DNA of 64,000 bases from Streptomyces sp. NBC_00523 (GTDB lineage Bacteria > Actinomycetota > Actinomycetes > Streptomycetales > Streptomycetaceae), in assembly GCF_036346615.1 (NCBI RefSeq), contig NZ_CP107836.1, positions 3,100,001 to 3,164,000 on the forward strand. Direction: 5' to 3'. Shown piece by piece: positions 1 to 64,000 of this stretch. The position numbers were made by a program, and so were the translations under genes. Position 1 is the stretch's first letter; each line of letters starts with the position of its first letter. Under the pieces are notes generated by a model. The model was not told where the DNA came from. It was given only the letters and a program-made list of their open reading frames with translations, and did not search any database.

Positions 1-797
1 TCGGCGGCTACCGGCTCGTGGCGGGCACCGCCATGCCGCCGCTGCTCCTGGACGACGAGGAGGCGGTCGCCATCGCGGTGGGCCTGCGAGCCGGAGCCGG
101 CCACGCCATCGAGGGCGTGGACGAGGCGTCCGTACGGGCGCTGGCGAAGCTGGAGCAGGTGCTGCCCTCCCGGCTTCGCCACCGGGTCTCCACCCTCCAG
201 AACGCGACGGTCCCCCTCGCCCGGGGCGACGGTTCGACCATCGACCCGCAGACCCTGACCGTGATGGCGTCGGCGGTCACCGGCCGGGAGCGGCTGCGCT
301 TCGCGTACCGGGCGGGCGACGGCGCGGAGACACGGCGCCAGGTCGAGCCGTACCGGCTGGTGAGCACCGGGTGGCGCTGGTACCTGGTGGCGTACGACCT
401 GGGGCGCGAGGCATGGCGCACCTTCCGCGTCGACCGGGTCAGCGAGCCGTTCGCGACCGGGGCCCGGTTCACGCCGAGGGAGCTGCCGGAGGGGGACGCG
501 GCGGAGTTCCTGTCCAGCTCGATGGCGCGCCGGCAGCCGGAGATCGAGGTGGAGGTGAGCTTCGCGGCGCCGCCGGAGTTCGTGGCCTCGCGGCTGCACG
601 GCCGGATGGGGCCGCTGGAGCCGGAGGGCGAGGGCGGCTCCCGGCTGCGGACCGTGCTGCGGGACAAGCTGGAGTGGCTGGCGGTGCGGCTGGCGATGGT
701 GGACTGCGAGTTCACCGTGCACCGGCCGCCGGAGCTGGTGGCGTACGTGGCGGAGCTGGGCGGCCGGCTCAGCCGCGCGGGGTCCGGCGGGGCGTAG
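1..797 (+). CDS. WYL-domain transcriptional regulator (C-terminal part, 5' end outside window)
   Basis: The reading frame is open from base 3, so the start codon lies upstream of the window. The first visible residues (GGYRL..GTAMPPLLLDDEE) match the linker after the N-terminal winged helix in YafY-type regulators. The rest is the WYL sensor domain: YRLVSTGWRWYLVAYD and a following FRVDRV strand are its hallmark, and the WCX extension comes after it. The family binds DNA through the missing HTH and is thought to sense nucleotide or nucleic-acid ligands through WYL. It converges on hrdD, with a hairpin between the two stops. Target genes cannot be judged from this window. Confidence 0.85.
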   Translation, partial: GGYRLVAGTAMPPLLLDDEEAVAIAVGLRAGAGHAIEGVDEASVRALAKLEQVLPSRLRHRVSTLQNATVPLARGDGSTIDPQTLTVMASAVTGRERLRFAYRAGDGAETRRQVEPYRLVSTGWRWYLVAYDLGREAWRTFRVDRVSEPFATGARFTPRELPEGDAAEFLSSSMARRQPEIEVEVSFAAPPEFVASRLHGRMGPLEPEGEGGSRLRTVLRDKLEWLAVRLAMVDCEFTVHRPPELVAYVAELGGRLSRAGSGGA

Positions 798-818
798 AGA
801 AGCCGCGCGCAAAAGAAT

Positions 819-854
819 GAGCCCCGGCGCCAGGGGGGGTGGGCGCCGGGACTC
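819..854. terminator. Hairpin between convergent WYL regulator and hrdD
   Basis: A 13-bp stem (819-831 with 842-854, one G.T-type mismatch) rich in CCGGCGCC encloses a 10-nt G-rich loop. It lies between two convergent stop codons and probably ends transcription from both sides. There is no clear U-tract, as is common in Streptomyces. Confidence 0.6.
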
Positions 855-906
855 AGCTCAGGGGGCCTGGTGAAGCGGCCCAATTCGGAGGTTACTGGAC
901 TCGGGC

Positions 907-1905
907 TCAGGCCGCAGCGTCAAAGCCCGTGTCGTGAGCCATTCGCTTCAATTCGAGGAGCGCGTGCTTCTCGATCTGGCGGATGCGCTCGCGGGTGAGG
1001 CCGTGCTGCTTGCCGACCTCGGTGAGCGTGCGCTCGCGGCCGTCCTCGATTCCGTACCGCATGCGGATGATCGACGCGGTGCGGTTGTCGAGCTTGCCGA
1101 TCAGCTCCTCCAGCTCCTCGCTGCGCAGCAGCGTGAGCACGGACTGCTCGGGCGAGATGGCGGAGGTGTCCTCCAGGAGGTCACCGAACTGCGTGTCGCC
1201 CTCGTCGTCCACGGACATGTTGAGGCTGACCGGGTCGCGGGCCCAGTCCAGGACGTCGCCGACGCGCCCCGGCGTGGAGCCCAGCTCGGCGGCGATCTCG
1301 GCGTGCTCCGGGTCGCGGCCGTTCTCCCGGTTGAACTCGCGCTGCACCCGGCGGATGCGGCCCAGCTCCTCCACCAGGTGGACGGGGAGCCGGATCGTGC
1401 GCGACTGGTCCGCTATGGAACGGGTGATGGCCTGGCGGATCCACCACGTGGCGTACGTGGAGAACTTGAAGCCCTTGGCGTAGTCGAACTTCTCGACCGC
1501 GCGCACCAGGCCCGCGTTGCCCTCCTGGATCAGGTCGAGCAGGGGGAGCCCGGCCCGCGGGTAGCGGCGGGCGACGGCGACGACGAGACGGAGGTTGGAG
1601 CGGATGAACACGTCCTTGGCGCGCTCGCCCTCGGCGACCAGCGCCTCCAACTCCTCGCGCGAGGCGCCGCCCGCGTCGCTCTCCACCTGGCCGTCGAGGA
1701 TCTGGTGCGCGTAGACACCGGCCTCGACAGCCTGCGAGAGGTCGACTTCCTTGGCGGCGTCGAGCAGCGGCGTACGCGCTATCTCGTCCAGGTACATGCC
1801 GACCAGGTCGCGATCGGCGATCTCTCCGCCCACGGCGCGAACACTGCTCGCCCGGTTGGTCCCGCCGGTGGCGGACGAACGACGGGCGACGGCACGGGTT
1901 GCCAT
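907..1905 (-). CDS. hrdD: Group 2 RNA polymerase sigma factor, HrdD-type
   Basis: A sigma-70 family protein of 332 aa that directs RNA polymerase to promoters resembling those used by the principal sigma factor HrdB. Region 1.2 begins near residue 27 (DLVGMYLDEIARTPLL), region 2 carries the core-binding and -10 helices (RSNLRLVVAVARRYP, FKFSTYATWWIRQAITRSIADQ), and region 4 ends with the -35 HTH (ERTLTEVGKQHGLTRERIRQIE). The length and the MATRAVARR start fit the short Hrd sigma factors (HrdA/C/D) rather than the roughly 510-aa HrdB. I favour HrdD from remembered sequence and from the SigR-type promoter upstream. The ATG at 1905 was chosen because AAGGGAG lies 7 nt upstream; the longer ORF to 2004 runs through the promoter. 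Confidence 0.85.
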   Translation of the reverse strand: MATRAVARRSSATGGTNRASSVRAVGGEIADRDLVGMYLDEIARTPLLDAAKEVDLSQAVEAGVYAHQILDGQVESDAGGASREELEALVAEGERAKDVFIRSNLRLVVAVARRYPRAGLPLLDLIQEGNAGLVRAVEKFDYAKGFKFSTYATWWIRQAITRSIADQSRTIRLPVHLVEELGRIRRVQREFNRENGRDPEHAEIAAELGSTPGRVGDVLDWARDPVSLNMSVDDEGDTQFGDLLEDTSAISPEQSVLTLLRSEELEELIGKLDNRTASIIRMRYGIEDGRERTLTEVGKQHGLTRERIRQIEKHALLELKRMAHDTGFDAAA

Positions 1906-1966
1906 GCGTGCTCCCTTGCTGAGTAGGTCGCGACACCCTCTCGGGTGCCCTGCATCCGATGGAAAC

Positions 1967-1993
1967 AACGACTGGAATCCGGACAGAATTCCC
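1967..1993 (-). promoter_or_regulatory. SigR-type promoter of hrdD
   Basis: On the minus strand, GGGAAT (1988-1993) is followed after exactly 18 nt by GTT (1967-1969). This matches the SigR consensus GGAAT-N18/19-GTT. It lies about 60 nt upstream of the hrdD start. hrdD is a known member of the S. coelicolor thiol-oxidative-stress SigR regulon, which supports both the promoter and the gene name. Confidence 0.82.
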
Positions 1994-2282
1994 ATGCCTG
2001 GCATTAAATTTCGAGATCATGCAGTACCCTGTCCCGCCACCGGTGCGGGCGCATGCCACTGCCGGGCACGTTCGTGCAGGTCAGGCCGGGCACCCAGAGC
2101 GTTCCGGGGTCCCTCGTCACCCCCGTACCCCGGAAGACGCCGGCTACGGGTCACCGGTTGCCCGGACCGCCGTCCCGGGACCGGCGCCCGCGGGCCCCGG
2201 TCCGGAGTCCTAGGCCCCATGCCCGGGACCTTGGGACCGCAGTCCGTTACCGGGCGCGCACCGGGTGCATAGCGTCGCTGTC
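1994..2282. other. Divergent intergenic region, hrdD / questin oxidase-like gene
   Basis: This GC-rich stretch lies upstream of the SigR promoter and has no convincing gene. Short CCGGGACC-like elements recur around 2177 and 2222, but I see no clear operator. The promoter of the plus-strand gene must lie here and was not recognised. Confidence 0.4.
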
Positions 2283-3329
2283 ATGGACGAGACGACGCAC
2301 CGCACCGCCCCCGACACCACCGGCACCCTCGACGAGGCCCTGGAGCGTCTGCACTCCTCCGGCCCCGAGCGCGAGGGCTGGCTGACCAATCACGCGCCCA
2401 TGGCCGTGGAGGCCCTGGTCCGCAACGGCCAGGCGGCCACCGTGCACCGCTGGCTCGACCACTACCGGGCGAAGCTGGAGGACATGCCGGACCGTTTCGC
2501 CGAGGTCACCCCGGCGAACTGGCAGGAGGCCCTGGGCGACCCCCGCCGCATCGCCGACTGGGCGGCCTACTTCGAGCGGGAGACCGCCGACCGCCCCTGG
2601 CGCGACGTGCTCGCCGAGTGGTGGCCCCGGCTGCTCCCGGGCATCGCGGGCGGCTCCACGCACCCCGTGATCCGGCTCGGCCACAGCGTGCGCACCCTGC
2701 TGACCACCGAGGAGACCGGCCCCCGCGTCACGGAGATGGCGCACGCGCTCGGCTATTGGGCGGCCCGCCACCAGCCGCTGCCCCCGCTGACCCCGCTCGC
2801 CCCGGTCCGGACCGCCGGCGACGCGCTGGCCGCCGTACCCCGGGTGCCCGACCAGAGCGGCGGCATCCGGGCCCGGCTGGCCCAGATCACGGCCTTCCCG
2901 CAGTGGCAGGGCGCGGCCGCGACCGGCGCGGACGAGGCGCGCGCGGGGCTGGAGGAGCTGGTGGGGGCCGCGGTCCACCGCTATACGGAGTACGGGCACG
3001 GCAACCCGGTGATGCTGGTGCACGCGGCGACCGCGCCCAACGCCGTCCTGCGGACGCTGCCGGCGCTGCCGCGCGAGCTGTGGGTGCCGAGCGTGGGGGC
3101 GGCCTGGGCGGCGAGCGCGGCGGTGACCGCCGCGTACTCCCCCGCCGAGGCCGCCGTCCTCCCGGCCGGGTACGGGGCGTCGCTCACGGCCGGGGAGCTG
3201 TTCGAGCGGGCGGCTGCGCACGGCGACGACCACACCATCAAGTTCACGGACACCGCGCTGGACGTGGGCGACGCACCGGCCCTGGCGGCGGCGCTGCGCT
3301 CGGTGGAGCTGAACCCGCCGGTGCTCTGA
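2283..3329 (+). CDS. Questin oxidase-like (DUF4243) protein
   Basis: A 348-aa soluble protein that resembles the questin oxidase-like/DUF4243 family. Fungal members perform Baeyer-Villiger-type ring opening of anthraquinones. The N-terminal block (LTNHAPMAVEALVRNGQ, then WLDHYR) and the central LGHSVRTLL and KFTDTALD segments are the recognisable family features. Streptomyces has many members whose substrates are unknown. The ATG at 2283 begins MDETTH; a GTG six codons upstream is also in frame, and neither has a strong ribosome site. It is divergent from hrdD and converges on the dioxygenase gene with a 6-nt gap. Family assignment is from memory of motif style; the reaction is not established. 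Confidence 0.7.
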   Translation: MDETTHRTAPDTTGTLDEALERLHSSGPEREGWLTNHAPMAVEALVRNGQAATVHRWLDHYRAKLEDMPDRFAEVTPANWQEALGDPRRIADWAAYFERETADRPWRDVLAEWWPRLLPGIAGGSTHPVIRLGHSVRTLLTTEETGPRVTEMAHALGYWAARHQPLPPLTPLAPVRTAGDALAAVPRVPDQSGGIRARLAQITAFPQWQGAAATGADEARAGLEELVGAAVHRYTEYGHGNPVMLVHAATAPNAVLRTLPALPRELWVPSVGAAWAASAAVTAAYSPAEAAVLPAGYGASLTAGELFERAAAHGDDHTIKFTDTALDVGDAPALAAALRSVELNPPVL

Positions 3330-3335
3330 GAACCT

Positions 3336-4118
3336 CTATCCGTACTGCACCGAGCGCTTCGCAAGCCCCATCCAGAAGCCGTCGATCACGCTGCGCCCCT
3401 GGCCGAGCTCCTGCTCGGCGGCGCCGAGGGTGACGAAGAGCGGGGCGAAGTGCTCGGTGCGCGGGTGTGCCAGGCGGCCCGCCGGGGACTTGTGCTCGAA
3501 GTCCAGGAGCGCGTCGATGTCCTGCGCCTGGAGCGCCCGGTTCCCCCAGTCGTCGAACTCCGCCGACCAGCCGGGGACGCCGCCGCCGGTGTGGCGCAGG
3601 GCGGCCAGGTTGTGCGTGAAGAAGCCGCTGCCGATGATCAGGACGCCCTCGTCGCGCAGCGGCGCCAGCTTGCGCCCGATGTCCATCAGCTTCTGCGGGT
3701 CGAGCGTCGGCAGGGAGATCTGGAGCACCGGAATATCGGCGTCCGGGAACATCTCGACCAGCGGGACGTACGCGCCGTGGTCGAGGCCGCGGTCCGGGAT
3801 GTCCTGGACCGGCGTACCGGCGCCGCGCAGCAGTTTGCGGACGCTCTCGGCGAGCCGCGGGGCACCCGGGGCCGCGTACCTGACCTGGTAGTAGTGCTCC
3901 GGGAAGCCCCAGAAGTCGTACACCAGCGGAAGCGTCTCGGTGGCGCCGAGCGCGAGCGGGGCCTCCTCCCAGTGCGCGGACACCATGAGGACGGCGGTGG
4001 GGCGCGGGAGCTCCGCCGACCAGGCGGCCAGCTCGCCGGGCCAGACGGGGTCGTCGGCGAGCGGCGGGGCCCCGTGGGAGAGGTAGAGGGCGGGCATGCG
4101 CTCCGAGGTGATGGTCAT
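3336..4118 (-). CDS. LigB/DODA-type extradiol dioxygenase
   Basis: A 260-aa non-haem iron dioxygenase of the DODA/YgiD class in the LigB superfamily, which opens catechol-type rings such as 4,5-DOPA. The N-terminal LYLSHGAPPL carries the first metal-ligand histidine. Further features are the central SAHWEE, DHGAYVPLVEMFPDADIPV and the GSGFFTHNL block, and the C-terminal HFAPLFVTLGAA supplies another histidine. The start at 4118 (MTITSERM) has GGGGAG 4 nt upstream; the longer frame would use a TTG. It is divergent from a MarR regulator, a common arrangement in which MarR controls aromatic-compound degradation. The natural substrate is unknown. Confidence 0.85.
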   Translation of the reverse strand: MTITSERMPALYLSHGAPPLADDPVWPGELAAWSAELPRPTAVLMVSAHWEEAPLALGATETLPLVYDFWGFPEHYYQVRYAAPGAPRLAESVRKLLRGAGTPVQDIPDRGLDHGAYVPLVEMFPDADIPVLQISLPTLDPQKLMDIGRKLAPLRDEGVLIIGSGFFTHNLAALRHTGGGVPGWSAEFDDWGNRALQAQDIDALLDFEHKSPAGRLAHPRTEHFAPLFVTLGAAEQELGQGRSVIDGFWMGLAKRSVQYG

Positions 4119-4253
4119 GACACTCCCCAACTGCGGCTACTCAAGGTAATTCTTCTGTAGAGGGCTTCGACAGGAAGGATTCTTTAATCTTCAAGCTCCT
4201 ACCTTCAGAGACCTTAGCTCTATCTAGTTCAACTTTCAAGAAAAGGTCGTACA
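4119..4253. promoter_or_regulatory. AT-rich divergent control region, dioxygenase / marR
   Basis: This 135-nt region is strikingly AT-richer than its surroundings and contains repeated TTCAA(G/C) elements (near 4141, 4192, 4229 and 4235). It separates the divergent dioxygenase and MarR genes and probably holds both promoters and the MarR operator. I could not define a clean palindrome. Confidence 0.45.
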
Positions 4254-4766
4254 GTGGAGTACATGACCACGGCATCAACCGGTGCGCCGCTCTGGCTCAC
4301 CGACGAAGAACAATGCGTCTGGCGCGCGTATCTGCACGCCACCACGCTTCTGGAGGATCACCTCGACCGCCAGTTGCAGGCCGATGCCGGCATGCCGCAC
4401 ATCTACTACGGCCTGCTCGTCCAGCTCTCCCAGGCGCCCCGGCACCGGCTGCGGATGACCGAACTGGCCAGGAACGCCAAGATCACCCGCTCCCGCCTCT
4501 CCCACGCGGTCGCCCGGCTGGAGAAGAACGGCTGGGTCCGCCGCGAGGACTGCCCCTCCGACAAGCGCGGCCAGAACGCCGTCCTCACCGACGAGGGCCA
4601 CGCGATGCTGCGCCGCTCGGCCCCCGGCCATGTGAAGGCCGTCCGCCAGGCGATGTTCGACCGCCTCACGCCCGAGCAGGTGCGCTCGCTCGGCGAGATC
4701 ATGCAGGTCCTGGCGGCCGGACTCCAGCCGGAGGGCGCGGACGCCGACCTCCCCTGGCTGCGCTGA
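4254..4766 (+). CDS. MarR family transcriptional regulator
   Basis: A 170-aa winged-helix regulator, probably a dimeric repressor released by small aromatic ligands. The wHTH spans about residues 60-120: LRMTELARNAKITRSRLSHAVARLEKNGWVRRE is the recognition helix, and CPSDKRGQNAVLTDEG forms the wing with the usual D-x-R. Flanking helices form the dimer interface. GTG at 4254 has AAAAGG 7 nt upstream; ATG at 4263 is an alternative with a closer GGAG. It is transcribed away from the dioxygenase gene, its most likely target together with itself. Confidence 0.9.
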   Translation: MEYMTTASTGAPLWLTDEEQCVWRAYLHATTLLEDHLDRQLQADAGMPHIYYGLLVQLSQAPRHRLRMTELARNAKITRSRLSHAVARLEKNGWVRREDCPSDKRGQNAVLTDEGHAMLRRSAPGHVKAVRQAMFDRLTPEQVRSLGEIMQVLAAGLQPEGADADLPWLR

Positions 4767-4786
4767 GCCCCCCGCCCCGACACACC

Positions 4787-4824
4787 TCTGCCCCGGTCCT
4801 CTCGCACGAGGGAACCGGGGCAGA
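4787..4824. terminator. Bidirectional terminator between marR and MFS exporter gene
   Basis: A perfect 11-bp stem, TCTGCCCCGGT (4787-4797) with its complement (4814-4824), is extended by an inner CCTC/GAGG pairing around a 6-nt loop. It sits between two convergent genes and is followed by AAACG on the plus strand. Confidence 0.8.
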
Positions 4825-4861
4825 AACGTATCCGCGCAGGCGGCGACGGGTCAGCGGGCGG

Positions 4862-6406
4862 TCAGTGGGCGACGACCGGGACCCGGAACTCGTCCTCGAC
4901 GCCCTCCGCGTCACCGGAAGCGGAGCCTCCGGTGGTGCCCGCCGGGGCCGGACGGCCGGCGTTGACGAAGGTCAGCGCGATGGCGGCGGCCACCACCAGG
5001 ATGCCGACGGCCCACCAGATGGCACCGGTGAAGCCGTGCACCATCGACTGGAGCTTCAGCAGCTCCGGGTTCTTGGCGCCGAGCGCGGCGTGCGAGGTGG
5101 CGTACGCCGTGGCGGCCGAGGCGGCGATCGTGTTCAGCAGGGCCGTACCGATCGCGCCGCCGACCTGCTGCGAGGTGTTGACCATCGCCGAGGCGACACC
5201 CGCGTCACGCGGCTCGACACCGTGCGTGGCGAGCGACATGGCCGGCATGAACGCCGTACCCATGCCCAGACCCAGCAGCAGCTGGCCGGGCAGGATGACG
5301 GCCGCGTACGAGGAGTTGATGTCCAGCTGGGTGAGCAGCAGCATGCCGACCGCGGCGGTCAGGAAGCCGGGGCCCATCAGCTTGCGGGCCGGGACCCGGG
5401 TCATCAGCCGGGCGCCGATCTGCGTGGAGCCGGTGATCATGCCCGCGATCATCGGCATGAAGGCGAAGCCGGTCTTGATCGGCGAGTAGCCCTGCACGAC
5501 CTGGAGGTAGTACGTGAGGAAGAGGAACAGGCCGAACATCGCGATGACGGCCAGGCCCAGCGAGAGGTAGACGCCACCGCGGTTGCGGTCCATCACGACG
5601 CGCAGCGGGAGCAGCGGCGACTTGACCTTGGCCTCGGTGAGGACGAAGGCGAGCAGCAGGACACCGGCGGCGACGAACGAACCGACGGTCAGCGCGTCCG
5701 ACCAGCCCGCGGACTCGGCGCGGGTGAACCCGTACACCAGCGAGACCAGACCCAGCGCGGACAGGACCACGCCCGGGATGTCGAGCGGCGAGCGGTTGCG
5801 GGTGCCGGCGGGCTCGCGGATGACGAAGTACGCACCGGCCGCGGCGACGATCGCGAAGGGGATGTTGACGAAGAAGGTCCAGCGCCAGTTCAGCGTCTGG
5901 GTCAGGAGACCGCCGAGGATCAGGCCGACGGCGCCACCGCCACCGGCGATCGCCCCGTAGATACCGAAGGCCTTGGCGCGCTCCTTGGCGTCGGTGAACA
6001 TCACCGCGAGCAGCGAGAGCGCGGCCGGCGCGAGCAGCGCGCCGAAGACGCCCTGGAGGGCGCGGGAGCCGAACAGCATGCCCTGGTTCTGCGCCGCGCC
6101 ACCGAGCGCGGAGGCCAGCGCGAAGCCGATCAGGCCCACCACGAAGGTGCGCTTGCGGCCCCAGAGGTCGGCGATGCGCCCGCCGAAGAGCAGCAGCCCG
6201 CCGAAGGCGAGGGCGTAGGCGGTGATGACCCACTGCTTGTTGGCGTCGGTGATGCCGAGGGCGGTCTGCGCGTGCGGCAGCGCGATGTTCACGATCGTGG
6301 CGTCGAGCACCACCATCAGCTGCGCGAGCGCGATGAAGGCCAGGGCCTTCCAGCGGCTGGGGTCGGGAAGTCGGAGATCGGGTGTTTTCGACAGGGAATT
6401 TGGCAT
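4862..6406 (-). CDS. DHA2-family MFS drug exporter (14-TMS, EmrB/QacA type)
   Basis: A 514-aa integral membrane proton antiporter, predicted to export drugs or toxic metabolites. TM1 carries the DHA family motif (AQLMVVLDATIVNIALP). Motif A follows TM2 (GGRIADLWGRKRTF), and motif C of antiporters appears in TM5 (GAIAGGGGAVGLILGG). The length and hydrophobic periodicity fit 14 helices. I prefer ATG 6406 because AGGTGG lies 8 nt upstream; GTG 6418 is the longer option. It lies downstream of, and in the same direction as, a TetR regulator, with 162 nt containing a tandem repeat in between. TetR probably represses it. Confidence 0.9.
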   Translation of the reverse strand: MPNSLSKTPDLRLPDPSRWKALAFIALAQLMVVLDATIVNIALPHAQTALGITDANKQWVITAYALAFGGLLLFGGRIADLWGRKRTFVVGLIGFALASALGGAAQNQGMLFGSRALQGVFGALLAPAALSLLAVMFTDAKERAKAFGIYGAIAGGGGAVGLILGGLLTQTLNWRWTFFVNIPFAIVAAAGAYFVIREPAGTRNRSPLDIPGVVLSALGLVSLVYGFTRAESAGWSDALTVGSFVAAGVLLLAFVLTEAKVKSPLLPLRVVMDRNRGGVYLSLGLAVIAMFGLFLFLTYYLQVVQGYSPIKTGFAFMPMIAGMITGSTQIGARLMTRVPARKLMGPGFLTAAVGMLLLTQLDINSSYAAVILPGQLLLGLGMGTAFMPAMSLATHGVEPRDAGVASAMVNTSQQVGGAIGTALLNTIAASAATAYATSHAALGAKNPELLKLQSMVHGFTGAIWWAVGILVVAAAIALTFVNAGRPAPAGTTGGSASGDAEGVEDEFRVPVVAH

Positions 6407-6504
6407 GGGAGTGGCCACCTAGGAGCGCGCGAGGGCGCGAGAGATCGCGAACCGTGCGGTCCGCTGGTCGCGGGCACGGCCGAGGGCACGTATACGGACG
6501 GGAG

Positions 6505-6568
6505 GAGGTCGGGCTCAGGTCACAGAGGTCGGACTCGGATCACGGAGGTCAGGCGGGCGCGGATCACG
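6505..6568. repeat. Tandem ~20-bp repeats between tetR and MFS exporter gene
   Basis: Two 20-bp units begin GAGGTCGG(G/A)CTC (6505-6524 and 6525-6544). A third, diverged and slightly longer unit starting GAGGTC follows (6545-6568). Each ends in a (G/A)TCAC-type box. The 20-bp period is two helical turns. Position just downstream of the tetR stop suggests regulator binding or an accidental duplication. Confidence 0.55.
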
Positions 6569-7216
6569 TCACGTGCGGCGCCGCAGGTCCTCCAAGGTCG
6601 CCGCCGTTCCGGGGAGTACGGACCGGGCCGGGGCCTCCAGTCCGTCCAGGAACAGCTGGATGTGACGGTGGGTGAACCGGTCGATGTTCGGGCAGGCGAT
6701 GCCCGGCAGCGGCCGGGTGAGCTGGGAGAGGGCGACCAGTACGTCACCGACGGCGATGTCGGTGCGCAGGCGCCCCGCGGACATGGCGCGCGCGACGAGC
6801 CCTTCGACGGCCTCTTCGAGGCGCCGGCGCTCGGCGAGCAGTTCGGGATGGTCCTTGTCGAAGCCGCCGGAGAGCATGGGGCACAGGGCCCCGATGCGTT
6901 CGTCGGCGGCCGCGTGGACGAAGCGGGTGAGCGCGTCGAAGGGGTCCGCTTCTTCGGCGGTGGCCTCCTCGGCGCGGTCGGTGGTACGGGAGGTGACCGC
7001 GAGCACGACCTCGTGGACGAGGGCGGCCCGGTCGGGGAAGTTCCGGTAGAGCGTCGCGTTGCCGACGCCGGCGCGGCGGGCGACCTCGTCCAGGGGCACG
7101 TCGGGCCCGAACTCCACGAACATCTCGCGCGCGGCCGTCACGATCCGCTCCCGGTTGCGCAGCGCGTCGGCCCTCGGCCTCGGCGTACGGGGCTGCGCGG
7201 GTGCGGTGGTGGCCAC
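6569..7216 (-). CDS. TetR/AcrR family transcriptional regulator
   Basis: A 215-aa one-domain regulator. The N-terminal HTH spans about residues 20-65 (RERIVTAAREMFVEFGPDVPLDEVARRAGVGNATLYRNFPDRAALVHEV), the classic TetR motif ending in the LYRNFP helix. The C-terminal helical ligand domain resembles the SbtR-like class (CPMLSGGF, TDIAVGDVLVALSQL). The GTG at 7216 has AAGGAG 7 nt upstream, so the longer frame to 7414 was rejected. It lies upstream of the MFS exporter gene in the same direction and is the likely sensor that derepresses export. A large nested palindrome lies upstream in the gap to the protease gene. Confidence 0.9.
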   Translation of the reverse strand: MATTAPAQPRTPRPRADALRNRERIVTAAREMFVEFGPDVPLDEVARRAGVGNATLYRNFPDRAALVHEVVLAVTSRTTDRAEEATAEEADPFDALTRFVHAAADERIGALCPMLSGGFDKDHPELLAERRRLEEAVEGLVARAMSAGRLRTDIAVGDVLVALSQLTRPLPGIACPNIDRFTHRHIQLFLDGLEAPARSVLPGTAATLEDLRRRT

Positions 7217-7282
7217 GGCGGTGCTCCTTGTCTTTCTTGACTTCCCTGGCGGTTCTCTCTGTGCGGTTCCGGCCGGAGAAAC

Positions 7283-7346
7283 AACCGGGGACCGCTTCCC
7301 CGTTTCGCTGGGGACACGAGTGCAAACGGGGAAACCCTCCCCGGTT
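7283..7346. repeat. 64-bp nested inverted repeat between tetR and protease gene
   Basis: The outer arms AACCGGGGA (7283-7291) and TCCCCGGTT (7338-7346) are perfect complements. The inner arms TTCCCCGTTT (7296-7305) and AAACGGGGAA (7324-7333) are also perfect. The two layers are separated by 4 nt on each side, with an 18-nt centre. It lies in the divergent gap between the tetR and M6-protease starts. It could be a double operator, a leader hairpin for the protease mRNA, or both. Confidence 0.7.
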
Positions 7347-7502
7347 ATTTCCCCGGACTTTGTGACCCGCGTCACGCACACCGCCACCGCCGGAAAACCA
7401 ACCGAACGGCGCACCCAGCGAGCGGCCCGCGATCACCCGGCAGAGGCTGACGGCAGAGCGCAGCCGGGGTCGGCCGGCTGCCGCGGACCGGAAGGCGCCT
7501 CG

Positions 7503-8783
7503 ATGCAGCAGCCCCGCCACCGGATACGCAAGCACCGCCGCCCGGTCGCCCTCGGCGCTGCAACGGCCCTGGTCATCGCGGCCCTGGCGACCGCGAGCAG
7601 CACCCTGCCCCTGCAGAGCCCCGCGTCGGCCGGCCCCGCCGCGACGGCCCCGCTGGCCACGGGGCTCGGCCCCTGCCGGATCCCGTCGGCCATGGGCGTA
7701 CAGATGTCGGAGGGCATGCCGACGCAGCCCGGCTACGCGCGCTCCACCGGCCGCGTCCACGCGCTGAACCTGATGATCGACTTCCCGGACGCGGAGGGCA
7801 CCGAGCCGGCCATGGACCGGCTGGCGGAATTCTTCCCGCAGACCACGGACTGGTTCCGGACGAGCTCGTACGGCCGCCTCACCTACATACCGGAGGCGCC
7901 GATCCGCTCGTGGCTGCGGATGCCGCTGCCCTTCGAGGAGTACGGAATCGAGCGGGGCTCCCCGTACGAGCCGGGCTACCGCCACCTGGTGCAGGACATC
8001 GTGGCGGCCGCGGACCCGAGGGTGGACTTCGACGAGTACGACCTGGTCAACATCCTGGTCACCCCGAACGCCGGGCCCTCCGCCCTGGACACCGTGCTCT
8101 CGGTGACCTTCTCGGGGAACGACGACGCCCCCATCGCGGACGGGGCGCCGCTGTCCAACACCTCATTCGTCTACAGCCGCCAGGACGACGGCTCCGGCTC
8201 GTACGCCCAGACCGGCTACCGGGTCCTGCCCCACGAGAACGGCCACGTCTTCGGGCTGCCCGACCTCTACACGATGGAGGGCGGCGGCTCGGTCGGGCAC
8301 TGGGACATCATGTCCGAGGACTGGGGCGCCAACAACGACCTGCTCGGCTGGCACAAGTGGAAGCTCGGCTGGCTGGACAGCGACCAGGTGAGCTGCGCCG
8401 CCCGCCCCGGCACGACGGACCACGTCCTGAAGCCCCTGGCCACGCGGGGCGGCCTGAAGCTGGCCTTCGTCCCGCTGACCGCGGAGTCCGGCTACGCGGT
8501 GGAGGTCCGCACCCAGGCGGGCAACGACCAGGCGGTCTGCCGCCCCGGCGTCCTCATCTACAAGGTCAGCTCCGACGTGGACACGGGCCAGGGCCCGGTC
8601 TCGGTCTCCGACAGCACCAAGAACAGCCCCGGCTGCACCCGCCTCCCCAACGTCCACGCCGAACTCTCGGACGCCCCGTACCAACCGGGCGACACCTTCA
8701 CGGACCGGGCCAACGGGATACGGATCTCGGTGCTGGAGAAGGACGAGAAGGGGGACTACCGGGTGCAGGTGACGCGGCCTTAG
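7503..8783 (+). CDS. Secreted M6-like zinc metalloprotease
   Basis: A 426-aa exported protease. It begins with a Sec signal peptide (basic RIRKHRRP, hydrophobic ALGAATALVIAALATA, AxA-type site SAGPA). The catalytic motif H244-E-N-G-H248-VFGLPD254 fits the HExxHxxGxxD zinc site of the M6/immune-inhibitor-A-like group, with Asp as third ligand. GHWDIMSEDWG is the Met-turn region, and the domain ends with the GWHKWKLGWL segment typical of the M6 family domain. A beta-rich C-terminal domain follows. ATG 7503 has GGAAGG 7 nt upstream; the long upstream extension crosses the palindrome and the tetR promoter region. Its stop overlaps the stop of the next gene by 4 bp. Confidence 0.85.
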   Translation: MQQPRHRIRKHRRPVALGAATALVIAALATASSTLPLQSPASAGPAATAPLATGLGPCRIPSAMGVQMSEGMPTQPGYARSTGRVHALNLMIDFPDAEGTEPAMDRLAEFFPQTTDWFRTSSYGRLTYIPEAPIRSWLRMPLPFEEYGIERGSPYEPGYRHLVQDIVAAADPRVDFDEYDLVNILVTPNAGPSALDTVLSVTFSGNDDAPIADGAPLSNTSFVYSRQDDGSGSYAQTGYRVLPHENGHVFGLPDLYTMEGGGSVGHWDIMSEDWGANNDLLGWHKWKLGWLDSDQVSCAARPGTTDHVLKPLATRGGLKLAFVPLTAESGYAVEVRTQAGNDQAVCRPGVLIYKVSSDVDTGQGPVSVSDSTKNSPGCTRLPNVHAELSDAPYQPGDTFTDRANGIRISVLEKDEKGDYRVQVTRP

Positions 8784-9274
8784 GGGGCGCCCCGGTCCTC
8801 CGGCCGCCGCTCCCTCACGATCTCGGCGAACCGCTCCACGATCGCCCCGGGCAGCTGCGGGACGGGCGCCTCGACCGCGGTGACCGCGAAGACCGGCGGC
8901 TCGTCGTCGGACGGTTCGAGCCGGGCCCGGGTGACCATGCCGTCCGGTGTCACGGCCCAGTACGCGCTGGGCGGCGCCTCGTCCGCGGGGAACAGCACGG
9001 TGGTCCCGGCGGCCTTCGCGAGGGTGGCGGCGACGTCCCGCTCGGGCGGCCGACCGGCGACGAAATCCTGTACGTAGACGTCGAGCGCCCGCGCCAGGTC
9101 CCCACGGAGGACGTCGTACGCGCAGAGGACGGCCGCCTCCCAGTCCCGCGCCTCCTGATCCCCGTCGGCGTGGGCGACGTCGACGTCCCGGACGGCGACA
9201 TCCAGGACCGCGGCGAGCGCGCTCGCCATGACGGCAGGCGGGACGGGATCAACGGTCAACAGGTTGTACGCCAC
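8780..9274 (-). CDS. Conserved hypothetical protein, 164 aa
   Basis: I do not recognise the family. The protein is small, acidic and soluble, with no signal peptide or membrane segment. Visible features are the alanine-rich N-terminal helix, the segment RDWEAAVLCAYDVLRGDLARALDVYVQDFVAG and the C-terminal VERFAEIVRERRPED helix. GTG 9274 is supported by GGGGGAG 6 nt upstream, which makes the gene credible. It converges on the protease gene with 4-bp overlapping ends and lies just before tRNA-Arg. Confidence 0.6.
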   Translation of the reverse strand: MAYNLLTVDPVPPAVMASALAAVLDVAVRDVDVAHADGDQEARDWEAAVLCAYDVLRGDLARALDVYVQDFVAGRPPERDVAATLAKAAGTTVLFPADEAPPSAYWAVTPDGMVTRARLEPSDDEPPVFAVTAVEAPVPQLPGAIVERFAEIVRERRPEDRGAP

Positions 9275-9392
9275 GCACGCTCCCCCTCACAGCCGACACC
9301 CCAACGATGCCCTCCCGCCCTTCCAAGATCCCCACGCCCCCCGACCCCCGTCCACCGAGCACACCACCCGCTACACTGGCGGCCACAACCAT

Positions 9393-9465
9393 GCCTTCGT
9401 AGCTCAGGGGATAGAGCACCGCTCTCCTAAAGCGGGTGTCGCAGGTTCGAATCCTGCCGGGGGCA
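9393..9465 (+). tRNA. tRNA-Arg (anticodon CCU)
   Basis: A 73-nt cloverleaf. The acceptor GCCTTCG pairs with CGGGGGC (9458-9464, two G-U pairs), the D arm includes AGCTCAGGGG, and the anticodon stem CCGCT/AGCGG holds loop CTCCTAA with anticodon CCT. The T arm GCAGG-TTCGAAT-CCTGC is perfect and the discriminator is A9465. CCA is not encoded. It reads the rare AGG codon. tRNA-Arg(CCU) genes are frequent integration sites, but I see no integrase or attachment duplication here. Confidence 0.97.
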
Positions 9466-9760
9466 CAGTGTCCGAACAGCGCGCTTGCCTCTATCGGGTG
9501 GGTGCGCTGTTCGTCGTAGCCGTGGCAGTGGCCATCAGCACGGCGAACACCGGCCTCATGCCCGTTCGGAGAGTCCGCATCCAACGGATCCGGCGTTCAA
9601 GGGCGGTACCGCCGATGGTCCTGTTCGGCCGCAGTGGCGTTGTCTCCACGGACTTCTTCACGTCCATCTCGACGCAGACCCGGTCCACGCAACGCGAGCG
9701 GTCGATCCCGCGTCTGGCAGGGAGAACAGCCAGGAACCACCTCCCTGAACGGAGCGCTCG
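9466..9760. other. Leader region between tRNA-Arg and DMT-like gene
   Basis: A 295-nt region without a credible gene, although a reading frame runs through it. It contains a perfect 12-bp palindrome GGCGGTACCGCC (9602-9613), a possible operator. It ends with GGAG 6 nt before the GTG of the next gene. Confidence 0.4.
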
Positions 9761-10711
9761 GTGCTCATTGGACTCCTGACCGCCGTTGCGGCCTCGATCT
9801 GTTACGGCACGGGCTCCGTCCTCCAGGCGGTCGGCTCCCGCAAGTCGGCCCGCCGCGAGGCGGCCGCCGCCGGGCCTGCCACCGGACAGGTCACCGTGCA
9901 TGGCGGCCCCAGTCTCTCCTCCACTGCCCAGGCCGCGATGACCTGGGAATTCATCGTCGGCACGGTCCTGGACTTCATCGGCTTCGGACTCGGCGCGCTC
10001 GCCGCCCGCCTGCTGCCGCTGTTCCTCTCCCAGACGGTCATCAGCGCCAACCTCGTCATCACGGCCGTCCTGAGCGTCAAGCTGCTCGGCATCCGGCTGA
10101 CCCGGGCGGAGTGGACCTCGATCGCAGTCGTCTGCTCGGCGCTGGTGCTGCTCGCGAGCGCGGCGGGTTCCGAGGGCAGCGGGCACACGCCGATCACCAC
10201 CCACTGGTGGCTCCTCACGATCTCACTGCTGCTGATGGCGGGCGGCACAGTTCTGGTCCGGATGCTCGGCGCCCGGGCCGCGATCCTGGCCGGTCTGTTC
10301 TCCGGTCTCGGCTTCGGCGCGTTGGGCGTGGGCGTGCGAGTGCTGAACGGGATCGATCCGTTCGCCCTGGCCGCGCTGCTCACCGACCCGGCCCTGTACG
10401 CCGTTCTGGTCGCCGGCATCGGCGGCATGTACCTGCACACCGTCGCGCTGCAGATCGGCTCGGTGAACGGGGCGACGGCGGCGCTGGTGGTCGGCGAGAC
10501 CGTGCTGCCCGGCGTGATCGGCGTCTGGTGGCTGGGGGACGCCTCACGCCCCGGCTTCGCCTGGCCGGCGATGACCGGCTTCGTCCTGGCGGTCACGGGC
10601 GCGGTCGCGGTGGCCTGGTTCGGCGCGCCGCAGACCGCCGGGAGGGACGTCCCGGCCCCGACCGACACCCCCACCCAGAACCCGGCGCTTGCCCCAAACC
10701 GAGCCTCTTAG
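9761..10711 (+). CDS. DMT-superfamily-like integral membrane protein
   Basis: A 316-aa polytopic membrane protein with about 9-10 predicted helices. The first (LIGLLTAVAASICYGTGSVLQAVGS) and the pair around ANLVITAVLSVKLL and EWTSIAVVCSALVLLASA resemble the EamA/DMT repeat of small-molecule exporters and the NIPA-like group. A cytoplasmic loop (RREAAAAGPATGQV) and a hydrophilic tail end the protein. The substrate is unknown. GTG at 9761 has GGAG 6 nt upstream. It stands alone between tRNA-Arg and a methyltransferase gene. Confidence 0.75.
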   Translation: MLIGLLTAVAASICYGTGSVLQAVGSRKSARREAAAAGPATGQVTVHGGPSLSSTAQAAMTWEFIVGTVLDFIGFGLGALAARLLPLFLSQTVISANLVITAVLSVKLLGIRLTRAEWTSIAVVCSALVLLASAAGSEGSGHTPITTHWWLLTISLLLMAGGTVLVRMLGARAAILAGLFSGLGFGALGVGVRVLNGIDPFALAALLTDPALYAVLVAGIGGMYLHTVALQIGSVNGATAALVVGETVLPGVIGVWWLGDASRPGFAWPAMTGFVLAVTGAVAVAWFGAPQTAGRDVPAPTDTPTQNPALAPNRAS

Positions 10712-10983
10712 CATCGGGGACTGGCGCGGTGACCGCCGCCCCTTGTCCAGGTTCCGCCGCTTCGAGCATGTGATCGCCTGAGGGAGCGTCAAGCCCCTTC
10801 CCTTCCGGTTCGTGATCACCCGCTCCCCTCGGACTTCACGTCCGGAACCGTCCCTACGACGTGCGGGGGCAGACCGGAGTACCCCGGGAGCACGGGTGGG
10901 TTCGCACTGCGCAGTATGTTCAAATGGCGCTGGCCAGAACGTTGTTGTGTGAACCGAATGTGCCATCGCGCGAAGGAGATCGT

Positions 10984-11799
10984 GTGTCCCCCAACGGGTC
11001 GTTCGAGCAGGGAAAACCGCACCCGGCGCGCGTCTACGACAGCCTCCTCGGTGGCAAGGACAACTACCCGGTGGACCAGGCCGTCGCGGAGGGCATCGCC
11101 CAGCGCTGGCCGGAAATCCAGCGCAGTGCGCAGCAGAACCGGGCATGGATGGCGCGCGCCGTACGGCACATGGTGCAAGAAGGGGGCGTCACACAGTTCC
11201 TGGACATCGGCACCGGCATCCCCACCCGGCCCAACCTGCACGAGATCGCTCAGGGCATGGTGCCCTCGGCCCGGATCGTCTACGTGGACAACGACCCCGT
11301 GGTGCTGCGGCACGCCGAGGCGTTGCTCACCCCGATATCGCCCGAAGGCCGATCGACCTACCTGCAGGCCGACCTGCGTGACCCGCGCGCGGTACTGGAA
11401 TCGCCCGAGGTGACCGGGACACTGGACATGACGCGTCCGGTGGGCCTGGTCCTGGCCGCGATCCTGCACTTCCTCGACGACGACGAGGACCCGGCGGGCG
11501 TCCTGCGGGTCCTCGTGGACGCCCTTCCGCCCGGCTCGTATGTCGCGTTGTCCCATGCCTGCGGTGACGCGGATCCCGTCAGGGCAGCGGAGGCATCGGC
11601 CTTCTACCGGCAGAACAAAGTCTCCAAGCCCGTGGTTCTGCGCACGCAGAAGCAGATCGAGGAATTCTTCACGGGACTGGAGCTGCTGGAACCGGGCGTC
11701 GTGACCGTCGACCGCTGGCATCCGGACGCATCGGTGCCCGAGGGGCCTGACGACATGGGGTTCCGTGGCGGCCTGGGCATCAAGCACGGAACTGCCTGA
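10984..11799 (+). CDS. SAM-dependent methyltransferase, DUF574 (Methyltransf_19) family
   Basis: A 271-aa soluble methyltransferase of an actinobacteria-specific family with many paralogues. The conserved N-terminal signature ARVYDSLLGGKDNYPVD is obvious. It is followed by SAM motif I (TQFLDIGTGIP), motif II (ARIVYVDNDPVVLRHAEALL) and the GLVLAAILHFLDDDEDP segment. Target molecules of the family are largely unknown; these genes often sit near XRE/DUF397 and developmental regulators. The GTG at 10984 was chosen because AAGGAG lies 5 nt upstream and the resulting SPNGSF start fits the family; a longer frame opens at 10861. Confidence 0.9.
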   Translation: MSPNGSFEQGKPHPARVYDSLLGGKDNYPVDQAVAEGIAQRWPEIQRSAQQNRAWMARAVRHMVQEGGVTQFLDIGTGIPTRPNLHEIAQGMVPSARIVYVDNDPVVLRHAEALLTPISPEGRSTYLQADLRDPRAVLESPEVTGTLDMTRPVGLVLAAILHFLDDDEDPAGVLRVLVDALPPGSYVALSHACGDADPVRAAEASAFYRQNKVSKPVVLRTQKQIEEFFTGLELLEPGVVTVDRWHPDASVPEGPDDMGFRGGLGIKHGTA

Positions 11800-11828
11800 G
11801 GGCGAAAGCCGTCGCCGACCGATTCACC

Positions 11829-12296
11829 TCACGGGTCGACCCGGTCCACTCCGGAGCGGCGGCGGATCGCTTTCAGGAGGCGGCGCATGCCCACCGCGTG
11901 GCCGCCTGTCGTGATGATCAGGTGGCGGTACGTGGTGCCGGGCAGGCCGGGGAAGACGGCTCGGCTTTCTGCGCGTAGGCGGGAGCGGGTGGGGGTCAGC
12001 CCGTCCAGGCGGAACGTCAGGGTGTACGTCGAGAAGCGGTGGTGGCCCGACAGGGTCAGGTCGTGGGGGCGGGTGGCGGCCGTTACCCGGAAGCCGGGGA
12101 GGGTCGAGCCCTCCGTCAGGGGGCGGGGGCCGGAGGCCGTACGGTCGGTGGCGGCGACCAGGCGGGCGTAGGCGGTCGCGCCCCGGCCCGCGAAGGAGTG
12201 GTCCAGGGTGTCGCTCAGGGCTTGCCAGACGGCCTCGGCCGGGGCCTCGATGACCGTCTCGTGCTCGTCGATGTACGGCAACGGGGCGATCGGCAT
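11829..12296 (-). CDS. SRPBCC (START/Bet v1-like) domain protein
   Basis: A 155-aa protein that looks like a single hydrophobic-cavity domain. The first strand DEHETVIEAPAEAVWQALSDTLDHSF is the usual SRPBCC entry. A strand series follows (ATRPHDLTLSGHHRFSTYTLTFRLD, RSRLRAESRAVFPGLPGTTYRHLIITTGGHAVGMRRLLKAIRR) with the C-terminal helix last. The ligand is unknown. ATG 12296 has GGAGG 5 nt upstream; an ATG four codons earlier is possible. It converges on the methyltransferase gene and is divergent from the Mrr-TerD gene. Confidence 0.7.
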   Translation of the reverse strand: MPIAPLPYIDEHETVIEAPAEAVWQALSDTLDHSFAGRGATAYARLVAATDRTASGPRPLTEGSTLPGFRVTAATRPHDLTLSGHHRFSTYTLTFRLDGLTPTRSRLRAESRAVFPGLPGTTYRHLIITTGGHAVGMRRLLKAIRRRSGVDRVDP

Positions 12297-12448
12297 CAGA
12301 GCCTCCATGAGGTCCACGTGAAGGATGAGGTCATCCTCGCACCCTCGACTTCCCCAACTTCCCCCCAAACCCTGCCGACTTCATGGGCCCCAGGTCCGTT
12401 GCGCATTAAAGTTGCGGCCATCACTGCTGTGGGGAGGGCCTGGGCGGG

Positions 12449-14554
12449 ATGAGTCGTCGCTCCAATGGGTTGGTTGCCGTATGGGCCGAGGCGCAGCGGC
12501 AGCAGCAGCGCCAGCAGGAGGCGCAAGCCCGGTATCAGCGGGATCAGGAGCGGGCGCAGCGGGCGTATCAGCGCGAGGTCGCCCGAAGTCAGCGCGAGCA
12601 GAAGGCCGCCTACCGGGAGCAGCGTGAGGCCGAGGCGCGTCGGCGTACGCGGGAGCTGGATGCCCGGGTCGAGGCGTTGCAGGGACTGCTGGCGGCCGGG
12701 TGCCGGGCTCCGGCGTTCCGGGCGTCGGCGCTGACGCGGGCGGAGGCGGTCGAGCCTTTCGCGCCCGGGCCGCTGGCGCATCCCGTCCCCATGCCCGACC
12801 CCGCACGGTACGAGCCACAGGGCGGCGGGTGGACCGCCGGGCGGCGGGCCCAGGCGCAGGCCGAGGCGCGGGCCAGGTTCGAGCGGGACTGGCAGGCCGC
12901 GCAGGCGGCCGAGGCGCAGCGGCAGGCGCAGTTCGCGGGCTACCAGCGGCAGTACCGGCAGTGGGCGGACGCGCAGTTGGCGGAGATCCGGGGTCACAAC
13001 GCCGGGATCGCCGAGATGACCGCCGGACTGCGCTCCGGGGACGCCGAGGCGGCCGTCGAGTACTTCTCCGCCGCGCTCTACGCCTCCACCGGCTGGCCCG
13101 ACGAGCTGCCCCGGCAGGTGGCGGCGGCGTACGACTCGGGCGCGCGGCAGCTGGTGCTCAACTGGGAGCTGCCCCGGTACGACGTCGTCCCCGAGGCGAA
13201 GTCCGTGCGGTACATGATCAACGCGGACCAGGAGAAGGAGTCGCCCCGGCCGGTCACGCAGCGCCGGGCGCTGTACCGGGACGTGCTCGCCCAGTGCCTG
13301 CTGCTCGTCCTGCGCGATCTCTTCGCCGCCGACGAGTTCGGCGCCCTGGAGTCCGTCGCGCTGAACGGCTTCGTGGACGACCACGACCCGGCGACCGGGC
13401 GGCGGATGCCCATGTTCCTCGGCACGGTCATGGCGACGCGGGCGGACTTCGCCGGGCTGCACCTGGAGCAGGTGAACGCGGTGAACTGCCTGGTGGACGG
13501 GTTGCGCGGGCAGCTGTCCACGCGCCCCGACCAGTACGCCGCGGTGCGGCCCGGGCGGGTCCCCGAGGACGTCGGCAACGGGGTCGTGACGCACGGCGGC
13601 GACGAGGAGCCCGACCTGTACGAGATGGACCCGCTCGCCTTCGAGGCGCTGGTCGCCGAGCTCTTCCGGGCCATGGGCATGCAGGCCGTCACCACGCAGC
13701 GTTCCAACGACGGGGGCGTCGACGTCGACGCGCTGGACCCGGCCCCGATCCGCGGCGGCAAGATCGTCGTCCAGGTGAAGCGCTACCGCAACACGGTGCC
13801 GCCGACGGCGGTCCGCGATCTGTACGGGACGGTCCAGGACGCCGGTGCCAACAAGGGCGTCCTGGTCACCACCTCCAAGTTCGGCCCCGGCTCGCACACC
13901 TTCGCCAACGGCAAGCCGCTGGAGCTGGTCCCGGGCTCCGAACTGGTCGACCTGCTGCACCGGCACGGGCTGCGGGGGCGGCTGGGCGGCGGCGAGCCAT
14001 CGGTCCCGGCCCAGCGGACGGCACCGGAAGGCCGCGACGACGACAGCCGCGACGACGACAGCCGGAACGACGTCCACAACGTGCTCGGCATGTACTGGTC
14101 CGGCTCCGTCGCCCTGGACGTCTGCGCCCTCGTCTGCCAGGGCACCCGCGTGCTGGACGACGACCACTTCGTGTTCTTCAACAACCCGCGTACACCGGAC
14201 GGTTCGGTCCGCGCGCTGATCCCCGTCGCGCCCGACAAGGCCGCGATCCAGGTCGCCTTCGACGCGCTCCCGGCGCGTGCGGACCGGCTGGTGATCATCG
14301 CGGCGATCGACCCCGTCGCCAACCCCGACGCCGATCTGTCCGGCTTCACCGACGCCGGGATCCGACTGCTCGACGCCGAACGCACCCCGCTCGACCAGCT
14401 GGACGTCTCGGACGGCCGGCCCGGCGAGACCGCGCTCGTCCTGGGCTCGTTCCGCCGACGGGCCAACGGGGACTGGGAGTTCGTCACCGGCGGCAAGGGA
14501 TACCGGGGCGGCCTTGAGGAGTTGGTGACGGAGTACGGGATCGACGTCGAGTAG
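12449..14554 (+). CDS. Mrr-type restriction endonuclease fused to a TerD domain
   Basis: A 701-aa multidomain protein. Residues about 10-75 are an Arg/Gln/Glu/Ala-rich coiled coil (AEAQRQQQRQQEAQARY...), and a second charged helix spans about 130-180. A middle region of about 200 residues is unassigned. The Mrr-like PD-(D/E)XK nuclease domain spans about 390-510: MDPLAFEALVAELFRAMG, TQRSNDGGVDVDAL (catalytic Asp), KIVVQVKRYRN (Q-x-K), then GVLVTTSKFGPGS. After an Asp/Arg-rich linker, residues about 545-701 form a TerD domain (VALDVCALVCQGTRVLDDDHFVFFNNP, LVIIAAIDP, EFVTGGKGYRGGL). TerD domains bind calcium in stress systems. A role as a DNA-damage or phage-defence effector is inference. Confidence 0.85.
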   Translation: MSRRSNGLVAVWAEAQRQQQRQQEAQARYQRDQERAQRAYQREVARSQREQKAAYREQREAEARRRTRELDARVEALQGLLAAGCRAPAFRASALTRAEAVEPFAPGPLAHPVPMPDPARYEPQGGGWTAGRRAQAQAEARARFERDWQAAQAAEAQRQAQFAGYQRQYRQWADAQLAEIRGHNAGIAEMTAGLRSGDAEAAVEYFSAALYASTGWPDELPRQVAAAYDSGARQLVLNWELPRYDVVPEAKSVRYMINADQEKESPRPVTQRRALYRDVLAQCLLLVLRDLFAADEFGALESVALNGFVDDHDPATGRRMPMFLGTVMATRADFAGLHLEQVNAVNCLVDGLRGQLSTRPDQYAAVRPGRVPEDVGNGVVTHGGDEEPDLYEMDPLAFEALVAELFRAMGMQAVTTQRSNDGGVDVDALDPAPIRGGKIVVQVKRYRNTVPPTAVRDLYGTVQDAGANKGVLVTTSKFGPGSHTFANGKPLELVPGSELVDLLHRHGLRGRLGGGEPSVPAQRTAPEGRDDDSRDDDSRNDVHNVLGMYWSGSVALDVCALVCQGTRVLDDDHFVFFNNPRTPDGSVRALIPVAPDKAAIQVAFDALPARADRLVIIAAIDPVANPDADLSGFTDAGIRLLDAERTPLDQLDVSDGRPGETALVLGSFRRRANGDWEFVTGGKGYRGGLEELVTEYGIDVE

Positions 14555-14604
14555 GCAGCGGAAAAGGGCAGGCGCTCCCCTCCCCCGGCACGGGAGGATG
14601 TGCC

Positions 14605-15477
14605 ATGGATACCTCGACTTGGCGTGGCCTTCCCGATGTTGATTCCTTCCTCGCCCGCGCCGGGGACTTCCTGCGGTCCCGGCCCGCTCTGCACACCGTG
14701 ACCCTGACCGTGTGCGAAGGGCTGCGCGCGCAGGGGTCGCAGGCGTACGGGGACGGGGCGCCCGTCTTCGGGGTGCTGGAGCGGAACGGTGAGGTGCGCG
14801 CCGCGTACTTCCGGACCCCGCCCTACCGGCTGATCGTCACGCCCCTCACGCCCGAGGATGCCGGTTCGCTGGCCGGGCACCTGCATGCCAGGGGCGGCCC
14901 CGTCCCAGGGGTCAACGCGGACGACGCGACCGCCGCCGCGTTCGCCGAGGCCTGGCGGGTGCGTACGGGGGCGGCGCCCCTGCTCCACGAGCGGCTGCGG
15001 CTCTACCGGCTCGGGGAGCTGCGGTGGCCGGATCCGGCGCCGGAGGGGCGCGGCCGGGTCGCGGAGGCGCGGGACCGGGAGCTGGTCGCGGGGTGGTACG
15101 TGGAGTTCGTGCGGGCCATCGACGGCTTCGGCCACCGGCACCCCGGGGCCTGGGCCGACACGCGGATCGCCGGCCGCCGGGTCGTCCTCTGGGAGACCCC
15201 GGACGGTGTCCCCGTCTCCATGGCGGCGCTCACGCCCCAGGTCGCCGGGCAGATCCGGGTCGCCCCGGTCTACACCCCGGCCGAGCTGCGGGGCCGGGGT
15301 TACGGGGCCGCCGCGACCGCCCACGCCTCCCGGACCGCGCTCGCCGAGGGCGCGGCGGAGGTGCTGCTCTTCGCGGACCTGGCCAACCCCACCAGCAACG
15401 GCGTGTACCAGCGCGTCGGCTTCCGGCCCGTGACGGACTTCGCGGTGTACGACCTGGCGGGAGCGGTGGATGGCTGA
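14605..15477 (+). CDS. GNAT family N-acetyltransferase
   Basis: A 290-aa acetyltransferase. The C-terminal half (about 160-285) is a GNAT fold with the acetyl-CoA pyrophosphate loop (VYTPAELRGRGYGAAATAHASRTALAEGA), followed by the strand VLLFADLANPTSNGVYQRVGFRPV, an extended version of the N-x-x-S-x-x-x-Y-x-x-x-G-F end motif. The N-terminal half is a degenerate second GNAT-like region. GGGAGG lies 7 nt before ATG 14605. It overlaps the flavoprotein gene by 8 nt, so the two are translationally coupled. The acetyl acceptor is unknown. Confidence 0.85.
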   Translation: MDTSTWRGLPDVDSFLARAGDFLRSRPALHTVTLTVCEGLRAQGSQAYGDGAPVFGVLERNGEVRAAYFRTPPYRLIVTPLTPEDAGSLAGHLHARGGPVPGVNADDATAAAFAEAWRVRTGAAPLLHERLRLYRLGELRWPDPAPEGRGRVAEARDRELVAGWYVEFVRAIDGFGHRHPGAWADTRIAGRRVVLWETPDGVPVSMAALTPQVAGQIRVAPVYTPAELRGRGYGAAATAHASRTALAEGAAEVLLFADLANPTSNGVYQRVGFRPVTDFAVYDLAGAVDG

Positions 15478-15955
15478 GCGACCGGTCGTCCATCTCGTGG
15501 GCTGCGGCTCGCGGCCCACCGGGGGTCTGCCCGCCTTCGCCACCGCGCTCGAAGACGCCGGGTGGGCCCCGTACCTCGTCCCCACCCCCGTGGGGCTCCG
15601 GTTCCTTGGCGCCGGGCAGGCGGTGCACAGCGAGTCCGACCCGGACGCCCCGGTGGAGCTGCCGCAGGCGGACGCGGTCGTCGTCGCGCCCGCCACGTAC
15701 AACACGGTCGTGAAGCTCGCCGCGGGCATCGCGGACACGCTGGCGCTCTCGGTGGCCGCCGACGCGATCGGCGGCGGTGCACCGGTGATCGTCGTGCCGT
15801 GGACCAACGGCAGGCTCGCCGCGCACCCGGTGTTCGCGCCCGCCCTGGAGACCCTGCGGGGATGGGGCGTCCGCGTCCTGCCCGCGGATCAGGCCGAGCC
15901 GTTCCCGTGGGCGGCGGTACGGGAGGCGCTGGTCAGCGCCCGGCCCCGACGGTGA
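15470..15955 (+). CDS. Flavoprotein-fold (HFCD-like) small protein
   Basis: A 161-aa protein of the flavoprotein/DFP superfamily that binds FMN in decarboxylase-like enzymes. Visible are the N-terminal strand VVHLVGCGSRPTGG, the central ADAVVVAPATYNTVVKLAAGIADTLALS (PATxNTxxKxxxGIxD motif of the family) and APVIVVPWTNGRLAAHPVF. The phosphopantothenoylcysteine-type catalytic His/Cys pair is not evident, so the reaction is open. The start codon overlaps the end of the acetyltransferase gene; the pair probably acts together. Confidence 0.75.
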   Translation: MAERPVVHLVGCGSRPTGGLPAFATALEDAGWAPYLVPTPVGLRFLGAGQAVHSESDPDAPVELPQADAVVVAPATYNTVVKLAAGIADTLALSVAADAIGGGAPVIVVPWTNGRLAAHPVFAPALETLRGWGVRVLPADQAEPFPWAAVREALVSARPRR

Positions 15956-16002
15956 GGTGGTCCGGCCGGCCGGTCAGCGGCGACAAGCCGGTCCGGCGGC
16001 CG

Positions 16003-17829
16003 TCACCGCAGTTCGTCCGGGCACGGTGTCCCCGGCGGGAGCTGGTACGGGGCGCCCAGGCGGTACGTGCCGGGGCGTGGGGCGAGGAGTTCCGTCCACT
16101 CGTCGCCGTCCTCGTCCTCGTCCATCTTGATCAGGCAGCCGTGCTCGTTGACGAAGGTCTTCGGGGTGCTCTCGTCCGCCCGCTGCTTGGACGCCTCGGT
16201 CTCCTGGGGGCGTTCCACGCCGTTGCCGTCCTCGTCCACGACGGCGAGCCAGCGCGAGTAGGGGACGCGGATCAGGACCCGGCCCGCCTTCTTGACGTGG
16301 ATCGTCAGCTCGCCCTCGCCCGCGCGCTCCACCGTGGCGGGCGGGTCGGCCAGCGGGACGGGGCTGTCCACCTCGAAAAGCCGCCAGTCCTTGTTGGACC
16401 AGATCAGCTTCAGGTAGGAGAGACCCTTGCCGACGAGCTCGGCCTCCTTGCGGGCGCCGCTGTAATCGGGGTCGCCCTGCGGCAGCACCACGTAATGCAC
16501 CGCCCAGCGGTCGAGCCACTGGCGGTAGTTGATGGGGTCCAGGGTGTCGTCGTAGAAGAGCGGATTCCGCTTCATGTCGGCCTGGCGGTTCCAGCCCCGG
16601 GCCAGGTTGACCGAGCGCGGGAGCGCGGACGCCTCGCGGTGGCTGCTCGGCGGGACGACCTCGACCCGGCCGCGTTCGGCCCCGACCTTCTGGAGCTGGT
16701 CGACGAGGGGGGCCAGCGAGCGGGTCCAGGAGGCGGTGGGGGCAGTCCTCACGATGTCGTCCACGCCCTTGAAGCCGATCCAGACGTTCAGCGAGACGAA
16801 CGCGATGACCAGCGCGTACCAGCGTTGCGAGCGGGGCCTGGTGTACGGGAGGGCTGCCAGCAGGACGACTCCCGCGTACAGCATCGCCATCCGCGAGACG
16901 TTGGAGCCGATCTGCGAGTCGACCACGTACGTCGCCAGCGTGCCGATCCCGTACACCGCCGATGCCACCCGGACGGTCTTCCAGTCGGACGGTACGAGGA
17001 AGAAGACGAGCCACGCGAAGATGAACGGCCCGGAGAGCGTCGCGACCGACATCGGCTGGGTGCCGGAGAACGGGAACAGCCAGGCGGACAGCGCGACCAC
17101 CACGACCGGGGCGAGCCCCAGGGCGTACGCGCCGGGGCGCCGCTTGTTCAGGAACAGGGCGGCCGCGACGACGCCGAGGAAGAGTCCCGCGACCGGGCTG
17201 CCGGCCGTCGCGAGCCCGGCGAGCGGCGCGGCGACGGCCGCCTTCGCCCACCGCTTGTAGCGCCACCGGTACGGCCAGCAGAACACGGCCGCCGCCGCGC
17301 CGACGGCGAACATCATGCCGAGCCCGAACGTCACCCGGCCCGACAGCGCGTTGCACAGGTACGCGAAGACGCCCGCCATCGAGCAGGCCAGGGGGTTACG
17401 GACCGCCTTGACCCGGTACAGGATCAGCGAGGTGAGCCCGGCCGAGACCGTGCCGGCGATCATCATCGTCGTCCGCACGCCGAGCAGGGACATCAGATAC
17501 GGCGAGACGACGCTGTACGAGACGGGGTGCATGCCCCCGTACCAGGCGAGGTTGTACGCCGTGCCCGGGTGCCGGCCGACGAACTCGGCCCAGGCGTCCT
17601 GGGCGGCGATGTCGCCGCCGCTGTTGGCGAAGAAGAGGAACCACAGGATGTGGGCGACCGCGGCGACCGCGGTCGTCAGCAGGACCGGGTGGCGCAGGCA
17701 GCGCTGCTTCAGGCCGTCGAACCGTCCCGGCGTCCGAGGGGTGTCCTCGCCGTCGCTCGGGAGCTCCGCCTGCGCGGGGTCCGCGCCGGCGGTGTCGGCG
17801 TCCGCCCGTGTCGGCTCGGCAGTGGTCAC
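16003..17829 (-). CDS. Polytopic membrane protein, possibly GT-C-fold glycosyltransferase-like
   Basis: A 608-aa protein. A hydrophilic N-terminus of about 60 residues precedes around 11 membrane helices (residues about 65-370) and a C-terminal extracytoplasmic region of about 230 residues. The first loop (AQDAWAEFVGRHPGTAYNLAWYGGMHP) with an early Asp, and the HPVSYSVVSPYLMSLLG segment, are reminiscent of GT-C lipid-linked sugar transferases; this is inference. The C-terminal domain has a beta-rich segment (GELTIHVKKAGRVLIRVPYSRWLAVVDEDGNGV). GTG 17829 has GGGGAG 7 nt upstream; the first in-frame ATG is at 17892. It lies downstream of the D,D-carboxypeptidase gene across the gap 17830-18028, which suggests a cell-envelope role. 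Confidence 0.7.
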   Translation of the reverse strand: MTTAEPTRADADTAGADPAQAELPSDGEDTPRTPGRFDGLKQRCLRHPVLLTTAVAAVAHILWFLFFANSGGDIAAQDAWAEFVGRHPGTAYNLAWYGGMHPVSYSVVSPYLMSLLGVRTTMMIAGTVSAGLTSLILYRVKAVRNPLACSMAGVFAYLCNALSGRVTFGLGMMFAVGAAAAVFCWPYRWRYKRWAKAAVAAPLAGLATAGSPVAGLFLGVVAAALFLNKRRPGAYALGLAPVVVVALSAWLFPFSGTQPMSVATLSGPFIFAWLVFFLVPSDWKTVRVASAVYGIGTLATYVVDSQIGSNVSRMAMLYAGVVLLAALPYTRPRSQRWYALVIAFVSLNVWIGFKGVDDIVRTAPTASWTRSLAPLVDQLQKVGAERGRVEVVPPSSHREASALPRSVNLARGWNRQADMKRNPLFYDDTLDPINYRQWLDRWAVHYVVLPQGDPDYSGARKEAELVGKGLSYLKLIWSNKDWRLFEVDSPVPLADPPATVERAGEGELTIHVKKAGRVLIRVPYSRWLAVVDEDGNGVERPQETEASKQRADESTPKTFVNEHGCLIKMDEDEDGDEWTELLAPRPGTYRLGAPYQLPPGTPCPDELR

Positions 17830-17988
17830 TGCGTCTCTCCCCGTCCCTTCCCGGACGCGTGGTGTCGGCCGGCTCTCCTGCTCGGGTCTCATGGGCCGAA
17901 AGACGCGCTCCGGGGTCCGCGCGTTGCCCCCGGGACGCTAACACGCGGGGCCTTTCCGGCGTACGGGAAGGGCGTCGCGCCCGGAGGG

Positions 17989-18021
17989 GGTGCGGGGCGG
18001 CCCCGGGGGGCGCCCCGCACC
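17989..18021 (-). terminator. GC-rich hairpin downstream of D,D-carboxypeptidase gene
   Basis: A 10-bp stem GGTGCGGGGC (17989-17998) with GCCCCGCACC (18012-18021) has a loop that can fold further (CCCC/GGGG). It starts 8 nt after the stop of the minus-strand carboxypeptidase gene, so it is a probable factor-independent terminator without a U-tract. Confidence 0.65.
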
Positions 18022-18028
18022 GCGGTTC

Positions 18029-20434
18029 TCAGCCGATGCGGGTCAGCTTCTGGCCGAAGGTCGGGTCGGACAGGTCCTGCTTGAGGGCGACGGGCGCGCT
18101 GACCTTGCCGGTGCCGGTGCCCACGGTCACCACACCCACCTCGGTGCCCGCCTTCATGCTGCGCGAGATCTTCTTGCCGTTGCCCTGGACGGAGAGCTCC
18201 ACCTCGAGCCCCGGCCAGCCCTTCGCCTTCAGGTCGGCGGTCGCGACCAGCGGCGTACGGCCGCCGAATCCGTCGTCCACGTAACCGACGACGTCGCCCT
18301 TGTGGACCACCTTGGCGGAGGTCACGGCGGCCTGGGCGGCCTCGATCAGCTTGAGGCTGTTGTCCAGCGACTTCACGAGGCTGTCGTACGGCTGGCCCGT
18401 GCCCGCCTGCTGGCCCATGACCGCGCCGTATATCCACAGCTTCTTGCCGTCCACCACGGTGTTGGCGGACCAGATCAGGTTGCCGCCGGCCGGCGTGGAC
18501 GAACCGGTCTTGATCCCGCTCACCCCGGGCTTCAGCAGGAGGGTGTTGTTGTTGTAGATCGTCGTGTCGATGCCGTCGATCTTGATCTGCGGAGTGTCGA
18601 CGATCTCGCGGAACACCTCGTTCGCCATGACGGCGCGGGCCAGCTTGAGCTGGTCGTCGGCGGTGGACACGGTCGTCTTCTTCAGACCGCTCGGGTCCGT
18701 GTACGTGGTGTGGGTCATGCCGAGCTTCTTCGCCTCGTCGTTCATCTTCGTGACGAAGGCGGCCTCGGAGGAGGAGTCCCAGCGCGCGAACAGCCGGGCC
18801 GCGTTGTTGCCCGACGGGATCATCAGCAGCTGCAGCATCTGCTTCTCGGTGAACTGCTGGCCCTTGCTGATCGGCGCCGTGGACTCGTCCTCTGCCTTGG
18901 ACTCGTCCTCGGCCTGCTGGTCCACGGTGATCTTCTCCCCCTCGTCCTTGCCCTTGAGGGGGTGGCCCTGGAGGATCACGTACGCCGTCATGATCTTGGC
19001 GACGCTGGCGATCGGCGCGGGCTTCTGCGCCCCGGACGAACCGAGCGAGCCGACGCCGTCCACGGTGACCGCCGACTGCCCCTGCGACGGCCAGTCGAGC
19101 TTCAGCCCGCCGCCCCCGAAGGTGTACGTCTCCTCGGCGGTCATCGTCAGCTCCGGGTCCGGGAGCGGGCGCACCATCTGCGCGATCGCAAACACGAGGA
19201 GGAGCAGGAGGACCAGCGGTGTCCAGATCTTGACCCTGCGCACCGCGTTGCGGACCGGGGTCTCCGGCGGCGGCGGGGTGTTCGTCAGCTCGGCGAGCAG
19301 GTCGAGCGGCGGCTTCGGCGGCATCGGCTGCTGCCGGGTGCGCTCGGCACCGCTGAGGGCCGCGGGCGGCCCGGCGACGGGGCTCTCGGGCTTGCGCGGC
19401 GCGGGCGCCTGGCGTACGTCGTCGGCGCGCAGCGGTACGAACTGGCTGGTCCGCTCGGTGAGCGACTCGGTCTCGGCGGCGACGGGCTGCCCCGACGGCG
19501 ACCTGGTGATCTTCAGCGCGGTGGTCGGCTGGTCGACCTTGGGCAGCCGGGGGGCCTTGAAGACGGCGGTGGGCTGATCGACGGGCGCGTCCGCGTCGGC
19601 GACGGGCGCCTTCTTCGCCTCGGCGGCGGGCGGCTTCTCGTCCGGGGCGTCGTCGTCGCCCGGGGTCTCCGCCTCGTCGGGCTCGACGGTGGCCGATTCG
19701 CTCCTGCCGGTAGCCGGCTCGTCGTCGGCCGGTTCCTTCGCGTCGGCGACGGGCGCCTTCGGCTCGGCGGCGGGCTCGGACTCCGGCTCGGGCTCGGCGG
19801 CGGGCTCCGGCTCCGGCTTCGCGGAGGCTTCCGGCTTCTCGTCCGGCTCGGTCTCGGGCTCGGCGTCCGGCTTCTCGCCGCGGGAAGCGGTGTCGCGGGG
19901 CTGCTCCGGGGCGTCTGCCTCGTCGGTGTCCTTCTCGCCGTCATCGGCGGTCGAGACCCAGGCGGCCACGGCCGCCCGGAGGCGCGCGTCGCCCTCCTCG
20001 GCCTGAGCGGCCTCCGGCTCGGCGTCGACCTCCGGCGCATCAGCCTCCGCGTCCTCAGCGGTCTCCGCCGCCTCGGGAGCGCCCGAAGCCGCCTCGGGGG
20101 CGTTCGGAGCGTTCTCCGCGTCCCCAGCGGCCGTCAGAGCGCTCTCAGCGCCCTCGGGAGCCGCATCCGCGCCCTCGTCCGGGCCCTCCGCAGGGCTCGC
20201 ATCGCTCTCGGCGGCCTCCGGGGCGTCGCCGGACTCCCCGGCGGCATCGCGGGGCGCCGGGCCCTCACCCGTACCGGCAGAGCCGGAATCCGTACCGGCA
20301 GAGCCGGCATCCGCACGCGCCGAGCCGGAATCCGGTTCGGGTTCACGGAAGACACCGAGACGCGGATCGCGCTCGTTGCGAGTCGTTCCCGACGACTGCT
20401 GCTGCTCCGACTTGTCGGGGGACTCGCCCGCCAC
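18029..20434 (-). CDS. D-alanyl-D-alanine carboxypeptidase with long acidic cytoplasmic N-terminus
   Basis: An 801-aa membrane-anchored S11 penicillin-binding protein that trims the peptidoglycan stem pentapeptide. Residues 1-400 are low-complexity Glu/Ala/Pro/Ser-rich and very acidic. They include two related boxes, VDQPTTALK and the DQPTAVFK type, that look like phosphothreonine sites read by FHA domains. One TM helix follows (about 403-421, WTPLVLLLLLVFAIAQ). The extracellular enzyme has all three motifs: S477-V-A-K480, SGN (in MIPSGNNAARLF) and KTG (VSGIKTGSS), plus the C-terminal PBP5-like domain. GTG 20434 has GGAGGAGG upstream; longer frames start at 20569. Confidence 0.9.
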   Translation of the reverse strand: MAGESPDKSEQQQSSGTTRNERDPRLGVFREPEPDSGSARADAGSAGTDSGSAGTGEGPAPRDAAGESGDAPEAAESDASPAEGPDEGADAAPEGAESALTAAGDAENAPNAPEAASGAPEAAETAEDAEADAPEVDAEPEAAQAEEGDARLRAAVAAWVSTADDGEKDTDEADAPEQPRDTASRGEKPDAEPETEPDEKPEASAKPEPEPAAEPEPESEPAAEPKAPVADAKEPADDEPATGRSESATVEPDEAETPGDDDAPDEKPPAAEAKKAPVADADAPVDQPTAVFKAPRLPKVDQPTTALKITRSPSGQPVAAETESLTERTSQFVPLRADDVRQAPAPRKPESPVAGPPAALSGAERTRQQPMPPKPPLDLLAELTNTPPPPETPVRNAVRRVKIWTPLVLLLLLVFAIAQMVRPLPDPELTMTAEETYTFGGGGLKLDWPSQGQSAVTVDGVGSLGSSGAQKPAPIASVAKIMTAYVILQGHPLKGKDEGEKITVDQQAEDESKAEDESTAPISKGQQFTEKQMLQLLMIPSGNNAARLFARWDSSSEAAFVTKMNDEAKKLGMTHTTYTDPSGLKKTTVSTADDQLKLARAVMANEVFREIVDTPQIKIDGIDTTIYNNNTLLLKPGVSGIKTGSSTPAGGNLIWSANTVVDGKKLWIYGAVMGQQAGTGQPYDSLVKSLDNSLKLIEAAQAAVTSAKVVHKGDVVGYVDDGFGGRTPLVATADLKAKGWPGLEVELSVQGNGKKISRSMKAGTEVGVVTVGTGTGKVSAPVALKQDLSDPTFGQKLTRIG

Positions 20435-20628
20435 CGATGCCTCCTCCATGCGGCGCGGGGAACCACCCGCGCTGTCCGAACCATCTACCAGTGTCCCGTG
20501 TGAACCCTTGGCCGGGCTGCTAGACGAGAACGACATACCTACTGGTTCCCGTACAAAGCCACCAGGCACCCTCGACAGGAAGATGTGAGAGGGGTCACCC
20601 TGTCATTCATCCACGCGGGGAGGCATGG

Positions 20629-21351
20629 ATGGGCAGGAGCCGCAGAACAATTCCGGAGGAGCTTCTGCTGCTCGCTCTGGACCCGACCACGGGTACCACA
20701 GCGCAGCCGCAGTCGCTCGACCTCGGCCTCGCCGGAGCCCAGCTAGTGGAGCTGGCCCTGGCAGGACGGATAGCCCCAGACGGGGATCGTATCGCCGTGG
20801 TGATGCCACGGCCGACAGGAGATCCGACCCTGGACTCCGCACTGGAACTGCTGCGCAGGCGTGGCAGTCCGGTACGGGCGGTCCACTGGATCGGCGGACC
20901 CCGGCTGGGGCTCCGCCAGATTTACCTCGCTCATCTGGAGCGGTGCGGCATGGTGCATGCCGTCGAAGGCCAGATGTGCGGAGTGCTGCCGACGACTCGC
21001 TACCAGGCGACGGACACGGCGATCAGCCGGGACATCAGGGCCAGGCTGGACAGTGCGATCCGCACCGGCGTACCGCCGGACCCGCGGACCGCGGCGCTCG
21101 CCGCACTGGCCCACGCGGTCGGACTCGGCAAGCACCTGTATCCCGGGAACGAGGGGCGTTCATCGCGCTCCCGGCTCCGGGACCTGATCAGGCACGACCC
21201 GATGGGCGGCCTCGTGGCGCATGCCGTGATGGACGTACAGAACGGGGCGGTCGCACAGCCGCGCCGCGCTCAGGCGGCCGGCGTCCCGTTGCAACCGCAA
21301 GTGCCGTCGCCCTCACGGCGCGGCAGCATGGCGCACACCGCGGCCCACTAG
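20629..21351 (+). CDS. GPP34 (GOLPH3/VPS74-like) family protein
   Basis: A 240-aa protein with the GPP34 domain (IPEELLLLALDPTTG at the start, LGLAGAQLVELALAGRI, then RTAALAALAHAVGL). Eukaryotic homologues bind phosphatidylinositol-4-phosphate at Golgi membranes. Streptomyces carries many paralogues of undefined role, probably membrane-peripheral. GGGGAGG lies 5 nt before ATG 20629. It is divergent from the carboxypeptidase gene across 194 nt and followed by a strong terminator. Confidence 0.85.
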   Translation: MGRSRRTIPEELLLLALDPTTGTTAQPQSLDLGLAGAQLVELALAGRIAPDGDRIAVVMPRPTGDPTLDSALELLRRRGSPVRAVHWIGGPRLGLRQIYLAHLERCGMVHAVEGQMCGVLPTTRYQATDTAISRDIRARLDSAIRTGVPPDPRTAALAALAHAVGLGKHLYPGNEGRSSRSRLRDLIRHDPMGGLVAHAVMDVQNGAVAQPRRAQAAGVPLQPQVPSPSRRGSMAHTAAH

Positions 21352-21432
21352 GGCCGCGTCCGCACCACGCACGTCAACAACCGAACACCGCCGAACCGTT
21401 GTCATCCAGACCCGGTCCGGGAGCCGCACCGA

Positions 21433-21469
21433 GGCGCGGGGCAGTCGATACCACCGACTGCCCCGCGCC
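21433..21469 (+). terminator. Strong hairpin after GPP34 gene
   Basis: A perfect 15-bp stem (21433-21447 with 21455-21469, GGCGCGGGGCAGTCG and complement) with a 7-nt loop. It lies 81 nt after the GPP34 stop and before the XRE gene, and is followed by GCTGTGTGTGG rather than a U-run. Confidence 0.8.
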
Positions 21470-21565
21470 GCTGTGTGTGGGCGTTTCCCAGCGCGGCCGG
21501 GTCCGGGGGTGGCAATCTGCTCAGCAGTAGATACGCACAGCTACATAGCCGGAGGTGCCGTTTCC

Positions 21566-22423
21566 GTGCCGTCCAACGTCAATCCCACCGTCAGGCGACG
21601 CCGGTTGGGTCAGGAATTGCGCCGACTGCGCGAGGTCAAGGGAATGACCGCCGAGGAGGTGGCGGAGCGGCTGCTGGTCTCGCAGTCGAAAATCAGCCGC
21701 CTGGAGAACGGCCGCCGTTCCATCAGCCAGCGTGACGTCCGCGATCTCTGCGGGGTGTACGAGGTCGAGGACCGCCGCGTGGTCGAATCGCTGATGCAGA
21801 TGGCCAAGGACTCGCGCCAGCAGGGCTGGTGGCACGCGTTCGGAGACATCCCGTACAGCGTGTACATCGGTCTGGAGACCGACGCCGCGTCCCTGCGGGT
21901 GTACGAGTCGCTGATCGTCCCGGGCCTGTTGCAGACGCGGGAGTACGCGCAGGCGGCGATCGAGGGGATGTGGCCGGAGGCGACGCCCACCGAGATCGAC
22001 AAGCGCATCCAGATCCGCCTGAAGCGCCAGGACCGGCTGACCGATCCGGTCGAACCGCTGCGGTTCTGGGCCGTGATCGACGAGGCCGTGCTGCGCCGCG
22101 TCGTGGGCAACCCGCAGATCATGGCGGACCAGTTGAGGCACCTGGCGGAGCTGAGCCAGCTGCCGCACGTGACGCTCCAGGTCCTGCCGTACACCGTCGG
22201 GGCGCACCCGGGGATGTACGGGAGCTACACGATCCTCGAATTCCAGGAGGACATGGACGCGAGCGTCGTCTATCTCGAAGGCATCACCAGCGACCTGTAT
22301 CTCGAAAAGGCGCCCGACGTTCAGAGTTATGCCGTGATGTACGAGCACCTGCGCGCGAAGGCACTCAGCGCGGAGCAGTCCCGGGCGTACATCCTCCAGG
22401 CGGCGGAGAACTGCGGAGCGTGA
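21566..22423 (+). CDS. XRE-family regulator with DUF5753 domain
   Basis: A 285-aa DNA-binding protein, the standard family length. The N-terminal XRE HTH (about 10-70) reads LGQELRRLREVKGMTAEEVAERLLVSQSKISRLENGRR. The rest is DUF5753 (YESLIVPGLLQTREYAQAAIEG, RFWAVIDEAVLRRVVG, LPYTVGAHPGMYGSYTILEF). GTG 21566 lies 10 nt after GGAGG. It is paired with the DUF397 gene 209 nt downstream, as in the WhiJ-like modules of Streptomyces development, where the small partner modulates the repressor. A decayed copy of this module lies at 52.4-53.0 kb. Confidence 0.9.
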   Translation: MPSNVNPTVRRRRLGQELRRLREVKGMTAEEVAERLLVSQSKISRLENGRRSISQRDVRDLCGVYEVEDRRVVESLMQMAKDSRQQGWWHAFGDIPYSVYIGLETDAASLRVYESLIVPGLLQTREYAQAAIEGMWPEATPTEIDKRIQIRLKRQDRLTDPVEPLRFWAVIDEAVLRRVVGNPQIMADQLRHLAELSQLPHVTLQVLPYTVGAHPGMYGSYTILEFQEDMDASVVYLEGITSDLYLEKAPDVQSYAVMYEHLRAKALSAEQSRAYILQAAENCGA

Positions 22424-22632
22424 CGATTTCCGCGCCCGCCACGGGACTTCCCGGGGTCGGCGCGGAAGGTACACCTCCGTCAGGTTGTGCCGGAAGACCG
22501 CCAAGGCGCAAGTCATCCGAACGAGTGAACGCCACTCACGGCCGATGATGTTGCGGCGTAGCGTCCTCACAAGTCGCTGGGCGCAGCGGCTGGGCGCACC
22601 GCCCAACGACCGGCACAACCATCGGAGTCATT

Positions 22633-22833
22633 ATGGTGATTCGGCAGAACGCACTGACTGAGTGGACCAAGTCCTCCTATTCCGCGAATGGGAACTGTGT
22701 GGAGGTCAAGGCGGCGGAGCGTCACGCGCTGCTGGTCCGCGACTCGAAGAGCGTGAGCAGCGGGGTCCTCGACTTCTCCGCGAAGACCTGGTCGGCGTTC
22801 GTCCTGGACGTCTCGCGCACCGCCGGGTTCTGA
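22633..22833 (+). CDS. DUF397 small regulatory partner
   Basis: A 66-aa protein of the DUF397 family. It has the family plan: WTKSSYSANGNCVEVKAA at the start, then LLVRDSKSVSSGVLDFSAKTWSAFVLDV. Members such as those beside whiJ act with the neighbouring XRE/DUF5753 protein. Its own promoter may lie in the 209-nt gap. It is followed by two hairpins, the second a convincing terminator. Confidence 0.92.
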   Translation: MVIRQNALTEWTKSSYSANGNCVEVKAAERHALLVRDSKSVSSGVLDFSAKTWSAFVLDVSRTAGF

Positions 22834-22877
22834 GACCGCGCGACCCGGCCGCGCGCTCGCGCCGCGGCCCGCACCAG

Positions 22878-22914
22878 GCCCTCTCGACCGGCCCGCCGTC
22901 CTGGCCGAGAGGGC
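22878..22914 (+). terminator. Hairpin downstream of DUF397 gene
   Basis: A perfect 9-bp stem GCCCTCTCG (22878-22886) with CGAGAGGGC (22906-22914), a 19-nt loop, followed by TTTCGCCTCTT. Confidence 0.6.
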
Positions 22915-22973
22915 TTTCGCCTCTTCCGGGCCGGATTCCCTGGTTTTCTCTGGCAGTTCCCCTCCTCACTCGA

Positions 22974-23008
22974 CCGCACGGGACCCGCATCCCGTGCGGT
23001 CTTCTTCG
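22974..23008 (+). terminator. Classic rho-independent terminator
   Basis: A perfect 10-bp stem CCGCACGGGA (22974-22983) with TCCCGTGCGG (22990-22999), a 6-nt loop and the pyrimidine run TCTTCTTC directly after. It is the best intrinsic terminator in the window and closes the XRE-DUF397 unit. Confidence 0.85.
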
Positions 23009-23092
23009 TGCTTCCCTGCGCTCACAGCCTGGCGAAGCGCCCGCTCATCGTGTGGCCGCCGTCACGTTCGCGACAACGCTTCCGTGAGTCAA

Positions 23093-23110
23093 GAACGAGT
23101 AAAATCGTTC
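23093..23110. promoter_or_regulatory. Operator-like palindrome upstream of symporter gene
   Basis: GAACGA-GTAAAA-TCGTTC is a perfect 6+6+6 inverted repeat. It sits in a locally AT-rich segment about 165 nt before the symporter start, within the 442-nt gap 22834-23275 that otherwise holds two terminators and no gene. The shape suits a GntR- or LacI-type operator. The regulator is not in the neighbourhood. Confidence 0.5.
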
Positions 23111-23275
23111 CTCTTGCTGATCTGTGTTCACATCTATGACCGGAAGGGTCCTTGACCCGGGTACCGCACAGGCGGTTCAATCCCCGAAGTCCCCGCTCCC
23201 GCACGGGGCGCCGCTGAGCGGCCGTACTGGCGAAGTGCGCACCCCGTTCACAAGGCGGACCCCGGGAGGGGACAT

Positions 23276-24871
23276 ATGAACAGTCTCGACTGGGTCGTGC
23301 TCATCGGCTACTTCGGCGTGATGATCGCGATCGGGCTCTGGTCCCACAAGCGTGTCGACAACGTCAGCGACTTCTTCACGGCGGGCGGCCGGATGCCCTG
23401 GTGGCTCTCCGGCATCTCGCACCACATGTCGGGGTACAGCGCCGTGATGTTCACGGGCTACGCCGGCATCGCGTACCAGTACGGCGTCACGTCCTTCGTG
23501 ACCTGGTCGCTGCCCATCGCGATCGGCATCGGCATCGGCGCGAAGCTGTTCGCGCCCCGGCTCAACCGGCTGCGCTCGCGGCTGTACGTGGCGTCCCCGC
23601 TGGAATATCTCAAGAACCGCTACAACGTGCCGACCCAGCAGGCGCTCGCCTGGTCGGGGCTGCTGCTGAAGATCGTGGACGTCGGCGCCAAGTGGGCTGC
23701 GATCGCGACCCTGTTGTCCGTCTTCACCGGGATCACCCTGACCCAGGGCATCTTCATCACCGGCATCATCACGGCCGTCTACTGCACGGTCGGCGGCCTG
23801 TGGGCCGACGCGCTCACCGAACTGGGGCAGTTCGTCATCCAGTTGCTCGCCGGGCTCGCGATGCTCGTCACCGCGATGCACGAGCTGGACGGCTTCAGCA
23901 CCCTGTGGACGGTCTGGGACAAGCTGCCCGAGGGCCACGCGGACCCGACGGCCGGTCCGTACACCGTGACGTTCCTGCTGGCGTACCTGTTCATCAAGAC
24001 CTTCGAGTACAACGGCGGCATGTGGAACCAGGCCCAGCGCTACATGGCCACCGACTCCGCCGCCTCCGCCACCCGTTCGGCGCGGCTCTCCGCCATCCTG
24101 TGGCTGGTGTGGCCGACGGTCCTGTTCTTCCCGATGTGGTGCGCCCCGCTGCTGGTCCACGCCGAGAAGCCGGACGCCTCCGACAGCTACGCGCTGATGA
24201 CCGAACAGCTGCTGCCGCACGGGCTGCTGGGGCTGGTCGTCGTCGGGTTCTTCTCGCACACGATGGCCATGTGCTCCTCCGACGCCAACGCGATCTCCGC
24301 CGTCTTCACCCGGGACATCGCCCCGGTCTTCTCCAAGGCCGCCCGCGAGTGGAGCAGCCGGGCCGGACTGCTGGCCGCGCGGCTGTCCACGCTGGGCTTC
24401 CTCGCGCTGTCCATGGCGCTGGCGACGCAGATCAACTCGCCGACGTTCAAGGACATCATCTCCGTCGTCATCAAGTGGGTCGCCGGGCTGATGGGCCCGA
24501 TCGCGATCCCGTTCATGCTGGGGCTGCTGCGCCGCTTCCGTAAGTCGGGGCCGACGGCGGCGCTCGTCAGCTGGGCGGCGGGGCTGCTGGCGTTCTACTT
24601 CACCAACTACGACCTGGACGGCTCGGTGAAGGAGGGCGTGGCGCTCCAGTACCAGGTGGCGCTGCCGCTGGCGATCTCGCTGGTGCTGTACGTCGTGATC
24701 GGCTTCGTACGCCCGGAGGACACCCCGGAACGCGACGCGCTGATCGAGCGGATCAACACCGACGGCGACGGCCCGGAGGCGTCCGGCGCGGCCGCCGTCC
24801 CGGCGCAGGCCGGTCCGCAGGACGTCCCGGTCGCCACCGAGGGCACGAAGGGGGACGGTCAGCGCGGGTAG
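23276..24871 (+). CDS. Sodium:solute symporter (SSS family)
   Basis: A 531-aa transporter with about 13 membrane helices that couples Na+ or H+ entry to uptake of a sugar, amino acid or related solute. The N-terminal block DWVVLIGYFGVMIAIGLW...VSDFFTAGGRMPWWLSGISHHMSGYSAVMFTG is the family signature. Later blocks are EYNGGMWNQAQRYMATDSAASATRSARLS and MAMCSSDANAISAVFTRDIAP. The NGGMWNQAQR segment resembles SGLT/GalP-like members, so a sugar is plausible but unproven. The start has GGGAGGGG upstream. The last 13 bp overlap the convergent ADP-ribosylglycohydrolase gene. Confidence 0.9.
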   Translation: MNSLDWVVLIGYFGVMIAIGLWSHKRVDNVSDFFTAGGRMPWWLSGISHHMSGYSAVMFTGYAGIAYQYGVTSFVTWSLPIAIGIGIGAKLFAPRLNRLRSRLYVASPLEYLKNRYNVPTQQALAWSGLLLKIVDVGAKWAAIATLLSVFTGITLTQGIFITGIITAVYCTVGGLWADALTELGQFVIQLLAGLAMLVTAMHELDGFSTLWTVWDKLPEGHADPTAGPYTVTFLLAYLFIKTFEYNGGMWNQAQRYMATDSAASATRSARLSAILWLVWPTVLFFPMWCAPLLVHAEKPDASDSYALMTEQLLPHGLLGLVVVGFFSHTMAMCSSDANAISAVFTRDIAPVFSKAAREWSSRAGLLAARLSTLGFLALSMALATQINSPTFKDIISVVIKWVAGLMGPIAIPFMLGLLRRFRKSGPTAALVSWAAGLLAFYFTNYDLDGSVKEGVALQYQVALPLAISLVLYVVIGFVRPEDTPERDALIERINTDGDGPEASGAAAVPAQAGPQDVPVATEGTKGDGQRG

Positions 24872-25971
24872 CGGGCCAGCCAGCCCGGCGCCGCGGTGGC
24901 CGGGCTGTGCAGGGCGGGCCCCTGGGTCATCTCCATGGCGAAGTCGTCGGCGAGTTCGAGGAGGGTGGCCCGCCCCTCCAGCTCGGCGAGCCAGGCCGGG
25001 GGCAGCGCGGTCTCCCCGTGCATCGCGCCCAGCAGCGCCCCGCACAGCGCCCCGGTCGCGGCGGACGGGCCCCCGTGGTTCACCGCGAGCCGCAGCCCCT
25101 GCCGCACGTCCTCCCCGACGAGCGCGCAGTACACCGCGACCGCCAGCACCTCGTCGGCGGAGTCCGTGACGCCCAGGGACTCGACGAGCGCGGGCCCCGG
25201 AATGCCCTGGCGTACGGCACCGAGGGCCCGGCGCAGCGCCTCGGTGACGGGGTCGTGGCCCGGGCGGTCCGCGAGCAGCCCCAGCGCGTGCTGCACGGAG
25301 CCGTCCAGGGTCTCGCCGCGCGCAAGGCCGTGCACGACGACCGCGAAGGCACCGGCGGAGAGCAGCGCGGTGGGGTGCCCGTGGGTGTGCGCGGCGCACT
25401 CGACGGCGAGCTGGAACACCAGCTGCGGCTCCCAGCCGACGAGCAGTCCGAAGGGCGCGGACCGGGTGAGGGCTGCGGCGTCGTGCGCGGCGGGGTGCTT
25501 GGGCCGGTCCAGGGTGCCCATGATGTCGTCGCCGAGCCCGTTCAGGCATTCCCGGGTGGGGCCGCGGCGGGCGTAGAGCCATTCCTGCCCGGCGAGCCAG
25601 CCGTTGTCCTTGCGGCGCTCGTCGGGCCCCCAGTCGTGCTGGGTCGCGGCCCAGCGGAGATGGGCGCGGTGGACGTCGGTGGGCGGGTGCCAGGCGCCGG
25701 TGTCGCGGCGGACCTGGGCGCGGATCAGCCCGTCGACGGTGAACAGGGTGAGCTGGGTGGCTGCGGTGACCGTGCCGCGCGCGCCGTGGGCGGGGACGAA
25801 GTCGGTGACGGCGTCGGGGCCGTGGGCCGCGCGGATCTCCTCCAGGGTGAGGGCGCCGACGCCGGCGCCGAGCGCGTCCCCGAGGGCGCCGCCGAGGAGG
25901 GTGCCGCGCACCCGGCTGCGGAAGTCCTGCTGCTCGGCCCGCCCCCAGACGGCCAGGATCCCTGTACTCAC
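24859..25971 (-). CDS. ADP-ribosylglycohydrolase family protein
   Basis: A 370-aa enzyme of the DraG/ARH class that removes ADP-ribose from proteins or related substrates. The first motif RSRVRGTLLGGALGDALGAGVGALTLEEI holds the usual GxxxGDALG. Metal-binding segments are partly visible: TVTAATQLTLFT corresponds to the family T-D-D-T-x-(L/M) box but reads T-A-A-T-Q, lacking the acidic pair. The later HGGPSAATGALCGALLGAMHG corresponds to the G-D-(S/T)-D-(S/T) box, with SAAT in place of it. Loss of these metal ligands suggests a catalytically altered member. GTG 25971 has GGGAG 7 nt upstream. Confidence 0.82.
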   Translation of the reverse strand: MSTGILAVWGRAEQQDFRSRVRGTLLGGALGDALGAGVGALTLEEIRAAHGPDAVTDFVPAHGARGTVTAATQLTLFTVDGLIRAQVRRDTGAWHPPTDVHRAHLRWAATQHDWGPDERRKDNGWLAGQEWLYARRGPTRECLNGLGDDIMGTLDRPKHPAAHDAAALTRSAPFGLLVGWEPQLVFQLAVECAAHTHGHPTALLSAGAFAVVVHGLARGETLDGSVQHALGLLADRPGHDPVTEALRRALGAVRQGIPGPALVESLGVTDSADEVLAVAVYCALVGEDVRQGLRLAVNHGGPSAATGALCGALLGAMHGETALPPAWLAELEGRATLLELADDFAMEMTQGPALHSPATAAPGWLARYPR

Positions 25972-26140
25972 CGCGCCACTCCCGTATGCCGTGTCTTCGT
26001 TCCCCTGTGCGACTGTGCGGTAACTGCGCAGCACTGTAATCGAACGCGTGCGGGGGCCAAGGAGGGCGGAGCATTTCTTACGGCTCCGAGGCGCGTCGAA
26101 TTCCGTTGCGGCGCGGGTGCCCGGGGGCGATGATCGCCCG

Positions 26141-27067
26141 ATGCCCTCACCCCTCCCCCACGCCCATGCCCATCCCGACGGCCGCGCGGGCATCGACGCC
26201 GCGCTCGTGGAGCGGCTGATCGCCGCGCAGTTCCCGCAGTGGAGGGGCCTGCCCGTGGTCCCCGTCGAGGTGGACGGATGGGACAACCGCACGTACCGCC
26301 TCGGCGACGCGATGACGGTCCGGCTGCCCACCGCCGCGGGCTACGTCCCCGCCGTGGAGAAGGAGCACGTCTGGCTGCCCCGCCTGGCCCCCTCGCTGCC
26401 GGTCCCGGTCCCCCCGGTCCTCGCCCTGGGGGCGCCCGGCGAGGGCTACCCGTTCCCCTGGTCGGTCCGGCGCTGGCTCCCCGGCGAGGCGGCGGCGCGC
26501 GGGCACATCGCGGACCTCCCCGGCTTCGCGGCCTCCGTGGGCGCGTTTCTGGGCGCCCTCCGGCGCTGCGATCCGACCGGCGGCCCGGCGGCGGGCGAGC
26601 ACAGCTGGTACCGGGGCACCCCGCCCGCGCACTACGACGCGCAGACCCGGCGCTGCCTGGCCCTCCTCGCGGACCGCCTGGACACGGCCCGGGCGCGGGC
26701 GGTCTGGGAGGCGGCCCTCGCCGCCGAGTGGCACGGGGACCCGGTGTGGTTCCACGGCGACATCGCCTCCGGCAACCTCCTGGTCCGGGACGGCGAACTG
26801 GCCGCCGTCATCGACTTCGGCACCTCCGGCGTGGGCGACCCGGCCTGCGACCTGGTGATCGCCTGGACCATGTTCGACGGCGAGAGCCGCGAGGCCTTCC
26901 GGGCCTCCGTCGCCCAGGACCCCGGGACCTGGGCGCGGGCCCGGGGCTGGGCGCTGTGGAAGGCGCTGCTGAATCTGGTGCTGGACACCGATGCGGACCC
27001 GGCCCGGTCGGCCGTCGAACTGGGGGTGGTGGAGGCGGTGGTGGGGGAGCACGAGGCGCGGGGGTGA
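26141..27067 (+). CDS. Aminoglycoside phosphotransferase (APH) family kinase
   Basis: A 308-aa small-molecule kinase-like protein. The catalytic loop VWFHGDIASGNLL and the metal motif AAVIDFGTSGVGDPACDL are intact, and the N-terminal lobe has DGWDNRTYRLGDAMTVRLPT. The family phosphorylates antibiotics, sugars or other alcohols. This subgroup (VDGWDNRTYRLG, VRRWLPGEAA) is common in actinomycetes and is not proof of drug resistance. ATG 26141 begins MPSPLPHAH; the longer frame runs into the control region of the divergent glycohydrolase gene. It converges on eccD with a 13-nt gap. Confidence 0.85.
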   Translation: MPSPLPHAHAHPDGRAGIDAALVERLIAAQFPQWRGLPVVPVEVDGWDNRTYRLGDAMTVRLPTAAGYVPAVEKEHVWLPRLAPSLPVPVPPVLALGAPGEGYPFPWSVRRWLPGEAAARGHIADLPGFAASVGAFLGALRRCDPTGGPAAGEHSWYRGTPPAHYDAQTRRCLALLADRLDTARARAVWEAALAAEWHGDPVWFHGDIASGNLLVRDGELAAVIDFGTSGVGDPACDLVIAWTMFDGESREAFRASVAQDPGTWARARGWALWKALLNLVLDTDADPARSAVELGVVEAVVGEHEARG

Positions 27068-27080
27068 GGGGGCCCGGGGC

Positions 27081-28550
27081 TCAGCCGGTCATGGAGCGGG
27101 CCGCCGAGTACAGGTCGAGGACGGCCAGGCAGAGCGGAACGAGGGCCAGGAGCAGCAGGGTCTCGGACAGGTCGGAGAGGCGGCCCCAGAACGGGGAGAG
27201 GCCCTTGCGGGGGACGATCAGCGCGATCCCGGTCAGCAGGGCGGCGCCGCCCGCGACGGCCGCGGCGAGCCACAGCGTGCGGATGTCGAGCGGGCCGTGG
27301 TCGTTCTCGGTCAGGAGCGCGGTGACCGCGTCGGCCGGGGGGTTGAGGGCCAGGCCGAGCACCAGCAGGCCGAGCGCGGCGATGCCCGCGCCGAGCACGG
27401 CGGCGACCTGGGCGGTGTAGCGGAAGAGCCGGGCGCGCAGCAGCATCGCGAGTCCGGCGGTCAGCGCGAGGGCCCGGCCCCAGGCGTCGGAGGAGAAGCC
27501 GAGGACGGCGGCCGAGGCGACCACCACCACGCTGCAACCGCCGACGAGGCCGAGCAGCAGCTCGTGGCCGCGCCGGGCCTGGGCGGTGATGCGTTCGGTG
27601 TCGACGGGGTCGGCGTCGCCGAGGCCGGGGTCCCGGTCGAGGTCGGCGTCCGTCGTGGGGTGCGGGGCCGCGTAGCCGATGGGCAGCTGGGCGACCCGGG
27701 CGGAGAGGCCGGGCAGGAAGGCGAGGGCGCCGATCGCGACGACGGCGCAGACGGCGGCCGTGTCGCGGGGGTGGGCCTCCGTGACGATCGACAGGTAGGT
27801 GGCGAGGGTCCCGACGGCCGAGGCGAGGACGAACGCCACGAACGGGGCGTCCCCCGCGGGCGTCGCGACGACGAGCCCGGCGGAGACCACGAGGACCGCC
27901 GCGCAGCCCAGCATGAACTGGAGGCGCCCGGCCCCGGTGCCCGGGTCGAGGGCGAGGAGCCCGGACCCGGCGATCATGACGTGCGGCAGGGCCGCGAGGC
28001 CGAGCGCGACCGCGGAGGCCCGGTCGGCGTACCGCCGGGCGCGGACCCCGGCGAGCGCGGCGAGCAGCAGGCCGACGGCGGCGGCGACGATGCCCGGGAG
28101 CCCGTGCATGTCGTGCCGGACCGGATCGGCGAACCAGACCAGGAAACCCAGCAGGACGAGCAGCAGCGCACCGCCGAAGAGCCCGGCGAAGCCGAGGAGT
28201 TGGTCGCTCCACAGGGCGCGGTCCTTCCGGACGGCGGAGGCGACCGCGTCGGCCACGTCGTCGAAGACGGCGGGCGGGAGCGATTCGGTGAAGGGCCGCA
28301 GCCGCAGCACGTCGCCGTCCAGCACGCGCTGGACGCCCAGCGTGTGCGAGGCGTCGAGCACGGTGTTGTCGCGGCGGGTCAGGTGGTAGCCGGGCGGGGC
28401 GCCCGGGGGCGTCTCCTGCCCGGTCAGCCGCAGGATCTCCGGCAGGAGGTCGGCGACGGTGACGTCGTCGGGCAGCGCCACGTCGATACGGCTGTCCGGC
28501 GCCACGACCGTGATGCGGCAGAAGCCGGTGCTTGCCAGGGTCGAACTCAC
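27081..28550 (-). CDS. eccD: Type VII secretion integral membrane protein EccD
   Basis: A 489-aa channel subunit of the ESX/type VII machine. Residues about 8-90 form the cytosolic YukD ubiquitin-like domain (CRITVVAPDSRIDVALPDDVTVADLLPEILRLTG, then RRDNTVLDASHTLGVQRVLDGDVLRLRP). About 11 membrane helices follow, with the FAGLFGGALLLVLLGFLVWF helix first. In the known complex EccD is the main membrane-embedding dimer. GTG 28550 lies 9 nt after GAGGGG; the longer frame is less likely. It is divergent from eccC across 193 nt and forms the left edge of the secretion locus. Confidence 0.93.
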   Translation of the reverse strand: MSSTLASTGFCRITVVAPDSRIDVALPDDVTVADLLPEILRLTGQETPPGAPPGYHLTRRDNTVLDASHTLGVQRVLDGDVLRLRPFTESLPPAVFDDVADAVASAVRKDRALWSDQLLGFAGLFGGALLLVLLGFLVWFADPVRHDMHGLPGIVAAAVGLLLAALAGVRARRYADRASAVALGLAALPHVMIAGSGLLALDPGTGAGRLQFMLGCAAVLVVSAGLVVATPAGDAPFVAFVLASAVGTLATYLSIVTEAHPRDTAAVCAVVAIGALAFLPGLSARVAQLPIGYAAPHPTTDADLDRDPGLGDADPVDTERITAQARRGHELLLGLVGGCSVVVVASAAVLGFSSDAWGRALALTAGLAMLLRARLFRYTAQVAAVLGAGIAALGLLVLGLALNPPADAVTALLTENDHGPLDIRTLWLAAAVAGGAALLTGIALIVPRKGLSPFWGRLSDLSETLLLLALVPLCLAVLDLYSAARSMTG

Positions 28551-28743
28551 CCGCGTGGTCCCCTCGTTCGCTGATCGGCGCTCCCGGACCGGGTCCGCGG
28601 AGCACTGCCGTACGCCCACTGGACGTCACCCTATCGAGGACCCTCCATGCCTACATTAGGATGATCGGCGCGCGGAGGTAGGTCGCTGCCACGGGGGTGC
28701 CGGCCCACAGGGCTCCGGGCCGCACTGAGGGGCTGATTCGCCG

Positions 28744-31700
28744 GTGTCCCAGATCGTCGTCAAACGCCCGCCCCGCGCGATGCCACCCGCGACTCCCACC
28801 GAGGAACTGCGGGTGGAGCCGCCTCCGGAACTGCCGCGCGGGCAGCAGGAGGGCATGGCGATGCAGCTCCTGCCGATGCTCGGCATGGGCTCGTCGGTGG
28901 TGTTCTTCTTCATGCCGGGCTCGCACCCGTTCATGAAGATCATGGGCGTCATGATGCTGCTGTCCACCGTGGCCATGGCCATCGCCCAAGTGGTACGCCA
29001 CCGCAAGGGCACCCAGGGCCAGTCCGCCGAGGGGCGCCGCGACTATCTGAAGTACCTCGCGCAGACCCGGCGCAAGGTGCGCCGCACCGCGCGCGCCCAG
29101 CGCGAGGCGCAGTTCTATCTGCACCCGGATCCGGACCAGTTGTGGTCCCTGGTGGACGGGGAACGGCTCTGGGAGCGCCGGATCGCCGACGCCGACTTCG
29201 GGCAGGTCCGCGTCGGCCTGGGCCCACAGCAGTTGTGGACCCCGCTCGTCGCGCCCACCACGGCACCGGTGGAGGAGCTGGAACCGCTGTCGGCCGGCGC
29301 CATGCACCGGTTCCTGGCCACGCACGGTTCGCTGGAACACCTGCCCATGGCGGTGTCTCTGCGCGCCTTCTACCACGTCGTGGTCTCCGGCGACCCCGAG
29401 CCGGTACGCGGCTCCGCCCGCGCGATGGTCGCCGCACTCACCGCGCTGCACTCCCCCGACGACCTGGTGGTCGCGGTCGTCGCCGCCCCGGACGTCACGG
29501 ACCAGTGGGACTGGACGAAGTGGCTGCCGCACACGCAGATCCCCGGCGCCTACGACGGGGCGGGCACCAAGCGGATGTTCAGCGACGACCTGGCGGAGGT
29601 GGAGGAGCTGCTCCGGCCCGCCCTGGACGGCCGCTCGCGCTTCAACCGCGAGGCCACACCGCTCCTGGACCAGCCCCATGTCGTCCTCGTCCTGGACGGC
29701 GGCGTCGTCCCTCAGGACTCGCTGTTCGCCTCGGCGGAGGGACTTCAGGGGGTGACCGTCGTGGAGATCGTCCCGGAGGAGCTGGACGAGCCGCGCGGCG
29801 GGCTGCACATCGCGGTGCGGCCCGGGCGGCTGCGGCTGGAATCGGCCGGCGCCACCTACCACGGCACGCCCGACCACCTGCCGGTCGAGGTCGCCGGGGC
29901 GCTGGGCCGCCGGCTGGCCCCGTTCCGGATGGGCAGCGGGGCGGACGACGACGAACCGCTCCTCGCCAACCTGGACTTCACGGACCTGCTGTCCATCGGC
30001 GACCCCGCCGCGGTCGACACCGACACGGTGTGGCGGCCGCGCTCCACCGCCGACCGGCTGCGGGTCCCGATCGGTGTCGGCGAGGACGGCTCCCCGGTCA
30101 TGCTCGACCTCAAGGAGGCCGCACAGGAGGGCATGGGTCCGCACGGGCTCTGTGTGGGCGCGACCGGTTCCGGCAAGTCCGAACTGCTGCGCACCCTGGT
30201 GCTGGGCCTCGCCGTCACCCACTCCTCGGAGACCCTGAACTTCGTGCTGGCGGACTTCAAGGGCGGCGCCACCTTCTCCGGGATGGCGGATCTCCCGCAC
30301 GTCGCCGCGGTCATCACCAACCTGGCGGACGACCTGACCCTGGTCGACCGCATGCGGGACTCCATCACGGGTGAACTCCAGCGCCGCCAGGAGCTGTTGC
30401 GGGCCGCCGGCAACTACGCGAACCTCACCGACTACGAGAAGGCGCGCGCCGCCGGGGCCCCGCTGGAGCCGCTGGCCTCGCTGGTCCTGGTGATCGACGA
30501 GTTCAGCGAACTGCTCACCGCCAAGCCGGACTTCATCGATATGTTCATCCAGATCGGCCGCATCGGCCGGTCGCTGGGCGTGCATCTGCTGCTGGCCTCG
30601 CAGCGCCTGGAGGAGGGGCGGCTGCGCGGACTGGACACCTACCTCTCGTACCGGATCGGGCTGCGGACGTTCTCCGCCGCCGAGTCCCGCACCGCCCTGG
30701 GGGTGCCCGACGCCTACCACCTGCCGTCGGTACCCGGTTCCGGGTTCCTGAAGTTCGGCACGGAGGGCATGACCCGCTTCAAGGCGGCGTACGTGTCGGG
30801 GGCCTACCGGCCCGGGTCCGCGCCGGTCACGGGTGACGGGCCGGCCATCGACCGGCGTCCGGTCCTGTTCACCGCCGCCCCGGTCGCGGTCCACTACCCG
30901 GAGCCCGCGCCGGACGTCTCCCTCGCGCCCGGGCGGACCACGCCCGACGCCCTGGCTGACACGGTCCTCGACGTCATCGCCCGCCGCCTGGAAGGGCAGG
31001 GACCCCAGGCCCACCAGGTGTGGCTGCCGCCGCTCACCGAGGCACCGTCGCTCGACCGGCTGCTCCCCGCGCGCACGGTCACGCCCGAACGCGGCCTGCA
31101 CTCCCCCGAGTACGCGAGCAACGGCGCCCTTGTCGTCCCGTTCGGCCTGGTGGACAAGCCGTTCGAGCAGCGCCGCGACACTCTGGTCCGGGACTTCTCC
31201 GGCGCCGCGGGACACATGCTGGTCGTGGGCGGGCCGCGCTCAGGGAAGTCGACCCTCCTGCGCTCCCTGATCGGCTCCTTCGCCCTCACCCACACCCCGT
31301 CCGAAGTGCAGTTCTACGGGCTGGACTTCGGCGGCGGAGGCATGTCCGCCGTCGCCGGCCTACCGCATGTCGGCGGGGTTGCCTCCCGGCTCGACCCGGA
31401 GAAGGTCCGCCGTACGGTCGCCGAGGTCGCGGGCATCCTCAGCCGGCGCGAGGCGTTCTTCCGGGACAACGACATCGACTCGATCACCACCTACCGCCGG
31501 CTGCGCGCCGCCGGACGGCTGCCGGACGAGGCGTGGGGTGACGTCTTCCTGGTCATCGACGGCTGGCAGTCCTTCAAGTCGGACTACGAGTTCCTGGAGC
31601 CGGTCGTCGCCGACATCGGCGCCCGGGGCCTCGGCCTCGGCATCCACCTGGTCGTCACCGTCTCCCGGTACATGGAGATGCGCGCCGCGCTCAGGGACCA

Positions 31701-32709
31701 GCTGCTCAACCGCCTGGAGCTGCGACTCGGCGACCCGACCGACTCCGAGCTGGACCGCAAGGTCGCCAAGAACGTCCCGGTCGGCACCCCGGGCCGCGGC
31801 ATCACGGCGGAGAAGCTGCACTTCATGGGCGCCCTGCCGCGCACCGACGACTCGGCGGGCGGGGGCGGCGACGACCTGTCCGAGGCGACCGCCGCGTTCG
31901 TCCGCGAGGTGACCGACGGCTGGCCGGGCCCGCACGCCCCGGCGGTCCGGATGCTGCCCCGGATGCTGGCCGCCCGGGACCTGCCGTCCGGGCCCGCCGA
32001 CACCCCCCGGCGCGGTATCGCGATCGGCATCGACGAGATGAACCTGGCGCCGGTGTACGTCGACTTCGACACCGATCCGCTGTTCGCGGTGTTCGGCGAG
32101 TCGGAGTCCGGGAAGACGGCCCTGCTCCGGCTCCTCATCCGGCAGATCACCGCCCGCTACACACCTCAGGAGGCGCTGATCTGCGTCGGGGACTACCGGC
32201 GCAGCCTGCTGGAATGCGTGCCGGAGCCGTACCTGGTCGGCTACGCGACGGCCCAGAGCACCTTCGAGTCGTACCTGGGCGACATGAACACCCTGATCAC
32301 CAGCCGCACCCCCGGGCCGGACGTGACCCCGCAGCAGCTGCGCACCCGCAGCTGGTGGCGCGGGCCCCGGGCCTTCATCGTGGTGGACGACTACGACCTG
32401 GTCGCCACGTCCTCCGGCAACCCGCTGGCCCAGCTGGTGGACAACCTGCCGTTCGCCCGGGACACCGGTGTGAACGTCATCATCGCCCGCAGCAGCGCGG
32501 GCGCCGGCCGCTCCTCGTACGAGCCGTTCATCCAGCGCTTCAAGGAGCTGGGCGCACAGGGCGTCGTCCTGTCCGGCCACCCCGGCGAGGGTGAACTCCT
32601 CGGCAATGTGAAGGCCCGCCCGCTGCCGCCCGGCCGCGGCTTGTTCGTCACCCGCCGGGGCGCGTCGGCCCTGATCCAGACGGGGTGGCTGGCGCCGGAG
32701 ACGGACTAG
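28744..32709 (+). CDS. eccC: Type VII secretion FtsK/SpoIIIE ATPase EccC (fused EccCa-EccCb)
   Basis: A 1321-aa motor that recognises WXG100 substrates and drives export. Two membrane helices lie at about 40-84. Three ATPase domains follow: Walker A GATGSGKS near 473, GGPRSGKS near 828 and GESESGKT near 1117, with Walker B strands LVLVIDEF, FLVIDGW and FIVVDDYD. The first domain has the canonical acidic DE, while the second has DG, typical of the regulatory domains that bind signal peptides. Mycobacterial ESX-1 splits this into two genes; the fused form is usual in Streptomyces. GTG 28744 was taken, with GAGGGG about 11 nt upstream. It converges on mycP, the two stops overlapping at CTAG. Confidence 0.95.
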   Translation: MSQIVVKRPPRAMPPATPTEELRVEPPPELPRGQQEGMAMQLLPMLGMGSSVVFFFMPGSHPFMKIMGVMMLLSTVAMAIAQVVRHRKGTQGQSAEGRRDYLKYLAQTRRKVRRTARAQREAQFYLHPDPDQLWSLVDGERLWERRIADADFGQVRVGLGPQQLWTPLVAPTTAPVEELEPLSAGAMHRFLATHGSLEHLPMAVSLRAFYHVVVSGDPEPVRGSARAMVAALTALHSPDDLVVAVVAAPDVTDQWDWTKWLPHTQIPGAYDGAGTKRMFSDDLAEVEELLRPALDGRSRFNREATPLLDQPHVVLVLDGGVVPQDSLFASAEGLQGVTVVEIVPEELDEPRGGLHIAVRPGRLRLESAGATYHGTPDHLPVEVAGALGRRLAPFRMGSGADDDEPLLANLDFTDLLSIGDPAAVDTDTVWRPRSTADRLRVPIGVGEDGSPVMLDLKEAAQEGMGPHGLCVGATGSGKSELLRTLVLGLAVTHSSETLNFVLADFKGGATFSGMADLPHVAAVITNLADDLTLVDRMRDSITGELQRRQELLRAAGNYANLTDYEKARAAGAPLEPLASLVLVIDEFSELLTAKPDFIDMFIQIGRIGRSLGVHLLLASQRLEEGRLRGLDTYLSYRIGLRTFSAAESRTALGVPDAYHLPSVPGSGFLKFGTEGMTRFKAAYVSGAYRPGSAPVTGDGPAIDRRPVLFTAAPVAVHYPEPAPDVSLAPGRTTPDALADTVLDVIARRLEGQGPQAHQVWLPPLTEAPSLDRLLPARTVTPERGLHSPEYASNGALVVPFGLVDKPFEQRRDTLVRDFSGAAGHMLVVGGPRSGKSTLLRSLIGSFALTHTPSEVQFYGLDFGGGGMSAVAGLPHVGGVASRLDPEKVRRTVAEVAGILSRREAFFRDNDIDSITTYRRLRAAGRLPDEAWGDVFLVIDGWQSFKSDYEFLEPVVADIGARGLGLGIHLVVTVSRYMEMRAALRDQLLNRLELRLGDPTDSELDRKVAKNVPVGTPGRGITAEKLHFMGALPRTDDSAGGGGDDLSEATAAFVREVTDGWPGPHAPAVRMLPRMLAARDLPSGPADTPRRGIAIGIDEMNLAPVYVDFDTDPLFAVFGESESGKTALLRLLIRQITARYTPQEALICVGDYRRSLLECVPEPYLVGYATAQSTFESYLGDMNTLITSRTPGPDVTPQQLRTRSWWRGPRAFIVVDDYDLVATSSGNPLAQLVDNLPFARDTGVNVIIARSSAGAGRSSYEPFIQRFKELGAQGVVLSGHPGEGELLGNVKARPLPPGRGLFVTRRGASALIQTGWLAPETD

Positions 32710-33992
32710 GGCTCACGGGGGTGGTTGACGCCGTACGCGATGACCTGGGCCGGGTGCCCGGCTCTGCGGCGGCGGACCAGGAGGACCGCGCCCGCGGCCA
32801 CCACCGCCGCCGCGACCGCCCCGGTGACGATCCAGACGGTCGTGCTCCCGTCGCCCCCGCCTGCCTCGCCCGTCGGCACCGGGGTGGCATCCGGCAGCGG
32901 CTGCCTCGACGGACTCGCGGACGGGCTGGGTGCGGAGGGGGACGGGGAGGCAGCCTCGCGGGCCGCCACGAGGGGGTTCACGTCGGCGGGGCCCGGGTCG
33001 CCGGGGTCTTCGAGGATGGCGACGCGGGGGCGGACCGTGCCGTAGCCGAGGTAGCGGCTGGGGACGGTGCCCGTGGTGGGCTTGCTCGCGGTGTTCATGA
33101 GGACCCGCAGGACCTGGTTGCCGGTCCAGTCGGGGTGCAGGGACCATATGAGAGCTGCGGATGCGGAGGCGATGGCGGTGGCTTGGCTGGTGCCGCCGCT
33201 GTCGCAGTACCCGGGTTCCCCGCCTCCGCAGAGAATCGGGATGTTCTCGCCTGGAGCGGCAAGCGCCACCTGAGGGCCGGAGACCGAGTACTTGGTGACC
33301 GTTGCCGTCTTGTCCAGGGCCCCGATACCCGCGACACCGAGAGTGGCCGCGGGGTACGCGAGGTCGTTCCCCTCCGCGCCCGTGTTGCCGGTGCCCGCCA
33401 GAAGCAGCTTCCCGCGCCCGATGGCGTAGTCCACGGCCTGCTGGATCGATTCCTCCTCCCGGTCATCGACCATGTAGGTGTCGAAGGCCAGGGACATGTT
33501 GATGATCTTCGCATCGCTGTCGGCGGCATACCGGATGGCTTCGACAAGCGCCGGGACGCTGTTGGTACCGGACTCCTTGGACGAGCCGAAGACGGTCAGC
33601 GGAAGGATGCGCGCGTCGGGCGCGAGACCCTTCACGCCCTGGCCGTTCACCCCGTTGCCCGCGATCAGCATCGCCATCGCGGTTCCGTGCCCGTTCTTGT
33701 CCTTGTGGGCGCCACGCTCGGGCTCCATGAAGTTCTTGCCCTTGAGCACCTTCCCCGTCAGTTCCGGGACGGTGGGGATCACCCCGGTGTCGAGCAGGGC
33801 GACGGTGATCCCCTTGCCGGTGGTGACCTTCCACATCTCCGGGGCCCGCATGCGGTCCAGGTACCACTCGCGGTCGCGCATGGTGTCCGCCGTCGCGGCC
33901 GGGGCGACGGCGCCGCCGAGGAGGAGCAGGGCCCCCAGCGCCGACACGACCGCCGACGCCTGCCCACGCCGCCGCCTGACCGTTGACCTCAT
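32706..33992 (-). CDS. mycP: Type VII secretion-associated serine protease (mycosin 1)
   Basis: A 428-aa subtilisin-like (S8) protease anchored outside the membrane. The signal peptide is Arg-rich (RSTVRRRRGQ) with hydrophobic VVSALGALLLLGGAVA. The triad is complete: D68 (ALLDTGV), H102 (NGHGTAMAM) and S269 (GGTSQATAIA), with oxyanion Asn in AGTGNTG. A Pro/Ser linker precedes a C-terminal TM helix (about 390-410, TTVWIVTGAVAAAVVAAGAVLL) and basic tail. Mycosins stabilise the ESX complex and process substrates. ATG 33992 lies 17 nt after the stop of the WXG/PPE-like gene, so both are one unit. Confidence 0.92.
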   Translation of the reverse strand: MRSTVRRRRGQASAVVSALGALLLLGGAVAPAATADTMRDREWYLDRMRAPEMWKVTTGKGITVALLDTGVIPTVPELTGKVLKGKNFMEPERGAHKDKNGHGTAMAMLIAGNGVNGQGVKGLAPDARILPLTVFGSSKESGTNSVPALVEAIRYAADSDAKIINMSLAFDTYMVDDREEESIQQAVDYAIGRGKLLLAGTGNTGAEGNDLAYPAATLGVAGIGALDKTATVTKYSVSGPQVALAAPGENIPILCGGGEPGYCDSGGTSQATAIASASAALIWSLHPDWTGNQVLRVLMNTASKPTTGTVPSRYLGYGTVRPRVAILEDPGDPGPADVNPLVAAREAASPSPSAPSPSASPSRQPLPDATPVPTGEAGGGDGSTTVWIVTGAVAAAVVAAGAVLLVRRRRAGHPAQVIAYGVNHPREP

Positions 33993-34009
33993 GCCACCCA
34001 CTCGTGTTC

Positions 34010-35452
34010 CTAGTCGATCACGGGCGGGACCACACCGTCCCCCGTGTCCCAGGTTTCCTCGTCCTCGGTGAGGTAGTCCGGGGATTCGCCGTCCCGCCGC
34101 CCGGGGCGCCGACGCGCATTCTGCGTGCCGCCCATCGGGCCCATCGCACCCATGCCCGCCCCACGTACGAGACCGGAGCCGCCCGGTGTGAACTCCCGTG
34201 CCGCCCCCGCGCCGCGAGGCGACCCGACCATACCGCCGGGCTCGGTGACCAGGCGGCGCGAGGCACCGGCGCCGACGCCCCGCCCCATGGGTGAACCGAC
34301 CGGTCCGGCCCCGTGACCACCCATCATTCCGCGGCCCGTGACCGGGCCTTCGCCGCCGATGACCGTGCCGCGCGGGCCTCCCGCGACCGGGCCGGTGACG
34401 GACCGCGCGGGCATCCCGCCGTGGATGGCCGGATCGGCCCGGGGGGCTGCCGGAGGCCGGACGCCCTCGACGCCGCCCCTGCCCACGGGCGCGGGCGCGA
34501 CGGGGGCGATACGCCGGACCCCGCCCGCCTGCGGGGGCAGCGCCACGGGCGGAATCGCGGTCGGGCCACCTCCTCCACTCACCGGGGGCTGTGGCGGGGG
34601 CCCGCCGTTGGGCGGCGAGGCCATGGTCGGCGGGGCCTGCGGCAGCGTCACCGTGTCGATGCCCGTCCCCGTGGTGTCCGGGGCGCCGGGCGTGGTTCCG
34701 GGCGTCGCGCCGACCGCTTGCGGAGTGGTCACCGTGTGCGGAGTCCGGTCGGAGACGCTGGTGACGGGCGACGTGGCACCGTCGACGGGCTGCGCGGTGA
34801 CCGGCTGGTGCCCGGGGCCGCTGGTGCTCGGCGCACCGGAGATCGGGGGCGTATCGGAGCCCTCCTCGGAGCCGTATCTGTCCTTCCAGGCATCGACCGG
34901 CACCTCCGGCAACGTCGAAGCAGGCAGCGGTTTGAACAGCGGCTCCTCCTGCGTGGCGATCATCTGCTGCGCGGTCATGTAGTACGAGGCAAGCTTGTTC
35001 ATCTGCGGAATCGCCTCGTTCCGCGCCTCCTCCACAGCTCTCAGCCGGATCATCTCCGCCGCCGCGTTCGGGATGGGTTCCGACGTGGCCTGGGGGTGGC
35101 TGTTCAACACCGTGCTGACCTCGATCAACGCCTGCCCGGCCGTTCGCAGCGAGGCGCCCGCGGCGCCGGCGTAGTCGGCGAGCTTGAGCGTCTGCTTGGC
35201 GAAGTCGTCGCCCCACTCGCGGAAGGCGTCGCCGCCGTTGCCCTTCCACTTGGTGCGGCTGACGTGCTCCTTGAGCTCGTTACCGATCTTCTCGATCTCG
35301 GCATGCGCGTCGATCAGCGCGTTACCGCGGCCCATGAGCGCCATGGGGTCCACCCCGCGGATCATGTTCAGCATGTCCTCGAACGACATGTTCTCGAAGT
35401 CGGTGATGCGCATACTGCCGTTGGGCGGCGGCAGCTTGCCGTGATCCCCCAT
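34010..35452 (-). CDS. WXG/PPE-like type VII secretion substrate with Pro/Gly-rich tail
   Basis: A 480-aa protein. Residues about 20-165 form a helical hairpin of WXG100/PPE style, with W69-K-G71 at the turn (VSRTKWKGNGGDAFREW). A second helical pair ends at YYMTAQQMI. A YxxxE motif (Y193-GSEE) follows, the known C-terminal export signal type. The remainder is low complexity: Pro/Thr/Gly-rich repeats of PPISG, TPQAVGATPGTTPG, GGGGPTAIPPVALPPQAGG and GRGMMGGHGAGP. It is probably exported, or a substrate chaperone. GGAGGGGGG lies before ATG 35452. It is the middle gene of the esx operon. Confidence 0.8.
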   Translation of the reverse strand: MGDHGKLPPPNGSMRITDFENMSFEDMLNMIRGVDPMALMGRGNALIDAHAEIEKIGNELKEHVSRTKWKGNGGDAFREWGDDFAKQTLKLADYAGAAGASLRTAGQALIEVSTVLNSHPQATSEPIPNAAAEMIRLRAVEEARNEAIPQMNKLASYYMTAQQMIATQEEPLFKPLPASTLPEVPVDAWKDRYGSEEGSDTPPISGAPSTSGPGHQPVTAQPVDGATSPVTSVSDRTPHTVTTPQAVGATPGTTPGAPDTTGTGIDTVTLPQAPPTMASPPNGGPPPQPPVSGGGGPTAIPPVALPPQAGGVRRIAPVAPAPVGRGGVEGVRPPAAPRADPAIHGGMPARSVTGPVAGGPRGTVIGGEGPVTGRGMMGGHGAGPVGSPMGRGVGAGASRRLVTEPGGMVGSPRGAGAAREFTPGGSGLVRGAGMGAMGPMGGTQNARRRPGRRDGESPDYLTEDEETWDTGDGVVPPVID

Positions 35453-35484
35453 GGTCGTCCCCCCTCCCCGTTCCGTTCACGTGG

Positions 35485-35949
35485 CTAGTAGCCGGCATGC
35501 TCGCTGGGCACAGCCCGGCCGCCGGACGTCCCGTCCGTCTCCGCGTCGGCGTTCGGCGGCCGGCAGACGGCCTCGACGCGCTTCCGGATGAGATTCAGGC
35601 GCGCGGCGTATTCGTGATCGACGCCCTCGTACCCCCGGTCCGCCAGGTCGACGGTGATGCCCATCGCCTCCAGTTGCTCGCCGAGCATCATGGAGAGCTG
35701 CGTCAGACGCAGATGCACCATCGCGTAGGTGGCGTGCAGGAGAATGGCCTCCGTGAATCCCGCGGCCCCGTACGCGGCTGCGGTCACCTTCTGATCGATG
35801 ATGCGGCCGTGCGCGGCCGGTGACCCGTCGAGCGTCATGAGCAGCCGGTCCACACGGGACTTGAAGCTCTTCAGCGACTCGCCCGGCGCATCCAGGTCGG
35901 GCGCGCCCGGTTCGTACAGCGGTGGATCGTCCGGAAGATGAGATCCCAT
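35485..35949 (-). CDS. Type VII secretion-associated helical protein of unknown function
   Basis: A 154-aa protein that I do not recognise by name. A Pro-rich acidic start (DDPPLYEPGAPDLDAPGES) precedes amphipathic helices (LKSFKSRVDRLLMTLDGS, IIDQKVTAAAYGAAGFTEAILLHATYAMVHLRLTQLSMMLGEQLEAMG). There is no W-x-G motif and no signal peptide. It lies between the PPE-like and WXG100 genes in the same direction, with 32 and 85 nt gaps. It may pair with one of them as a coiled-coil partner or substrate chaperone; this rests on context only. Confidence 0.7.
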   Translation of the reverse strand: MGSHLPDDPPLYEPGAPDLDAPGESLKSFKSRVDRLLMTLDGSPAAHGRIIDQKVTAAAYGAAGFTEAILLHATYAMVHLRLTQLSMMLGEQLEAMGITVDLADRGYEGVDHEYAARLNLIRKRVEAVCRPPNADAETDGTSGGRAVPSEHAGY

Positions 35950-36034
35950 GCCAGCACCCCCCTAAAGTGCCGTGGTGCCGCAGCCCGTGGGTGCGGGAGA
36001 CGGACCCCCCCGCCCCGCACTCACGGGCCGCCGG

Positions 36035-36316
36035 TCAGCCGTGGAAGCGCCGGGACTGGGCGAGGTCGTTCGCGTGGTAGCCCTCGGTCGCTTCCAGGAG
36101 CTTGTTCGCGATCGTCATCAGCGTCTCGTGCATGTGGTTGACCCTGAGGTCCCAGCCGTTGTGGCGGTCGTGGAACGCCCGCTGGGTCTCACCGTCCCAG
36201 GTCGCGACGACGGCCTTGACCTTGCCGTCGAGCGTTTCGAGCTGGGTCTTGATGCTGTCGGCGGCGGACCTGACCTGGTTGGACGCCTCGACGACGCCTG
36301 CGTACGTGATCTCCAT
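36035..36316 (-). CDS. WXG100 protein (EsxB/ESAT-6-like), signal-bearing partner
   Basis: A 93-aa helical hairpin protein of canonical length. W-D-G at the turn (VATWDGETQRAFHDRHNGWD) is the WXG motif, and the C-terminal Y-x-x-x-D box (YHAND) is the type VII export signal. It likely dimerises with the product of the next gene upstream and is exported by EccC. It starts 51 nt after the stop of that partner. Confidence 0.93.
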   Translation of the reverse strand: MEITYAGVVEASNQVRSAADSIKTQLETLDGKVKAVVATWDGETQRAFHDRHNGWDLRVNHMHETLMTIANKLLEATEGYHANDLAQSRRFHG

Positions 36317-36367
36317 GAGCGGTCTCCTGAGCGGGATGCGGAAGGCGAACGGAATACGCGGGCGGGG

Positions 36368-36724
36368 CTACGAGACCTGGAACCGGTCCAGGATGCCGTT
36401 GCTGCCCAGGTGGTCGACGCCGCCGATGCCCTTGAAGCTGTTGAGCCGCTCGACCTCCTCGGCGTCGAAGCCGTCGCGGCTCATGCGGACGGCCTCGCGC
36501 GTGAAGTCCAGGAGTTCCTTCAGGTTGCGCACGTCCAGGTTGACCTGCGTCTGGAGGCCGTTGTACGCGTTGGCGGCGATGCCCTTCCAGTGGCCCTCGA
36601 CCGAGTCGATGACCCCGTTGAGAGCGGTGATCCTGCCCTGGAGCGTGTCGTGCATGTAGTCGAGTTCGAGGACGAGCCGGTCGATCTCTTCGGCTGAGAT
36701 CTTGAACTTGTCTTTGTCTCCCAT
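36368..36724 (-). CDS. WXG100 protein (EsxA-like), longer partner without export box
   Basis: A 118-aa member, longer than the usual 95-100. W-K-G lies at the turn (SVEGHWKGIAANAYNGLQTQV). The extended C-terminus (EEVERLNSFKGIGGVDHLGSNGILDRFQVS) lacks a YxxxD/E box, so export probably depends on the partner that has one, as in EsxA/EsxB pairs. ATG 36724 follows AGGGGGGAAG. It is the first gene of a five-gene minus-strand unit ending with mycP. Confidence 0.92.
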   Translation of the reverse strand: MGDKDKFKISAEEIDRLVLELDYMHDTLQGRITALNGVIDSVEGHWKGIAANAYNGLQTQVNLDVRNLKELLDFTREAVRMSRDGFDAEEVERLNSFKGIGGVDHLGSNGILDRFQVS

Positions 36725-36880
36725 GACGCGTCTTCCCCCCTGCAAGGAATGGTGCGGGCTTCCGGACCACCGGCTACAGCGTCTGGATCAAACCGCATTT
36801 TTGCGTTTGTCACCTTAGCTGCAAAGGCAAACGATGCCAACACGCTTTGAGACAAACGGAGTTGTTGGATATTCACCTAT
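36725..36880. promoter_or_regulatory. AT-rich region upstream of the esx operon
   Basis: This gap between the mycosin-2 stop and the first WXG100 start is much AT-richer than the surroundings. It includes CGCA-TTTT-TGCG (around 36792-36803) and repeated CAAACG elements. It most likely holds the esx operon promoter, read leftwards. I could not fix -35/-10 boxes. Confidence 0.45.
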
Positions 36881-38182
36881 TCACCGGCGCGCCGCACTCC
36901 GTCGGTCCCGGTCCCGCACCAGCACCGCGACGCCCGCGATCACCGCGGCAAGGAGTCCCGTCGCGGCCAGGGCGTACGTGGAGATCCTGGTCATCCGCTC
37001 CTGCCGGGTCTCCCCCAGCTGGAGCGCCACCGGCTCCGGCCCCACCGGCCCGTCCGCGACCGCGCGGTCCGGGGTGGGAGCGTCGACCGGGTGCTCGTCG
37101 TCGTTGAGCGCGCGCACCGGGTCCACCACCCCCCACCCGACGAAGTCGTCCCGCCCGTTCACCGCGCGCCCCGCGGTCTGCTCGATCTGGGCCACCACCC
37201 GGGCCTGCTTCCAGTCCGGGTGCTTGGCCCTGATCAGCGCGGCCACCCCGGCGACGTACGGCGCCGAGAAGCTGGTGCCGTTGTCCACGCACTGGCCGCC
37301 CCTGGGGACGGTGGACACCATGTCGACGCCCGGTGCCGCGACGCCGATGAAGTCACCGGTCTGCGAGAACGGCGCCCGCTCGTCGTTGCGGTCCGACGCG
37401 GCCACCGCCAGGACACCCGGGTACGCCGCCGGATAGGTGGCCTTGACCTGCGCGGCGAGCCCGTCGTTGCCCGCCGAGGCCACCACGACGATGTCGCTCT
37501 TCAGCGCCTCGCGGACCGCCCGCGCCAGGTCCGAGTCGGCGCGCAGGGGCCGCAGGGTGTCCTGGGAGATGTTGATGACCCGGGCGTGCTGCTTGATGGC
37601 GTGGCGGATGGCCGCGGCCATCGTCTCGGCGGTGCCGGTGCCCTGGTCGTCGTTCTGCCGGATGGGGATGATCGTCGCCTCCGGGGCCAGGCCGACGAAC
37701 CCGGTGCCCGCGTGCGGGCGGGCGGCGATGATGCCCGCGACCTTGGTGCCGTGGCCGACCGGGTCCGTCGTGCCGTCCCCTCCGCTCGGCTTGCCCTTGC
37801 CCTTGCCCTTGGCCACCGAGCCGTCCGGATTCCGTACCGGGAGCAGGTCGGTCCCGGCGCCCCGGTCCACGGCGGTCGTCAACTGCGGGTTGGTGGCGTC
37901 CACCCCAGTGTCGATCACCGCGACCCGGACGCCCTTGCCTCTCGTGTCCTGCCAGAGCTGGTCGAAGACGAGCCGCTGGAGCGACCAGGGGCGGCCCCTG
38001 ATCTGCCGCGGCATCGGAAAAGCGCACTCGCCGCTGCCCTCGGCGCCCGTTTGCGGAACGGAATCCGCCGCTTCCGCGGGCACCGCCGGGAACACCGGAA
38101 GGCCGATTCCCGCCGCACAAGTCAGAAGCAGAAAGGCAGCCGGGAAGACAGCCGTGGAACGGAATGCGTGACGGGTGATCAT
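36881..38182 (-). CDS. mycP: Type VII secretion-associated serine protease (mycosin 2)
   Basis: A 433-aa second mycosin. It has a signal peptide (ITRHAFRSTAVFPAAFLLLTCAAG...AEAA). The triad is D91 (AVIDTGV), H144 (VGHGTKVAG) and S304 (GTSFSAPYVAG), with Asn in ASAGNDG. A Lys/Gly insertion (AKGKGKGK) precedes the His motif. A C-terminal TM helix (ISTYALAATGLLAAVIAGVAVLV) and basic tail anchor it. It is in one unit with eccB, 22 nt downstream. Two different mycosins in one locus is usual in Streptomyces ESX loci, and their division of labour is unknown. GAGAGGGG lies before ATG 38182. Confidence 0.92.
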   Translation of the reverse strand: MITRHAFRSTAVFPAAFLLLTCAAGIGLPVFPAVPAEAADSVPQTGAEGSGECAFPMPRQIRGRPWSLQRLVFDQLWQDTRGKGVRVAVIDTGVDATNPQLTTAVDRGAGTDLLPVRNPDGSVAKGKGKGKPSGGDGTTDPVGHGTKVAGIIAARPHAGTGFVGLAPEATIIPIRQNDDQGTGTAETMAAAIRHAIKQHARVINISQDTLRPLRADSDLARAVREALKSDIVVVASAGNDGLAAQVKATYPAAYPGVLAVAASDRNDERAPFSQTGDFIGVAAPGVDMVSTVPRGGQCVDNGTSFSAPYVAGVAALIRAKHPDWKQARVVAQIEQTAGRAVNGRDDFVGWGVVDPVRALNDDEHPVDAPTPDRAVADGPVGPEPVALQLGETRQERMTRISTYALAATGLLAAVIAGVAVLVRDRDRRSAARR

Positions 38183-38204
38183 TTCGCGCCCCTCTCCTTA
38201 CGGC

Positions 38205-39755
38205 TCAGGAACTCTGCGGCTGCTTGGCGCTGTTCGTGTCGAGACGCGGCCCCTTGGGCAGCAGGTTCGACCAGTGCTCCGGCACCGGAAGTGGCTTCAC
38301 GTCCTGGTACCCGAGCCTGATCTGGGCCTGGTTGGCCTCGGCGGCCTGCTCCTCGGGCGTCCCGGGGCTCGCGGTCGCACCGATATCCGAGGGGCCCGCG
38401 CTGCTGTCGTTGTTGCTCTGCACGGCGTACCGCAGCCCCGTGTCCGTCACCAGGAAGACCGACCCGGTGCCGGGCGACGCCCCGCTGAACTGCCGGTACA
38501 GCATGCCGCTGCCCGGGGTGACGTACGCACTGGTGGCGCCGTCCAGGAAGCTCACCGGATAGCCGGGACCGGCCCAGGTGGTGAGTTCGGGCTCCCCCTT
38601 GGCGTCGACGCCGTGCAGCACGTTGCAGACGGTCCCCTTGCGGGCGTCGGTGTCGTTGGCCTGGGCGGGGACGCTCCCGGGCCAGCCCTTCTCCGCATAG
38701 AACTCGTCGGGCGAGGAGGTGAAGGACTGCGGGGCGACCTCGGCGGGCCGCGCCTTCTGGCCCAGTACCTCCGCCTCCGGGCTCGTCAGGAGCAGCCGGG
38801 CGACGAGGCCGGAGACCGGGGACACCGCGCCCGGCAGGACGACGTAGTGCTGCATGCCGGTGCCGGCGACGGCCTTGAGGACCATGCCCACCCGGTTCAG
38901 GCCGGGGTCCAGGCCGTCGATGCCCGCCGGGTCGCCGACCTTGCCGGGGAGCTTCGGGAAGTCGACGGCCGAGCCGGGGTGCAGGGTGCCGAGCCAGTCC
39001 TTCGTGACCTTCTGGGGCCGGGCGCCCTCGCTGAACAGCGCGCGCCGCAGCACCTCGTCACGGGCCGAGGTCTTGCCGCCCCCGGAGGTGCCGATCGCGT
39101 GCCGGGTGCCGTCGGCATCCACCAGATACCGGGTGCCGTCGCCGCCGGCCGCCTCGACGTACAGGGCCTGCCCGTCGTGCAGGCGCCGCTTGCCGCCGAC
39201 CTTGCCGGCCTCCCGGTCGGCGAGCAGGAACACCGCCTTCTGCACGGTGTCCCCGGAGCCGGCGCCCGGCTGCTCGCAGACCGCCCACAGCTTGCTGCGG
39301 CCCGCCTCGGCCGCGTCGGGCAGCCGGTCGGGCGCGTACGGTATGCCGAGCATCGGACCCCGTTGCAGCTTGCCGCTGTCGAGCTCGGACTCCGGGACCT
39401 GCATCACGGAGGACTTGTCGGGGTCCAGAAGCAGTTTCGCCGAGGCGAAGTTCAGTACCGGGTGCAGGCGTTTGACGCCCTTGGTCTCCAACACCACGTA
39501 ACGGGTGGTCGAATCGCCGCCGACGATGACGTGCGCGCCCGGGGTGGCCCAGCCGCCGGGGACCTTGGGCTTGAAGATGCCCCAGGCGCCGAACCCGGCC
39601 AGCAGCAGGGCGCCGATCACCACTCCCGGCACCACGGCCCGCAGCGGGCGCGGGGCGGACTCGTCGGTTCCGGCCGCCGAGGGTTGCAGAAAGGCGGCGA
39701 CCAGTCTCTTCTTCGCGAAGGTATAGGCGTTGAGTTCGTCCCGCCGTGATGCCAT
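38205..39755 (-). CDS. eccB: Type VII secretion protein EccB
   Basis: A 516-aa component with a cytosolic N-terminus (MASRRDELNAYTFAKKRLVAAFLQP is the family signature), one TM helix (about 40-61, AVVPGVVIGALLLAGFGAWGIF) and a large periplasmic-side domain. That domain has the repeated beta units of the EccB propeller-like fold (RYVVLETKGVKRLHPVLNFASAKLLL; RYLVDADGTRHAIG) and a conserved Cys pair (LWAVCEQPG and GTVCNVLHG). It is divergent from eccE across 143 nt and followed by mycosin 2 on the same strand. Confidence 0.95.
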   Translation of the reverse strand: MASRRDELNAYTFAKKRLVAAFLQPSAAGTDESAPRPLRAVVPGVVIGALLLAGFGAWGIFKPKVPGGWATPGAHVIVGGDSTTRYVVLETKGVKRLHPVLNFASAKLLLDPDKSSVMQVPESELDSGKLQRGPMLGIPYAPDRLPDAAEAGRSKLWAVCEQPGAGSGDTVQKAVFLLADREAGKVGGKRRLHDGQALYVEAAGGDGTRYLVDADGTRHAIGTSGGGKTSARDEVLRRALFSEGARPQKVTKDWLGTLHPGSAVDFPKLPGKVGDPAGIDGLDPGLNRVGMVLKAVAGTGMQHYVVLPGAVSPVSGLVARLLLTSPEAEVLGQKARPAEVAPQSFTSSPDEFYAEKGWPGSVPAQANDTDARKGTVCNVLHGVDAKGEPELTTWAGPGYPVSFLDGATSAYVTPGSGMLYRQFSGASPGTGSVFLVTDTGLRYAVQSNNDSSAGPSDIGATASPGTPEEQAAEANQAQIRLGYQDVKPLPVPEHWSNLLPKGPRLDTNSAKQPQSS

Positions 39756-39898
39756 CTGCCCTGCTTCTCCCCGTGGTCAAATGCTCCGCGAACCGCCCCC
39801 ACTATGCCCGCCGCCGCCCGGGCGCGGGGCTCGGGGGCGATAGCGTTGGCCCGGGTTCCACACACCAAGTGCCGTGACACGAGGGGACTTACCGGGGG

Positions 39899-41140
39899 AT
39901 GAGCAGCACGACGACCGCAGTGGCGAGGTTGCGGCCACGGCCCGGAAGGATCGGCGGGGTGCGGCTGCACCAGCTGGTGCTGGTGGAGATCGCCGGTGCG
40001 CTGGTGCTGACCGCGTGGGCGACGGACCGGGTCCTGCTGGTGCCCGCGGGCCTGGTCGCGGCGGTGCTGGTGCTGTCGGCGGCCCTGCGGTGGCGCGGGC
40101 GTCCGGCACTGGACCGGATCACGGCGTCGCTGGCGCTGCGGGCGCGGCTGCGGGCGGCACGGCAGCCCCTGCCGGTCGCGGACGAGGGCGCCGACCCCGC
40201 GCTCGCACCGGTCCTGGAGTGCGAGGACGCGCTGCGCACGTACACCTACACCGACCGGCAGCGCGGACGCGGCGTCGGCATGGTGGGCGACGGTACGTTT
40301 CTGACGGCGGTGCTCCTCGTGCAGCCGCGCGACACCCCGCTGCGGGCGGGCCGGGACACACGTCCGCTGAATCTGGGCATGCTGCGCGACGCCCTGGACG
40401 CGGACGGCATCCGGCTGGAGTCCGTACAGGTCGTGCAGCACACCCAGCCCGCGCCGGGCCCGCATCTGCCGGAGCACGCCGTCGCCGCGCGCTCGTACGG
40501 ACCGCTGGCGCAGACCGGCACCCCGGCGGTCCGGCTGACGTGGATCGCCCTGAAGCTGGACCCGAAGCTGTGCCCGGAGGCCGTGCAGGCGCGCGGCGGC
40601 GGGCTGGGCGGGGCGCAGCGTGCGCTGCTGAGGGCCGCGGACCAGCTGGCGAGCAGGCTGACGGCGGACGGCGTCGGCGCCCGCATCCTGAGTGAGGCCG
40701 AGGTCACGTCCGCCCTCGCCACGTCCGCCGGGGCGACCGCGCAGACCGGCGCGCCCGCGGTCCGGCCGGGCGCCTCCGCGCGGCGCACCGAGGAGACCGG
40801 CCGGGCCTGGCGCTGCGACGACCGCTGGCACACCACGTACTGGGTGGGGCGCTGGCCGCACCTGGGCGCGGGGGCGGAGGCGTCGGCGCGGGTGGTCGCG
40901 GCGCTGACGTCGACGCGAGCCTCGGTCAGCACGTTCAGCCTGACGGTGTCGCGCGGTGGGGGCGGCACGTCCGCCGTCACCGGGCACGTCCGGATCACCG
41001 CGCGCGGACACGACGAACTCATGGCGCTGAGGCGGCAGTTGGAGGAGGCCGCCCGAGCGGTGCGGGTCGGCCTGGTGCGGCTGGACCGCGAGCAGCTGCC
41101 CGGTGTGCTGGCCACCCTGCCCCTCGGAGGTACCCGTTGA
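39899..41140 (+). CDS. eccE: Type VII secretion protein EccE
   Basis: A 413-aa protein with two N-terminal membrane helices (LHQLVLVEIAGALVLTAWATD and VLLVPAGLVAAVLVLSAAL) followed by a cytosolic domain. The domain contains DGTFLTAVLLVQPRD, VRLTWIALKLDPKLCPEAVQARGGG and CDDRWHTTYWVGRWP, typical of actinobacterial EccE. In the ESX complex EccE sits at the periphery of the membrane ring. ATG 39899 is preceded by GGGGG. Its stop overlaps the start of the next gene (TTGA), so the two are coupled. Confidence 0.88.
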   Translation: MSSTTTAVARLRPRPGRIGGVRLHQLVLVEIAGALVLTAWATDRVLLVPAGLVAAVLVLSAALRWRGRPALDRITASLALRARLRAARQPLPVADEGADPALAPVLECEDALRTYTYTDRQRGRGVGMVGDGTFLTAVLLVQPRDTPLRAGRDTRPLNLGMLRDALDADGIRLESVQVVQHTQPAPGPHLPEHAVAARSYGPLAQTGTPAVRLTWIALKLDPKLCPEAVQARGGGLGGAQRALLRAADQLASRLTADGVGARILSEAEVTSALATSAGATAQTGAPAVRPGASARRTEETGRAWRCDDRWHTTYWVGRWPHLGAGAEASARVVAALTSTRASVSTFSLTVSRGGGGTSAVTGHVRITARGHDELMALRRQLEEAARAVRVGLVRLDREQLPGVLATLPLGGTR

Positions 41141-41901
41141 GCACGCACCGTACGGTCCCCGCGGCCCCCGCTCCCGCTCCCGCTCCGACTCCGACTCGCC
41201 GGGCCCGCACCGGGCGAGGGCTGCTCGGGCCGCGCCGGGACCGGCACGCCCTGCCCGTGGAGCAGCTCGCCGCCCTGGAGCTGCCGCTCGGGGACGACGG
41301 AGTCGTCGCGGGCAGCGACGCGCAGGGGCGGCCCGCGGTGCTCGGCCTCTTCCGGCCCGCCCCGCTGGACGTCGTGCTCATCGGCGGTGTCTGGACCGCG
41401 CAGGTCCTGGCGCTGCGCACGGCCGGGACCGGGGCGCGCGTCGCCGTCGAGACGGGCCGGCCGCAGGCATGGGCGGGGCTCGCGCGGGACGCGGGCGGCG
41501 GCCAGCAGTGCATGACGGTGCACGACGTGCGGCAGGTGGGCCCGCAGGGCGCGTCGGTCGCCGGACCGGTCCTGGTGGTCCGGGACTGCGGGGTGCGGCC
41601 CCCGCGCAGCCGTCTGGCGCCGGGCCCCTGGCAGTCGGTGCTGACCCTGCTGCCGTTCCTGGGCCCGGCGGCGCCGAGGCTGGTGCAGGACGCGGGGCTC
41701 GTCGGCATCCAGCGGGTCTCCCCGGAGGAGGCGGCGGTCCTGGGCCGCGTCATGCGCCTGCCCCGGCAGAACGCGGAGGCGCTGTCCCAGCTCGGCGACG
41801 ACATGGTCCTGTGGTGCACGCAGGAGCACCACAAGCTGGTCAAGTTGGCCCCGACCGAGATCGAGGCCACCCTCCTCGGCGGCCCCCGCCGCCTGGACTG
41901 A
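41137..41901 (+). CDS. EccE-coupled protein of unknown function
   Basis: A 254-aa soluble protein. It uses a TTG start overlapping the eccE stop by 4 nt. It starts with a Pro/Ala/Thr-rich stretch and continues with an alpha/beta region: VAGSDAQGRPAVLGLFRPAPLDVVLIGGVWTAQVLALRTAGTGARVAVETGR and later GPVLVVRDCGVRPP. No enzymatic motif is clear. It is probably an accessory of the secretion machine because of tight coupling. It converges on fbiC with a 21-nt gap. Confidence 0.75.
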   Translation: MSTHRTVPAAPAPAPAPTPTRRARTGRGLLGPRRDRHALPVEQLAALELPLGDDGVVAGSDAQGRPAVLGLFRPAPLDVVLIGGVWTAQVLALRTAGTGARVAVETGRPQAWAGLARDAGGGQQCMTVHDVRQVGPQGASVAGPVLVVRDCGVRPPRSRLAPGPWQSVLTLLPFLGPAAPRLVQDAGLVGIQRVSPEEAAVLGRVMRLPRQNAEALSQLGDDMVLWCTQEHHKLVKLAPTEIEATLLGGPRRLD

Positions 41902-41922
41902 CCGCGCCCCGGATCTCCCCCC

Positions 41923-44502
41923 TCAGTCCCCCAGCACCGGCAACAGCTCCGGCAGATGCCCGTCCGATGCGCCCGCCGCCGCCACGCGTTCCGGCGGCAC
42001 CTCTCCGTACAGCGTCGTACGCGGCTTCGCCGGGCGGCCGGCGAGTTCGGCGATGGCCTCCAGGTCGCGGACCGAGCGGTAGGAGCCGTAACTCGAACCG
42101 GCCATGCGGGAGATGGTCTCCTCCATCAGCGTGCCGCCGAGGTCGTTCGCGCCGGAGCGAAGCATCTCGGCGGCGCCCTCCGTGCCGAGCTTGACCCAGC
42201 TGGTCTGGATGTTGGTGATGTGGGGGTGCAGGAGGAGGCGGGCCATCGCGGTGACGGCCCTGTTGTCGCGGTCGGTGGGGCCGGGGCGGGCGATTCCGGC
42301 GAGGTAGACCGGGGCGTTGGTGTGGATGAAGGGCAGGGTCACGAACTCCGTGAAGCCGCCGGTCTCCTGCTGGAGCGCGGCCAGGGTGCGCAGGTGGCCC
42401 AGCCAGTGGCGGGGCTGGTCGACGTGGCCGTACATCATGGTCGAGGAGGAGCGCAGGCCCACCTCGTGGGCGGTCTTGATGACCTCCAGCCAGGTCGCGG
42501 TGGGCAGTTTGCCCTTGGTGAGGACCCAGCGGACTTCGTCGTCCAGGATCTCCGCCGCCGTGCCCGGGATCGAGCCGAGCCCGGCCTCCTTCGCTGCGGT
42601 CAGCCAGTCGCGGATCGACATGCCGGTGCGGGTGGCCCCGTTGACGACCTCCATCGGCGAGAACGCGTGGACGTGGATGCCGGGCACCCGCTCCTTCACG
42701 GCCTTCGCGATGTCGAAGTACGCCGTGCCGGGCAGGTCCGGGTGGATGCCGCCCTGCATGCAGACCTCGACCGCGCCCACGTCCCACGCCTGCGCGGCCC
42801 GGTCCGCGACCTGGTCGAGCGAGAGGGTGTACGCGTCGGCGTCGGTGCGGCGCTGGGCGAAGGCGCAGAAGCGGCACCCGGTGTAGCAGACGTTGGTGAA
42901 GTTGATGTTCCGCGTGACGATGTACGTGACGTCGTCGCCGACCACGTCCCGCCGCAGCGCGTCCGCGATCCGGCACAGCTCGTCCAGGGCCGGGCCGTCC
43001 GCGTGCAGCAGCGTGAGCGCCTGGTCGTCGGTGAGCCTCGTCGGGTCGTCCGCCGCCTGGCTCAGCGCCGCGCGCACGTCCCCGTCGATCCGGGAGGGCA
43101 CCATCCCGGGGGCCGCCGCCTCGCGCAGCGCCTCCCAGTCCCCGTAGACGACGTCGAAGTCGTCGCGGCGGTCGCCGGTGCGGCCCTCCGTGTCGATGGT
43201 GCGGTGCAGGTCGGTGCGGCCGGAGGCGTTGAACCCCTCGTCCGGCTCCTGCCAGGGCAGCCCCTCGGGCATCGCGCCCTCGCGGGCGAGCCCGGTCTCC
43301 GGGTCGGCGAGCGCCCGTACGTGCGGCAGCAGGCGCGGGTCCAGCCAGGGTTCGCCGCGCTGGATGAACTCCGGGTAGATCGTGAGGCGTTCGCGCAGCG
43401 TGAAGCCGGACTCGGCCGTGCGGGCGGCGAGTTCGTCGATGTGCGGCCAGGGGCGCTCGGGGTTCACATGGTCGGGGGTCAGCGGCGACACCCCGCCCCA
43501 GTCGTCGATGCCCGCGCCGATGAGCAGCGCGTACTCCGCGTCCACCAGGTTCGGCGGGGCCTGGATGCGGGCGGACGGGCCGAGGAGGTGCCGGGCGACG
43601 GCGATCGCGGCGGCCAGCTCCTCCAGCTCCGCGTCCGGCATCCCGCGCATCGCGGTGTCCGGCTTGGCCCGGAAGTTCTGGACGATGACCTCCTGGATGC
43701 CGTGGTAGGCCCGGGCGGTCCGGCGCAGCTCGAAGAGGGAGTCCGCGCGCTCCTCGTACGACTCGCCGATGCCGATCAGGATGCCCGTGGTGAACGGCAC
43801 GTTGGACCGGCCCGCGTCCTCAAGGACCCTCAGCCGCACGGCCGGTTCCTTGTCCGGGGAGCCGTGGTGCGGGCCGCCGGGCTCGGACCACAGGCGGGTC
43901 GCGGTCGTCTCCAGCATCATGCCCATGGAGGGCGCGACGGGCTTCAGCCGCTGGAGGTCCGTCCAGCTCATGACCCCCGGGTTGAGGTGCGGCAGCAGCC
44001 CCGTCTCCTCAAGGACCCGGATCGCCATGGCGCGTACGTACGCGAGGGTGTCGTCGTACCCCTCCGCCTCCAGCCACTCGCGCGCCTCCGGCCAGCGGTC
44101 CTCCGGCCGGTCGCCGAGCGTGAACAGGGCCTCCTTGCAGCCCATCGCGGCCCCCTCGCGGGCGATGGCCAGCACCTCGTCGGGCGACAGGAACATGCCG
44201 TGCCCGGCCCGGCGGAGCTTGCCGGGCACGGTGACGAAGGTGCAGTAGTGGCACTTGTCGCGGCAGAGCCGGGTCAGCGGGATGAAGACCTTGCGGGAGT
44301 ACGTGATGACCCCCGGCCGCCCGGCGGCCTCAAGGCCCGCGTCGCGCACCCGGGCGGCGGAGGCCGCGAGATCCGTCAGGTCGTCGCCGCGCGCCTGGAG
44401 CAGCACGGCGGCCTCGGCCCGGTCGAGTGCGACTCCGTCACGCGCGCGCTTGAGCGCGCGCCGCGTCGAGTTGGTGGTGGGTCCGCTCTGGGCATCGGTC
44501 AT
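41923..44502 (-). CDS. fbiC: Bifunctional FO synthase FbiC (CofH/CofG fusion)
   Basis: An 859-aa enzyme with two radical-SAM domains that makes FO (7,8-didemethyl-8-hydroxy-5-deazariboflavin), the chromophore of coenzyme F420. The N-terminal CofG-like half has the CxxxCxxC cluster motif C80-RDK-C84-HY-C87. The C-terminal CofH-like half has CYTGCRFC around residues 535-545, followed by [14 protein letters not shown]. It combines tyrosine and a pyrimidine intermediate. ATG 44502 begins MTDAQSG; an ATG four codons upstream is possible, and no strong ribosome site is visible. An F420-type oxidoreductase gene is at 56.3 kb. Confidence 0.96.
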
Positions 44503-44538
44503 GTCCCCGAGCATACGAGCGGGTGGCCGGAGCCCGGA

Positions 44539-45939
44539 TCACGCGTAGTACTCCAGGATCAGCGGCAGGTCCTGGGTCCATTCCCGCAGGCGGGAGCGGT
44601 TGCGGGCGGCCAGCGTCCAGGTGTGCACGGCCCCCGCGCGCAGACGGACGGTGACCACGAGGAGTTTGGGCCCGCGCACCGCGTATTCGATCCGGCCGAT
44701 CTCGGCCCAGGCGATCTGCACCTCAGGCCCGTTGTCCGCCTGGAACTCGATCCCCAGCGCGTCGATCACCAGCGAACTGCCCGTGCCGACACCGACGAAC
44801 CCGATGTCGGTGACGGGCTCGGCGGGCCCCTGCTGCCACGGGCCGCCCGCGGCCGGAGCCGCGTAGGGGTTGTTGGGGATCGCGGCGGCCGGCGGATAGG
44901 GCGAGGGGGTGTACGGGGACGGGCCGTAGGGCGAGGCCGCCATCGGCGGGTACGGGGACGGGGTCCCGGAGTTCGGCGGGTAGGCGGGCGGCGCGGGGGC
45001 CGCGCCGACGGGCGGGAGGGGGTGCTGCGGCGACGGGGTCGCGTCGGCCGGGGCCTTGGCGAGGCTAGGCGGCGTCGCGTCGGCCGGGTGGCCGGGCTGC
45101 TGCGCCGGTACGGGCAGGGTCGGGACGTACACCGGCCCCCCGGGCGCGAACAGGTCCAGCAGCGCCTCCGGAGCGGGCCGCTCCCCCGGCTCCTTCGCCA
45201 GGCAGGCCGCCACGACGCCCCGCACCCCTTCCGGCACCGCGCCCAGCTCCGGCGCCTCGTGCACCGACCGGTACATCATCCCCATGGGCGTCCCGGCCCC
45301 GAACGCGCTGCCGCCCGCCGCCGCGACGAGCACGGCGCCCAAGGCGAACACATCGGCGGGGGCGCCGACTTCGAGGCCCTGGGCCTGCTCGGGGGCGAGG
45401 AACCCGGGCGTCCCGAAGGCCATCCCGGTCGCGGTGAGCCGGGTCGATTCCAGGGCCCGGGCGATGCCGAAGCCCAGGACGCGCGGCCCGTCCGCCGCCA
45501 TGATGATGTTGCCGGGCTTCAGGTCGCGGTGGACGAGCCCGCAGCGGTGGATGGCGGCCAGCGCCTCGGCGAGGGCGGCGCCCAGCTGCCGCAGCCGCGC
45601 CTCGTCCATCGGGCCCTCGGCCTCCACGAGCGCGGAGAGCGTGGGCCCGGGGATGTAGGCCGTCGCCAGCCAGGGCGCGGGCGCGTCGGGGTCCGCGTCG
45701 ACCACCGGTGCCGTGTGGAAGCCGCCCACGCTCCGGGCAGCCTCGACCTCGGCCCGGAACCGCTCGCGGAAGTGCGGATCGGTGGCGAGTTCGGACCGCG
45801 CCACCTTCACGGCGACCGCGCGCCCGCCCCGGGACCGCGCCAGATAGACGACGCCCATGCCACCGGCGCCGAGCTGCCGTTCCACGGCGTATCCGCCGAC
45901 CTTCTCGGGCAGGTCCGCCCCGTCCGTTCCGTACGCCAT
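44539..45939 (-). CDS. Ser/Thr protein kinase with GFG in place of DFG
   Basis: A 466-aa protein. The kinase domain spans about 15-280: glycine loop GAGGMGVVY, K45 (VAVKVA), catalytic loop H137-RDLKPGN144. The metal-binding motif reads G156-F-G instead of D-F-G (PRVLGFGIARA; codon GGC at this place). The activation segment GTPGFLAPEQ is normal. A long Pro/Tyr/Ala/Ser-rich linker follows, then a C-terminal beta domain of about 100 residues (LVIDALGIEFQADNGPEVQIAWAEIGRIEY) resembling small PH-like modules. There is no membrane helix. The ATG at 45939 was chosen as the plausible kinase start; the frame is open to 46053. Activity is doubtful. Confidence 0.85.
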   Translation of the reverse strand: MAYGTDGADLPEKVGGYAVERQLGAGGMGVVYLARSRGGRAVAVKVARSELATDPHFRERFRAEVEAARSVGGFHTAPVVDADPDAPAPWLATAYIPGPTLSALVEAEGPMDEARLRQLGAALAEALAAIHRCGLVHRDLKPGNIIMAADGPRVLGFGIARALESTRLTATGMAFGTPGFLAPEQAQGLEVGAPADVFALGAVLVAAAGGSAFGAGTPMGMMYRSVHEAPELGAVPEGVRGVVAACLAKEPGERPAPEALLDLFAPGGPVYVPTLPVPAQQPGHPADATPPSLAKAPADATPSPQHPLPPVGAAPAPPAYPPNSGTPSPYPPMAASPYGPSPYTPSPYPPAAAIPNNPYAAPAAGGPWQQGPAEPVTDIGFVGVGTGSSLVIDALGIEFQADNGPEVQIAWAEIGRIEYAVRGPKLLVVTVRLRAGAVHTWTLAARNRSRLREWTQDLPLILEYYA

Positions 45940-46103
45940 GTGCGCGGCGCTCCCCCCGGTGATCCGGCGGCCCAGTATGCCGTGTGCCTGCCAATGCGGG
46001 GCAAGGCGGGCGGGGGGTCGGGCGAGCGCTGAAGGGGTGCCGGGGGTGTTCACCGGCCGGCCGGGAAAGGACTGCCACCTCCGGCCACTCTCAACGTATA
46101 GCG

Positions 46104-46134
46104 CAAGGGGGGCCTTGCCGCAAGGCCCCCCTTG
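46104..46134. promoter_or_regulatory. Rifamycin-associated element-like palindrome
   Basis: A perfect palindrome with 15-bp arms, CAAGGGGGGCCTTGC (46104-46118) and its complement (46120-46134), centred on C46119. It lies 57-87 nt before the helR-like gene. The core GGGGCCTTGC-C-GCAAGGCCCC matches, as I remember it, the rifamycin-associated element found upstream of rifamycin-inducible genes in actinomycetes. Confidence 0.8.
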
Positions 46135-46190
46135 TCCCGCACAATCGCTGATCCGAGCCAGCCACCTGCGGCCTTTGGGAGTTTTACGTA

Positions 46191-48377
46191 GTGCCCGAAC
46201 CGATGCACACCACTGTCACCACGAGCGCCTTCGCGCTGACCGGCGACCGCGCCGAGGCCAAGGCGGACCCCGCCCTGATCGCCGGGGACGAGCGCCACTT
46301 CGCGGCCATCGCGCGCTGCCTGGAGGAGACGGTCGCCGAACTGACCGCCGCCCTCGACGCCGCCCGCCGCGCCCCGGGCGGCCTGGGCAGGCAGGGGCTG
46401 GACCGGGATGCCGAGATCCACCGGCTGACCGCCCGGCTGCGCACGCTGCGCCGGTTCGGCCTGGACCTGTGCCTCGGCCACATGGCCGGGGCGGACGGCT
46501 CCGAGCCGGTGTACGTGGGACGGCTCGGCCTCACCGACAGCGAGGGCCGCCGGCTGCTGACGGACTGGCGCTCCCCGGCCGCCGAGCCGTTCTTCGGGGC
46601 GACGCACGGCAATCCGATGGGCCTGGCGAGCCGCCGCCGCTACCGGTGGTCGGGTGGCCGGGTCAGCGACTACTGGGACGAGGTGTTCGCCCCGGACGCC
46701 TTCGCCGGGCACGCCGCGCTGGACGACCAGTCGGCGTTCATCGCGAGCCTGGGCACCAACCGGTCGGCCCGGATGCGGGACGTGCTGGGCACGATCCAGG
46801 CGGACCAGGACGCGATCGTCCGCGCCGGTTCGCGCGGCGCGCTCGTCGTGGACGGCGGCCCGGGCACCGGCAAGACCGTCGTCGCCCTGCACCGCGCCGC
46901 GTACCTCCTGTACGCGGACCCGCGCCTCGGTCAGCGGCGCGGCGGCGTCCTCTTCGTCGGCCCGCACCAGCCGTATCTGGGGTACGTCGCCGATGTGCTG
47001 CCGAGCCTCGGTGAGGACGGGGTGCGTACGTGCACGCTGCGCGACCTCGTCCCGGAGGGCGCGGCGGCCGTGCCCGAGGCCGATCCGGAGGTGGCCCGGC
47101 TGAAGGCGTCGGCGGAGCTGGTGCGGGCGGTCGAGGCGGCCGCCGCGTTCTACGAGGAGCCGCCCGCCCAGGGCCTGACCGTGACGACGCCCTGGGCGGA
47201 CGTCCGGCTGACCGCCGCCGAGTGGGCCGTGGCCTTCGAGTCCGCGCCGGGCGTCCCGCACAACGAGGCGCGCGACGCGGTGCTGGAGGAGATCCTGACG
47301 ATCCTGGCCGACAAGCACGCGGACCGGCAGGACGAAGAGGTCCCGGAGCACCTGGTCCGCCAGGCTCTGCTGCGCGACCGCGAGCTGATGACGGCCTTCG
47401 ACCGGGCGTGGCCCCTGCTGGACGCGGCGGACCTGGTCGGCGACCTGTGGTCCGTCCCGGCGTATCTGCGGACGTGCGCGCCCTGGCTCACCCGCCATGA
47501 GGTGGCCGCGCTCCAGCGCTCCGAGCCCCAGGCGTGGACGGTCTCCGACCTGCCGGTCCTGGACGCGGCCCGACAGCGGCTCGGCGACCCGGACGCGGCC
47601 CGCCGCCGACGCCGCAACGAGGCGACGGCCGCCGCCGAGCGGGCGCGCAGGGCCGAGGCGATCGACAGCCTCCTGGAGAACGCGGAGATCGACGAGAGCC
47701 AGGGCGCGGTGGGGATGCTGCGCGGCCGGGACCTCCAGGACACACTGCTCGACCCGGACGCCCTGTCCACCGCCGAACCGGACGAGCTGGCGGGCCCGTT
47801 CGCCCATGTGGTGGTGGACGAGGCGCAGGAACTGACCGACGCGGAGTGGCAGATGCTGATCCAGCGGTGTCCCTCGCGCAGCTTCACGATCGTCGGGGAC
47901 CGCGCACAGGCCCGGCGCGGCTTCACGGAGTCGTGGCGGGAGCGGCTGGAGCGGGTCGGCCTGGACCGGATCAGCCTGTCGGCGCTGACCGTCAACTACC
48001 GCACGCCGGAGGAGATCATGGCCGCTGCGGAACCGGTGATCCGGGCCGCCCTGCCGAATGCGAACGTCCCGGTGTCCATCAGGCGCAGCGGTATCCCCGT
48101 CGCGCACGGCCCGCTCACGGACCTCCCCAGGGTCCTGGACACCTGGCTGACGACCCACCCCGAGGGCACGGCGTGCGTGATCGGCGCGCCTGCGTCCTTC
48201 CGCCCGCCGTCGCCCCGGGTCCGCGCCCTGACCCCGACCCTGTCGAAGGGCCTGGAGTTCGACCTCGTGGTCCTGGTCGATCCGGAGCGCTTCGGTTCGG
48301 GGGTCGGCGGGGCGGTGGACCGGTACGTGGCGATGACCCGGGCCACGCGGGAGCTGGTGGTGCTGGCGGGGGTGTGA
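46191..48377 (+). CDS. helR: HelR-type RNA polymerase recycling ATPase (UvrD/Rep-like)
   Basis: A 728-aa SF1-helicase-like ATPase of the HelD/HelR group, which removes RNA polymerase stalled or blocked by rifamycin. A charged N-terminal helical arm (DERHFAAIARCLEETVAELTAALDAARR) precedes the 1A domain with Walker A GGPGTGKT near 224. The variable insertion spans about 290-500. Walker B is VVVDEAQEL near 541. The C-terminal domain has IVGDRAQARRGF, NYRTPEEIM, TLSKGLEFDLVVLVDP and YVAMTRATRELVVL. GTG 46191 follows GGGAG by 9 nt; ATG 46203 is possible. The RAE-like palindrome supports HelR over plain HelD. Confidence 0.88.
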   Translation: MPEPMHTTVTTSAFALTGDRAEAKADPALIAGDERHFAAIARCLEETVAELTAALDAARRAPGGLGRQGLDRDAEIHRLTARLRTLRRFGLDLCLGHMAGADGSEPVYVGRLGLTDSEGRRLLTDWRSPAAEPFFGATHGNPMGLASRRRYRWSGGRVSDYWDEVFAPDAFAGHAALDDQSAFIASLGTNRSARMRDVLGTIQADQDAIVRAGSRGALVVDGGPGTGKTVVALHRAAYLLYADPRLGQRRGGVLFVGPHQPYLGYVADVLPSLGEDGVRTCTLRDLVPEGAAAVPEADPEVARLKASAELVRAVEAAAAFYEEPPAQGLTVTTPWADVRLTAAEWAVAFESAPGVPHNEARDAVLEEILTILADKHADRQDEEVPEHLVRQALLRDRELMTAFDRAWPLLDAADLVGDLWSVPAYLRTCAPWLTRHEVAALQRSEPQAWTVSDLPVLDAARQRLGDPDAARRRRRNEATAAAERARRAEAIDSLLENAEIDESQGAVGMLRGRDLQDTLLDPDALSTAEPDELAGPFAHVVVDEAQELTDAEWQMLIQRCPSRSFTIVGDRAQARRGFTESWRERLERVGLDRISLSALTVNYRTPEEIMAAAEPVIRAALPNANVPVSIRRSGIPVAHGPLTDLPRVLDTWLTTHPEGTACVIGAPASFRPPSPRVRALTPTLSKGLEFDLVVLVDPERFGSGVGGAVDRYVAMTRATRELVVLAGV

Positions 48378-48441
48378 GGGGGCGCGCTTCGGCGCCTCGC
48401 TGTTCTCCCAGCAGGTCTGATGACTTTATGTGCCCGAGTGT

Positions 48442-48476
48442 TACTTCCATTAATGAGAGTATCTTGAATGGAAGTA
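48442..48476. promoter_or_regulatory. AT-rich inverted repeat upstream of ATPase/nuclease gene
   Basis: Perfect 10-bp arms TACTTCCATT (48442-48451) and AATGGAAGTA (48467-48476), with a 15-nt AT-rich spacer. It ends 24 nt before the chosen start of the next gene and covers the region where its promoter must be. This suggests autoregulation or a bound repressor. Confidence 0.6.
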
Positions 48477-48500
48477 TCAGGGCCATGGAGGTGGAGTGCC

Positions 48501-49925
48501 GTGAACGGATTCATCGGACGCCGCGCCGAACTCAGTCTTCTGGAGGGCCTGCTGCGTCCCGTCAAGGACGGCGGGCGCAGCGGGCGTCCTGGGCGGGCCG
48601 TTCTGATCCGCGGGCGCCGCCGGGTGGGGAAGTCGCGCTTGGTGGAGGAGTTCCTGGAGCAGGAGGGTCTGCCACATGTGTTCTTCACTGCCGTCGGCGG
48701 CTCCCGCGAGGAGGACCTGGCAGGTTTTGCCGCCGAGGTGGCCGCTTCCCCGCTTCCTGACGTGGCACGGTTCAGCGATTTCGCCGCCCCCCTCACCTGG
48801 GACGCCGCGCTGACCATGCTCGCCTCCGCGCTGCCCACCGACTCGCCCAGCGTGGTGGTCCTCGACGAGATGCCCTACCTCGTGCGCGAGGACCCGAGCT
48901 TCGAGGGGGCGCTCCAGAAGGCATTCGACCGGACGCTGTCGAGACTGCCTGTTCTACTCGTCCTCATCGGCTCCGACATCGCGATGATGGAACAGCTCAA
49001 CACCTACGGGCGGCCCTTCTATCAGCGGGGGACCGAAATGGTCGTACCGCCGTTGAATCCCGCCGAGGTCGCCTCGATGCTCGATCTGCCGCCCGCCGAG
49101 GCCTTCGACGCCTATCTGGTGTCCGGTGGCCTCCCACTCATCCTGGAGGAGTGGCCACAGGGTGCCGGGCTGTGGGAGTACCTCGAACTGGCCCTGCGCA
49201 GACCGACGTCCGCGCTGCTGGTCAGCGGCGAACGGTCTTTGGCTGCCGAGTTCCCCGTCGAGGCACAGGCGCGCACCGTCCTGGGTGCCATCGGTCACGG
49301 CGAGCGCACCTTCACCCTGATCGGCAGAGCCGCCGGGGGCCTCAACCCCAGCTCGGTGTCCCGCTCGCTGGATCTTCTCTCCTCTCGCGGCATGGTTGCC
49401 GCAGAGCTCCCGCTCTCCACCAAGCCCAGCCGGGAGACCCGCTATCGCGTCGATGACCCCTACCTGCGCTTCTGGCTCGCCTTCATCGGCCCAGGCATCC
49501 CCGCGATCGAACGCGGCCGGGGCGACCGCGTTCTCGACACCATCCGCACCCATTGGAAGTCCTGGCGGGGCAGGGCCATCGAGCCCGTCATCCGCGAAGC
49601 CCTGTGGCGGCTCGGCTCCGACGACGGGCAACTGCCCGCGGGCACCGATGCGATCGGTGGCTACTGGACCCGCACCAACGACCCCGAGATCGACATCGTC
49701 GGCGCCGATCGCGCCCCCATCGCCAAGAAGATCACCCTCGTGGGTTCGGTCAAGTGGCTGGAGAAGAAGCCCTTCGACAACCGCGACCTCACCCGCCTCG
49801 TCACCCACCGCTCCCAGCTTCCAGGCGCCGACGACACCACCCCCTTGCTCGCCGTCACCCGCAGCGGCTGCACAGCCGATGTCCCCACTCTCACACCCCA
49901 GGACCTCCATGACGCCTGGGCCTGA
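48501..49925 (+). CDS. AAA ATPase with DUF234 nuclease-like domain
   Basis: A 474-aa protein of the archaeal-type ATPase/DUF234 class. It has an STAND-like P-loop (AVLIRGRRRVGKSRLVEEFLEQ), Walker B (SVVVLDEMPYLV) and sensor (LLVLIGSDIAMM). A winged helix follows (FTLIGRAAGGLNPSSVSRSLDLLSSRGMVAAE) and then a C-terminal PD-(D/E)XK-like part (WTRTNDPEIDIVGADR, then LVGSVKWLEKKPF). The usual nuclease E-x-K is S-V-K here. The function of the family is unclear; defence or mobile-element links have been proposed. GTG 48501 is preceded by GGAGGTGGAG; a frame start at 48468 lies inside the inverted repeat and was rejected. Confidence 0.8.
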   Translation: MNGFIGRRAELSLLEGLLRPVKDGGRSGRPGRAVLIRGRRRVGKSRLVEEFLEQEGLPHVFFTAVGGSREEDLAGFAAEVAASPLPDVARFSDFAAPLTWDAALTMLASALPTDSPSVVVLDEMPYLVREDPSFEGALQKAFDRTLSRLPVLLVLIGSDIAMMEQLNTYGRPFYQRGTEMVVPPLNPAEVASMLDLPPAEAFDAYLVSGGLPLILEEWPQGAGLWEYLELALRRPTSALLVSGERSLAAEFPVEAQARTVLGAIGHGERTFTLIGRAAGGLNPSSVSRSLDLLSSRGMVAAELPLSTKPSRETRYRVDDPYLRFWLAFIGPGIPAIERGRGDRVLDTIRTHWKSWRGRAIEPVIREALWRLGSDDGQLPAGTDAIGGYWTRTNDPEIDIVGADRAPIAKKITLVGSVKWLEKKPFDNRDLTRLVTHRSQLPGADDTTPLLAVTRSGCTADVPTLTPQDLHDAWA

Positions 49926-50037
49926 CGGCGGGCCCGGAGGGCGCCCGGGCCCCGTACGTCCCCCGGCTCGGGCCCCAACCTCGGCGCCTCCGACGGCCCC
50001 GGGTGCGCGGTCGGGCCCCTCGCGTACCGTTCCGCCC

Positions 50038-51801
50038 ATGACTGCGGGTTTCGAGGGACGCGTGATCGACGGGCGCTTCGAACTGCTGGAGCGGCTCGGT
50101 GGCGGAGGCATGGGGCTGGTCTGGCGGGCGCGTGACATCGTCCTGCACCGGGAAGTGGCGCTGAAGGAGGTACGGCCGCCCGATCCTGAGCTGCTGCGGC
50201 TGCGTCCGGACGCGCCGGAGATGCTGCGGAAGCGGGTGCTGCGCGAGGCCGTGTCGCTGGCCCGGATCACCCACCCGAACGTGGTGACCATCCACCACAT
50301 CGTGAGTTCGCCGGAGGTGGAGCACCCCTGGCTGGTGATGGAGCTGGTCTCGGGCGGCTCGCTCCAGGACCGGCTGGAGCGCGGCCTGTGTACGCCGGCC
50401 GAGGCGGCGCGGCTGGGCCGGGGCGTGCTGGCCGGGCTGCGGGCCGCGCACGAGGCGGGCATCCTGCACCGCGACGTGAAGCCGGGCAACGTGCTGCTGC
50501 GTACGGACGGCACGCCGCTGCTCACGGACTTCGGGATCGCCGCCGTGCGCGAGGCGACCAGCCTCACCAACACCGGTGAGCTGGTGGGCTCCCCCGACTA
50601 CATGGCCCCTGAGCGGCTGCGCGGGCACGACGACGAGCCGTCGTCGGACCTGTGGTCGCTGGCGATGATGCTGTACGTCGCGGTGGAGGGCCACCATCCG
50701 ATGCGCCGCTCGTCCACCCTCGCGACGCTGGCCGCGATCCTGGAGGAGGACGTCCCGCCACCCCGGCAGGCCGGCGCCCTCGGCCCCGTACTGCGGTCCG
50801 TCCTGGTCAAGGACGTCGCCGCGCGGCCGGACGCGGAGCAGCTGGACCGGCTGCTCGCCCAGGCGGCGGACGAGCGCCCCGCGACGGCCGCCGAGGACGC
50901 GCGACCGGCATCGGCCCCCTCGGCCGCGTACACCCCGACGGAGCCCGGCACCCCGGCGCCGACGGCCGGTTACACCCCGACGGAGCCCGGGACCCCGGCA
51001 CCGCCGCGGCCGGGCGCTCCGGCGTCCCCGCCGCAGCCGGAACCGGCCGACGCCCGTCCGGGCGGGGACACCGCGGGCCGGGGCGAGCCCTCGGCGACGA
51101 CGGGCCGGACGCCCGTGCGGGGTGCCGGGAGCAACCGGGCCGTGCGCCGGGTCCTGATCCCCGGGGTCCTGCTGACCGTCGTGGCGGCCGGGCTGCTGGC
51201 CAAGGGATACATACCCGGCCTCGGCAACGACGACAACGCGTCCGCGGACGCCAGGCCCACGCCGTCCGCGACCCACTCCCACTCCCCCACCCCGAGCCCG
51301 ACGCCGACCCCGACGCCCACCCCCACACCCACACCGACCAAGGACACGGATCTCGTCAGCGCGGCGGGCGGCCGGAGGGTCGTCAAGGAGCTCAAGGCGG
51401 TGACGGGCGGAACGAAGGTGGTCTCCTGGTTCTCCATCCACCAGAGCCATGCCTCGGGCAACGTGCTCGTGAAGGACGAGAAGATGCCGAACGACCAGAT
51501 CTTCGACGGCTTCTCGTACGACGAGGGCTCGGGCAAGCTCGACAACAACAAGGCCATACTCGACGATCAGCCCCTGATGGACCTCAGCAAGGTCAACTGG
51601 GATACCTTCCCCCGCCTCCTACGCGTCGGCTACAAGGAAATGGGCGTACGGAACGCGGACCCCACGCAGACCTACGTGATCTTCGACTGGGAGAACGGCA
51701 AGCAGGCCATGCGGTTCTACATCAACGGCGACTACAAGACCTCGGCCATGCTCACCGCCTCGTTCGACGGCACGATCCTCCGGCGGGTCAACGCGCGCTG
51801 A
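50038..51801 (+). CDS. Transmembrane Ser/Thr protein kinase with unknown extracellular domain
   Basis: A 587-aa receptor-type kinase. The domain at about 14-275 is complete: loop GGGGMGLVW, K43 (ALKEV), H144-RDVKPGN151, D164-FG, activation segment GSPDYMAPERL. The juxtamembrane region is Pro/Thr-rich with a repeated unit (YTPTEPGTPAP at about 298 and 312). The TM helix is at about 372-388 (VLIPGVLLTVVAAGLLA). Outside, a Thr/Pro linker carries a 150-residue domain (GGRRVVKELKAVTGGTKVVSWFSIHQSHASGNVLVKD, YVIFDWENGKQAMRFYINGDYKT) that is not PASTA and that I do not recognise. ATG 50038 was chosen; the longer frame overlaps the preceding gene. Confidence 0.88.
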   Translation: MTAGFEGRVIDGRFELLERLGGGGMGLVWRARDIVLHREVALKEVRPPDPELLRLRPDAPEMLRKRVLREAVSLARITHPNVVTIHHIVSSPEVEHPWLVMELVSGGSLQDRLERGLCTPAEAARLGRGVLAGLRAAHEAGILHRDVKPGNVLLRTDGTPLLTDFGIAAVREATSLTNTGELVGSPDYMAPERLRGHDDEPSSDLWSLAMMLYVAVEGHHPMRRSSTLATLAAILEEDVPPPRQAGALGPVLRSVLVKDVAARPDAEQLDRLLAQAADERPATAAEDARPASAPSAAYTPTEPGTPAPTAGYTPTEPGTPAPPRPGAPASPPQPEPADARPGGDTAGRGEPSATTGRTPVRGAGSNRAVRRVLIPGVLLTVVAAGLLAKGYIPGLGNDDNASADARPTPSATHSHSPTPSPTPTPTPTPTPTPTKDTDLVSAAGGRRVVKELKAVTGGTKVVSWFSIHQSHASGNVLVKDEKMPNDQIFDGFSYDEGSGKLDNNKAILDDQPLMDLSKVNWDTFPRLLRVGYKEMGVRNADPTQTYVIFDWENGKQAMRFYINGDYKTSAMLTASFDGTILRRVNAR

Positions 51802-51806
51802 CCCCG

Positions 51807-52229
51807 CTACGGGGTGCCCGGGGCCACCCGCGCCCACACCGTCTTGCCGACGATGCGCTCCGCGACGCCCCATTCCGCCGCCAACGCCTCGACCAGGCGC
51901 AGCCCGTTCCCGCTCTCGGCCCCGGGGCCGCCCTCGCACAGCTCTGGGCGCCGCTCGCCCCGTGCGTCCGAGACCTCGATCCGGAATCCATCCGTCTCGG
52001 GGGTTACGCGCAGCTCGAAGTCCCGGCCGGTGACGTGGCCGTGCAGCACGGCGTTGGCGGCCGGCTCGGCCACGACCACCGCCACGTCGTCGGACAGCCG
52101 GCTCCCGTACGCCACGCCCCAGGCGTCGAGTTGCTGCACGGCGAGTCGACGGGCGAGACGGGCGCCTCGGCGGGTGGCGCTGAAGCGCTGGACGAAGTCG
52201 GTACCCACAAGGGTGATTTCGGCGTTCAT
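51807..52229 (-). CDS. ATP-binding regulatory protein (RsbW/SpoIIAB-like HATPase)
   Basis: A 140-aa single-domain GHKL ATPase. The N box is DDVAVVVAEPAANAVLHGH, the G1 region is FRIEVSDARGERRPE and the G2 loop is ESGNGLRLVEALAAEWG. Residues before it (FVQRFSATRRGARLARRLAVQQLDAWG) are the usual lead-in. Such proteins act as anti-sigma or signalling partners in Streptomyces and are often next to XRE/DUF5753 and DUF397 genes. Here the neighbouring XRE unit is broken, so the protein may be orphaned. ATG 52229 has only a weak ribosome site. Confidence 0.88.
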   Translation of the reverse strand: MNAEITLVGTDFVQRFSATRRGARLARRLAVQQLDAWGVAYGSRLSDDVAVVVAEPAANAVLHGHVTGRDFELRVTPETDGFRIEVSDARGERRPELCEGGPGAESGNGLRLVEALAAEWGVAERIVGKTVWARVAPGTP

Positions 52230-52362
52230 GTGACCCAGCGTGTCCGTCTCCTTCTGCGCTGACCAGGAGTGACCACACGACTCCAACAAGCTGTACGGGC
52301 CTGCCCGACCGGCTGTACGGGGCGTCGGCCGTGACCGCACGAGCGAAGGCGGTACGGGGCAG

Positions 52363-53012
52363 ATGACGAACACGCAACGTGAGGAACGGCCGGAGCGCCC
52401 GGCCGAATCGGACGGTACCGCGCACCTGTTCAGGGCGCTGGGCCGCCGGCTGAAGTTCCTGCGCGAACGCGCGGGGATGAACCAGCGGGAGCCGGCGTCT
52501 GCGACGCATTGCGGCGAGGACCTGATCTCCGCGATGGAACGGGGGTGCGGACCCCGCAGGTGGAGTTCTTGCTCCTCGCGGACCGGGCTCTGAACACGGG
52601 GGGCCTGCTGTCGGCAGCGGCGGACGACGTACGGGAGGCGCTGAAGCGGACGCGCCTGCGGCATCCGGGATGGTTCCGGGACTATACGCGGACGGAGGCG
52701 GAGGCGGTCGCCGTGCACGAGTACAACAATCAGGTGATCCCCGGTCTGCTCCAGACCGAGGAGTACGCGCGGGCGGTGTTCACCCAGCGGCGACCACTGC
52801 TGGACGAGCAGACAATCGAGAAGCGCGTGGCGGACCGCATGGCACGCCAGCAGCTTTTCGAGCGCTGGCCTGCCCCGACGCTCAGCTTCCTACTTGAGGA
52901 GGCCGCGCGACCACCGTCCACGTCCGCGACTCGAAGAACATCCCCGGCCCCCGACTTCGACGTGGCGCCCACGGCCTGGTCCGCGTTCGTCACGTACGCG
53001 CGCCAGGGCTGA
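52363..53012 (+). pseudogene. Decayed XRE/DUF5753 gene fused to the tail of a DUF397 gene
   Basis: The first frame (52363 onward) has the HTH region of an XRE regulator (FRALGRRLKFLRERAGMNQ...GEDLISAMERG). At the five-G run 52541-52545 one G seems missing, and the homology continues in another frame: VRTPQVEFLLLADRALNTGG, then HEYNNQVIPGLLQTEEYARAVF and RWPAPTLSFLLEEA. Homology then jumps to a DUF397 C-terminus (TTVHVRDSKNIPG in one frame, then FDVAPTAWSAFVTYARQG after an extra C in the run near 52951-52955). The DUF5753 C-terminal half and the DUF397 N-terminal half are absent. An internal deletion plus two small indels explains this. Confidence 0.85.
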
Positions 53013-53082
53013 AAAGCCGGACGGCGAGCCCCACCCGGGCGCTCGCCGTCCGCCCGGCGCCTCGGGCTGGCACACTTCGCGC

Positions 53083-53229
53083 ATGAGCCACGACCAGCGG
53101 GAACACATCGATCCGGAGGAAGCCCGGGCTCTAGCCGACTACCGGGCCCGCAGGGCCTCCGCGGCCGACCTCACCGAACCGGTTCCGCACGACGAGGTAC
53201 GCGCCCGGCTCGGCCTGGAGCGGCGCTGA
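53083..53229 (+). CDS. Small acidic/basic protein, antitoxin-like, 48 aa
   Basis: ATG 53083 begins MSHDQREHIDPEEARALADYRARR and ends PVPHDEVRARLGLERR. The terminal V-P-H-D-E-V-x-x-R-L-G-L pattern resembles the C-terminus of Phd/RelB-type antitoxins. No toxin gene follows and no ribosome site is clear. It may be an orphan antitoxin, a relic or a free-standing small protein. Assignment is weak. Confidence 0.45.
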   Translation: MSHDQREHIDPEEARALADYRARRASAADLTEPVPHDEVRARLGLERR

Positions 53230-53269
53230 CGCACCGGTCACCGGGCCCGCGCCGGGCACGCCCGGCCCC

Positions 53270-53920
53270 TCAGCCGCCCGGCGTCTCGTCCACCTTGAAG
53301 TCCATGTTCACCTTGCCGCCGACAACCGACTTCGCGGTGACCGTCACTCCGTACTGCTTACCGCTGTCGGCCAGTTGGCAGCGGATCGTGGCGCCGGCCT
53401 TGGCGGGCAGGTTCTCCGGGCAGGAGAAGGCGTCGGGCTGCTTGCCCACTTGGGCGGCGAGGGCGGCCTTGCCCTGGCGGGCGACCTCGGCCTTGTCCAC
53501 GGAGCCGGAGGCGCTGTCCGCGCCCGCGGAGTCGGACGGCTGGGCCGAATCGCTGGGCTGGGGGTCGGGGGAGGCCCCGTCGCCCGCACCGGCGTTGTCG
53601 TCCACCTTGAAGTCCATGTTCACCTTCTTGCCGTCGACGGACTTCACGGTCGCCGTCATACCGAGCTTCTTGCCGCTGTCGGTGATCGTGCAGCGCACCG
53701 ACTCACCGACCTTCCCCTTGAGGTCGTCCTCGCAGGTCACGTCCTCGGGAGCGCGCCCGACCTGCTTCTCCAGACCGGCGGAGGCCTGCTTGGCGACCTC
53801 CTCCTTCTTGACGACCAGGTCGCCGCCGAAGCTGAACGAGCAGCCCGAGACGAAGAACAGGGCCAGCGTCCCGGCCGCCGCTCCGGCCACTATCCGACTC
53901 CCTACGGACTGCTGCCTCAT
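53270..53920 (-). CDS. Lipoprotein with two DUF4333 domains
   Basis: A 216-aa exported lipoprotein. Its signal peptide (RIVAGAAAGTLALFFVSGC) ends in a lipobox with the lipidated Cys. Two DUF4333-like repeats follow (about 35-105 and 145-212), each with EVA(K/R)Q, V(G/)..P..C.., a second Cys in (V/I)RC, and a GK(K)VNMDFKVD end. They are separated by a Ser/Asp/Pro linker. The domain has two cysteines per copy, probably paired. The function is unknown. The start ATG is followed by RQQSVGSR. Confidence 0.88.
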   Translation of the reverse strand: MRQQSVGSRIVAGAAAGTLALFFVSGCSFSFGGDLVVKKEEVAKQASAGLEKQVGRAPEDVTCEDDLKGKVGESVRCTITDSGKKLGMTATVKSVDGKKVNMDFKVDDNAGAGDGASPDPQPSDSAQPSDSAGADSASGSVDKAEVARQGKAALAAQVGKQPDAFSCPENLPAKAGATIRCQLADSGKQYGVTVTAKSVVGGKVNMDFKVDETPGG

Positions 53921-53997
53921 GGGGTCCCCCTAGCCTCGATGTACACGCCAACGACTGGCCTGCCAAGCTATCACCGGGGTCTGGGCCCCCGGCCGGG

Positions 53998-54120
53998 TCA
54001 GCCCGCGTACCCCTGGTCGGCGAGGATCTTGTCGATACGGGCGCGGTGGGCGGCCTCCCAGTCGTACAGGCTCTCCGCCGACCACATCCGGGTACGCCCC
54101 ACGATCGACCGAAGCCTCAT
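53998..54120 (-). CDS. Possible 40-aa protein or gene remnant
   Basis: ATG 54120 opens MRLRSIVGRTRMWSAESLYDWEAAHRARIDKILADQGYAG. The composition is protein-like with balanced charges (WEAAHRARIDKILADQG). No family is recognised and the ribosome site is weak. It may be the end of a broken gene, consistent with the decayed genes on both sides. Confidence 0.3.
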   Translation of the reverse strand: MRLRSIVGRTRMWSAESLYDWEAAHRARIDKILADQGYAG

Positions 54121-54194
54121 CACGCATCGCCCCATTCCACCACCGGCCGCATCCACGCCCCCACGGACTTTCGCGCGGGGCGTGGCACCGCCTG

Positions 54195-54650
54195 TCAGGC
54201 GTACGTCCAGCGCCACGCGTTCCCGCTGGAACTGCACCTGATCCGGGCTCCCGAGGCGTTCGTCGTCACGGCCCCGTGGTCGCTGTTCCGGCAGAACTGC
54301 CCTGCGCTGTAGCAGTTCCCGGCGTTGGAGCGGATGGAGCAGGTGCTCGTGGTCTTGGTGCCGCCGCCGGAGGACCCGCCGCCGGACCGGGTGGAGGCGG
54401 CCTTGGTGACCGTTGTCGTGACGGTCGGCCCGGGCACCTTCACGGTCTTCGTCTCGGTCACCGTGGGCGCCGGGGCGGGGGTGGCGGTCTCGGTCGCGGT
54501 GGCCGTGACGGTCACGGTGACCGCGGGCACCGGCTTGGCGCTCGCGGCCGCGTCCCCCTTCCCGGACTCCGAACAGCCGACCGCCCCCAGGGCGATCAGG
54601 GCCATCCCACCGACCCATATCCGCGCGCGCCGGCTCAGCACCTTGGGCAT
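54195..54650 (-). CDS. Small Cys-containing lipoprotein
   Basis: A 151-aa lipoprotein. Signal peptide RARIWVGGMALIALGAVGC has the lipobox L-G-A-V-G-C. A Thr/Val/Ala/Pro spacer follows (repeated TVT and TAT units). The C-terminal module of about 45 residues has five cysteines and reads TCSIRSNAGNCYSAGQFCRN, then IRCSSSGNAWRWTY, a pattern common in Streptomyces secreted proteins. It is probably a cell-surface protein; the role is unknown. Confidence 0.8.
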   Translation of the reverse strand: MPKVLSRRARIWVGGMALIALGAVGCSESGKGDAAASAKPVPAVTVTVTATATETATPAPAPTVTETKTVKVPGPTVTTTVTKAASTRSGGGSSGGGTKTTSTCSIRSNAGNCYSAGQFCRNSDHGAVTTNASGARIRCSSSGNAWRWTYA

Positions 54651-54776
54651 GGAGTCCCCCCATACGTCTCGTCGAGTGGGGTGACCGTATTACCGCGAAC
54701 GAGATGTGGGGAAGTTGCGGAGGGAGAGTGATCAGATCGTGATCACCGGACATTCGGCGGCCACACGCCGAAACCC

Positions 54777-55346
54777 GTTCTGGCGGAGCGCGGGAAGGAG
54801 GTCGTCGGCGTCGATCCCGCGCGGGCGTCAGTCGATGTCGCCCGGGCCAAGCCGGGCGCCGAGCGGGTGCGCTGGATCTGCGGCGACGCCACGCGGCTGC
54901 CGCCGTTGCGCGTCGACCTCGCGACGATGACCGCGAACGTGGCCCAGGCCATCGCGGACCCCGGGGACTGGCAAGCCACGCTGCGGGGCGCCCGCGAGGC
55001 GCTGCGGCCCGGCGGGCGGCTGGTGTTCGAGACGCGGGTGCCGGGGCGGCGGGCCTGGGAGGAGTGGACGCGGGAGCAGTCCCACAGCGTGACCGACGTC
55101 CACGGGATCGGCGCTGTCGAGACCTGGGTGCAGGTCACCGAGGCGACCGGGCCGCACGTCTCGTTCCGCTGGACCTACCGGTTCGCGGCCGACGGTCGGA
55201 CGCTCACCTCCGACTCGACGCTGCGCTTCCGGGAACGGGAGGAGATCCAGGCGGACCTGGACGCGCAGGGATACGCCCTGGAGGACCTCCGCGAAGCGCC
55301 CGACCGGCCCGGGCGGGAGTACGTGTTCGTGGCGCGCAGACCGTAA
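54777..55346 (+). pseudogene. 5'-truncated class I SAM methyltransferase
   Basis: Homology begins abruptly at VLAERGKEVVGVDPARASVDVARAK (54777), which is post-motif-I sequence. It continues through RWICGDATRLP, DLATMTANVAQAI, LRPGGRLVFETRVPGRRAWEEW and the C-terminal SFRWTYRFAADGRTLTSDSTLRF. About 50 N-terminal residues, including motif I (D-x-G-x-G), are missing. An in-frame stop lies at 54729 and no start codon precedes the homology; the first is GTG 54867, too late. It would not bind SAM and is a remnant. Confidence 0.8.
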
Positions 55347-55401
55347 GGCGGGCGCGGAGCCGTCCGTCCGATGAGCTCACCAACGGGGCGGGGGAAGCGG
55401 C

Positions 55402-55764
55402 ATGCGGTGGGATCGCGGGAGTGTCACCGGGCTCGAGCTGATCGTGGGCGGGCTGGTCGTCGGGGCGGTGGGTGCGGGGATCATCGCCGTCGGGACAGGG
55501 GCGTTCGGGGTGGAGACCGAGACGTTCGGGGCCATCGACTGCGACTCCGTCTCCGTCAAGGGCGGGACCGTGTGGCACTGCCGCGGCGAGAGCCCGGGCC
55601 AGGCCGCCGCCAATGAGGCGGCCCGGCGCAAGGCGGAGCTGGACGCGCTGCCCCCAGGTAGGCCCCCTCACCCCAGCCCGCGCGCGACGCGCTCCGCCTC
55701 GGTCAGGGTCTCCATCAGCTTCTCCGGGTCCACCACGTACTCGCTGTCGTCCAACGCGTCGTAG
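55402..55764 (+). CDS. Small membrane-anchored protein, unknown
   Basis: A 120-aa ORF. One N-terminal membrane helix (LELIVGGLVVGAVGAGIIAVGTGAF) is followed by a small domain with a Cys pair (AIDCDSVSVKGGTVWHCRGES). The last 30 or so residues look unlike a protein and overlap the convergent SUKH-like gene by 97 bp, so the true end may have been lost to a frameshift. GGCGGGGGAAGCGGC precedes ATG 55402. Confidence 0.5.
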   Translation: MRWDRGSVTGLELIVGGLVVGAVGAGIIAVGTGAFGVETETFGAIDCDSVSVKGGTVWHCRGESPGQAAANEAARRKAELDALPPGRPPHPSPRATRSASVRVSISFSGSTTYSLSSNAS

Positions 55765-56264
55765 TCCACCGTGCCCAACGGCAGCCCCAACGCGTCCAGT
55801 TCGGCGGCCAGCTGCCCGAACGCCACGCGCTCGTCCGGCTCGTCCTGATACGCGGACTGCTCGAAGGCGACGGCCTCCGTCAGGGTGGAGCCGGTCATCG
55901 GCCAGAGGGTGAACTCCGTGTCCAGCTCGATCGGCCGCCGCACCGGCTCGTCCGGATGGACCCAGTAACCGACCCATCCCTTACCGCCCTTGGCGACGAG
56001 CTTCACGTATTCCGTCATCCGCGCGACCCCCGCGTTGACGGCCTGCATCTCCGGGTCGGCCAGCTCCTGCTCGCTCAGGTAGCCGGTGTCCAGGAACGGG
56101 TGGAGCTCGCCCTCCTCGAAGAACTCAAGGCCCAGCAGGTGGGCGAAGTCGTCCCGCCCCTCCCAGTGGGCGGTGAGCAGCACGCGCAGGTCGTCCGGCA
56201 CCGGCAGCCCGTCCAGCCGCTCACGGGAGAACGCGGCGAGCCGCTCGTCGTAGGTGGTGTTCAC
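55668..56264 (-). CDS. SUKH/SMI1-like hypothetical protein
   Basis: A 198-aa soluble acidic protein. The stretch MTEYVKLVAKGGKGWVGYWVHPDEPV and the strand FTLWPMTGSTLTEAVAF recall SMI1/KNR4 (SUKH) proteins, a family with many toxin-immunity members. Resemblance is moderate. There is no toxin gene next to it. GTG 56264 is preceded by GAGAGGG. It follows the LLM oxidoreductase gene by 44 nt on the same strand. Confidence 0.6.
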   Translation of the reverse strand: MNTTYDERLAAFSRERLDGLPVPDDLRVLLTAHWEGRDDFAHLLGLEFFEEGELHPFLDTGYLSEQELADPEMQAVNAGVARMTEYVKLVAKGGKGWVGYWVHPDEPVRRPIELDTEFTLWPMTGSTLTEAVAFEQSAYQDEPDERVAFGQLAAELDALGLPLGTVDYDALDDSEYVVDPEKLMETLTEAERVARGLG

Positions 56265-56308
56265 GGGTCCCTCTCGGGGGTCGAAGGGGTCGAAGGAGCA
56301 ACGGGGTC

Positions 56309-57139
56309 CTACAGGTACGCCGCGTACGCGTCCAGCGTCCGCAGGACCTCCGGCTCCGCGGCCGGGGGCAGCTGGAGGACGATCTCCTCGATGCCCAGGT
56401 CCGCGAAGCGGGCCAGCTTGCCGGGGGACGGGAGGACCGCGTACGGGACGATGTGGAGGTCCTTCGGGTCGCGCCCGGCGGCCTCCCACGCGGTGCGGAG
56501 GTGGGGGACGGACTCCGTGAGGCCGCCGCCCCCGATGGGGAGCCAGCCGTCGGCCGACTCCGCGATGTGGGCGAACAGCTTGGGGCCCGCCGCGCCGCCG
56601 ATCAGAACGCGCGGGCCTTGCGGGCGGTACGGCTTCGGGTGGGCCTCGCTGGCGCGCACGGAGCCGAACTCCCCCTCGTACGCCGTGGGTTCCGCAGCCC
56701 ACAGCGCCCGCATCAGCGCCAGCCGTTCGCGGCCCAGGCGGCGGCGGGTGGACCACTCGACGCCGTGGTCGGCGGCCTCCTCGACGTTCCAGCCGTAGCC
56801 GATGCCGAGGGTGAAGCGGCCGGCGGAGAGGTGGTCCAGGGTGGCGATCTGCTTGGCCAGGTCGATCGGGTCGTGCTGGGCGATCAGGGTGATGCCCGTG
56901 CCCAGGGCCAGCCGCTCGGTCACCGCCGCGGCCTGGGCGAGCGCGACGAAGGGATCCAGGGTGCGTCCGTACTCGCGGGGGAGCTCGCCGCCCGCCGGGT
57001 AGGGGGTGTCCCTGCTCACCGGGATGTGGGTGTGCTCGGGCAGGTACAGCCCGGCGAACCCGCGCTGTTCGAGCTGGTGCGCCAGCCGCACCGGGGTGAT
57101 CGTCTCGTCGGTGAGGAAGATCGTGGTGGCGATCCGCAT
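56309..57139 (-). CDS. LLM class F420-dependent oxidoreductase
   Basis: A 276-aa luciferase-like (TIM-barrel) oxidoreductase. Family marks: FAGLYLPEHTHIP, ERLALGTGITLIAQHDPIDLAKQIATLDHLSAGRFTLGIGYGWNVEEAADHGV, and PRVLIGGAAGPKLFAHIAESADGWLPIGG. The P-E-H-T and G-I-G-Y-G-W-N-V-E-E motifs fit the F420-dependent subgroup. It would use the cofactor whose precursor is made by FbiC (41.9-44.5 kb). The substrate is unknown. It is divergent from the siderophore-interacting protein gene. Confidence 0.9.
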   Translation of the reverse strand: MRIATTIFLTDETITPVRLAHQLEQRGFAGLYLPEHTHIPVSRDTPYPAGGELPREYGRTLDPFVALAQAAAVTERLALGTGITLIAQHDPIDLAKQIATLDHLSAGRFTLGIGYGWNVEEAADHGVEWSTRRRLGRERLALMRALWAAEPTAYEGEFGSVRASEAHPKPYRPQGPRVLIGGAAGPKLFAHIAESADGWLPIGGGGLTESVPHLRTAWEAAGRDPKDLHIVPYAVLPSPGKLARFADLGIEEIVLQLPPAAEPEVLRTLDAYAAYL

Positions 57140-57232
57140 ACGAAGGCACCTCCGTCGTTGTCCCGTGACGCTCCCAACGTATGCGGTCGGGGGCGCGAAG
57201 GGACGCCTCCGGCCTCCCCAAACGTCACCAAC

Positions 57233-57251
57233 TTAGGTTAGGCTCGCCTAA
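57233..57251. promoter_or_regulatory. Iron box (DmdR1/IdeR/DtxR-type operator)
   Basis: TTAGGTTAGGCTCGCCTAA matches the 19-bp consensus (TTAGGTTAGGCTAACCTAA) at 17 of 19 positions. It lies 30-48 nt before the SIP gene start, in the divergent gap to the LLM gene. An iron-loaded repressor would bind here and shut off the SIP gene when iron is plentiful. Confidence 0.92.
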
Positions 57252-57280
57252 ATTATCTCACGAGGGCAGGGAGCAGGACC

Positions 57281-58012
57281 ATGGGGCACGGCTGGGAGGG
57301 CGTCGTCCTCAAGCTCATGCGGGGACGCGACTTCACCTTCACCGTCACCGCGACCGAGGAGCCCGCCGACGGCTTCCGGCGCATCGCGGTCACCGACGGC
57401 GGGCTGCTCGCGGCGACCGACGGGGCGCACCCCACGATGTGGGTCAGGCTCTGGTTCGACCGGTCCGGCAAACCGCATCAGCGCGCGTACACCCTGGTCG
57501 ACCCCGACCCGGAAGCCGGTACGTTCACGCTGGAGTTCGCGCTGCACGAGGGTCCGGCAACGGACTGGGCGCTCGCCGCCCGGCCCGGCGACACGATCGA
57601 CGCCACCCTCCAGGGCACCGGCTTCTCGCTTCCCGAACCGGCCCCCACCCGGCTCGTCGTGATCGGCGACCCCGCGTCCCTGCCCGCGGTCAACTCCCTG
57701 CTGGACGCGCTGCCGGGCACCCCCGCGACCCTCTGGTACGAGGAGGCGCCCGGCACGGCCGACACCCCGCCGCTGCGCCTCGACCCCGACCGCCACACGC
57801 TCCACCGGGTGCCCCGCCACGACCGGGGCGCGGCGCTCATCGACACGGTGAAGTCCGGGCTGCCGGGGGTGCTCGGCGAGGACGCCTCGGGCGCGTACGT
57901 CTGGATCGCCTGCGACACGGCGACGACCAGGGCCCTGTCGGCGTACGTACGCAGGGACCTGGCCGTTCCCAAGGAGCGGGTGCACGCCCTGGGTTACTGG
58001 CGCGCGGGCTGA
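57281..58012 (+). CDS. Siderophore-interacting protein (FAD/NAD(P)H ferric-siderophore reductase family)
   Basis: A 243-aa SIP protein that releases iron from internalised siderophores by reduction. The N-terminal FAD-binding barrel contains RAYTLVDPDPEAGTFTLEFALHEG (R-x-Y-T motif) and the following helix ATDWALAARPGDTI. The C-terminal SIP domain contains LVVIGDPASLPAVNSLLDALP and YVWIACDTATTRALSAYVRRDL, ending with the family HALGYWRAG. AGGGAG lies 7 nt before ATG 57281, and an iron box covers the promoter area. Confidence 0.93.
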   Translation: MGHGWEGVVLKLMRGRDFTFTVTATEEPADGFRRIAVTDGGLLAATDGAHPTMWVRLWFDRSGKPHQRAYTLVDPDPEAGTFTLEFALHEGPATDWALAARPGDTIDATLQGTGFSLPEPAPTRLVVIGDPASLPAVNSLLDALPGTPATLWYEEAPGTADTPPLRLDPDRHTLHRVPRHDRGAALIDTVKSGLPGVLGEDASGAYVWIACDTATTRALSAYVRRDLAVPKERVHALGYWRAG

Positions 58013-58015
58013 GCG

Positions 58016-58846
58016 TCAGCCCCGAGTGGCCGCGTGCATGACGTACGGGGCGCGCATCGTCGCCGGTCCCAGCGTCACCGTGGCACCGGCCGAGGCGATC
58101 TGCGCGGTGGTGGAGGTGCCGGGGTAGAACCAGCGCCAGCTGCCCGAACCGCTCGCGGTCACGGTCGCGGAGAGACGGCCCGAGCTGTTCGTCCTGACCG
58201 TCTTCACGGTCTTGTACGCGCTCGCGCCCGCCTTCCGGAACTGAAGCCGGACGCTCTGACCGGCGTACCCCCGGTACTTCAGCGCCTCCCAGTCGGCCCG
58301 GCTCAGCGTGCCGGTGACCTTGACCTGCTTGCCGCCGGAGAGCGGGCTCGGGCCGGTCGCGGCGGTGGTCAGGGTCGCGGCGCGCTTGAGGTTGAACGGG
58401 GCGACGCAGTCGAAGATCCAGTAGTCGTCGTCATGCGCGTTCGCGATGCCGTACGCGCACCAGCCGCCGGCCGCGTCGTTCGCGTTCCTGTCGCTGTAGT
58501 CGGGGAAGTACTCCGGCACAAGTCGCATCATCGCCGTGCACTCCGACGTGGTGGCGCTCAGCTTCCTGCACGTCGTGCTGTCCGTCTCCACCGGCGCGTT
58601 CGCGGTGGAAGTCGCGTTGCCGACGTCGATCCGGCTCAGGCCCTCGACCCCCGAGTCGTCCTTGACCGTCACCTTGACCGGGAACGTCACCGTCTTGCTG
58701 ACGCCCACGACCACGCTCTTGCCGTTGTTGGTCACCCCCTTGGTGACCCGGATGTCGCCCCGCCCCTCGGCGTTGGCCGCCGTCGTGCCGAGCACGGTCA
58801 TGGCCGCCACGGCGGCCACCGTGCTCCACAGCACGTGTCTTCGCAT
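58016..58846 (-). CDS. Secreted protein of unknown function, 276 aa
   Basis: It has a Sec signal peptide (MRRHVLWSTVAAVAAMTVLGTTAANA). The mature part has two regions. The first, with several Cys residues, is DIRVTKGVTNNGKSVVVGVSKTVTFPVKVTVKDDSGVEG...CTAMMRLVPEYFPDYSDRNANDAAGGWCAYGIANAHDDDYWIFDCV. The second is a C-terminal Ig-like/beta module (KQVKVTGTLSRADWEALKYRGYAGQSVRLQFRKAGASAYKTVKTVRTNSSGRLSATVTASGSGSWRW). It is probably cell-wall-associated or extracellular. GGAGG lies 6 nt before ATG 58846. It converges on the SIP gene with a 3-nt gap. Confidence 0.75.
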   Translation of the reverse strand: MRRHVLWSTVAAVAAMTVLGTTAANAEGRGDIRVTKGVTNNGKSVVVGVSKTVTFPVKVTVKDDSGVEGLSRIDVGNATSTANAPVETDSTTCRKLSATTSECTAMMRLVPEYFPDYSDRNANDAAGGWCAYGIANAHDDDYWIFDCVAPFNLKRAATLTTAATGPSPLSGGKQVKVTGTLSRADWEALKYRGYAGQSVRLQFRKAGASAYKTVKTVRTNSSGRLSATVTASGSGSWRWFYPGTSTTAQIASAGATVTLGPATMRAPYVMHAATRG

Positions 58847-58870
58847 CTGTCCCCTCCTCATCGCGGACCC

Positions 58871-58917
58871 GCCCCGGCTCTCGGGGCTGCCGCGTCGGCA
58901 CAGCGTAGAGCCGGGGC
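58871..58917 (-). terminator. Hairpin downstream of MFS gene
   Basis: A perfect 11-bp stem GCCCCGGCTCT (58871-58881) with its complement (58907-58917), loop 25 nt. It lies about 47 nt after the stop of the minus-strand MFS gene. Confidence 0.6.
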
Positions 58918-58963
58918 GCGGGCCGTCCGGCGGAGGGTCCCGCGACGGGGCGACCGCCCGCGC

Positions 58964-60235
58964 TCAGCCCGCCGCGGCCACCGGCTCGGCCGCCCCCATC
59001 GCACCCAACCGCTGCTCACAGCCCCGCCGTTGCCACACCGCGAGTCCCGCCACCGCAACCCCCAGCGCCAGCCACCCCGCCGGGCCCGCGGCCATCACCA
59101 CGCCCGTGAGCAGGGGCGGGCCCGCCGACTTCTGGATGGACTGGGACATGCCGGCCACGCCCAGATAGGCGGCGCGCTCGTCCGGTGGGGCCAGCAGGAC
59201 GGCCAGTTCCCAGGAGCTGACCGAGCGCATCAGCTCCGCCATCGTGACCAGGACCGCCGCCGCGAGCAGGACCCCGGCCGCCGTCCAGGTGCCGCAGCCG
59301 GTGGACGCCGCCAGCAGGGCGCAGGTGACGAAGAGCAGCACGCCGTACAGCACCACCGCGCGGGCCGCCTTGCGCGGGCCCTCCGCCCTTCGGGACACGC
59401 TGAGTTGGAGCACGACGACCAGCACGGTGTTGATGACCAGGAAGGCCGGGACGAGGGCGTGCGGGGCGGAGGTGCGGCTCACGAGCCAGAGCGGGAGGCC
59501 GACGCCGAGCACCGAGTCGTCCAGGTTCATCGGGATGTCGAGGAGCACGAAGCGGAGGTAACCCCGGTCCCGCCAGGGGCCCTTAGTGCCCGGACGGGGT
59601 ACCTCGCGGTGCGTCGGCCCGACCACCCCGCCCGGCTCCCCCGTACGCCACACCAGCGCGGCGGCGACGAGGAAGGAGAGCGCGTTGCCGAGGATCAGCG
59701 CGCGGTACGCGTCCGCCGTCCCGGCCGCCAGGCCGATCGCGGCGAGCCCGGCGCCCAGCCCGTAGCCCGCGTTGGCGGCGCTGCGGGACAACGCCTGGTA
59801 GGCGACGCGTCGTTCGCCCGCCGCGCGGGTGGCGAACAGCATCTCCAGGGTCTTGGCCGCCCTGTCCCCCAGGTACGTCACGGCGACCACGACGAGCAGC
59901 GCCTCGAACCGCGTACAGAGCAGCACCAGCGTGAGCGTCACGAGGCGCAGCAGATGGCAGCCGATCAGCAGCGGGCGCACCGGGAAGCGGCTCGCGAGTC
60001 GTCCGGCGAGGGGTGAGCCCGCGATGCCCGCGACGCCCGCCGTGCCGAGGAGGACGCCGATCTGCTGGGCGCTGAGATGGGTGACGAAGGTGAGGTAGAG
60101 GACCGAGGAGGCGGCCCACAGACCGGTTCCGGTGCGGTCCACGGCCAGGGCGCGCAGCATGATCCGGGCGTCGCGGCCGCCCGGTGGGTTGCGCAACTGG
60201 GCCAGCAATCCCGCCTGTTCCCGGACGCGCCCCAC
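58964..60235 (-). CDS. MFS transporter, 12-TMS
   Basis: A 423-aa major-facilitator protein of the DHA1-like type. Helix 1 (VDRTGTGLWAASSVLYLTFV) and the motif-A loop (GSPLAGRLASRFPVRPLL) are clear. The later half contains LLFVTCALLAAS, AELMRSVSSWELAVLLAPPDERAAYLGVAGMSQSIQKSAGPPLLTG. This resembles exporters of small peptides or drugs. A cluster of MarR-type palindromes lies at 18-97 nt upstream, so expression probably responds to a MarR ligand. The start is GTG 60235 after GGGGG. Confidence 0.85.
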   Translation of the reverse strand: MGRVREQAGLLAQLRNPPGGRDARIMLRALAVDRTGTGLWAASSVLYLTFVTHLSAQQIGVLLGTAGVAGIAGSPLAGRLASRFPVRPLLIGCHLLRLVTLTLVLLCTRFEALLVVVAVTYLGDRAAKTLEMLFATRAAGERRVAYQALSRSAANAGYGLGAGLAAIGLAAGTADAYRALILGNALSFLVAAALVWRTGEPGGVVGPTHREVPRPGTKGPWRDRGYLRFVLLDIPMNLDDSVLGVGLPLWLVSRTSAPHALVPAFLVINTVLVVVLQLSVSRRAEGPRKAARAVVLYGVLLFVTCALLAASTGCGTWTAAGVLLAAAVLVTMAELMRSVSSWELAVLLAPPDERAAYLGVAGMSQSIQKSAGPPLLTGVVMAAGPAGWLALGVAVAGLAVWQRRGCEQRLGAMGAAEPVAAAG

Positions 60236-60252
60236 CCCGTACCCCCAAGTAT

Positions 60253-60332
60253 CTCGACATCAAGAGACCTACCGACCCGCGGAAGCCTGCCCGGATATTC
60301 TCTTGATGTCAAGAAGCTTGATTCCGAGATAC
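60253..60332. promoter_or_regulatory. Three MarR-type operator-like palindromes
   Basis: Site 1 TCTCGACATCAAGAGA (60253-60268), site 2 TCTCTTGATGTCAAGA (60300-60315) and site 3 CTTGATTCCGAGATA (60318-60332). Each resembles TCTTGA-xx-TCAAGA, a common MarR-family site; sites 1 and 2 are inverted copies of each other with one difference. They lie in front of the MFS gene and cover its promoter. Confidence 0.7.
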
Positions 60333-60347
60333 CGGACATGCGTACGC

Positions 60348-60385
60348 CAAGGCCGGCCGGGGCAATGCCCCCGGCCGGCCTTGGT
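60348..60385 (-). terminator. Strong hairpin after ABC permease gene
   Basis: A near-perfect 17-bp stem (60348-60364 with 60368-60385, one bulged C) with a 3-nt loop AAT. It begins 9 nt after the stop of the minus-strand ABC operon. It is very GC-rich (CCAAGGCCGGCC core). Confidence 0.8.
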
Positions 60386-60394
60386 GCCGCATCG

Positions 60395-61171
60395 CTACTT
60401 CGGTTCGCGTTCGAACTGCGCCCTGGACCAGAAGTAGCCGAGGACGGTCAGACCGACGCACCAGGCCACCGCGATCCACCCGTTGTGGCCGATCTCCGTA
60501 CCGAGCAGCAGTCCGCGCAGGGTCTCGATCGCCGGGGTGAAGGGCTGGTACTCGGCGATCGGCCGGAACCAGCCGGGCATCGAGCCCAGCGGGACGAACG
60601 CGCTGGAGATGAGCGGCAGCAGGATCAGCGGCGTGGCGTTGTTGCTGGCGGCCTCCGCGTTGGGGCTGCCCAGGCCCATGCCCACGGCGATCCAGGTGAA
60701 GGCCAGGGTGAACAGGGCGAGCAGTCCGAGCGCGCCGAGCCATTCCAGGACGGTGGCGTCGGTGGACCGGAAGCCCATGGCCACCCCGACCGCGCCGACG
60801 AGGACCACGCTCATCAGCGTCCGCAGCACGCTGCCCGCGACGTGCCCGAAGAGGATCGAGCCCCGGTGGATCGCCATGGTGCGGAAGCGGGCGATGATGC
60901 CCTCGCTCATGTCCATGGAGACCGAGACGGCGGTGCCGACGGTGGTCGAGCCGATCGTCATGAGCAGGATGCCGGGCACGATGTACGCGATGTACGCGTC
61001 GCGGCCCGCGCCGCCGCTCATGGTGTCGCCGAAGATGTAGACGAACAGCAGGAGCAGCATCACCGGGGTGAGCAGCAGGTTGAGGGTGAGCGAGGGGTAG
61101 CGCCTGGCGTGCAGGAGGTCGCGGCGGAGCATCGTGGCCGAGTCGCGCACGGCGAGGGAGAGGGTACTCAT
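60395..61171 (-). CDS. ABC-2 type permease (DrrB-like)
   Basis: A 258-aa exporter permease with six helices. The N-terminal MSTLSLAVRDSATMLRRDLLHARRYPSLTLNLLLTPVMLLLLFVYIFGD is typical of DrrB-class proteins. The ABC-2 signature is seen in SSAFVPLGSMPGWFRPIAEYQPFTPAIETLRGLLLG. It overlaps the ATPase gene by ATGA (61168-61171), so the two are translationally coupled. The substrate is unknown; the class exports drugs and lipophilic compounds. Confidence 0.92.
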   Translation of the reverse strand: MSTLSLAVRDSATMLRRDLLHARRYPSLTLNLLLTPVMLLLLFVYIFGDTMSGGAGRDAYIAYIVPGILLMTIGSTTVGTAVSVSMDMSEGIIARFRTMAIHRGSILFGHVAGSVLRTLMSVVLVGAVGVAMGFRSTDATVLEWLGALGLLALFTLAFTWIAVGMGLGSPNAEAASNNATPLILLPLISSAFVPLGSMPGWFRPIAEYQPFTPAIETLRGLLLGTEIGHNGWIAVAWCVGLTVLGYFWSRAQFEREPK

Positions 61172-62160
61172 CGGACGGACTCCTTGGTCGGGGCGGGGAT
61201 GACGGCGTCGGTGCCGGATTCGGTCTCGGTGCCGGCTTCGGTCAGGGCGAAGAAGACGTCGTCCAGGTCGGGGGTGTGCACGGTGAGTTCGTCCGCCTCG
61301 ATCCCGGCGGCGTCCAGCCGGTCGAGGATGGAGCGCAGGATGCTCTGGGTACCGTCGCTGGGGAGTTGCAGGGCCAGCGCGGCATCGTCGCGGACGGCGT
61401 CGCCGCCGAGGTGGGCCGCCGCCTCCCGGTAGGCGGCCGGGTCGCTGAACCGCAGCCGGACGTGCCCGCCGGGGACGATCCGCTTCAGCTCCTCGGCGCT
61501 GCCCTCGGCCACCAGCTTCCCGTTGTGCAGGACGGCGATGCGGTCGGCGAGTTCGTCGGCCTCTTCCAGGTACTGGGTGGTGAGGAAGACGGTCACCCCG
61601 TCGCCGACCAGGCCGCGGATCATCTGCCACATGCCGTGCCGGCTGCGCGGGTCGAGCCCGGTGGTCGGCTCGTCCAGGAAGATGATGCGCGGGTTCCCGA
61701 CGAGGGTCATCGCGATGTCGAGGCGGCGCTTCATGCCGCCGGAGTAGGTGGAGGCGGGCTTCTTCGCCGCCTCCGTGAGGTCGAAGCGCTCAAGGAGCTC
61801 CGCGGTGACGCGCCGCCCCTCGGCCTTCGGCAGGTGGTGCAGGTCCGCCATCAGGAGCAGGTTCTCCTCGCCGGTGATCAGCCCGTCGACGGCGGAGAAC
61901 TGCCCGGTGACGCCGATGGCGGCGCGTACCGCCTGCGCGTCGGTGGCCAGGTCGTGGCCCCCGACGCTGATCGCGCCGGACCCTTGGCCGGGTGGGATGA
62001 GCGTGGAGAGGATCTTGACGGCGGTCGTCTTGCCCGCGCCGTTCGGGCCGAGCAGCGCGAACACCGTTCCGGCCGGGATGCTGAGGTCGATCCCGTCGAG
62101 CACGGTCTTCTCGCCGTACGCCTTGCGCAGTCCGTTCGCCGCGATGGCCGGGTTCGTCAT
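61168..62160 (-). CDS. ABC transporter ATP-binding protein (DrrA family)
   Basis: A 330-aa ATPase. Walker A GPNGAGKTTAV, Q-loop (GVTGQFSAVDG), signature YSGGMKRRLD, Walker B RIIFLDEPTTGLD and switch His-loop area (TVFLTTQYLEEADELAD, with Q in place of H: T-T-Q-Y-L-E-E is the DrrA form). The DrrA-specific C-terminal domain includes the DLDDVFFALTEAG element required for dimer function. The gene lies 41 nt after the DUF4097 gene and is coupled to the permease. Confidence 0.94.
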   Translation of the reverse strand: MTNPAIAANGLRKAYGEKTVLDGIDLSIPAGTVFALLGPNGAGKTTAVKILSTLIPPGQGSGAISVGGHDLATDAQAVRAAIGVTGQFSAVDGLITGEENLLLMADLHHLPKAEGRRVTAELLERFDLTEAAKKPASTYSGGMKRRLDIAMTLVGNPRIIFLDEPTTGLDPRSRHGMWQMIRGLVGDGVTVFLTTQYLEEADELADRIAVLHNGKLVAEGSAEELKRIVPGGHVRLRFSDPAAYREAAAHLGGDAVRDDAALALQLPSDGTQSILRSILDRLDAAGIEADELTVHTPDLDDVFFALTEAGTETESGTDAVIPAPTKESVR

Positions 62161-62201
62161 GGTGGGGCTCCTTCTGCTGGTACGAGGTGGGGGGGGAGGT
62201 G

Positions 62202-62870
62202 TCAGAGGCTGCGGGCGGTGATGTCGCCCTTGGTGGTGGTCGCCCGGATGGTCAGGACGGGTGCGCCGTCGTTCATCAGGGCGTTGTCGATGCGGCCGAG
62301 GACGGTGCCCGCGTCGAGCACGGCCGGGACGCCGCGCGCCGCGCCGACGGTGATGTCGCCCAGCTGGGTGCTGAGGGTGAGCTCACCGCGGGTGGCCTCC
62401 TCGACGGTCACGTCGCCGCGCTGGGTGCTGAGGTCGCCGGGCCCGGTGAGGCGGCGGATGATCACGGCGCCGTCGTGCGCGGAGATCCGGGCGCCGGCGG
62501 CCTCGTCCACCTTGACGGAGCGGTAGCCGCCCTCGAAGACGATGTCGCCGAGGCGTCCGACGCCCCGGAACTCGGCGGCGCCGGCCTTCGCCTCGACGTG
62601 CGACCCGGCGGGCAGCTGGACGGTGATCTCGACGGCCCCGGAGTCACCGAGGAGCCGGTTGCGCCCCTCCTTGGCGGCCCGGATGTCGAGGACGCCGTCG
62701 GTGTACGCGACCTCGACGCGCTCGGCGGCCTTCGCGTCGCGGCTCTTGGAGGGGTCGGCGGGCAGGACCTCGACCACGGTGTCGGCGCGGTCGGCGGCGA
62801 TGAACCGGATGAGACCGGCGGCGATGTCGACGCGGGCGGTGACGGCGGCGGGGGTTTCGAACTTCGGCAT
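62202..62870 (-). CDS. DUF4097 beta-strand repeat protein
   Basis: A 222-aa protein built from short beta repeats of the adhesin-like DUF4097/DUF2807 kind. Recurrent G-D-(I/V)-x-(V/F) steps are visible (GRLGDIVFEGG, QRGDVTVEEA, QLGDITVGAA, TKGDITARSL). There is no signal peptide or membrane helix, so it should be cytosolic. It is the first gene of the operon with the DrrAB-like exporter, a combination common in Streptomyces whose logic is unknown. It is divergent from the HTH regulator gene. Confidence 0.88.
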   Translation of the reverse strand: MPKFETPAAVTARVDIAAGLIRFIAADRADTVVEVLPADPSKSRDAKAAERVEVAYTDGVLDIRAAKEGRNRLLGDSGAVEITVQLPAGSHVEAKAGAAEFRGVGRLGDIVFEGGYRSVKVDEAAGARISAHDGAVIIRRLTGPGDLSTQRGDVTVEEATRGELTLSTQLGDITVGAARGVPAVLDAGTVLGRIDNALMNDGAPVLTIRATTTKGDITARSL

Positions 62871-62891
62871 GGTGCGCTCCTTCTGGGGTGA

Positions 62892-62912
62892 CGCGAACCG
62901 GAGTGGTTCGCG
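62892..62912 (-). repeat. Inverted repeat in the leader of the DUF4097-ABC operon
   Basis: CGCGAACC-GGAGT-GGTTCGCG, perfect 8-bp arms with a 5-nt loop. It lies between the predicted promoter and the start codon of DUF4097, so it would fold in the mRNA leader. It may stabilise the transcript, attenuate it or act as a second operator. Confidence 0.55.
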
Positions 62913-62928
62913 CTTTCCGATGAGAGAA

Positions 62929-62957
62929 ACGCTACGTTGCGTTCATGAGTCCGGCAA
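62929..62957 (-). promoter_or_regulatory. Predicted promoter of the DUF4097-ABC operon
   Basis: On the minus strand, TTGCCG (62952-62957) is followed after 17 nt by TAGCGT (62929-62934), a fair vegetative-type promoter. The -35 box lies in the palindrome described next. Confidence 0.55.
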
Positions 62958-62969
62958 CACACTTGTTGC
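62954..62969. promoter_or_regulatory. Operator-like palindrome over the leftward -35 box
   Basis: GCAACA-CACT-TGTTGC, perfect 6-bp arms. It overlaps the -35 of the leftward promoter. It shares the GCAAC/GTTGC core with the second site at 63045-63056. Confidence 0.65.
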
Positions 62970-63044
62970 ATCAGATGCGCGTAACCGCACGTCAAAACAG
63001 AGAAGTTGGAGCAATGAGCTCTGAGATAACGCAACGACCGCCTC

Positions 63045-63082
63045 GCAACTCGTTGCAATGGGCTGTCAGCGAACGCTATAGT
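63045..63082 (+). promoter_or_regulatory. Predicted promoter and operator of the HTH regulator gene
   Basis: TTGCAA (63053-63058) and TATAGT (63077-63082), 18-nt spacing, form a good promoter. The palindrome GCAAC-TC-GTTGC (63045-63056) covers the -35 box. A further GCAAC lies at 63031-63035. Placement suggests that the gene product represses its own synthesis. Confidence 0.65.
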
Positions 63083-63132
63083 CGGCCCACCGGTCACCGC
63101 ACGGCCGGGCCCGCGCCACGAAGGAGTACGCG

Positions 63133-63855
63133 ATGCCGGGAGGCAGGCTCAGCCAGCAGGAACGCCGCCAGATCGGCCGGGGCCTGGCCGACGGACTGGC
63201 CTACGCCGAGATCGCCCGGCAGCTGGACCGTCCCACCTCGACCATCACCCGCGAGGTGACGCGCAACGGCGGCCCCGCCGGCTACCGCGCCGACGTCGCC
63301 CACCGCACCGCCGAGCAGCGCGCCCACCGCCGGAAGAACCCCGCGCCCCGCGACGCGCGCCCGGACCCGCAGCCCCACGGCCGGGACGCCGAGGCGGTGC
63401 ACGCGTACGAGGAGATGTTCACGACGGCCATGACGGCCTCGGGCGCCCCCCAGATGATGTCGAGGGTCCTCGCGGCCCTGACCCTCAGCGACACCGGCAG
63501 CCTGACCGCCGGCGAGCTCGCCGCGCACCTGAAGGTCAGCCCGGCCTCCGTGTCCAAGGCGGTCGCGTTCCTGGAGACCCAGAGCATGGTCCGCCGCGAG
63601 CGCGAGGGCCGCCGGGAACGCTATGTCGTCGACGACGAGCTCATGCACGAGTCGATGATGGCGAGCGCCCACTCCACCGCCCAGCTCGCCGAGACCGCCC
63701 GCAAGGGCGTCCCCGTCCTGGGCGCGGACACGGCGGCGGGCACCCGACTGGAGAACATGGCCCGCTACCTGGACTTCGTCTCCGAATCGATAGCCCGAGC
63801 CGCCGAACAGGCCCGGGCCATCCTGCACACCAAGGCCCCTGACCCGGGGCCCTGA
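63133..63855 (+). CDS. Two-HTH regulator (IS30-like HTH + MarR/GbsR-like domain)
   Basis: A 240-aa DNA-binding protein. Residues about 5-45 are an HTH_38-type helix-turn-helix like that of IS30 transposases (GRLSQQERRQIGRGLADGLAYAEIARQLDRPTSTITREVTRNGG). Residues about 95-210 are a winged helix of the MarR/GbsR kind (LTAGELAAHLKVSPASVSKAVAFLETQSMVRREREGRRERYVV). A terminal helix contains the dimer region. It is divergent from the DUF4097-ABC operon and likely controls that operon and itself through the GCAAC/GTTGC sites. Confidence 0.88.
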   Translation: MPGGRLSQQERRQIGRGLADGLAYAEIARQLDRPTSTITREVTRNGGPAGYRADVAHRTAEQRAHRRKNPAPRDARPDPQPHGRDAEAVHAYEEMFTTAMTASGAPQMMSRVLAALTLSDTGSLTAGELAAHLKVSPASVSKAVAFLETQSMVRREREGRRERYVVDDELMHESMMASAHSTAQLAETARKGVPVLGADTAAGTRLENMARYLDFVSESIARAAEQARAILHTKAPDPGP

Positions 63856-63862
63856 CGGAGCA

Positions 63863-64000
63863 TCACTTCCGGTACAGCGCCTCGATCTCCTCCGCGAAGT
63901 CCCGCGCGATCGCGTCCCGCTTCAGCTTCAGGGACGGCGTGAGGTGGCCCTTCTCCTCCGTGAAGTCCACCGGCAGCACCGTGAACTTGCGAATCGACTC
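63863..64000 (-). CDS. Long-chain acyl-CoA ligase, C-terminal end (partial)
   Basis: Only the last 45 codons are in the window; the start lies to the right of it. The visible residues end ...[42 protein letters not shown], which is the C-terminal subdomain of FadD15-type AMP-forming ligases (the LTPSLKLKR segment includes the conserved catalytic Lys region). The stop is 7 nt after that of the convergent regulator gene. Confidence 0.88.

Follow-up and report, generated by a model that had tools for sequence, protein, structure and literature searches.

What controls a DUF4097-ABC exporter operon and the regulator gene that diverges from it was the question raised by a 262-nt intergenic region in the window, that is, the whole stretch of 64,000 nucleotides that was analysed. 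In the original prediction, mirror-image promoters were described, each with a GCAAC/GTTGC palindrome over its −35 box, and a regulator with two helix-turn-helix (HTH) domains would control both the exporter operon and itself. The reading preferred here, to which we assign a probability of about 0.6, is that of a local repressor of itself and of the exporter, in which a domesticated transposase domain reads transposon-end-like boxes.

Regulators were located at 129 loci. After removal of four partial matches, 16 loci in which DUF4097 gave no hit, five duplicates and L040 (partial DUF hit), 103 non-redundant orthologous intergenic regions were aligned; most ortholog loci were high-ranking entries of the match lists. 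A divergent DUF4097 gene was found in 109 of 115 examined ortholog loci (at least 60% identity, five duplicates included). One ortholog at 69% identity (L033, G276:C959) had no DUF4097 hit, and its control region, by eye, passes from E0/E1 nearly directly to E6 (boxes as in the table), E2 to E5 being absent as though the operator core went with the exporter. In two close orthologs (L070 and L110, 66-68% identity) the control region is retained and a hydrolase gene of the beta-lactamase family replaces the exporter; the family was called by Pfam for L110 and by eye for L070.

Sigma-70-type −35 and −10 boxes, 16-18 nt apart, were found for both predicted promoters on the basis of conservation. 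The rightward promoter kept the TTG of its −35 and the TA...T of its −10 in 103/103 orthologs each, and the leftward promoter kept them in 100/103 and 103/103, so that the two divergent promoters held with their determinants in 100 to 103 of the 103 regions. Leftward, the promoter spanned 29 nt in 100/103 orthologs; rightward, it spanned 30 nt in 95/103 and 29 nt in 8/103. A promoter scan of 62800-63200 gave the rightward TTGCAA-N18-TATAGT as the sole promoter above threshold and missed the leftward one. A middle promoter between E2 and E3 was looked for by eye and rejected.

The palindromes GCAACACACTTGTTGC (62954-62969) and GCAACTCGTTGC (63045-63056) were present as originally written and were the sole two GCAAC-N0-8-GTTGC matches in 64 kb, with 0.42 expected. 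Since at least two such matches occurred in 10 of 100 window shuffles, their number alone is unremarkable. The left palindrome had both arms exact in 46/103 orthologs (TTGC arm 97/103, GCAA arm 75/103) and is thus conserved in outline. The left arm of the right palindrome, GCAAC at 63045-63049, occurred in 2/103, namely the window and one close relative; the right palindrome is therefore a local coincidence, and a matching palindrome over each −35 is unsupported as the operator. The conserved element over the right −35 was instead CGTTGCAATG (exact in 70/103). Comparison of the sites in front of orthologous pairs, proposed earlier as a check, thus upheld the promoters, the outline of the left palindrome and the extra GCAAC/GTTGC copies noted near 62936 and 63031, and went against the right palindrome. 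These extra copies were among the most conserved bases, above both palindromes: GTTGC at 62936-62940 was conserved at 99-100%, and AAnGCAA at 63028-63034 at 100% except for the C/T position 63030 (71% C). Mirror symmetry was approximate overall and exact for the 9-mers CGTTGCGTT (62935-62943) and AACGCAACG (63028-63036).

The first description had overlooked the direct repetition of TTGCAA at 43-45 bp, a third box (E3, 63006-63016) and TTTC-N8-GAAA (E0, 62914-62929). The composite direct repeat consists of TTGCAA followed by AAYGC starting 19 nt on; in the window its copies begin at 63007 and 63051, a pitch of 44. The pitch was 43-45 nt in 102/103 orthologs and 35 in one, the distance from E1 to E3 was 71-73 nt in 103/103, and 62914-63036 spanned 122-124 nt in 103/103. 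A small conserved ORF behind this rigid spacing was rejected, as no frame was open in all 103 regions. In E0, TTTC was conserved at 99-100% and GAAA at 91-100%, and the outer and inner arm bases at 51-83% (103 orthologs). In E3 the left half is decayed, both in the window and in close relatives, with GTTGGAGCAATG in place of TCGTTGCAACG (63005-63017); GCACGT likewise stands where GCAGGT is expected.

Table. Positions in the window of the genes, domains, predicted promoters and conserved boxes.
Feature	Position	Strand	Basis
ABC-2 permease; 4-nt overlap with the ATPase gene	60395-61171	-	PF01061, translation
ABC ATPase, DrrA-like	61168-62160	-	TIGR01188 305.2 bits, just below cut-off 312.45
DUF4097 (toastrack) protein, gene 1 of the leftward operon	62202-62870	-	Pfam 23.6 bits vs cut-off 22.9
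E0: TTTC-N8-GAAA, within a weaker consensus GTTTCC-N6-GGAAAC; centre close to the predicted leftward start	62913-62930		orthologs
E1: AAcGCTACGTTGCgTT, overlying the leftward −10, with AACGCAACG on the reverse complement	62928-62943		core GCTACGTTGC exact 98/103
Predicted leftward promoter: −35 TTGCCG 62957-62952, −10 TAGCGT 62934-62929, spacer 17	62929-62957	-	ortholog conservation
E2: GCAAC-N6-GTTGC over the leftward −35 (first palindrome of the original prediction)	62954-62969		exact 46/103
GCAGGTcA conserved block; window version GCACGTCA	62987-62994		ortholog alignment
E3: ortholog consensus TCGTTGCAACGG	63006-63017		TTGCAA 82/103; best match to IS30 end profile
E4: TAACGCAACG; E3+E4 = composite direct repeat copy 1	63027-63036		AACGCAA 73, AATGCAA 30 of 103
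E5: CGTTGCAATG over the rightward −35; E5+E6 = composite copy 2	63051-63060		TTGCAA 95/103
Predicted rightward promoter: −35 TTGCAA 63053-63058, −10 TATAGT 63077-63082, spacer 18	63053-63082	+	promoter scan, ortholog conservation
E6: consensus GTGAACGCTATgcT, spacer and −10 of the rightward promoter	63069-63082		GAACGCTA exact 96/103
Two-HTH regulator, 240 aa, IS30-type HTH_38 + MarR-like winged helix	63133-63855	+	Pfam, AF2
Regulator residues 1-68, with homology to the DNA-binding N-terminus of IS30-family transposases	63133-63336	+	plasmid matches, alignments
Predicted recognition helix of the IS30-type HTH, residues 35-44	63235-63264	+	alignment, AF2 model
MarR_2 winged-helix match, residues 110-162	63460-63618	+	Pfam, AF2, Foldseek

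The ATG of the regulator gene is preceded by GAAGGAG at 63120-63126. In Pfam, HTH_38 matched residues 5-45 of the window's regulator, and PF12802 and PF01047 both exceeded their cut-offs. Of 183 homologs, 47 were picked for diversity and aligned; HTH_38 and MarR were both matched in 47/47 (E up to 1e-3 for MarR), which bears out the IS30-like plus MarR-like architecture claimed from the start. Residues S36, T37, R40, E41 and R44 of the recognition helix were invariant across these 47 proteins, and residues of the MarR part were also well conserved. The AF2 model (mean pLDDT 92.8, pTM 0.64) showed the IS30-type domain, a low-confidence linker near residues 70-80 and then the MarR-like half. Foldseek returned 4nb5, 1ku9 and 5jbr (E < 0.001, alignments of about 145 columns), 4nb5 being the best solved fold match to this half with a TM-score of 0.82 by target length and 18% identity over the aligned part; a sequence search of the PDB gave weak matches alone (best E 0.0066). 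The protein of this best match is Rv0678, also named MmpR5; unlike the window's regulator it is without an IS30 domain, and a link from it to the ligand of the window's exporter would be by analogy only. Rv0678 is PDB entry 4NB5, and its probable ligand is described as a fatty-acid glycerol ester (PMC10156607, in part). The architecture is no one-off, as it was found in 24/148 actinomycete genomes and 10/81 genera (matches at E up to 1e-25). One genome (G208) holds two equal-scoring copies near both chromosome ends (C1:23275-23979 and 9053556-9054260), presumably in terminal inverted repeats.

Regulator residues 1-70 matched 405 plasmid records (E up to 1e-3, regulator homologs included), and of 30 rows spread over this ranking 13 were annotated as IS30 transposase, at 41-49% identity. 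The similarity extends beyond the HTH into the next helix, and a recognition-helix consensus is common to both groups. IS30-family transposases share this N-terminal HTH region and ends with a TCGTNGCAAC core, and differ in that the regulator is without a catalytic domain match and has the MarR half in its place: a search for the DDE catalytic core in the regulator gave 17.6 bits for NF033563 against a cut-off of 80, the match stopped at residue 70, and the remainder was MarR-like. The HTH of IS30 reportedly binds the ends of the element (Nagy et al. 2004).

That IS30 ends carry the operator word was predicted before any end was examined, from the end of IS30 itself, which presumably holds the word AACGCAAC. 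Ends were taken as the best inverted repeats around transposase genes, giving 46 ends from 23 elements, of which 36 (18 elements) entered the matrix; the worst fifth of ends was skipped in each round of the fit. Outside the matrix were L206, L213, L214, L216 and L221; a matching core was later found in L213, L214 and L216, the ends of L213 and L214 being fixed by copy comparison. The consensus of the 36 ends was GGnnTCAAnnGGTCGTnGCAACAC, with GCAAC (30/36) or GCGAC (6/36) as its core. The exact operator word TCGTTGCAAC occurred in 5/36 ends and AACGCAAC in 2/36, so that the prediction came true for the core and not for the word. For the element L233/L235, whose transposase is the best match to the regulator N-terminus and likewise starts with MPG.RL, copy comparison gave the ends GTTGTTGCAAG and GTAGTTGCAAG; the ends of elements with the best N-terminal match and this start have GTTGCAAG or GTTGCACC. 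A held-out test was carried out on 24 of 30 loci, of which four had no transposase located, one was in the wrong frame, four repeated matrix elements and 15 were held out (one of these, L268, is nearly identical to one matrix element). The matrix matched both ends in 15/15 held-out elements, with 28/30 ends above all 100 shuffles; GCAAC was present at both ends in 11/15, the others having GCAAG (1), GCAC (1) or GCGA (2).

IS30 ends share the operator core TCGTNGCAAC. Along the ortholog operator profile, the 14-column core of the ends fitted best over E3 (63006-63019). None of 4000 GC-matched 14-mers from IS loci fitted the profile as well (0/4000), and column permutation gave p ~0.0002 for 14 columns, 0.001 for 12 and 0.006 for the whole 25. 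A single-sequence scan with the IS30-end matrix was much weaker, 8/250 window tiles equalling or beating the operator region; with this matrix, 84/103 orthologs and 6/29 paralogs beat their own shuffles. The outer TTCAA element of IS30 ends had no conserved counterpart in the 103-ortholog operator profile.

As paralogs we took 29 non-redundant relatives of the regulator, at 42-54% identity, that have no DUF4097 gene beside them. A pair of TTGCAA boxes spaced at 42-47 nt was present in the upstream 260 nt of 23/29, vs 4/14500 Markov resamplings; since the pair is kept where DUF4097 is lacking, the operator follows the regulator and not the target. The TTGCAA pair was used for this tally because the E3E4 matrix often matches the E5E6 site in paralogs. 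Partner genes were Beta-lactamase-family hydrolases (11), P450 (2), ABC ATPase (2) and single cases of SDR, DUF885, DUF1048 and DUF418; two partners lay outside the Pfam scan, and eight had no Pfam match. The longest ORF was taken as the partner, and some of these eight may be in wrong frames. E1 was above all 100 shuffles in 22/29 paralogs, E2 in 2/29, E0 in 0/29 and the GCAGGT block in 1/29, so that the last three appear special to the exporter group. The element common to orthologs and paralogs is the TTGCAA direct-repeat pair, and the palindromes E0 and E2 are present in orthologs. A second regulator may bind E0 and the GCAGGTcA block, which are conserved in the DUF4097 group and not in the paralogs.

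MarR-only relatives, which matched in 84/101 Streptomyces genomes, served as a natural control with their best 30 loci. Upstream, the palindrome TTCACAA-N2-TTGTGAA was found in 25/30 and TTGCAA in 0/30; GCAAC or GTTGC occurred somewhere in 10/30 regions. A search of these 30 loci for the IS30-type domain found none (best E 0.002), seven regulator loci as positive controls giving 1e-24 or better. The TTGCAA array thus appears to go with the IS30 domain, an association that is a correlation across sequences in which the MarR-only side is essentially one orthologous group. The own genome has a MarR-only paralog at G000:C1:3462046-3462474 (L274-L303 set), divergent from an ABC ATPase gene.

According to the preferred reading, the region would be a shared operator for the regulator gene and the divergent DUF4097-ABC exporter operon, as had been predicted for both targets; two conserved promoters set in conserved boxes are most naturally read in this way. 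The regulator would be a fusion in which a domesticated HTH from a transposase of the IS30 family forms the N-terminus, and a MarR-like half, probably for dimerisation and small-molecule binding, the C-terminus. The domain of IS30 origin would read the TTGCAA/GCAAC-core boxes (E1, E3, E4, E5), which resemble the core of the IS30 terminal inverted repeat; TTGCAA over a −35 is in part promoter sequence. Boxes over the −35 and −10 of both promoters would shut out RNA polymerase, their position inside or over the promoters suggesting repression both ways. The fixed pitch suggests cooperative binding, which the 44-bp repeat would provide, and the MarR-like half points to a small molecule as the releasing signal. 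By analogy, a lipophilic or envelope-active compound may free the protein, and the exporter would then be induced.

That the likeness to IS30 ends is coincidental is quite conceivable, if on the whole improbable: the HTH would be of IS30 ancestry and have changed its specificity long since, and a TTGCAA palindrome is a common type of operator and of −35 box. The weak single-sequence scans, the 6/29 paralogs that beat their shuffles, the missing outer TTCAA part, the exact TCGTTGCAAC in just 5/36 ends and a paralog motif, CATTGCAATG, that deviates from GCAAC are all consistent with coincidence. The profile tests (0/4000, p ~0.0002) argue against it, as do the GTTGCAAG or GTTGCACC ends of precisely those elements whose transposases match the N-terminus best and start with MPG.RL, and the recognition-helix consensus common to regulator and IS30.

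A conventional MarR operator, in which the MarR winged-helix dimer reads the palindromes E2 and E0 and the IS30-type HTH is accessory or structural, was considered unlikely. Palindromic sites over MarR promoters are standard, as in SAV4189 with three TTGCCYKHRSCAA palindromes (PMC6036246, in part); E2 and E0 are palindromes, and the MarR-part residues are well conserved. In paralogs, however, these two boxes beat all shuffles in 2/29 and 0/29, against 23/29 for the TTGCAA pair; moreover, recognition-helix residues of HTH_38 do not vary among the 47 aligned proteins and the operator of the MarR-only relatives is unlike this one. More doubtful again is an activator or dual regulator for which E3/E4 would be the activation site, the promoter boxes merely tuning. 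E3/E4 do lie upstream of the predicted rightward promoter, around positions −82 to −54 relative to the predicted start, with a conserved fixed pitch, and a MarR protein can act positively, SAV4189 raising avermectin output via aveR, indirectly (PMC6036246, in part). However, E1, E2, E5 and E6 lie between or over the −35 and −10 boxes of the two promoters, where a repressor would be expected to bind, and the promoter boxes are near consensus.

MarR regulators that control efflux genes are a known kind. SAV4189 from Streptomyces avermitilis is comparable in that it represses its own gene, the promoter of which is overlain by three palindromic sites, and controls an efflux gene; it differs, as far as the available part of PMC6036246 describes it, in being MarR only (171 aa), in its operator and in an efflux gene that is co-transcribed and not divergent. 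Another MarR protein, SCO7424, is treated in PMC12838073 (in part). The lunaemycin cluster contains the same three-gene exporter type, DUF4097-DrrA-permease, as the window, with the ATPase and permease assigned to drug resistance and the DUF4097 protein to unknown function; unlike here, the genes lie inside a biosynthetic cluster, and the available part of the source (PMC9866976) names no such two-HTH regulator. Toastrack domains have been linked with membrane stress (PMC11237479, in part), and in a Listeria PadR mutant a DUF4097 gene was strongly derepressed (PMC6624303, in part). By analogy, these exporter-neighbour facts hint at the kind of inducer.

For the combination of a transposase-domain fusion and a transposon-end-like operator, searches of open-licence PMC papers showed no precedent, nor did they show a paper on this family of regulators or on a bacterial repressor of IS30 origin; IS30 has 0 occurrences in the main text of PMC8987985, a review that devotes a section to the co-option of mobile elements as transcription factors. 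The human SET-transposase fusion SETMAR/Metnase also has a domesticated transposase domain that still targets the ends of its own transposon; it differs in being eukaryotic, in its element (Hsmar1) and in its partner domain (PMC8327481, in part). We propose tentatively, at somewhat less than even odds, that in actinomycetes a transposase DNA-binding domain and the transposon end that it recognised were domesticated together, the terminal-repeat core becoming the arrayed operator of a MarR-fused regulator family. If so, a regulator family was founded that switches exporters, beta-lactamase-family hydrolases and P450s, a bacterial counterpart of the transposase-derived transcription factors of animals. 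The locus is a concrete example, inexpensive to test, of how bacteria may have obtained a regulator and its operator from a transposon, and the operator signature can be used to annotate an actinomycete regulator family whose likely job is the induction of exporters and hydrolases against envelope-active compounds.

The exact composite had one other match in the own 7.5-Mb genome. A genome-wide regulon was considered and rejected: with two mismatches the composite gave 23 matches vs 29 for a reversed control, and the lack of excess points to a local regulator. A 16-bp palindrome at G000:C1:1741297 was set aside as unrelated; the gene that it precedes looks by eye like a TetR gene. The palindrome at this place, GCAACGCAACGTTGCGTTGC (L134 ~1495-1520, G000:C1:1741292-1741312), lies before the TetR-looking gene and is probably that gene's own operator.
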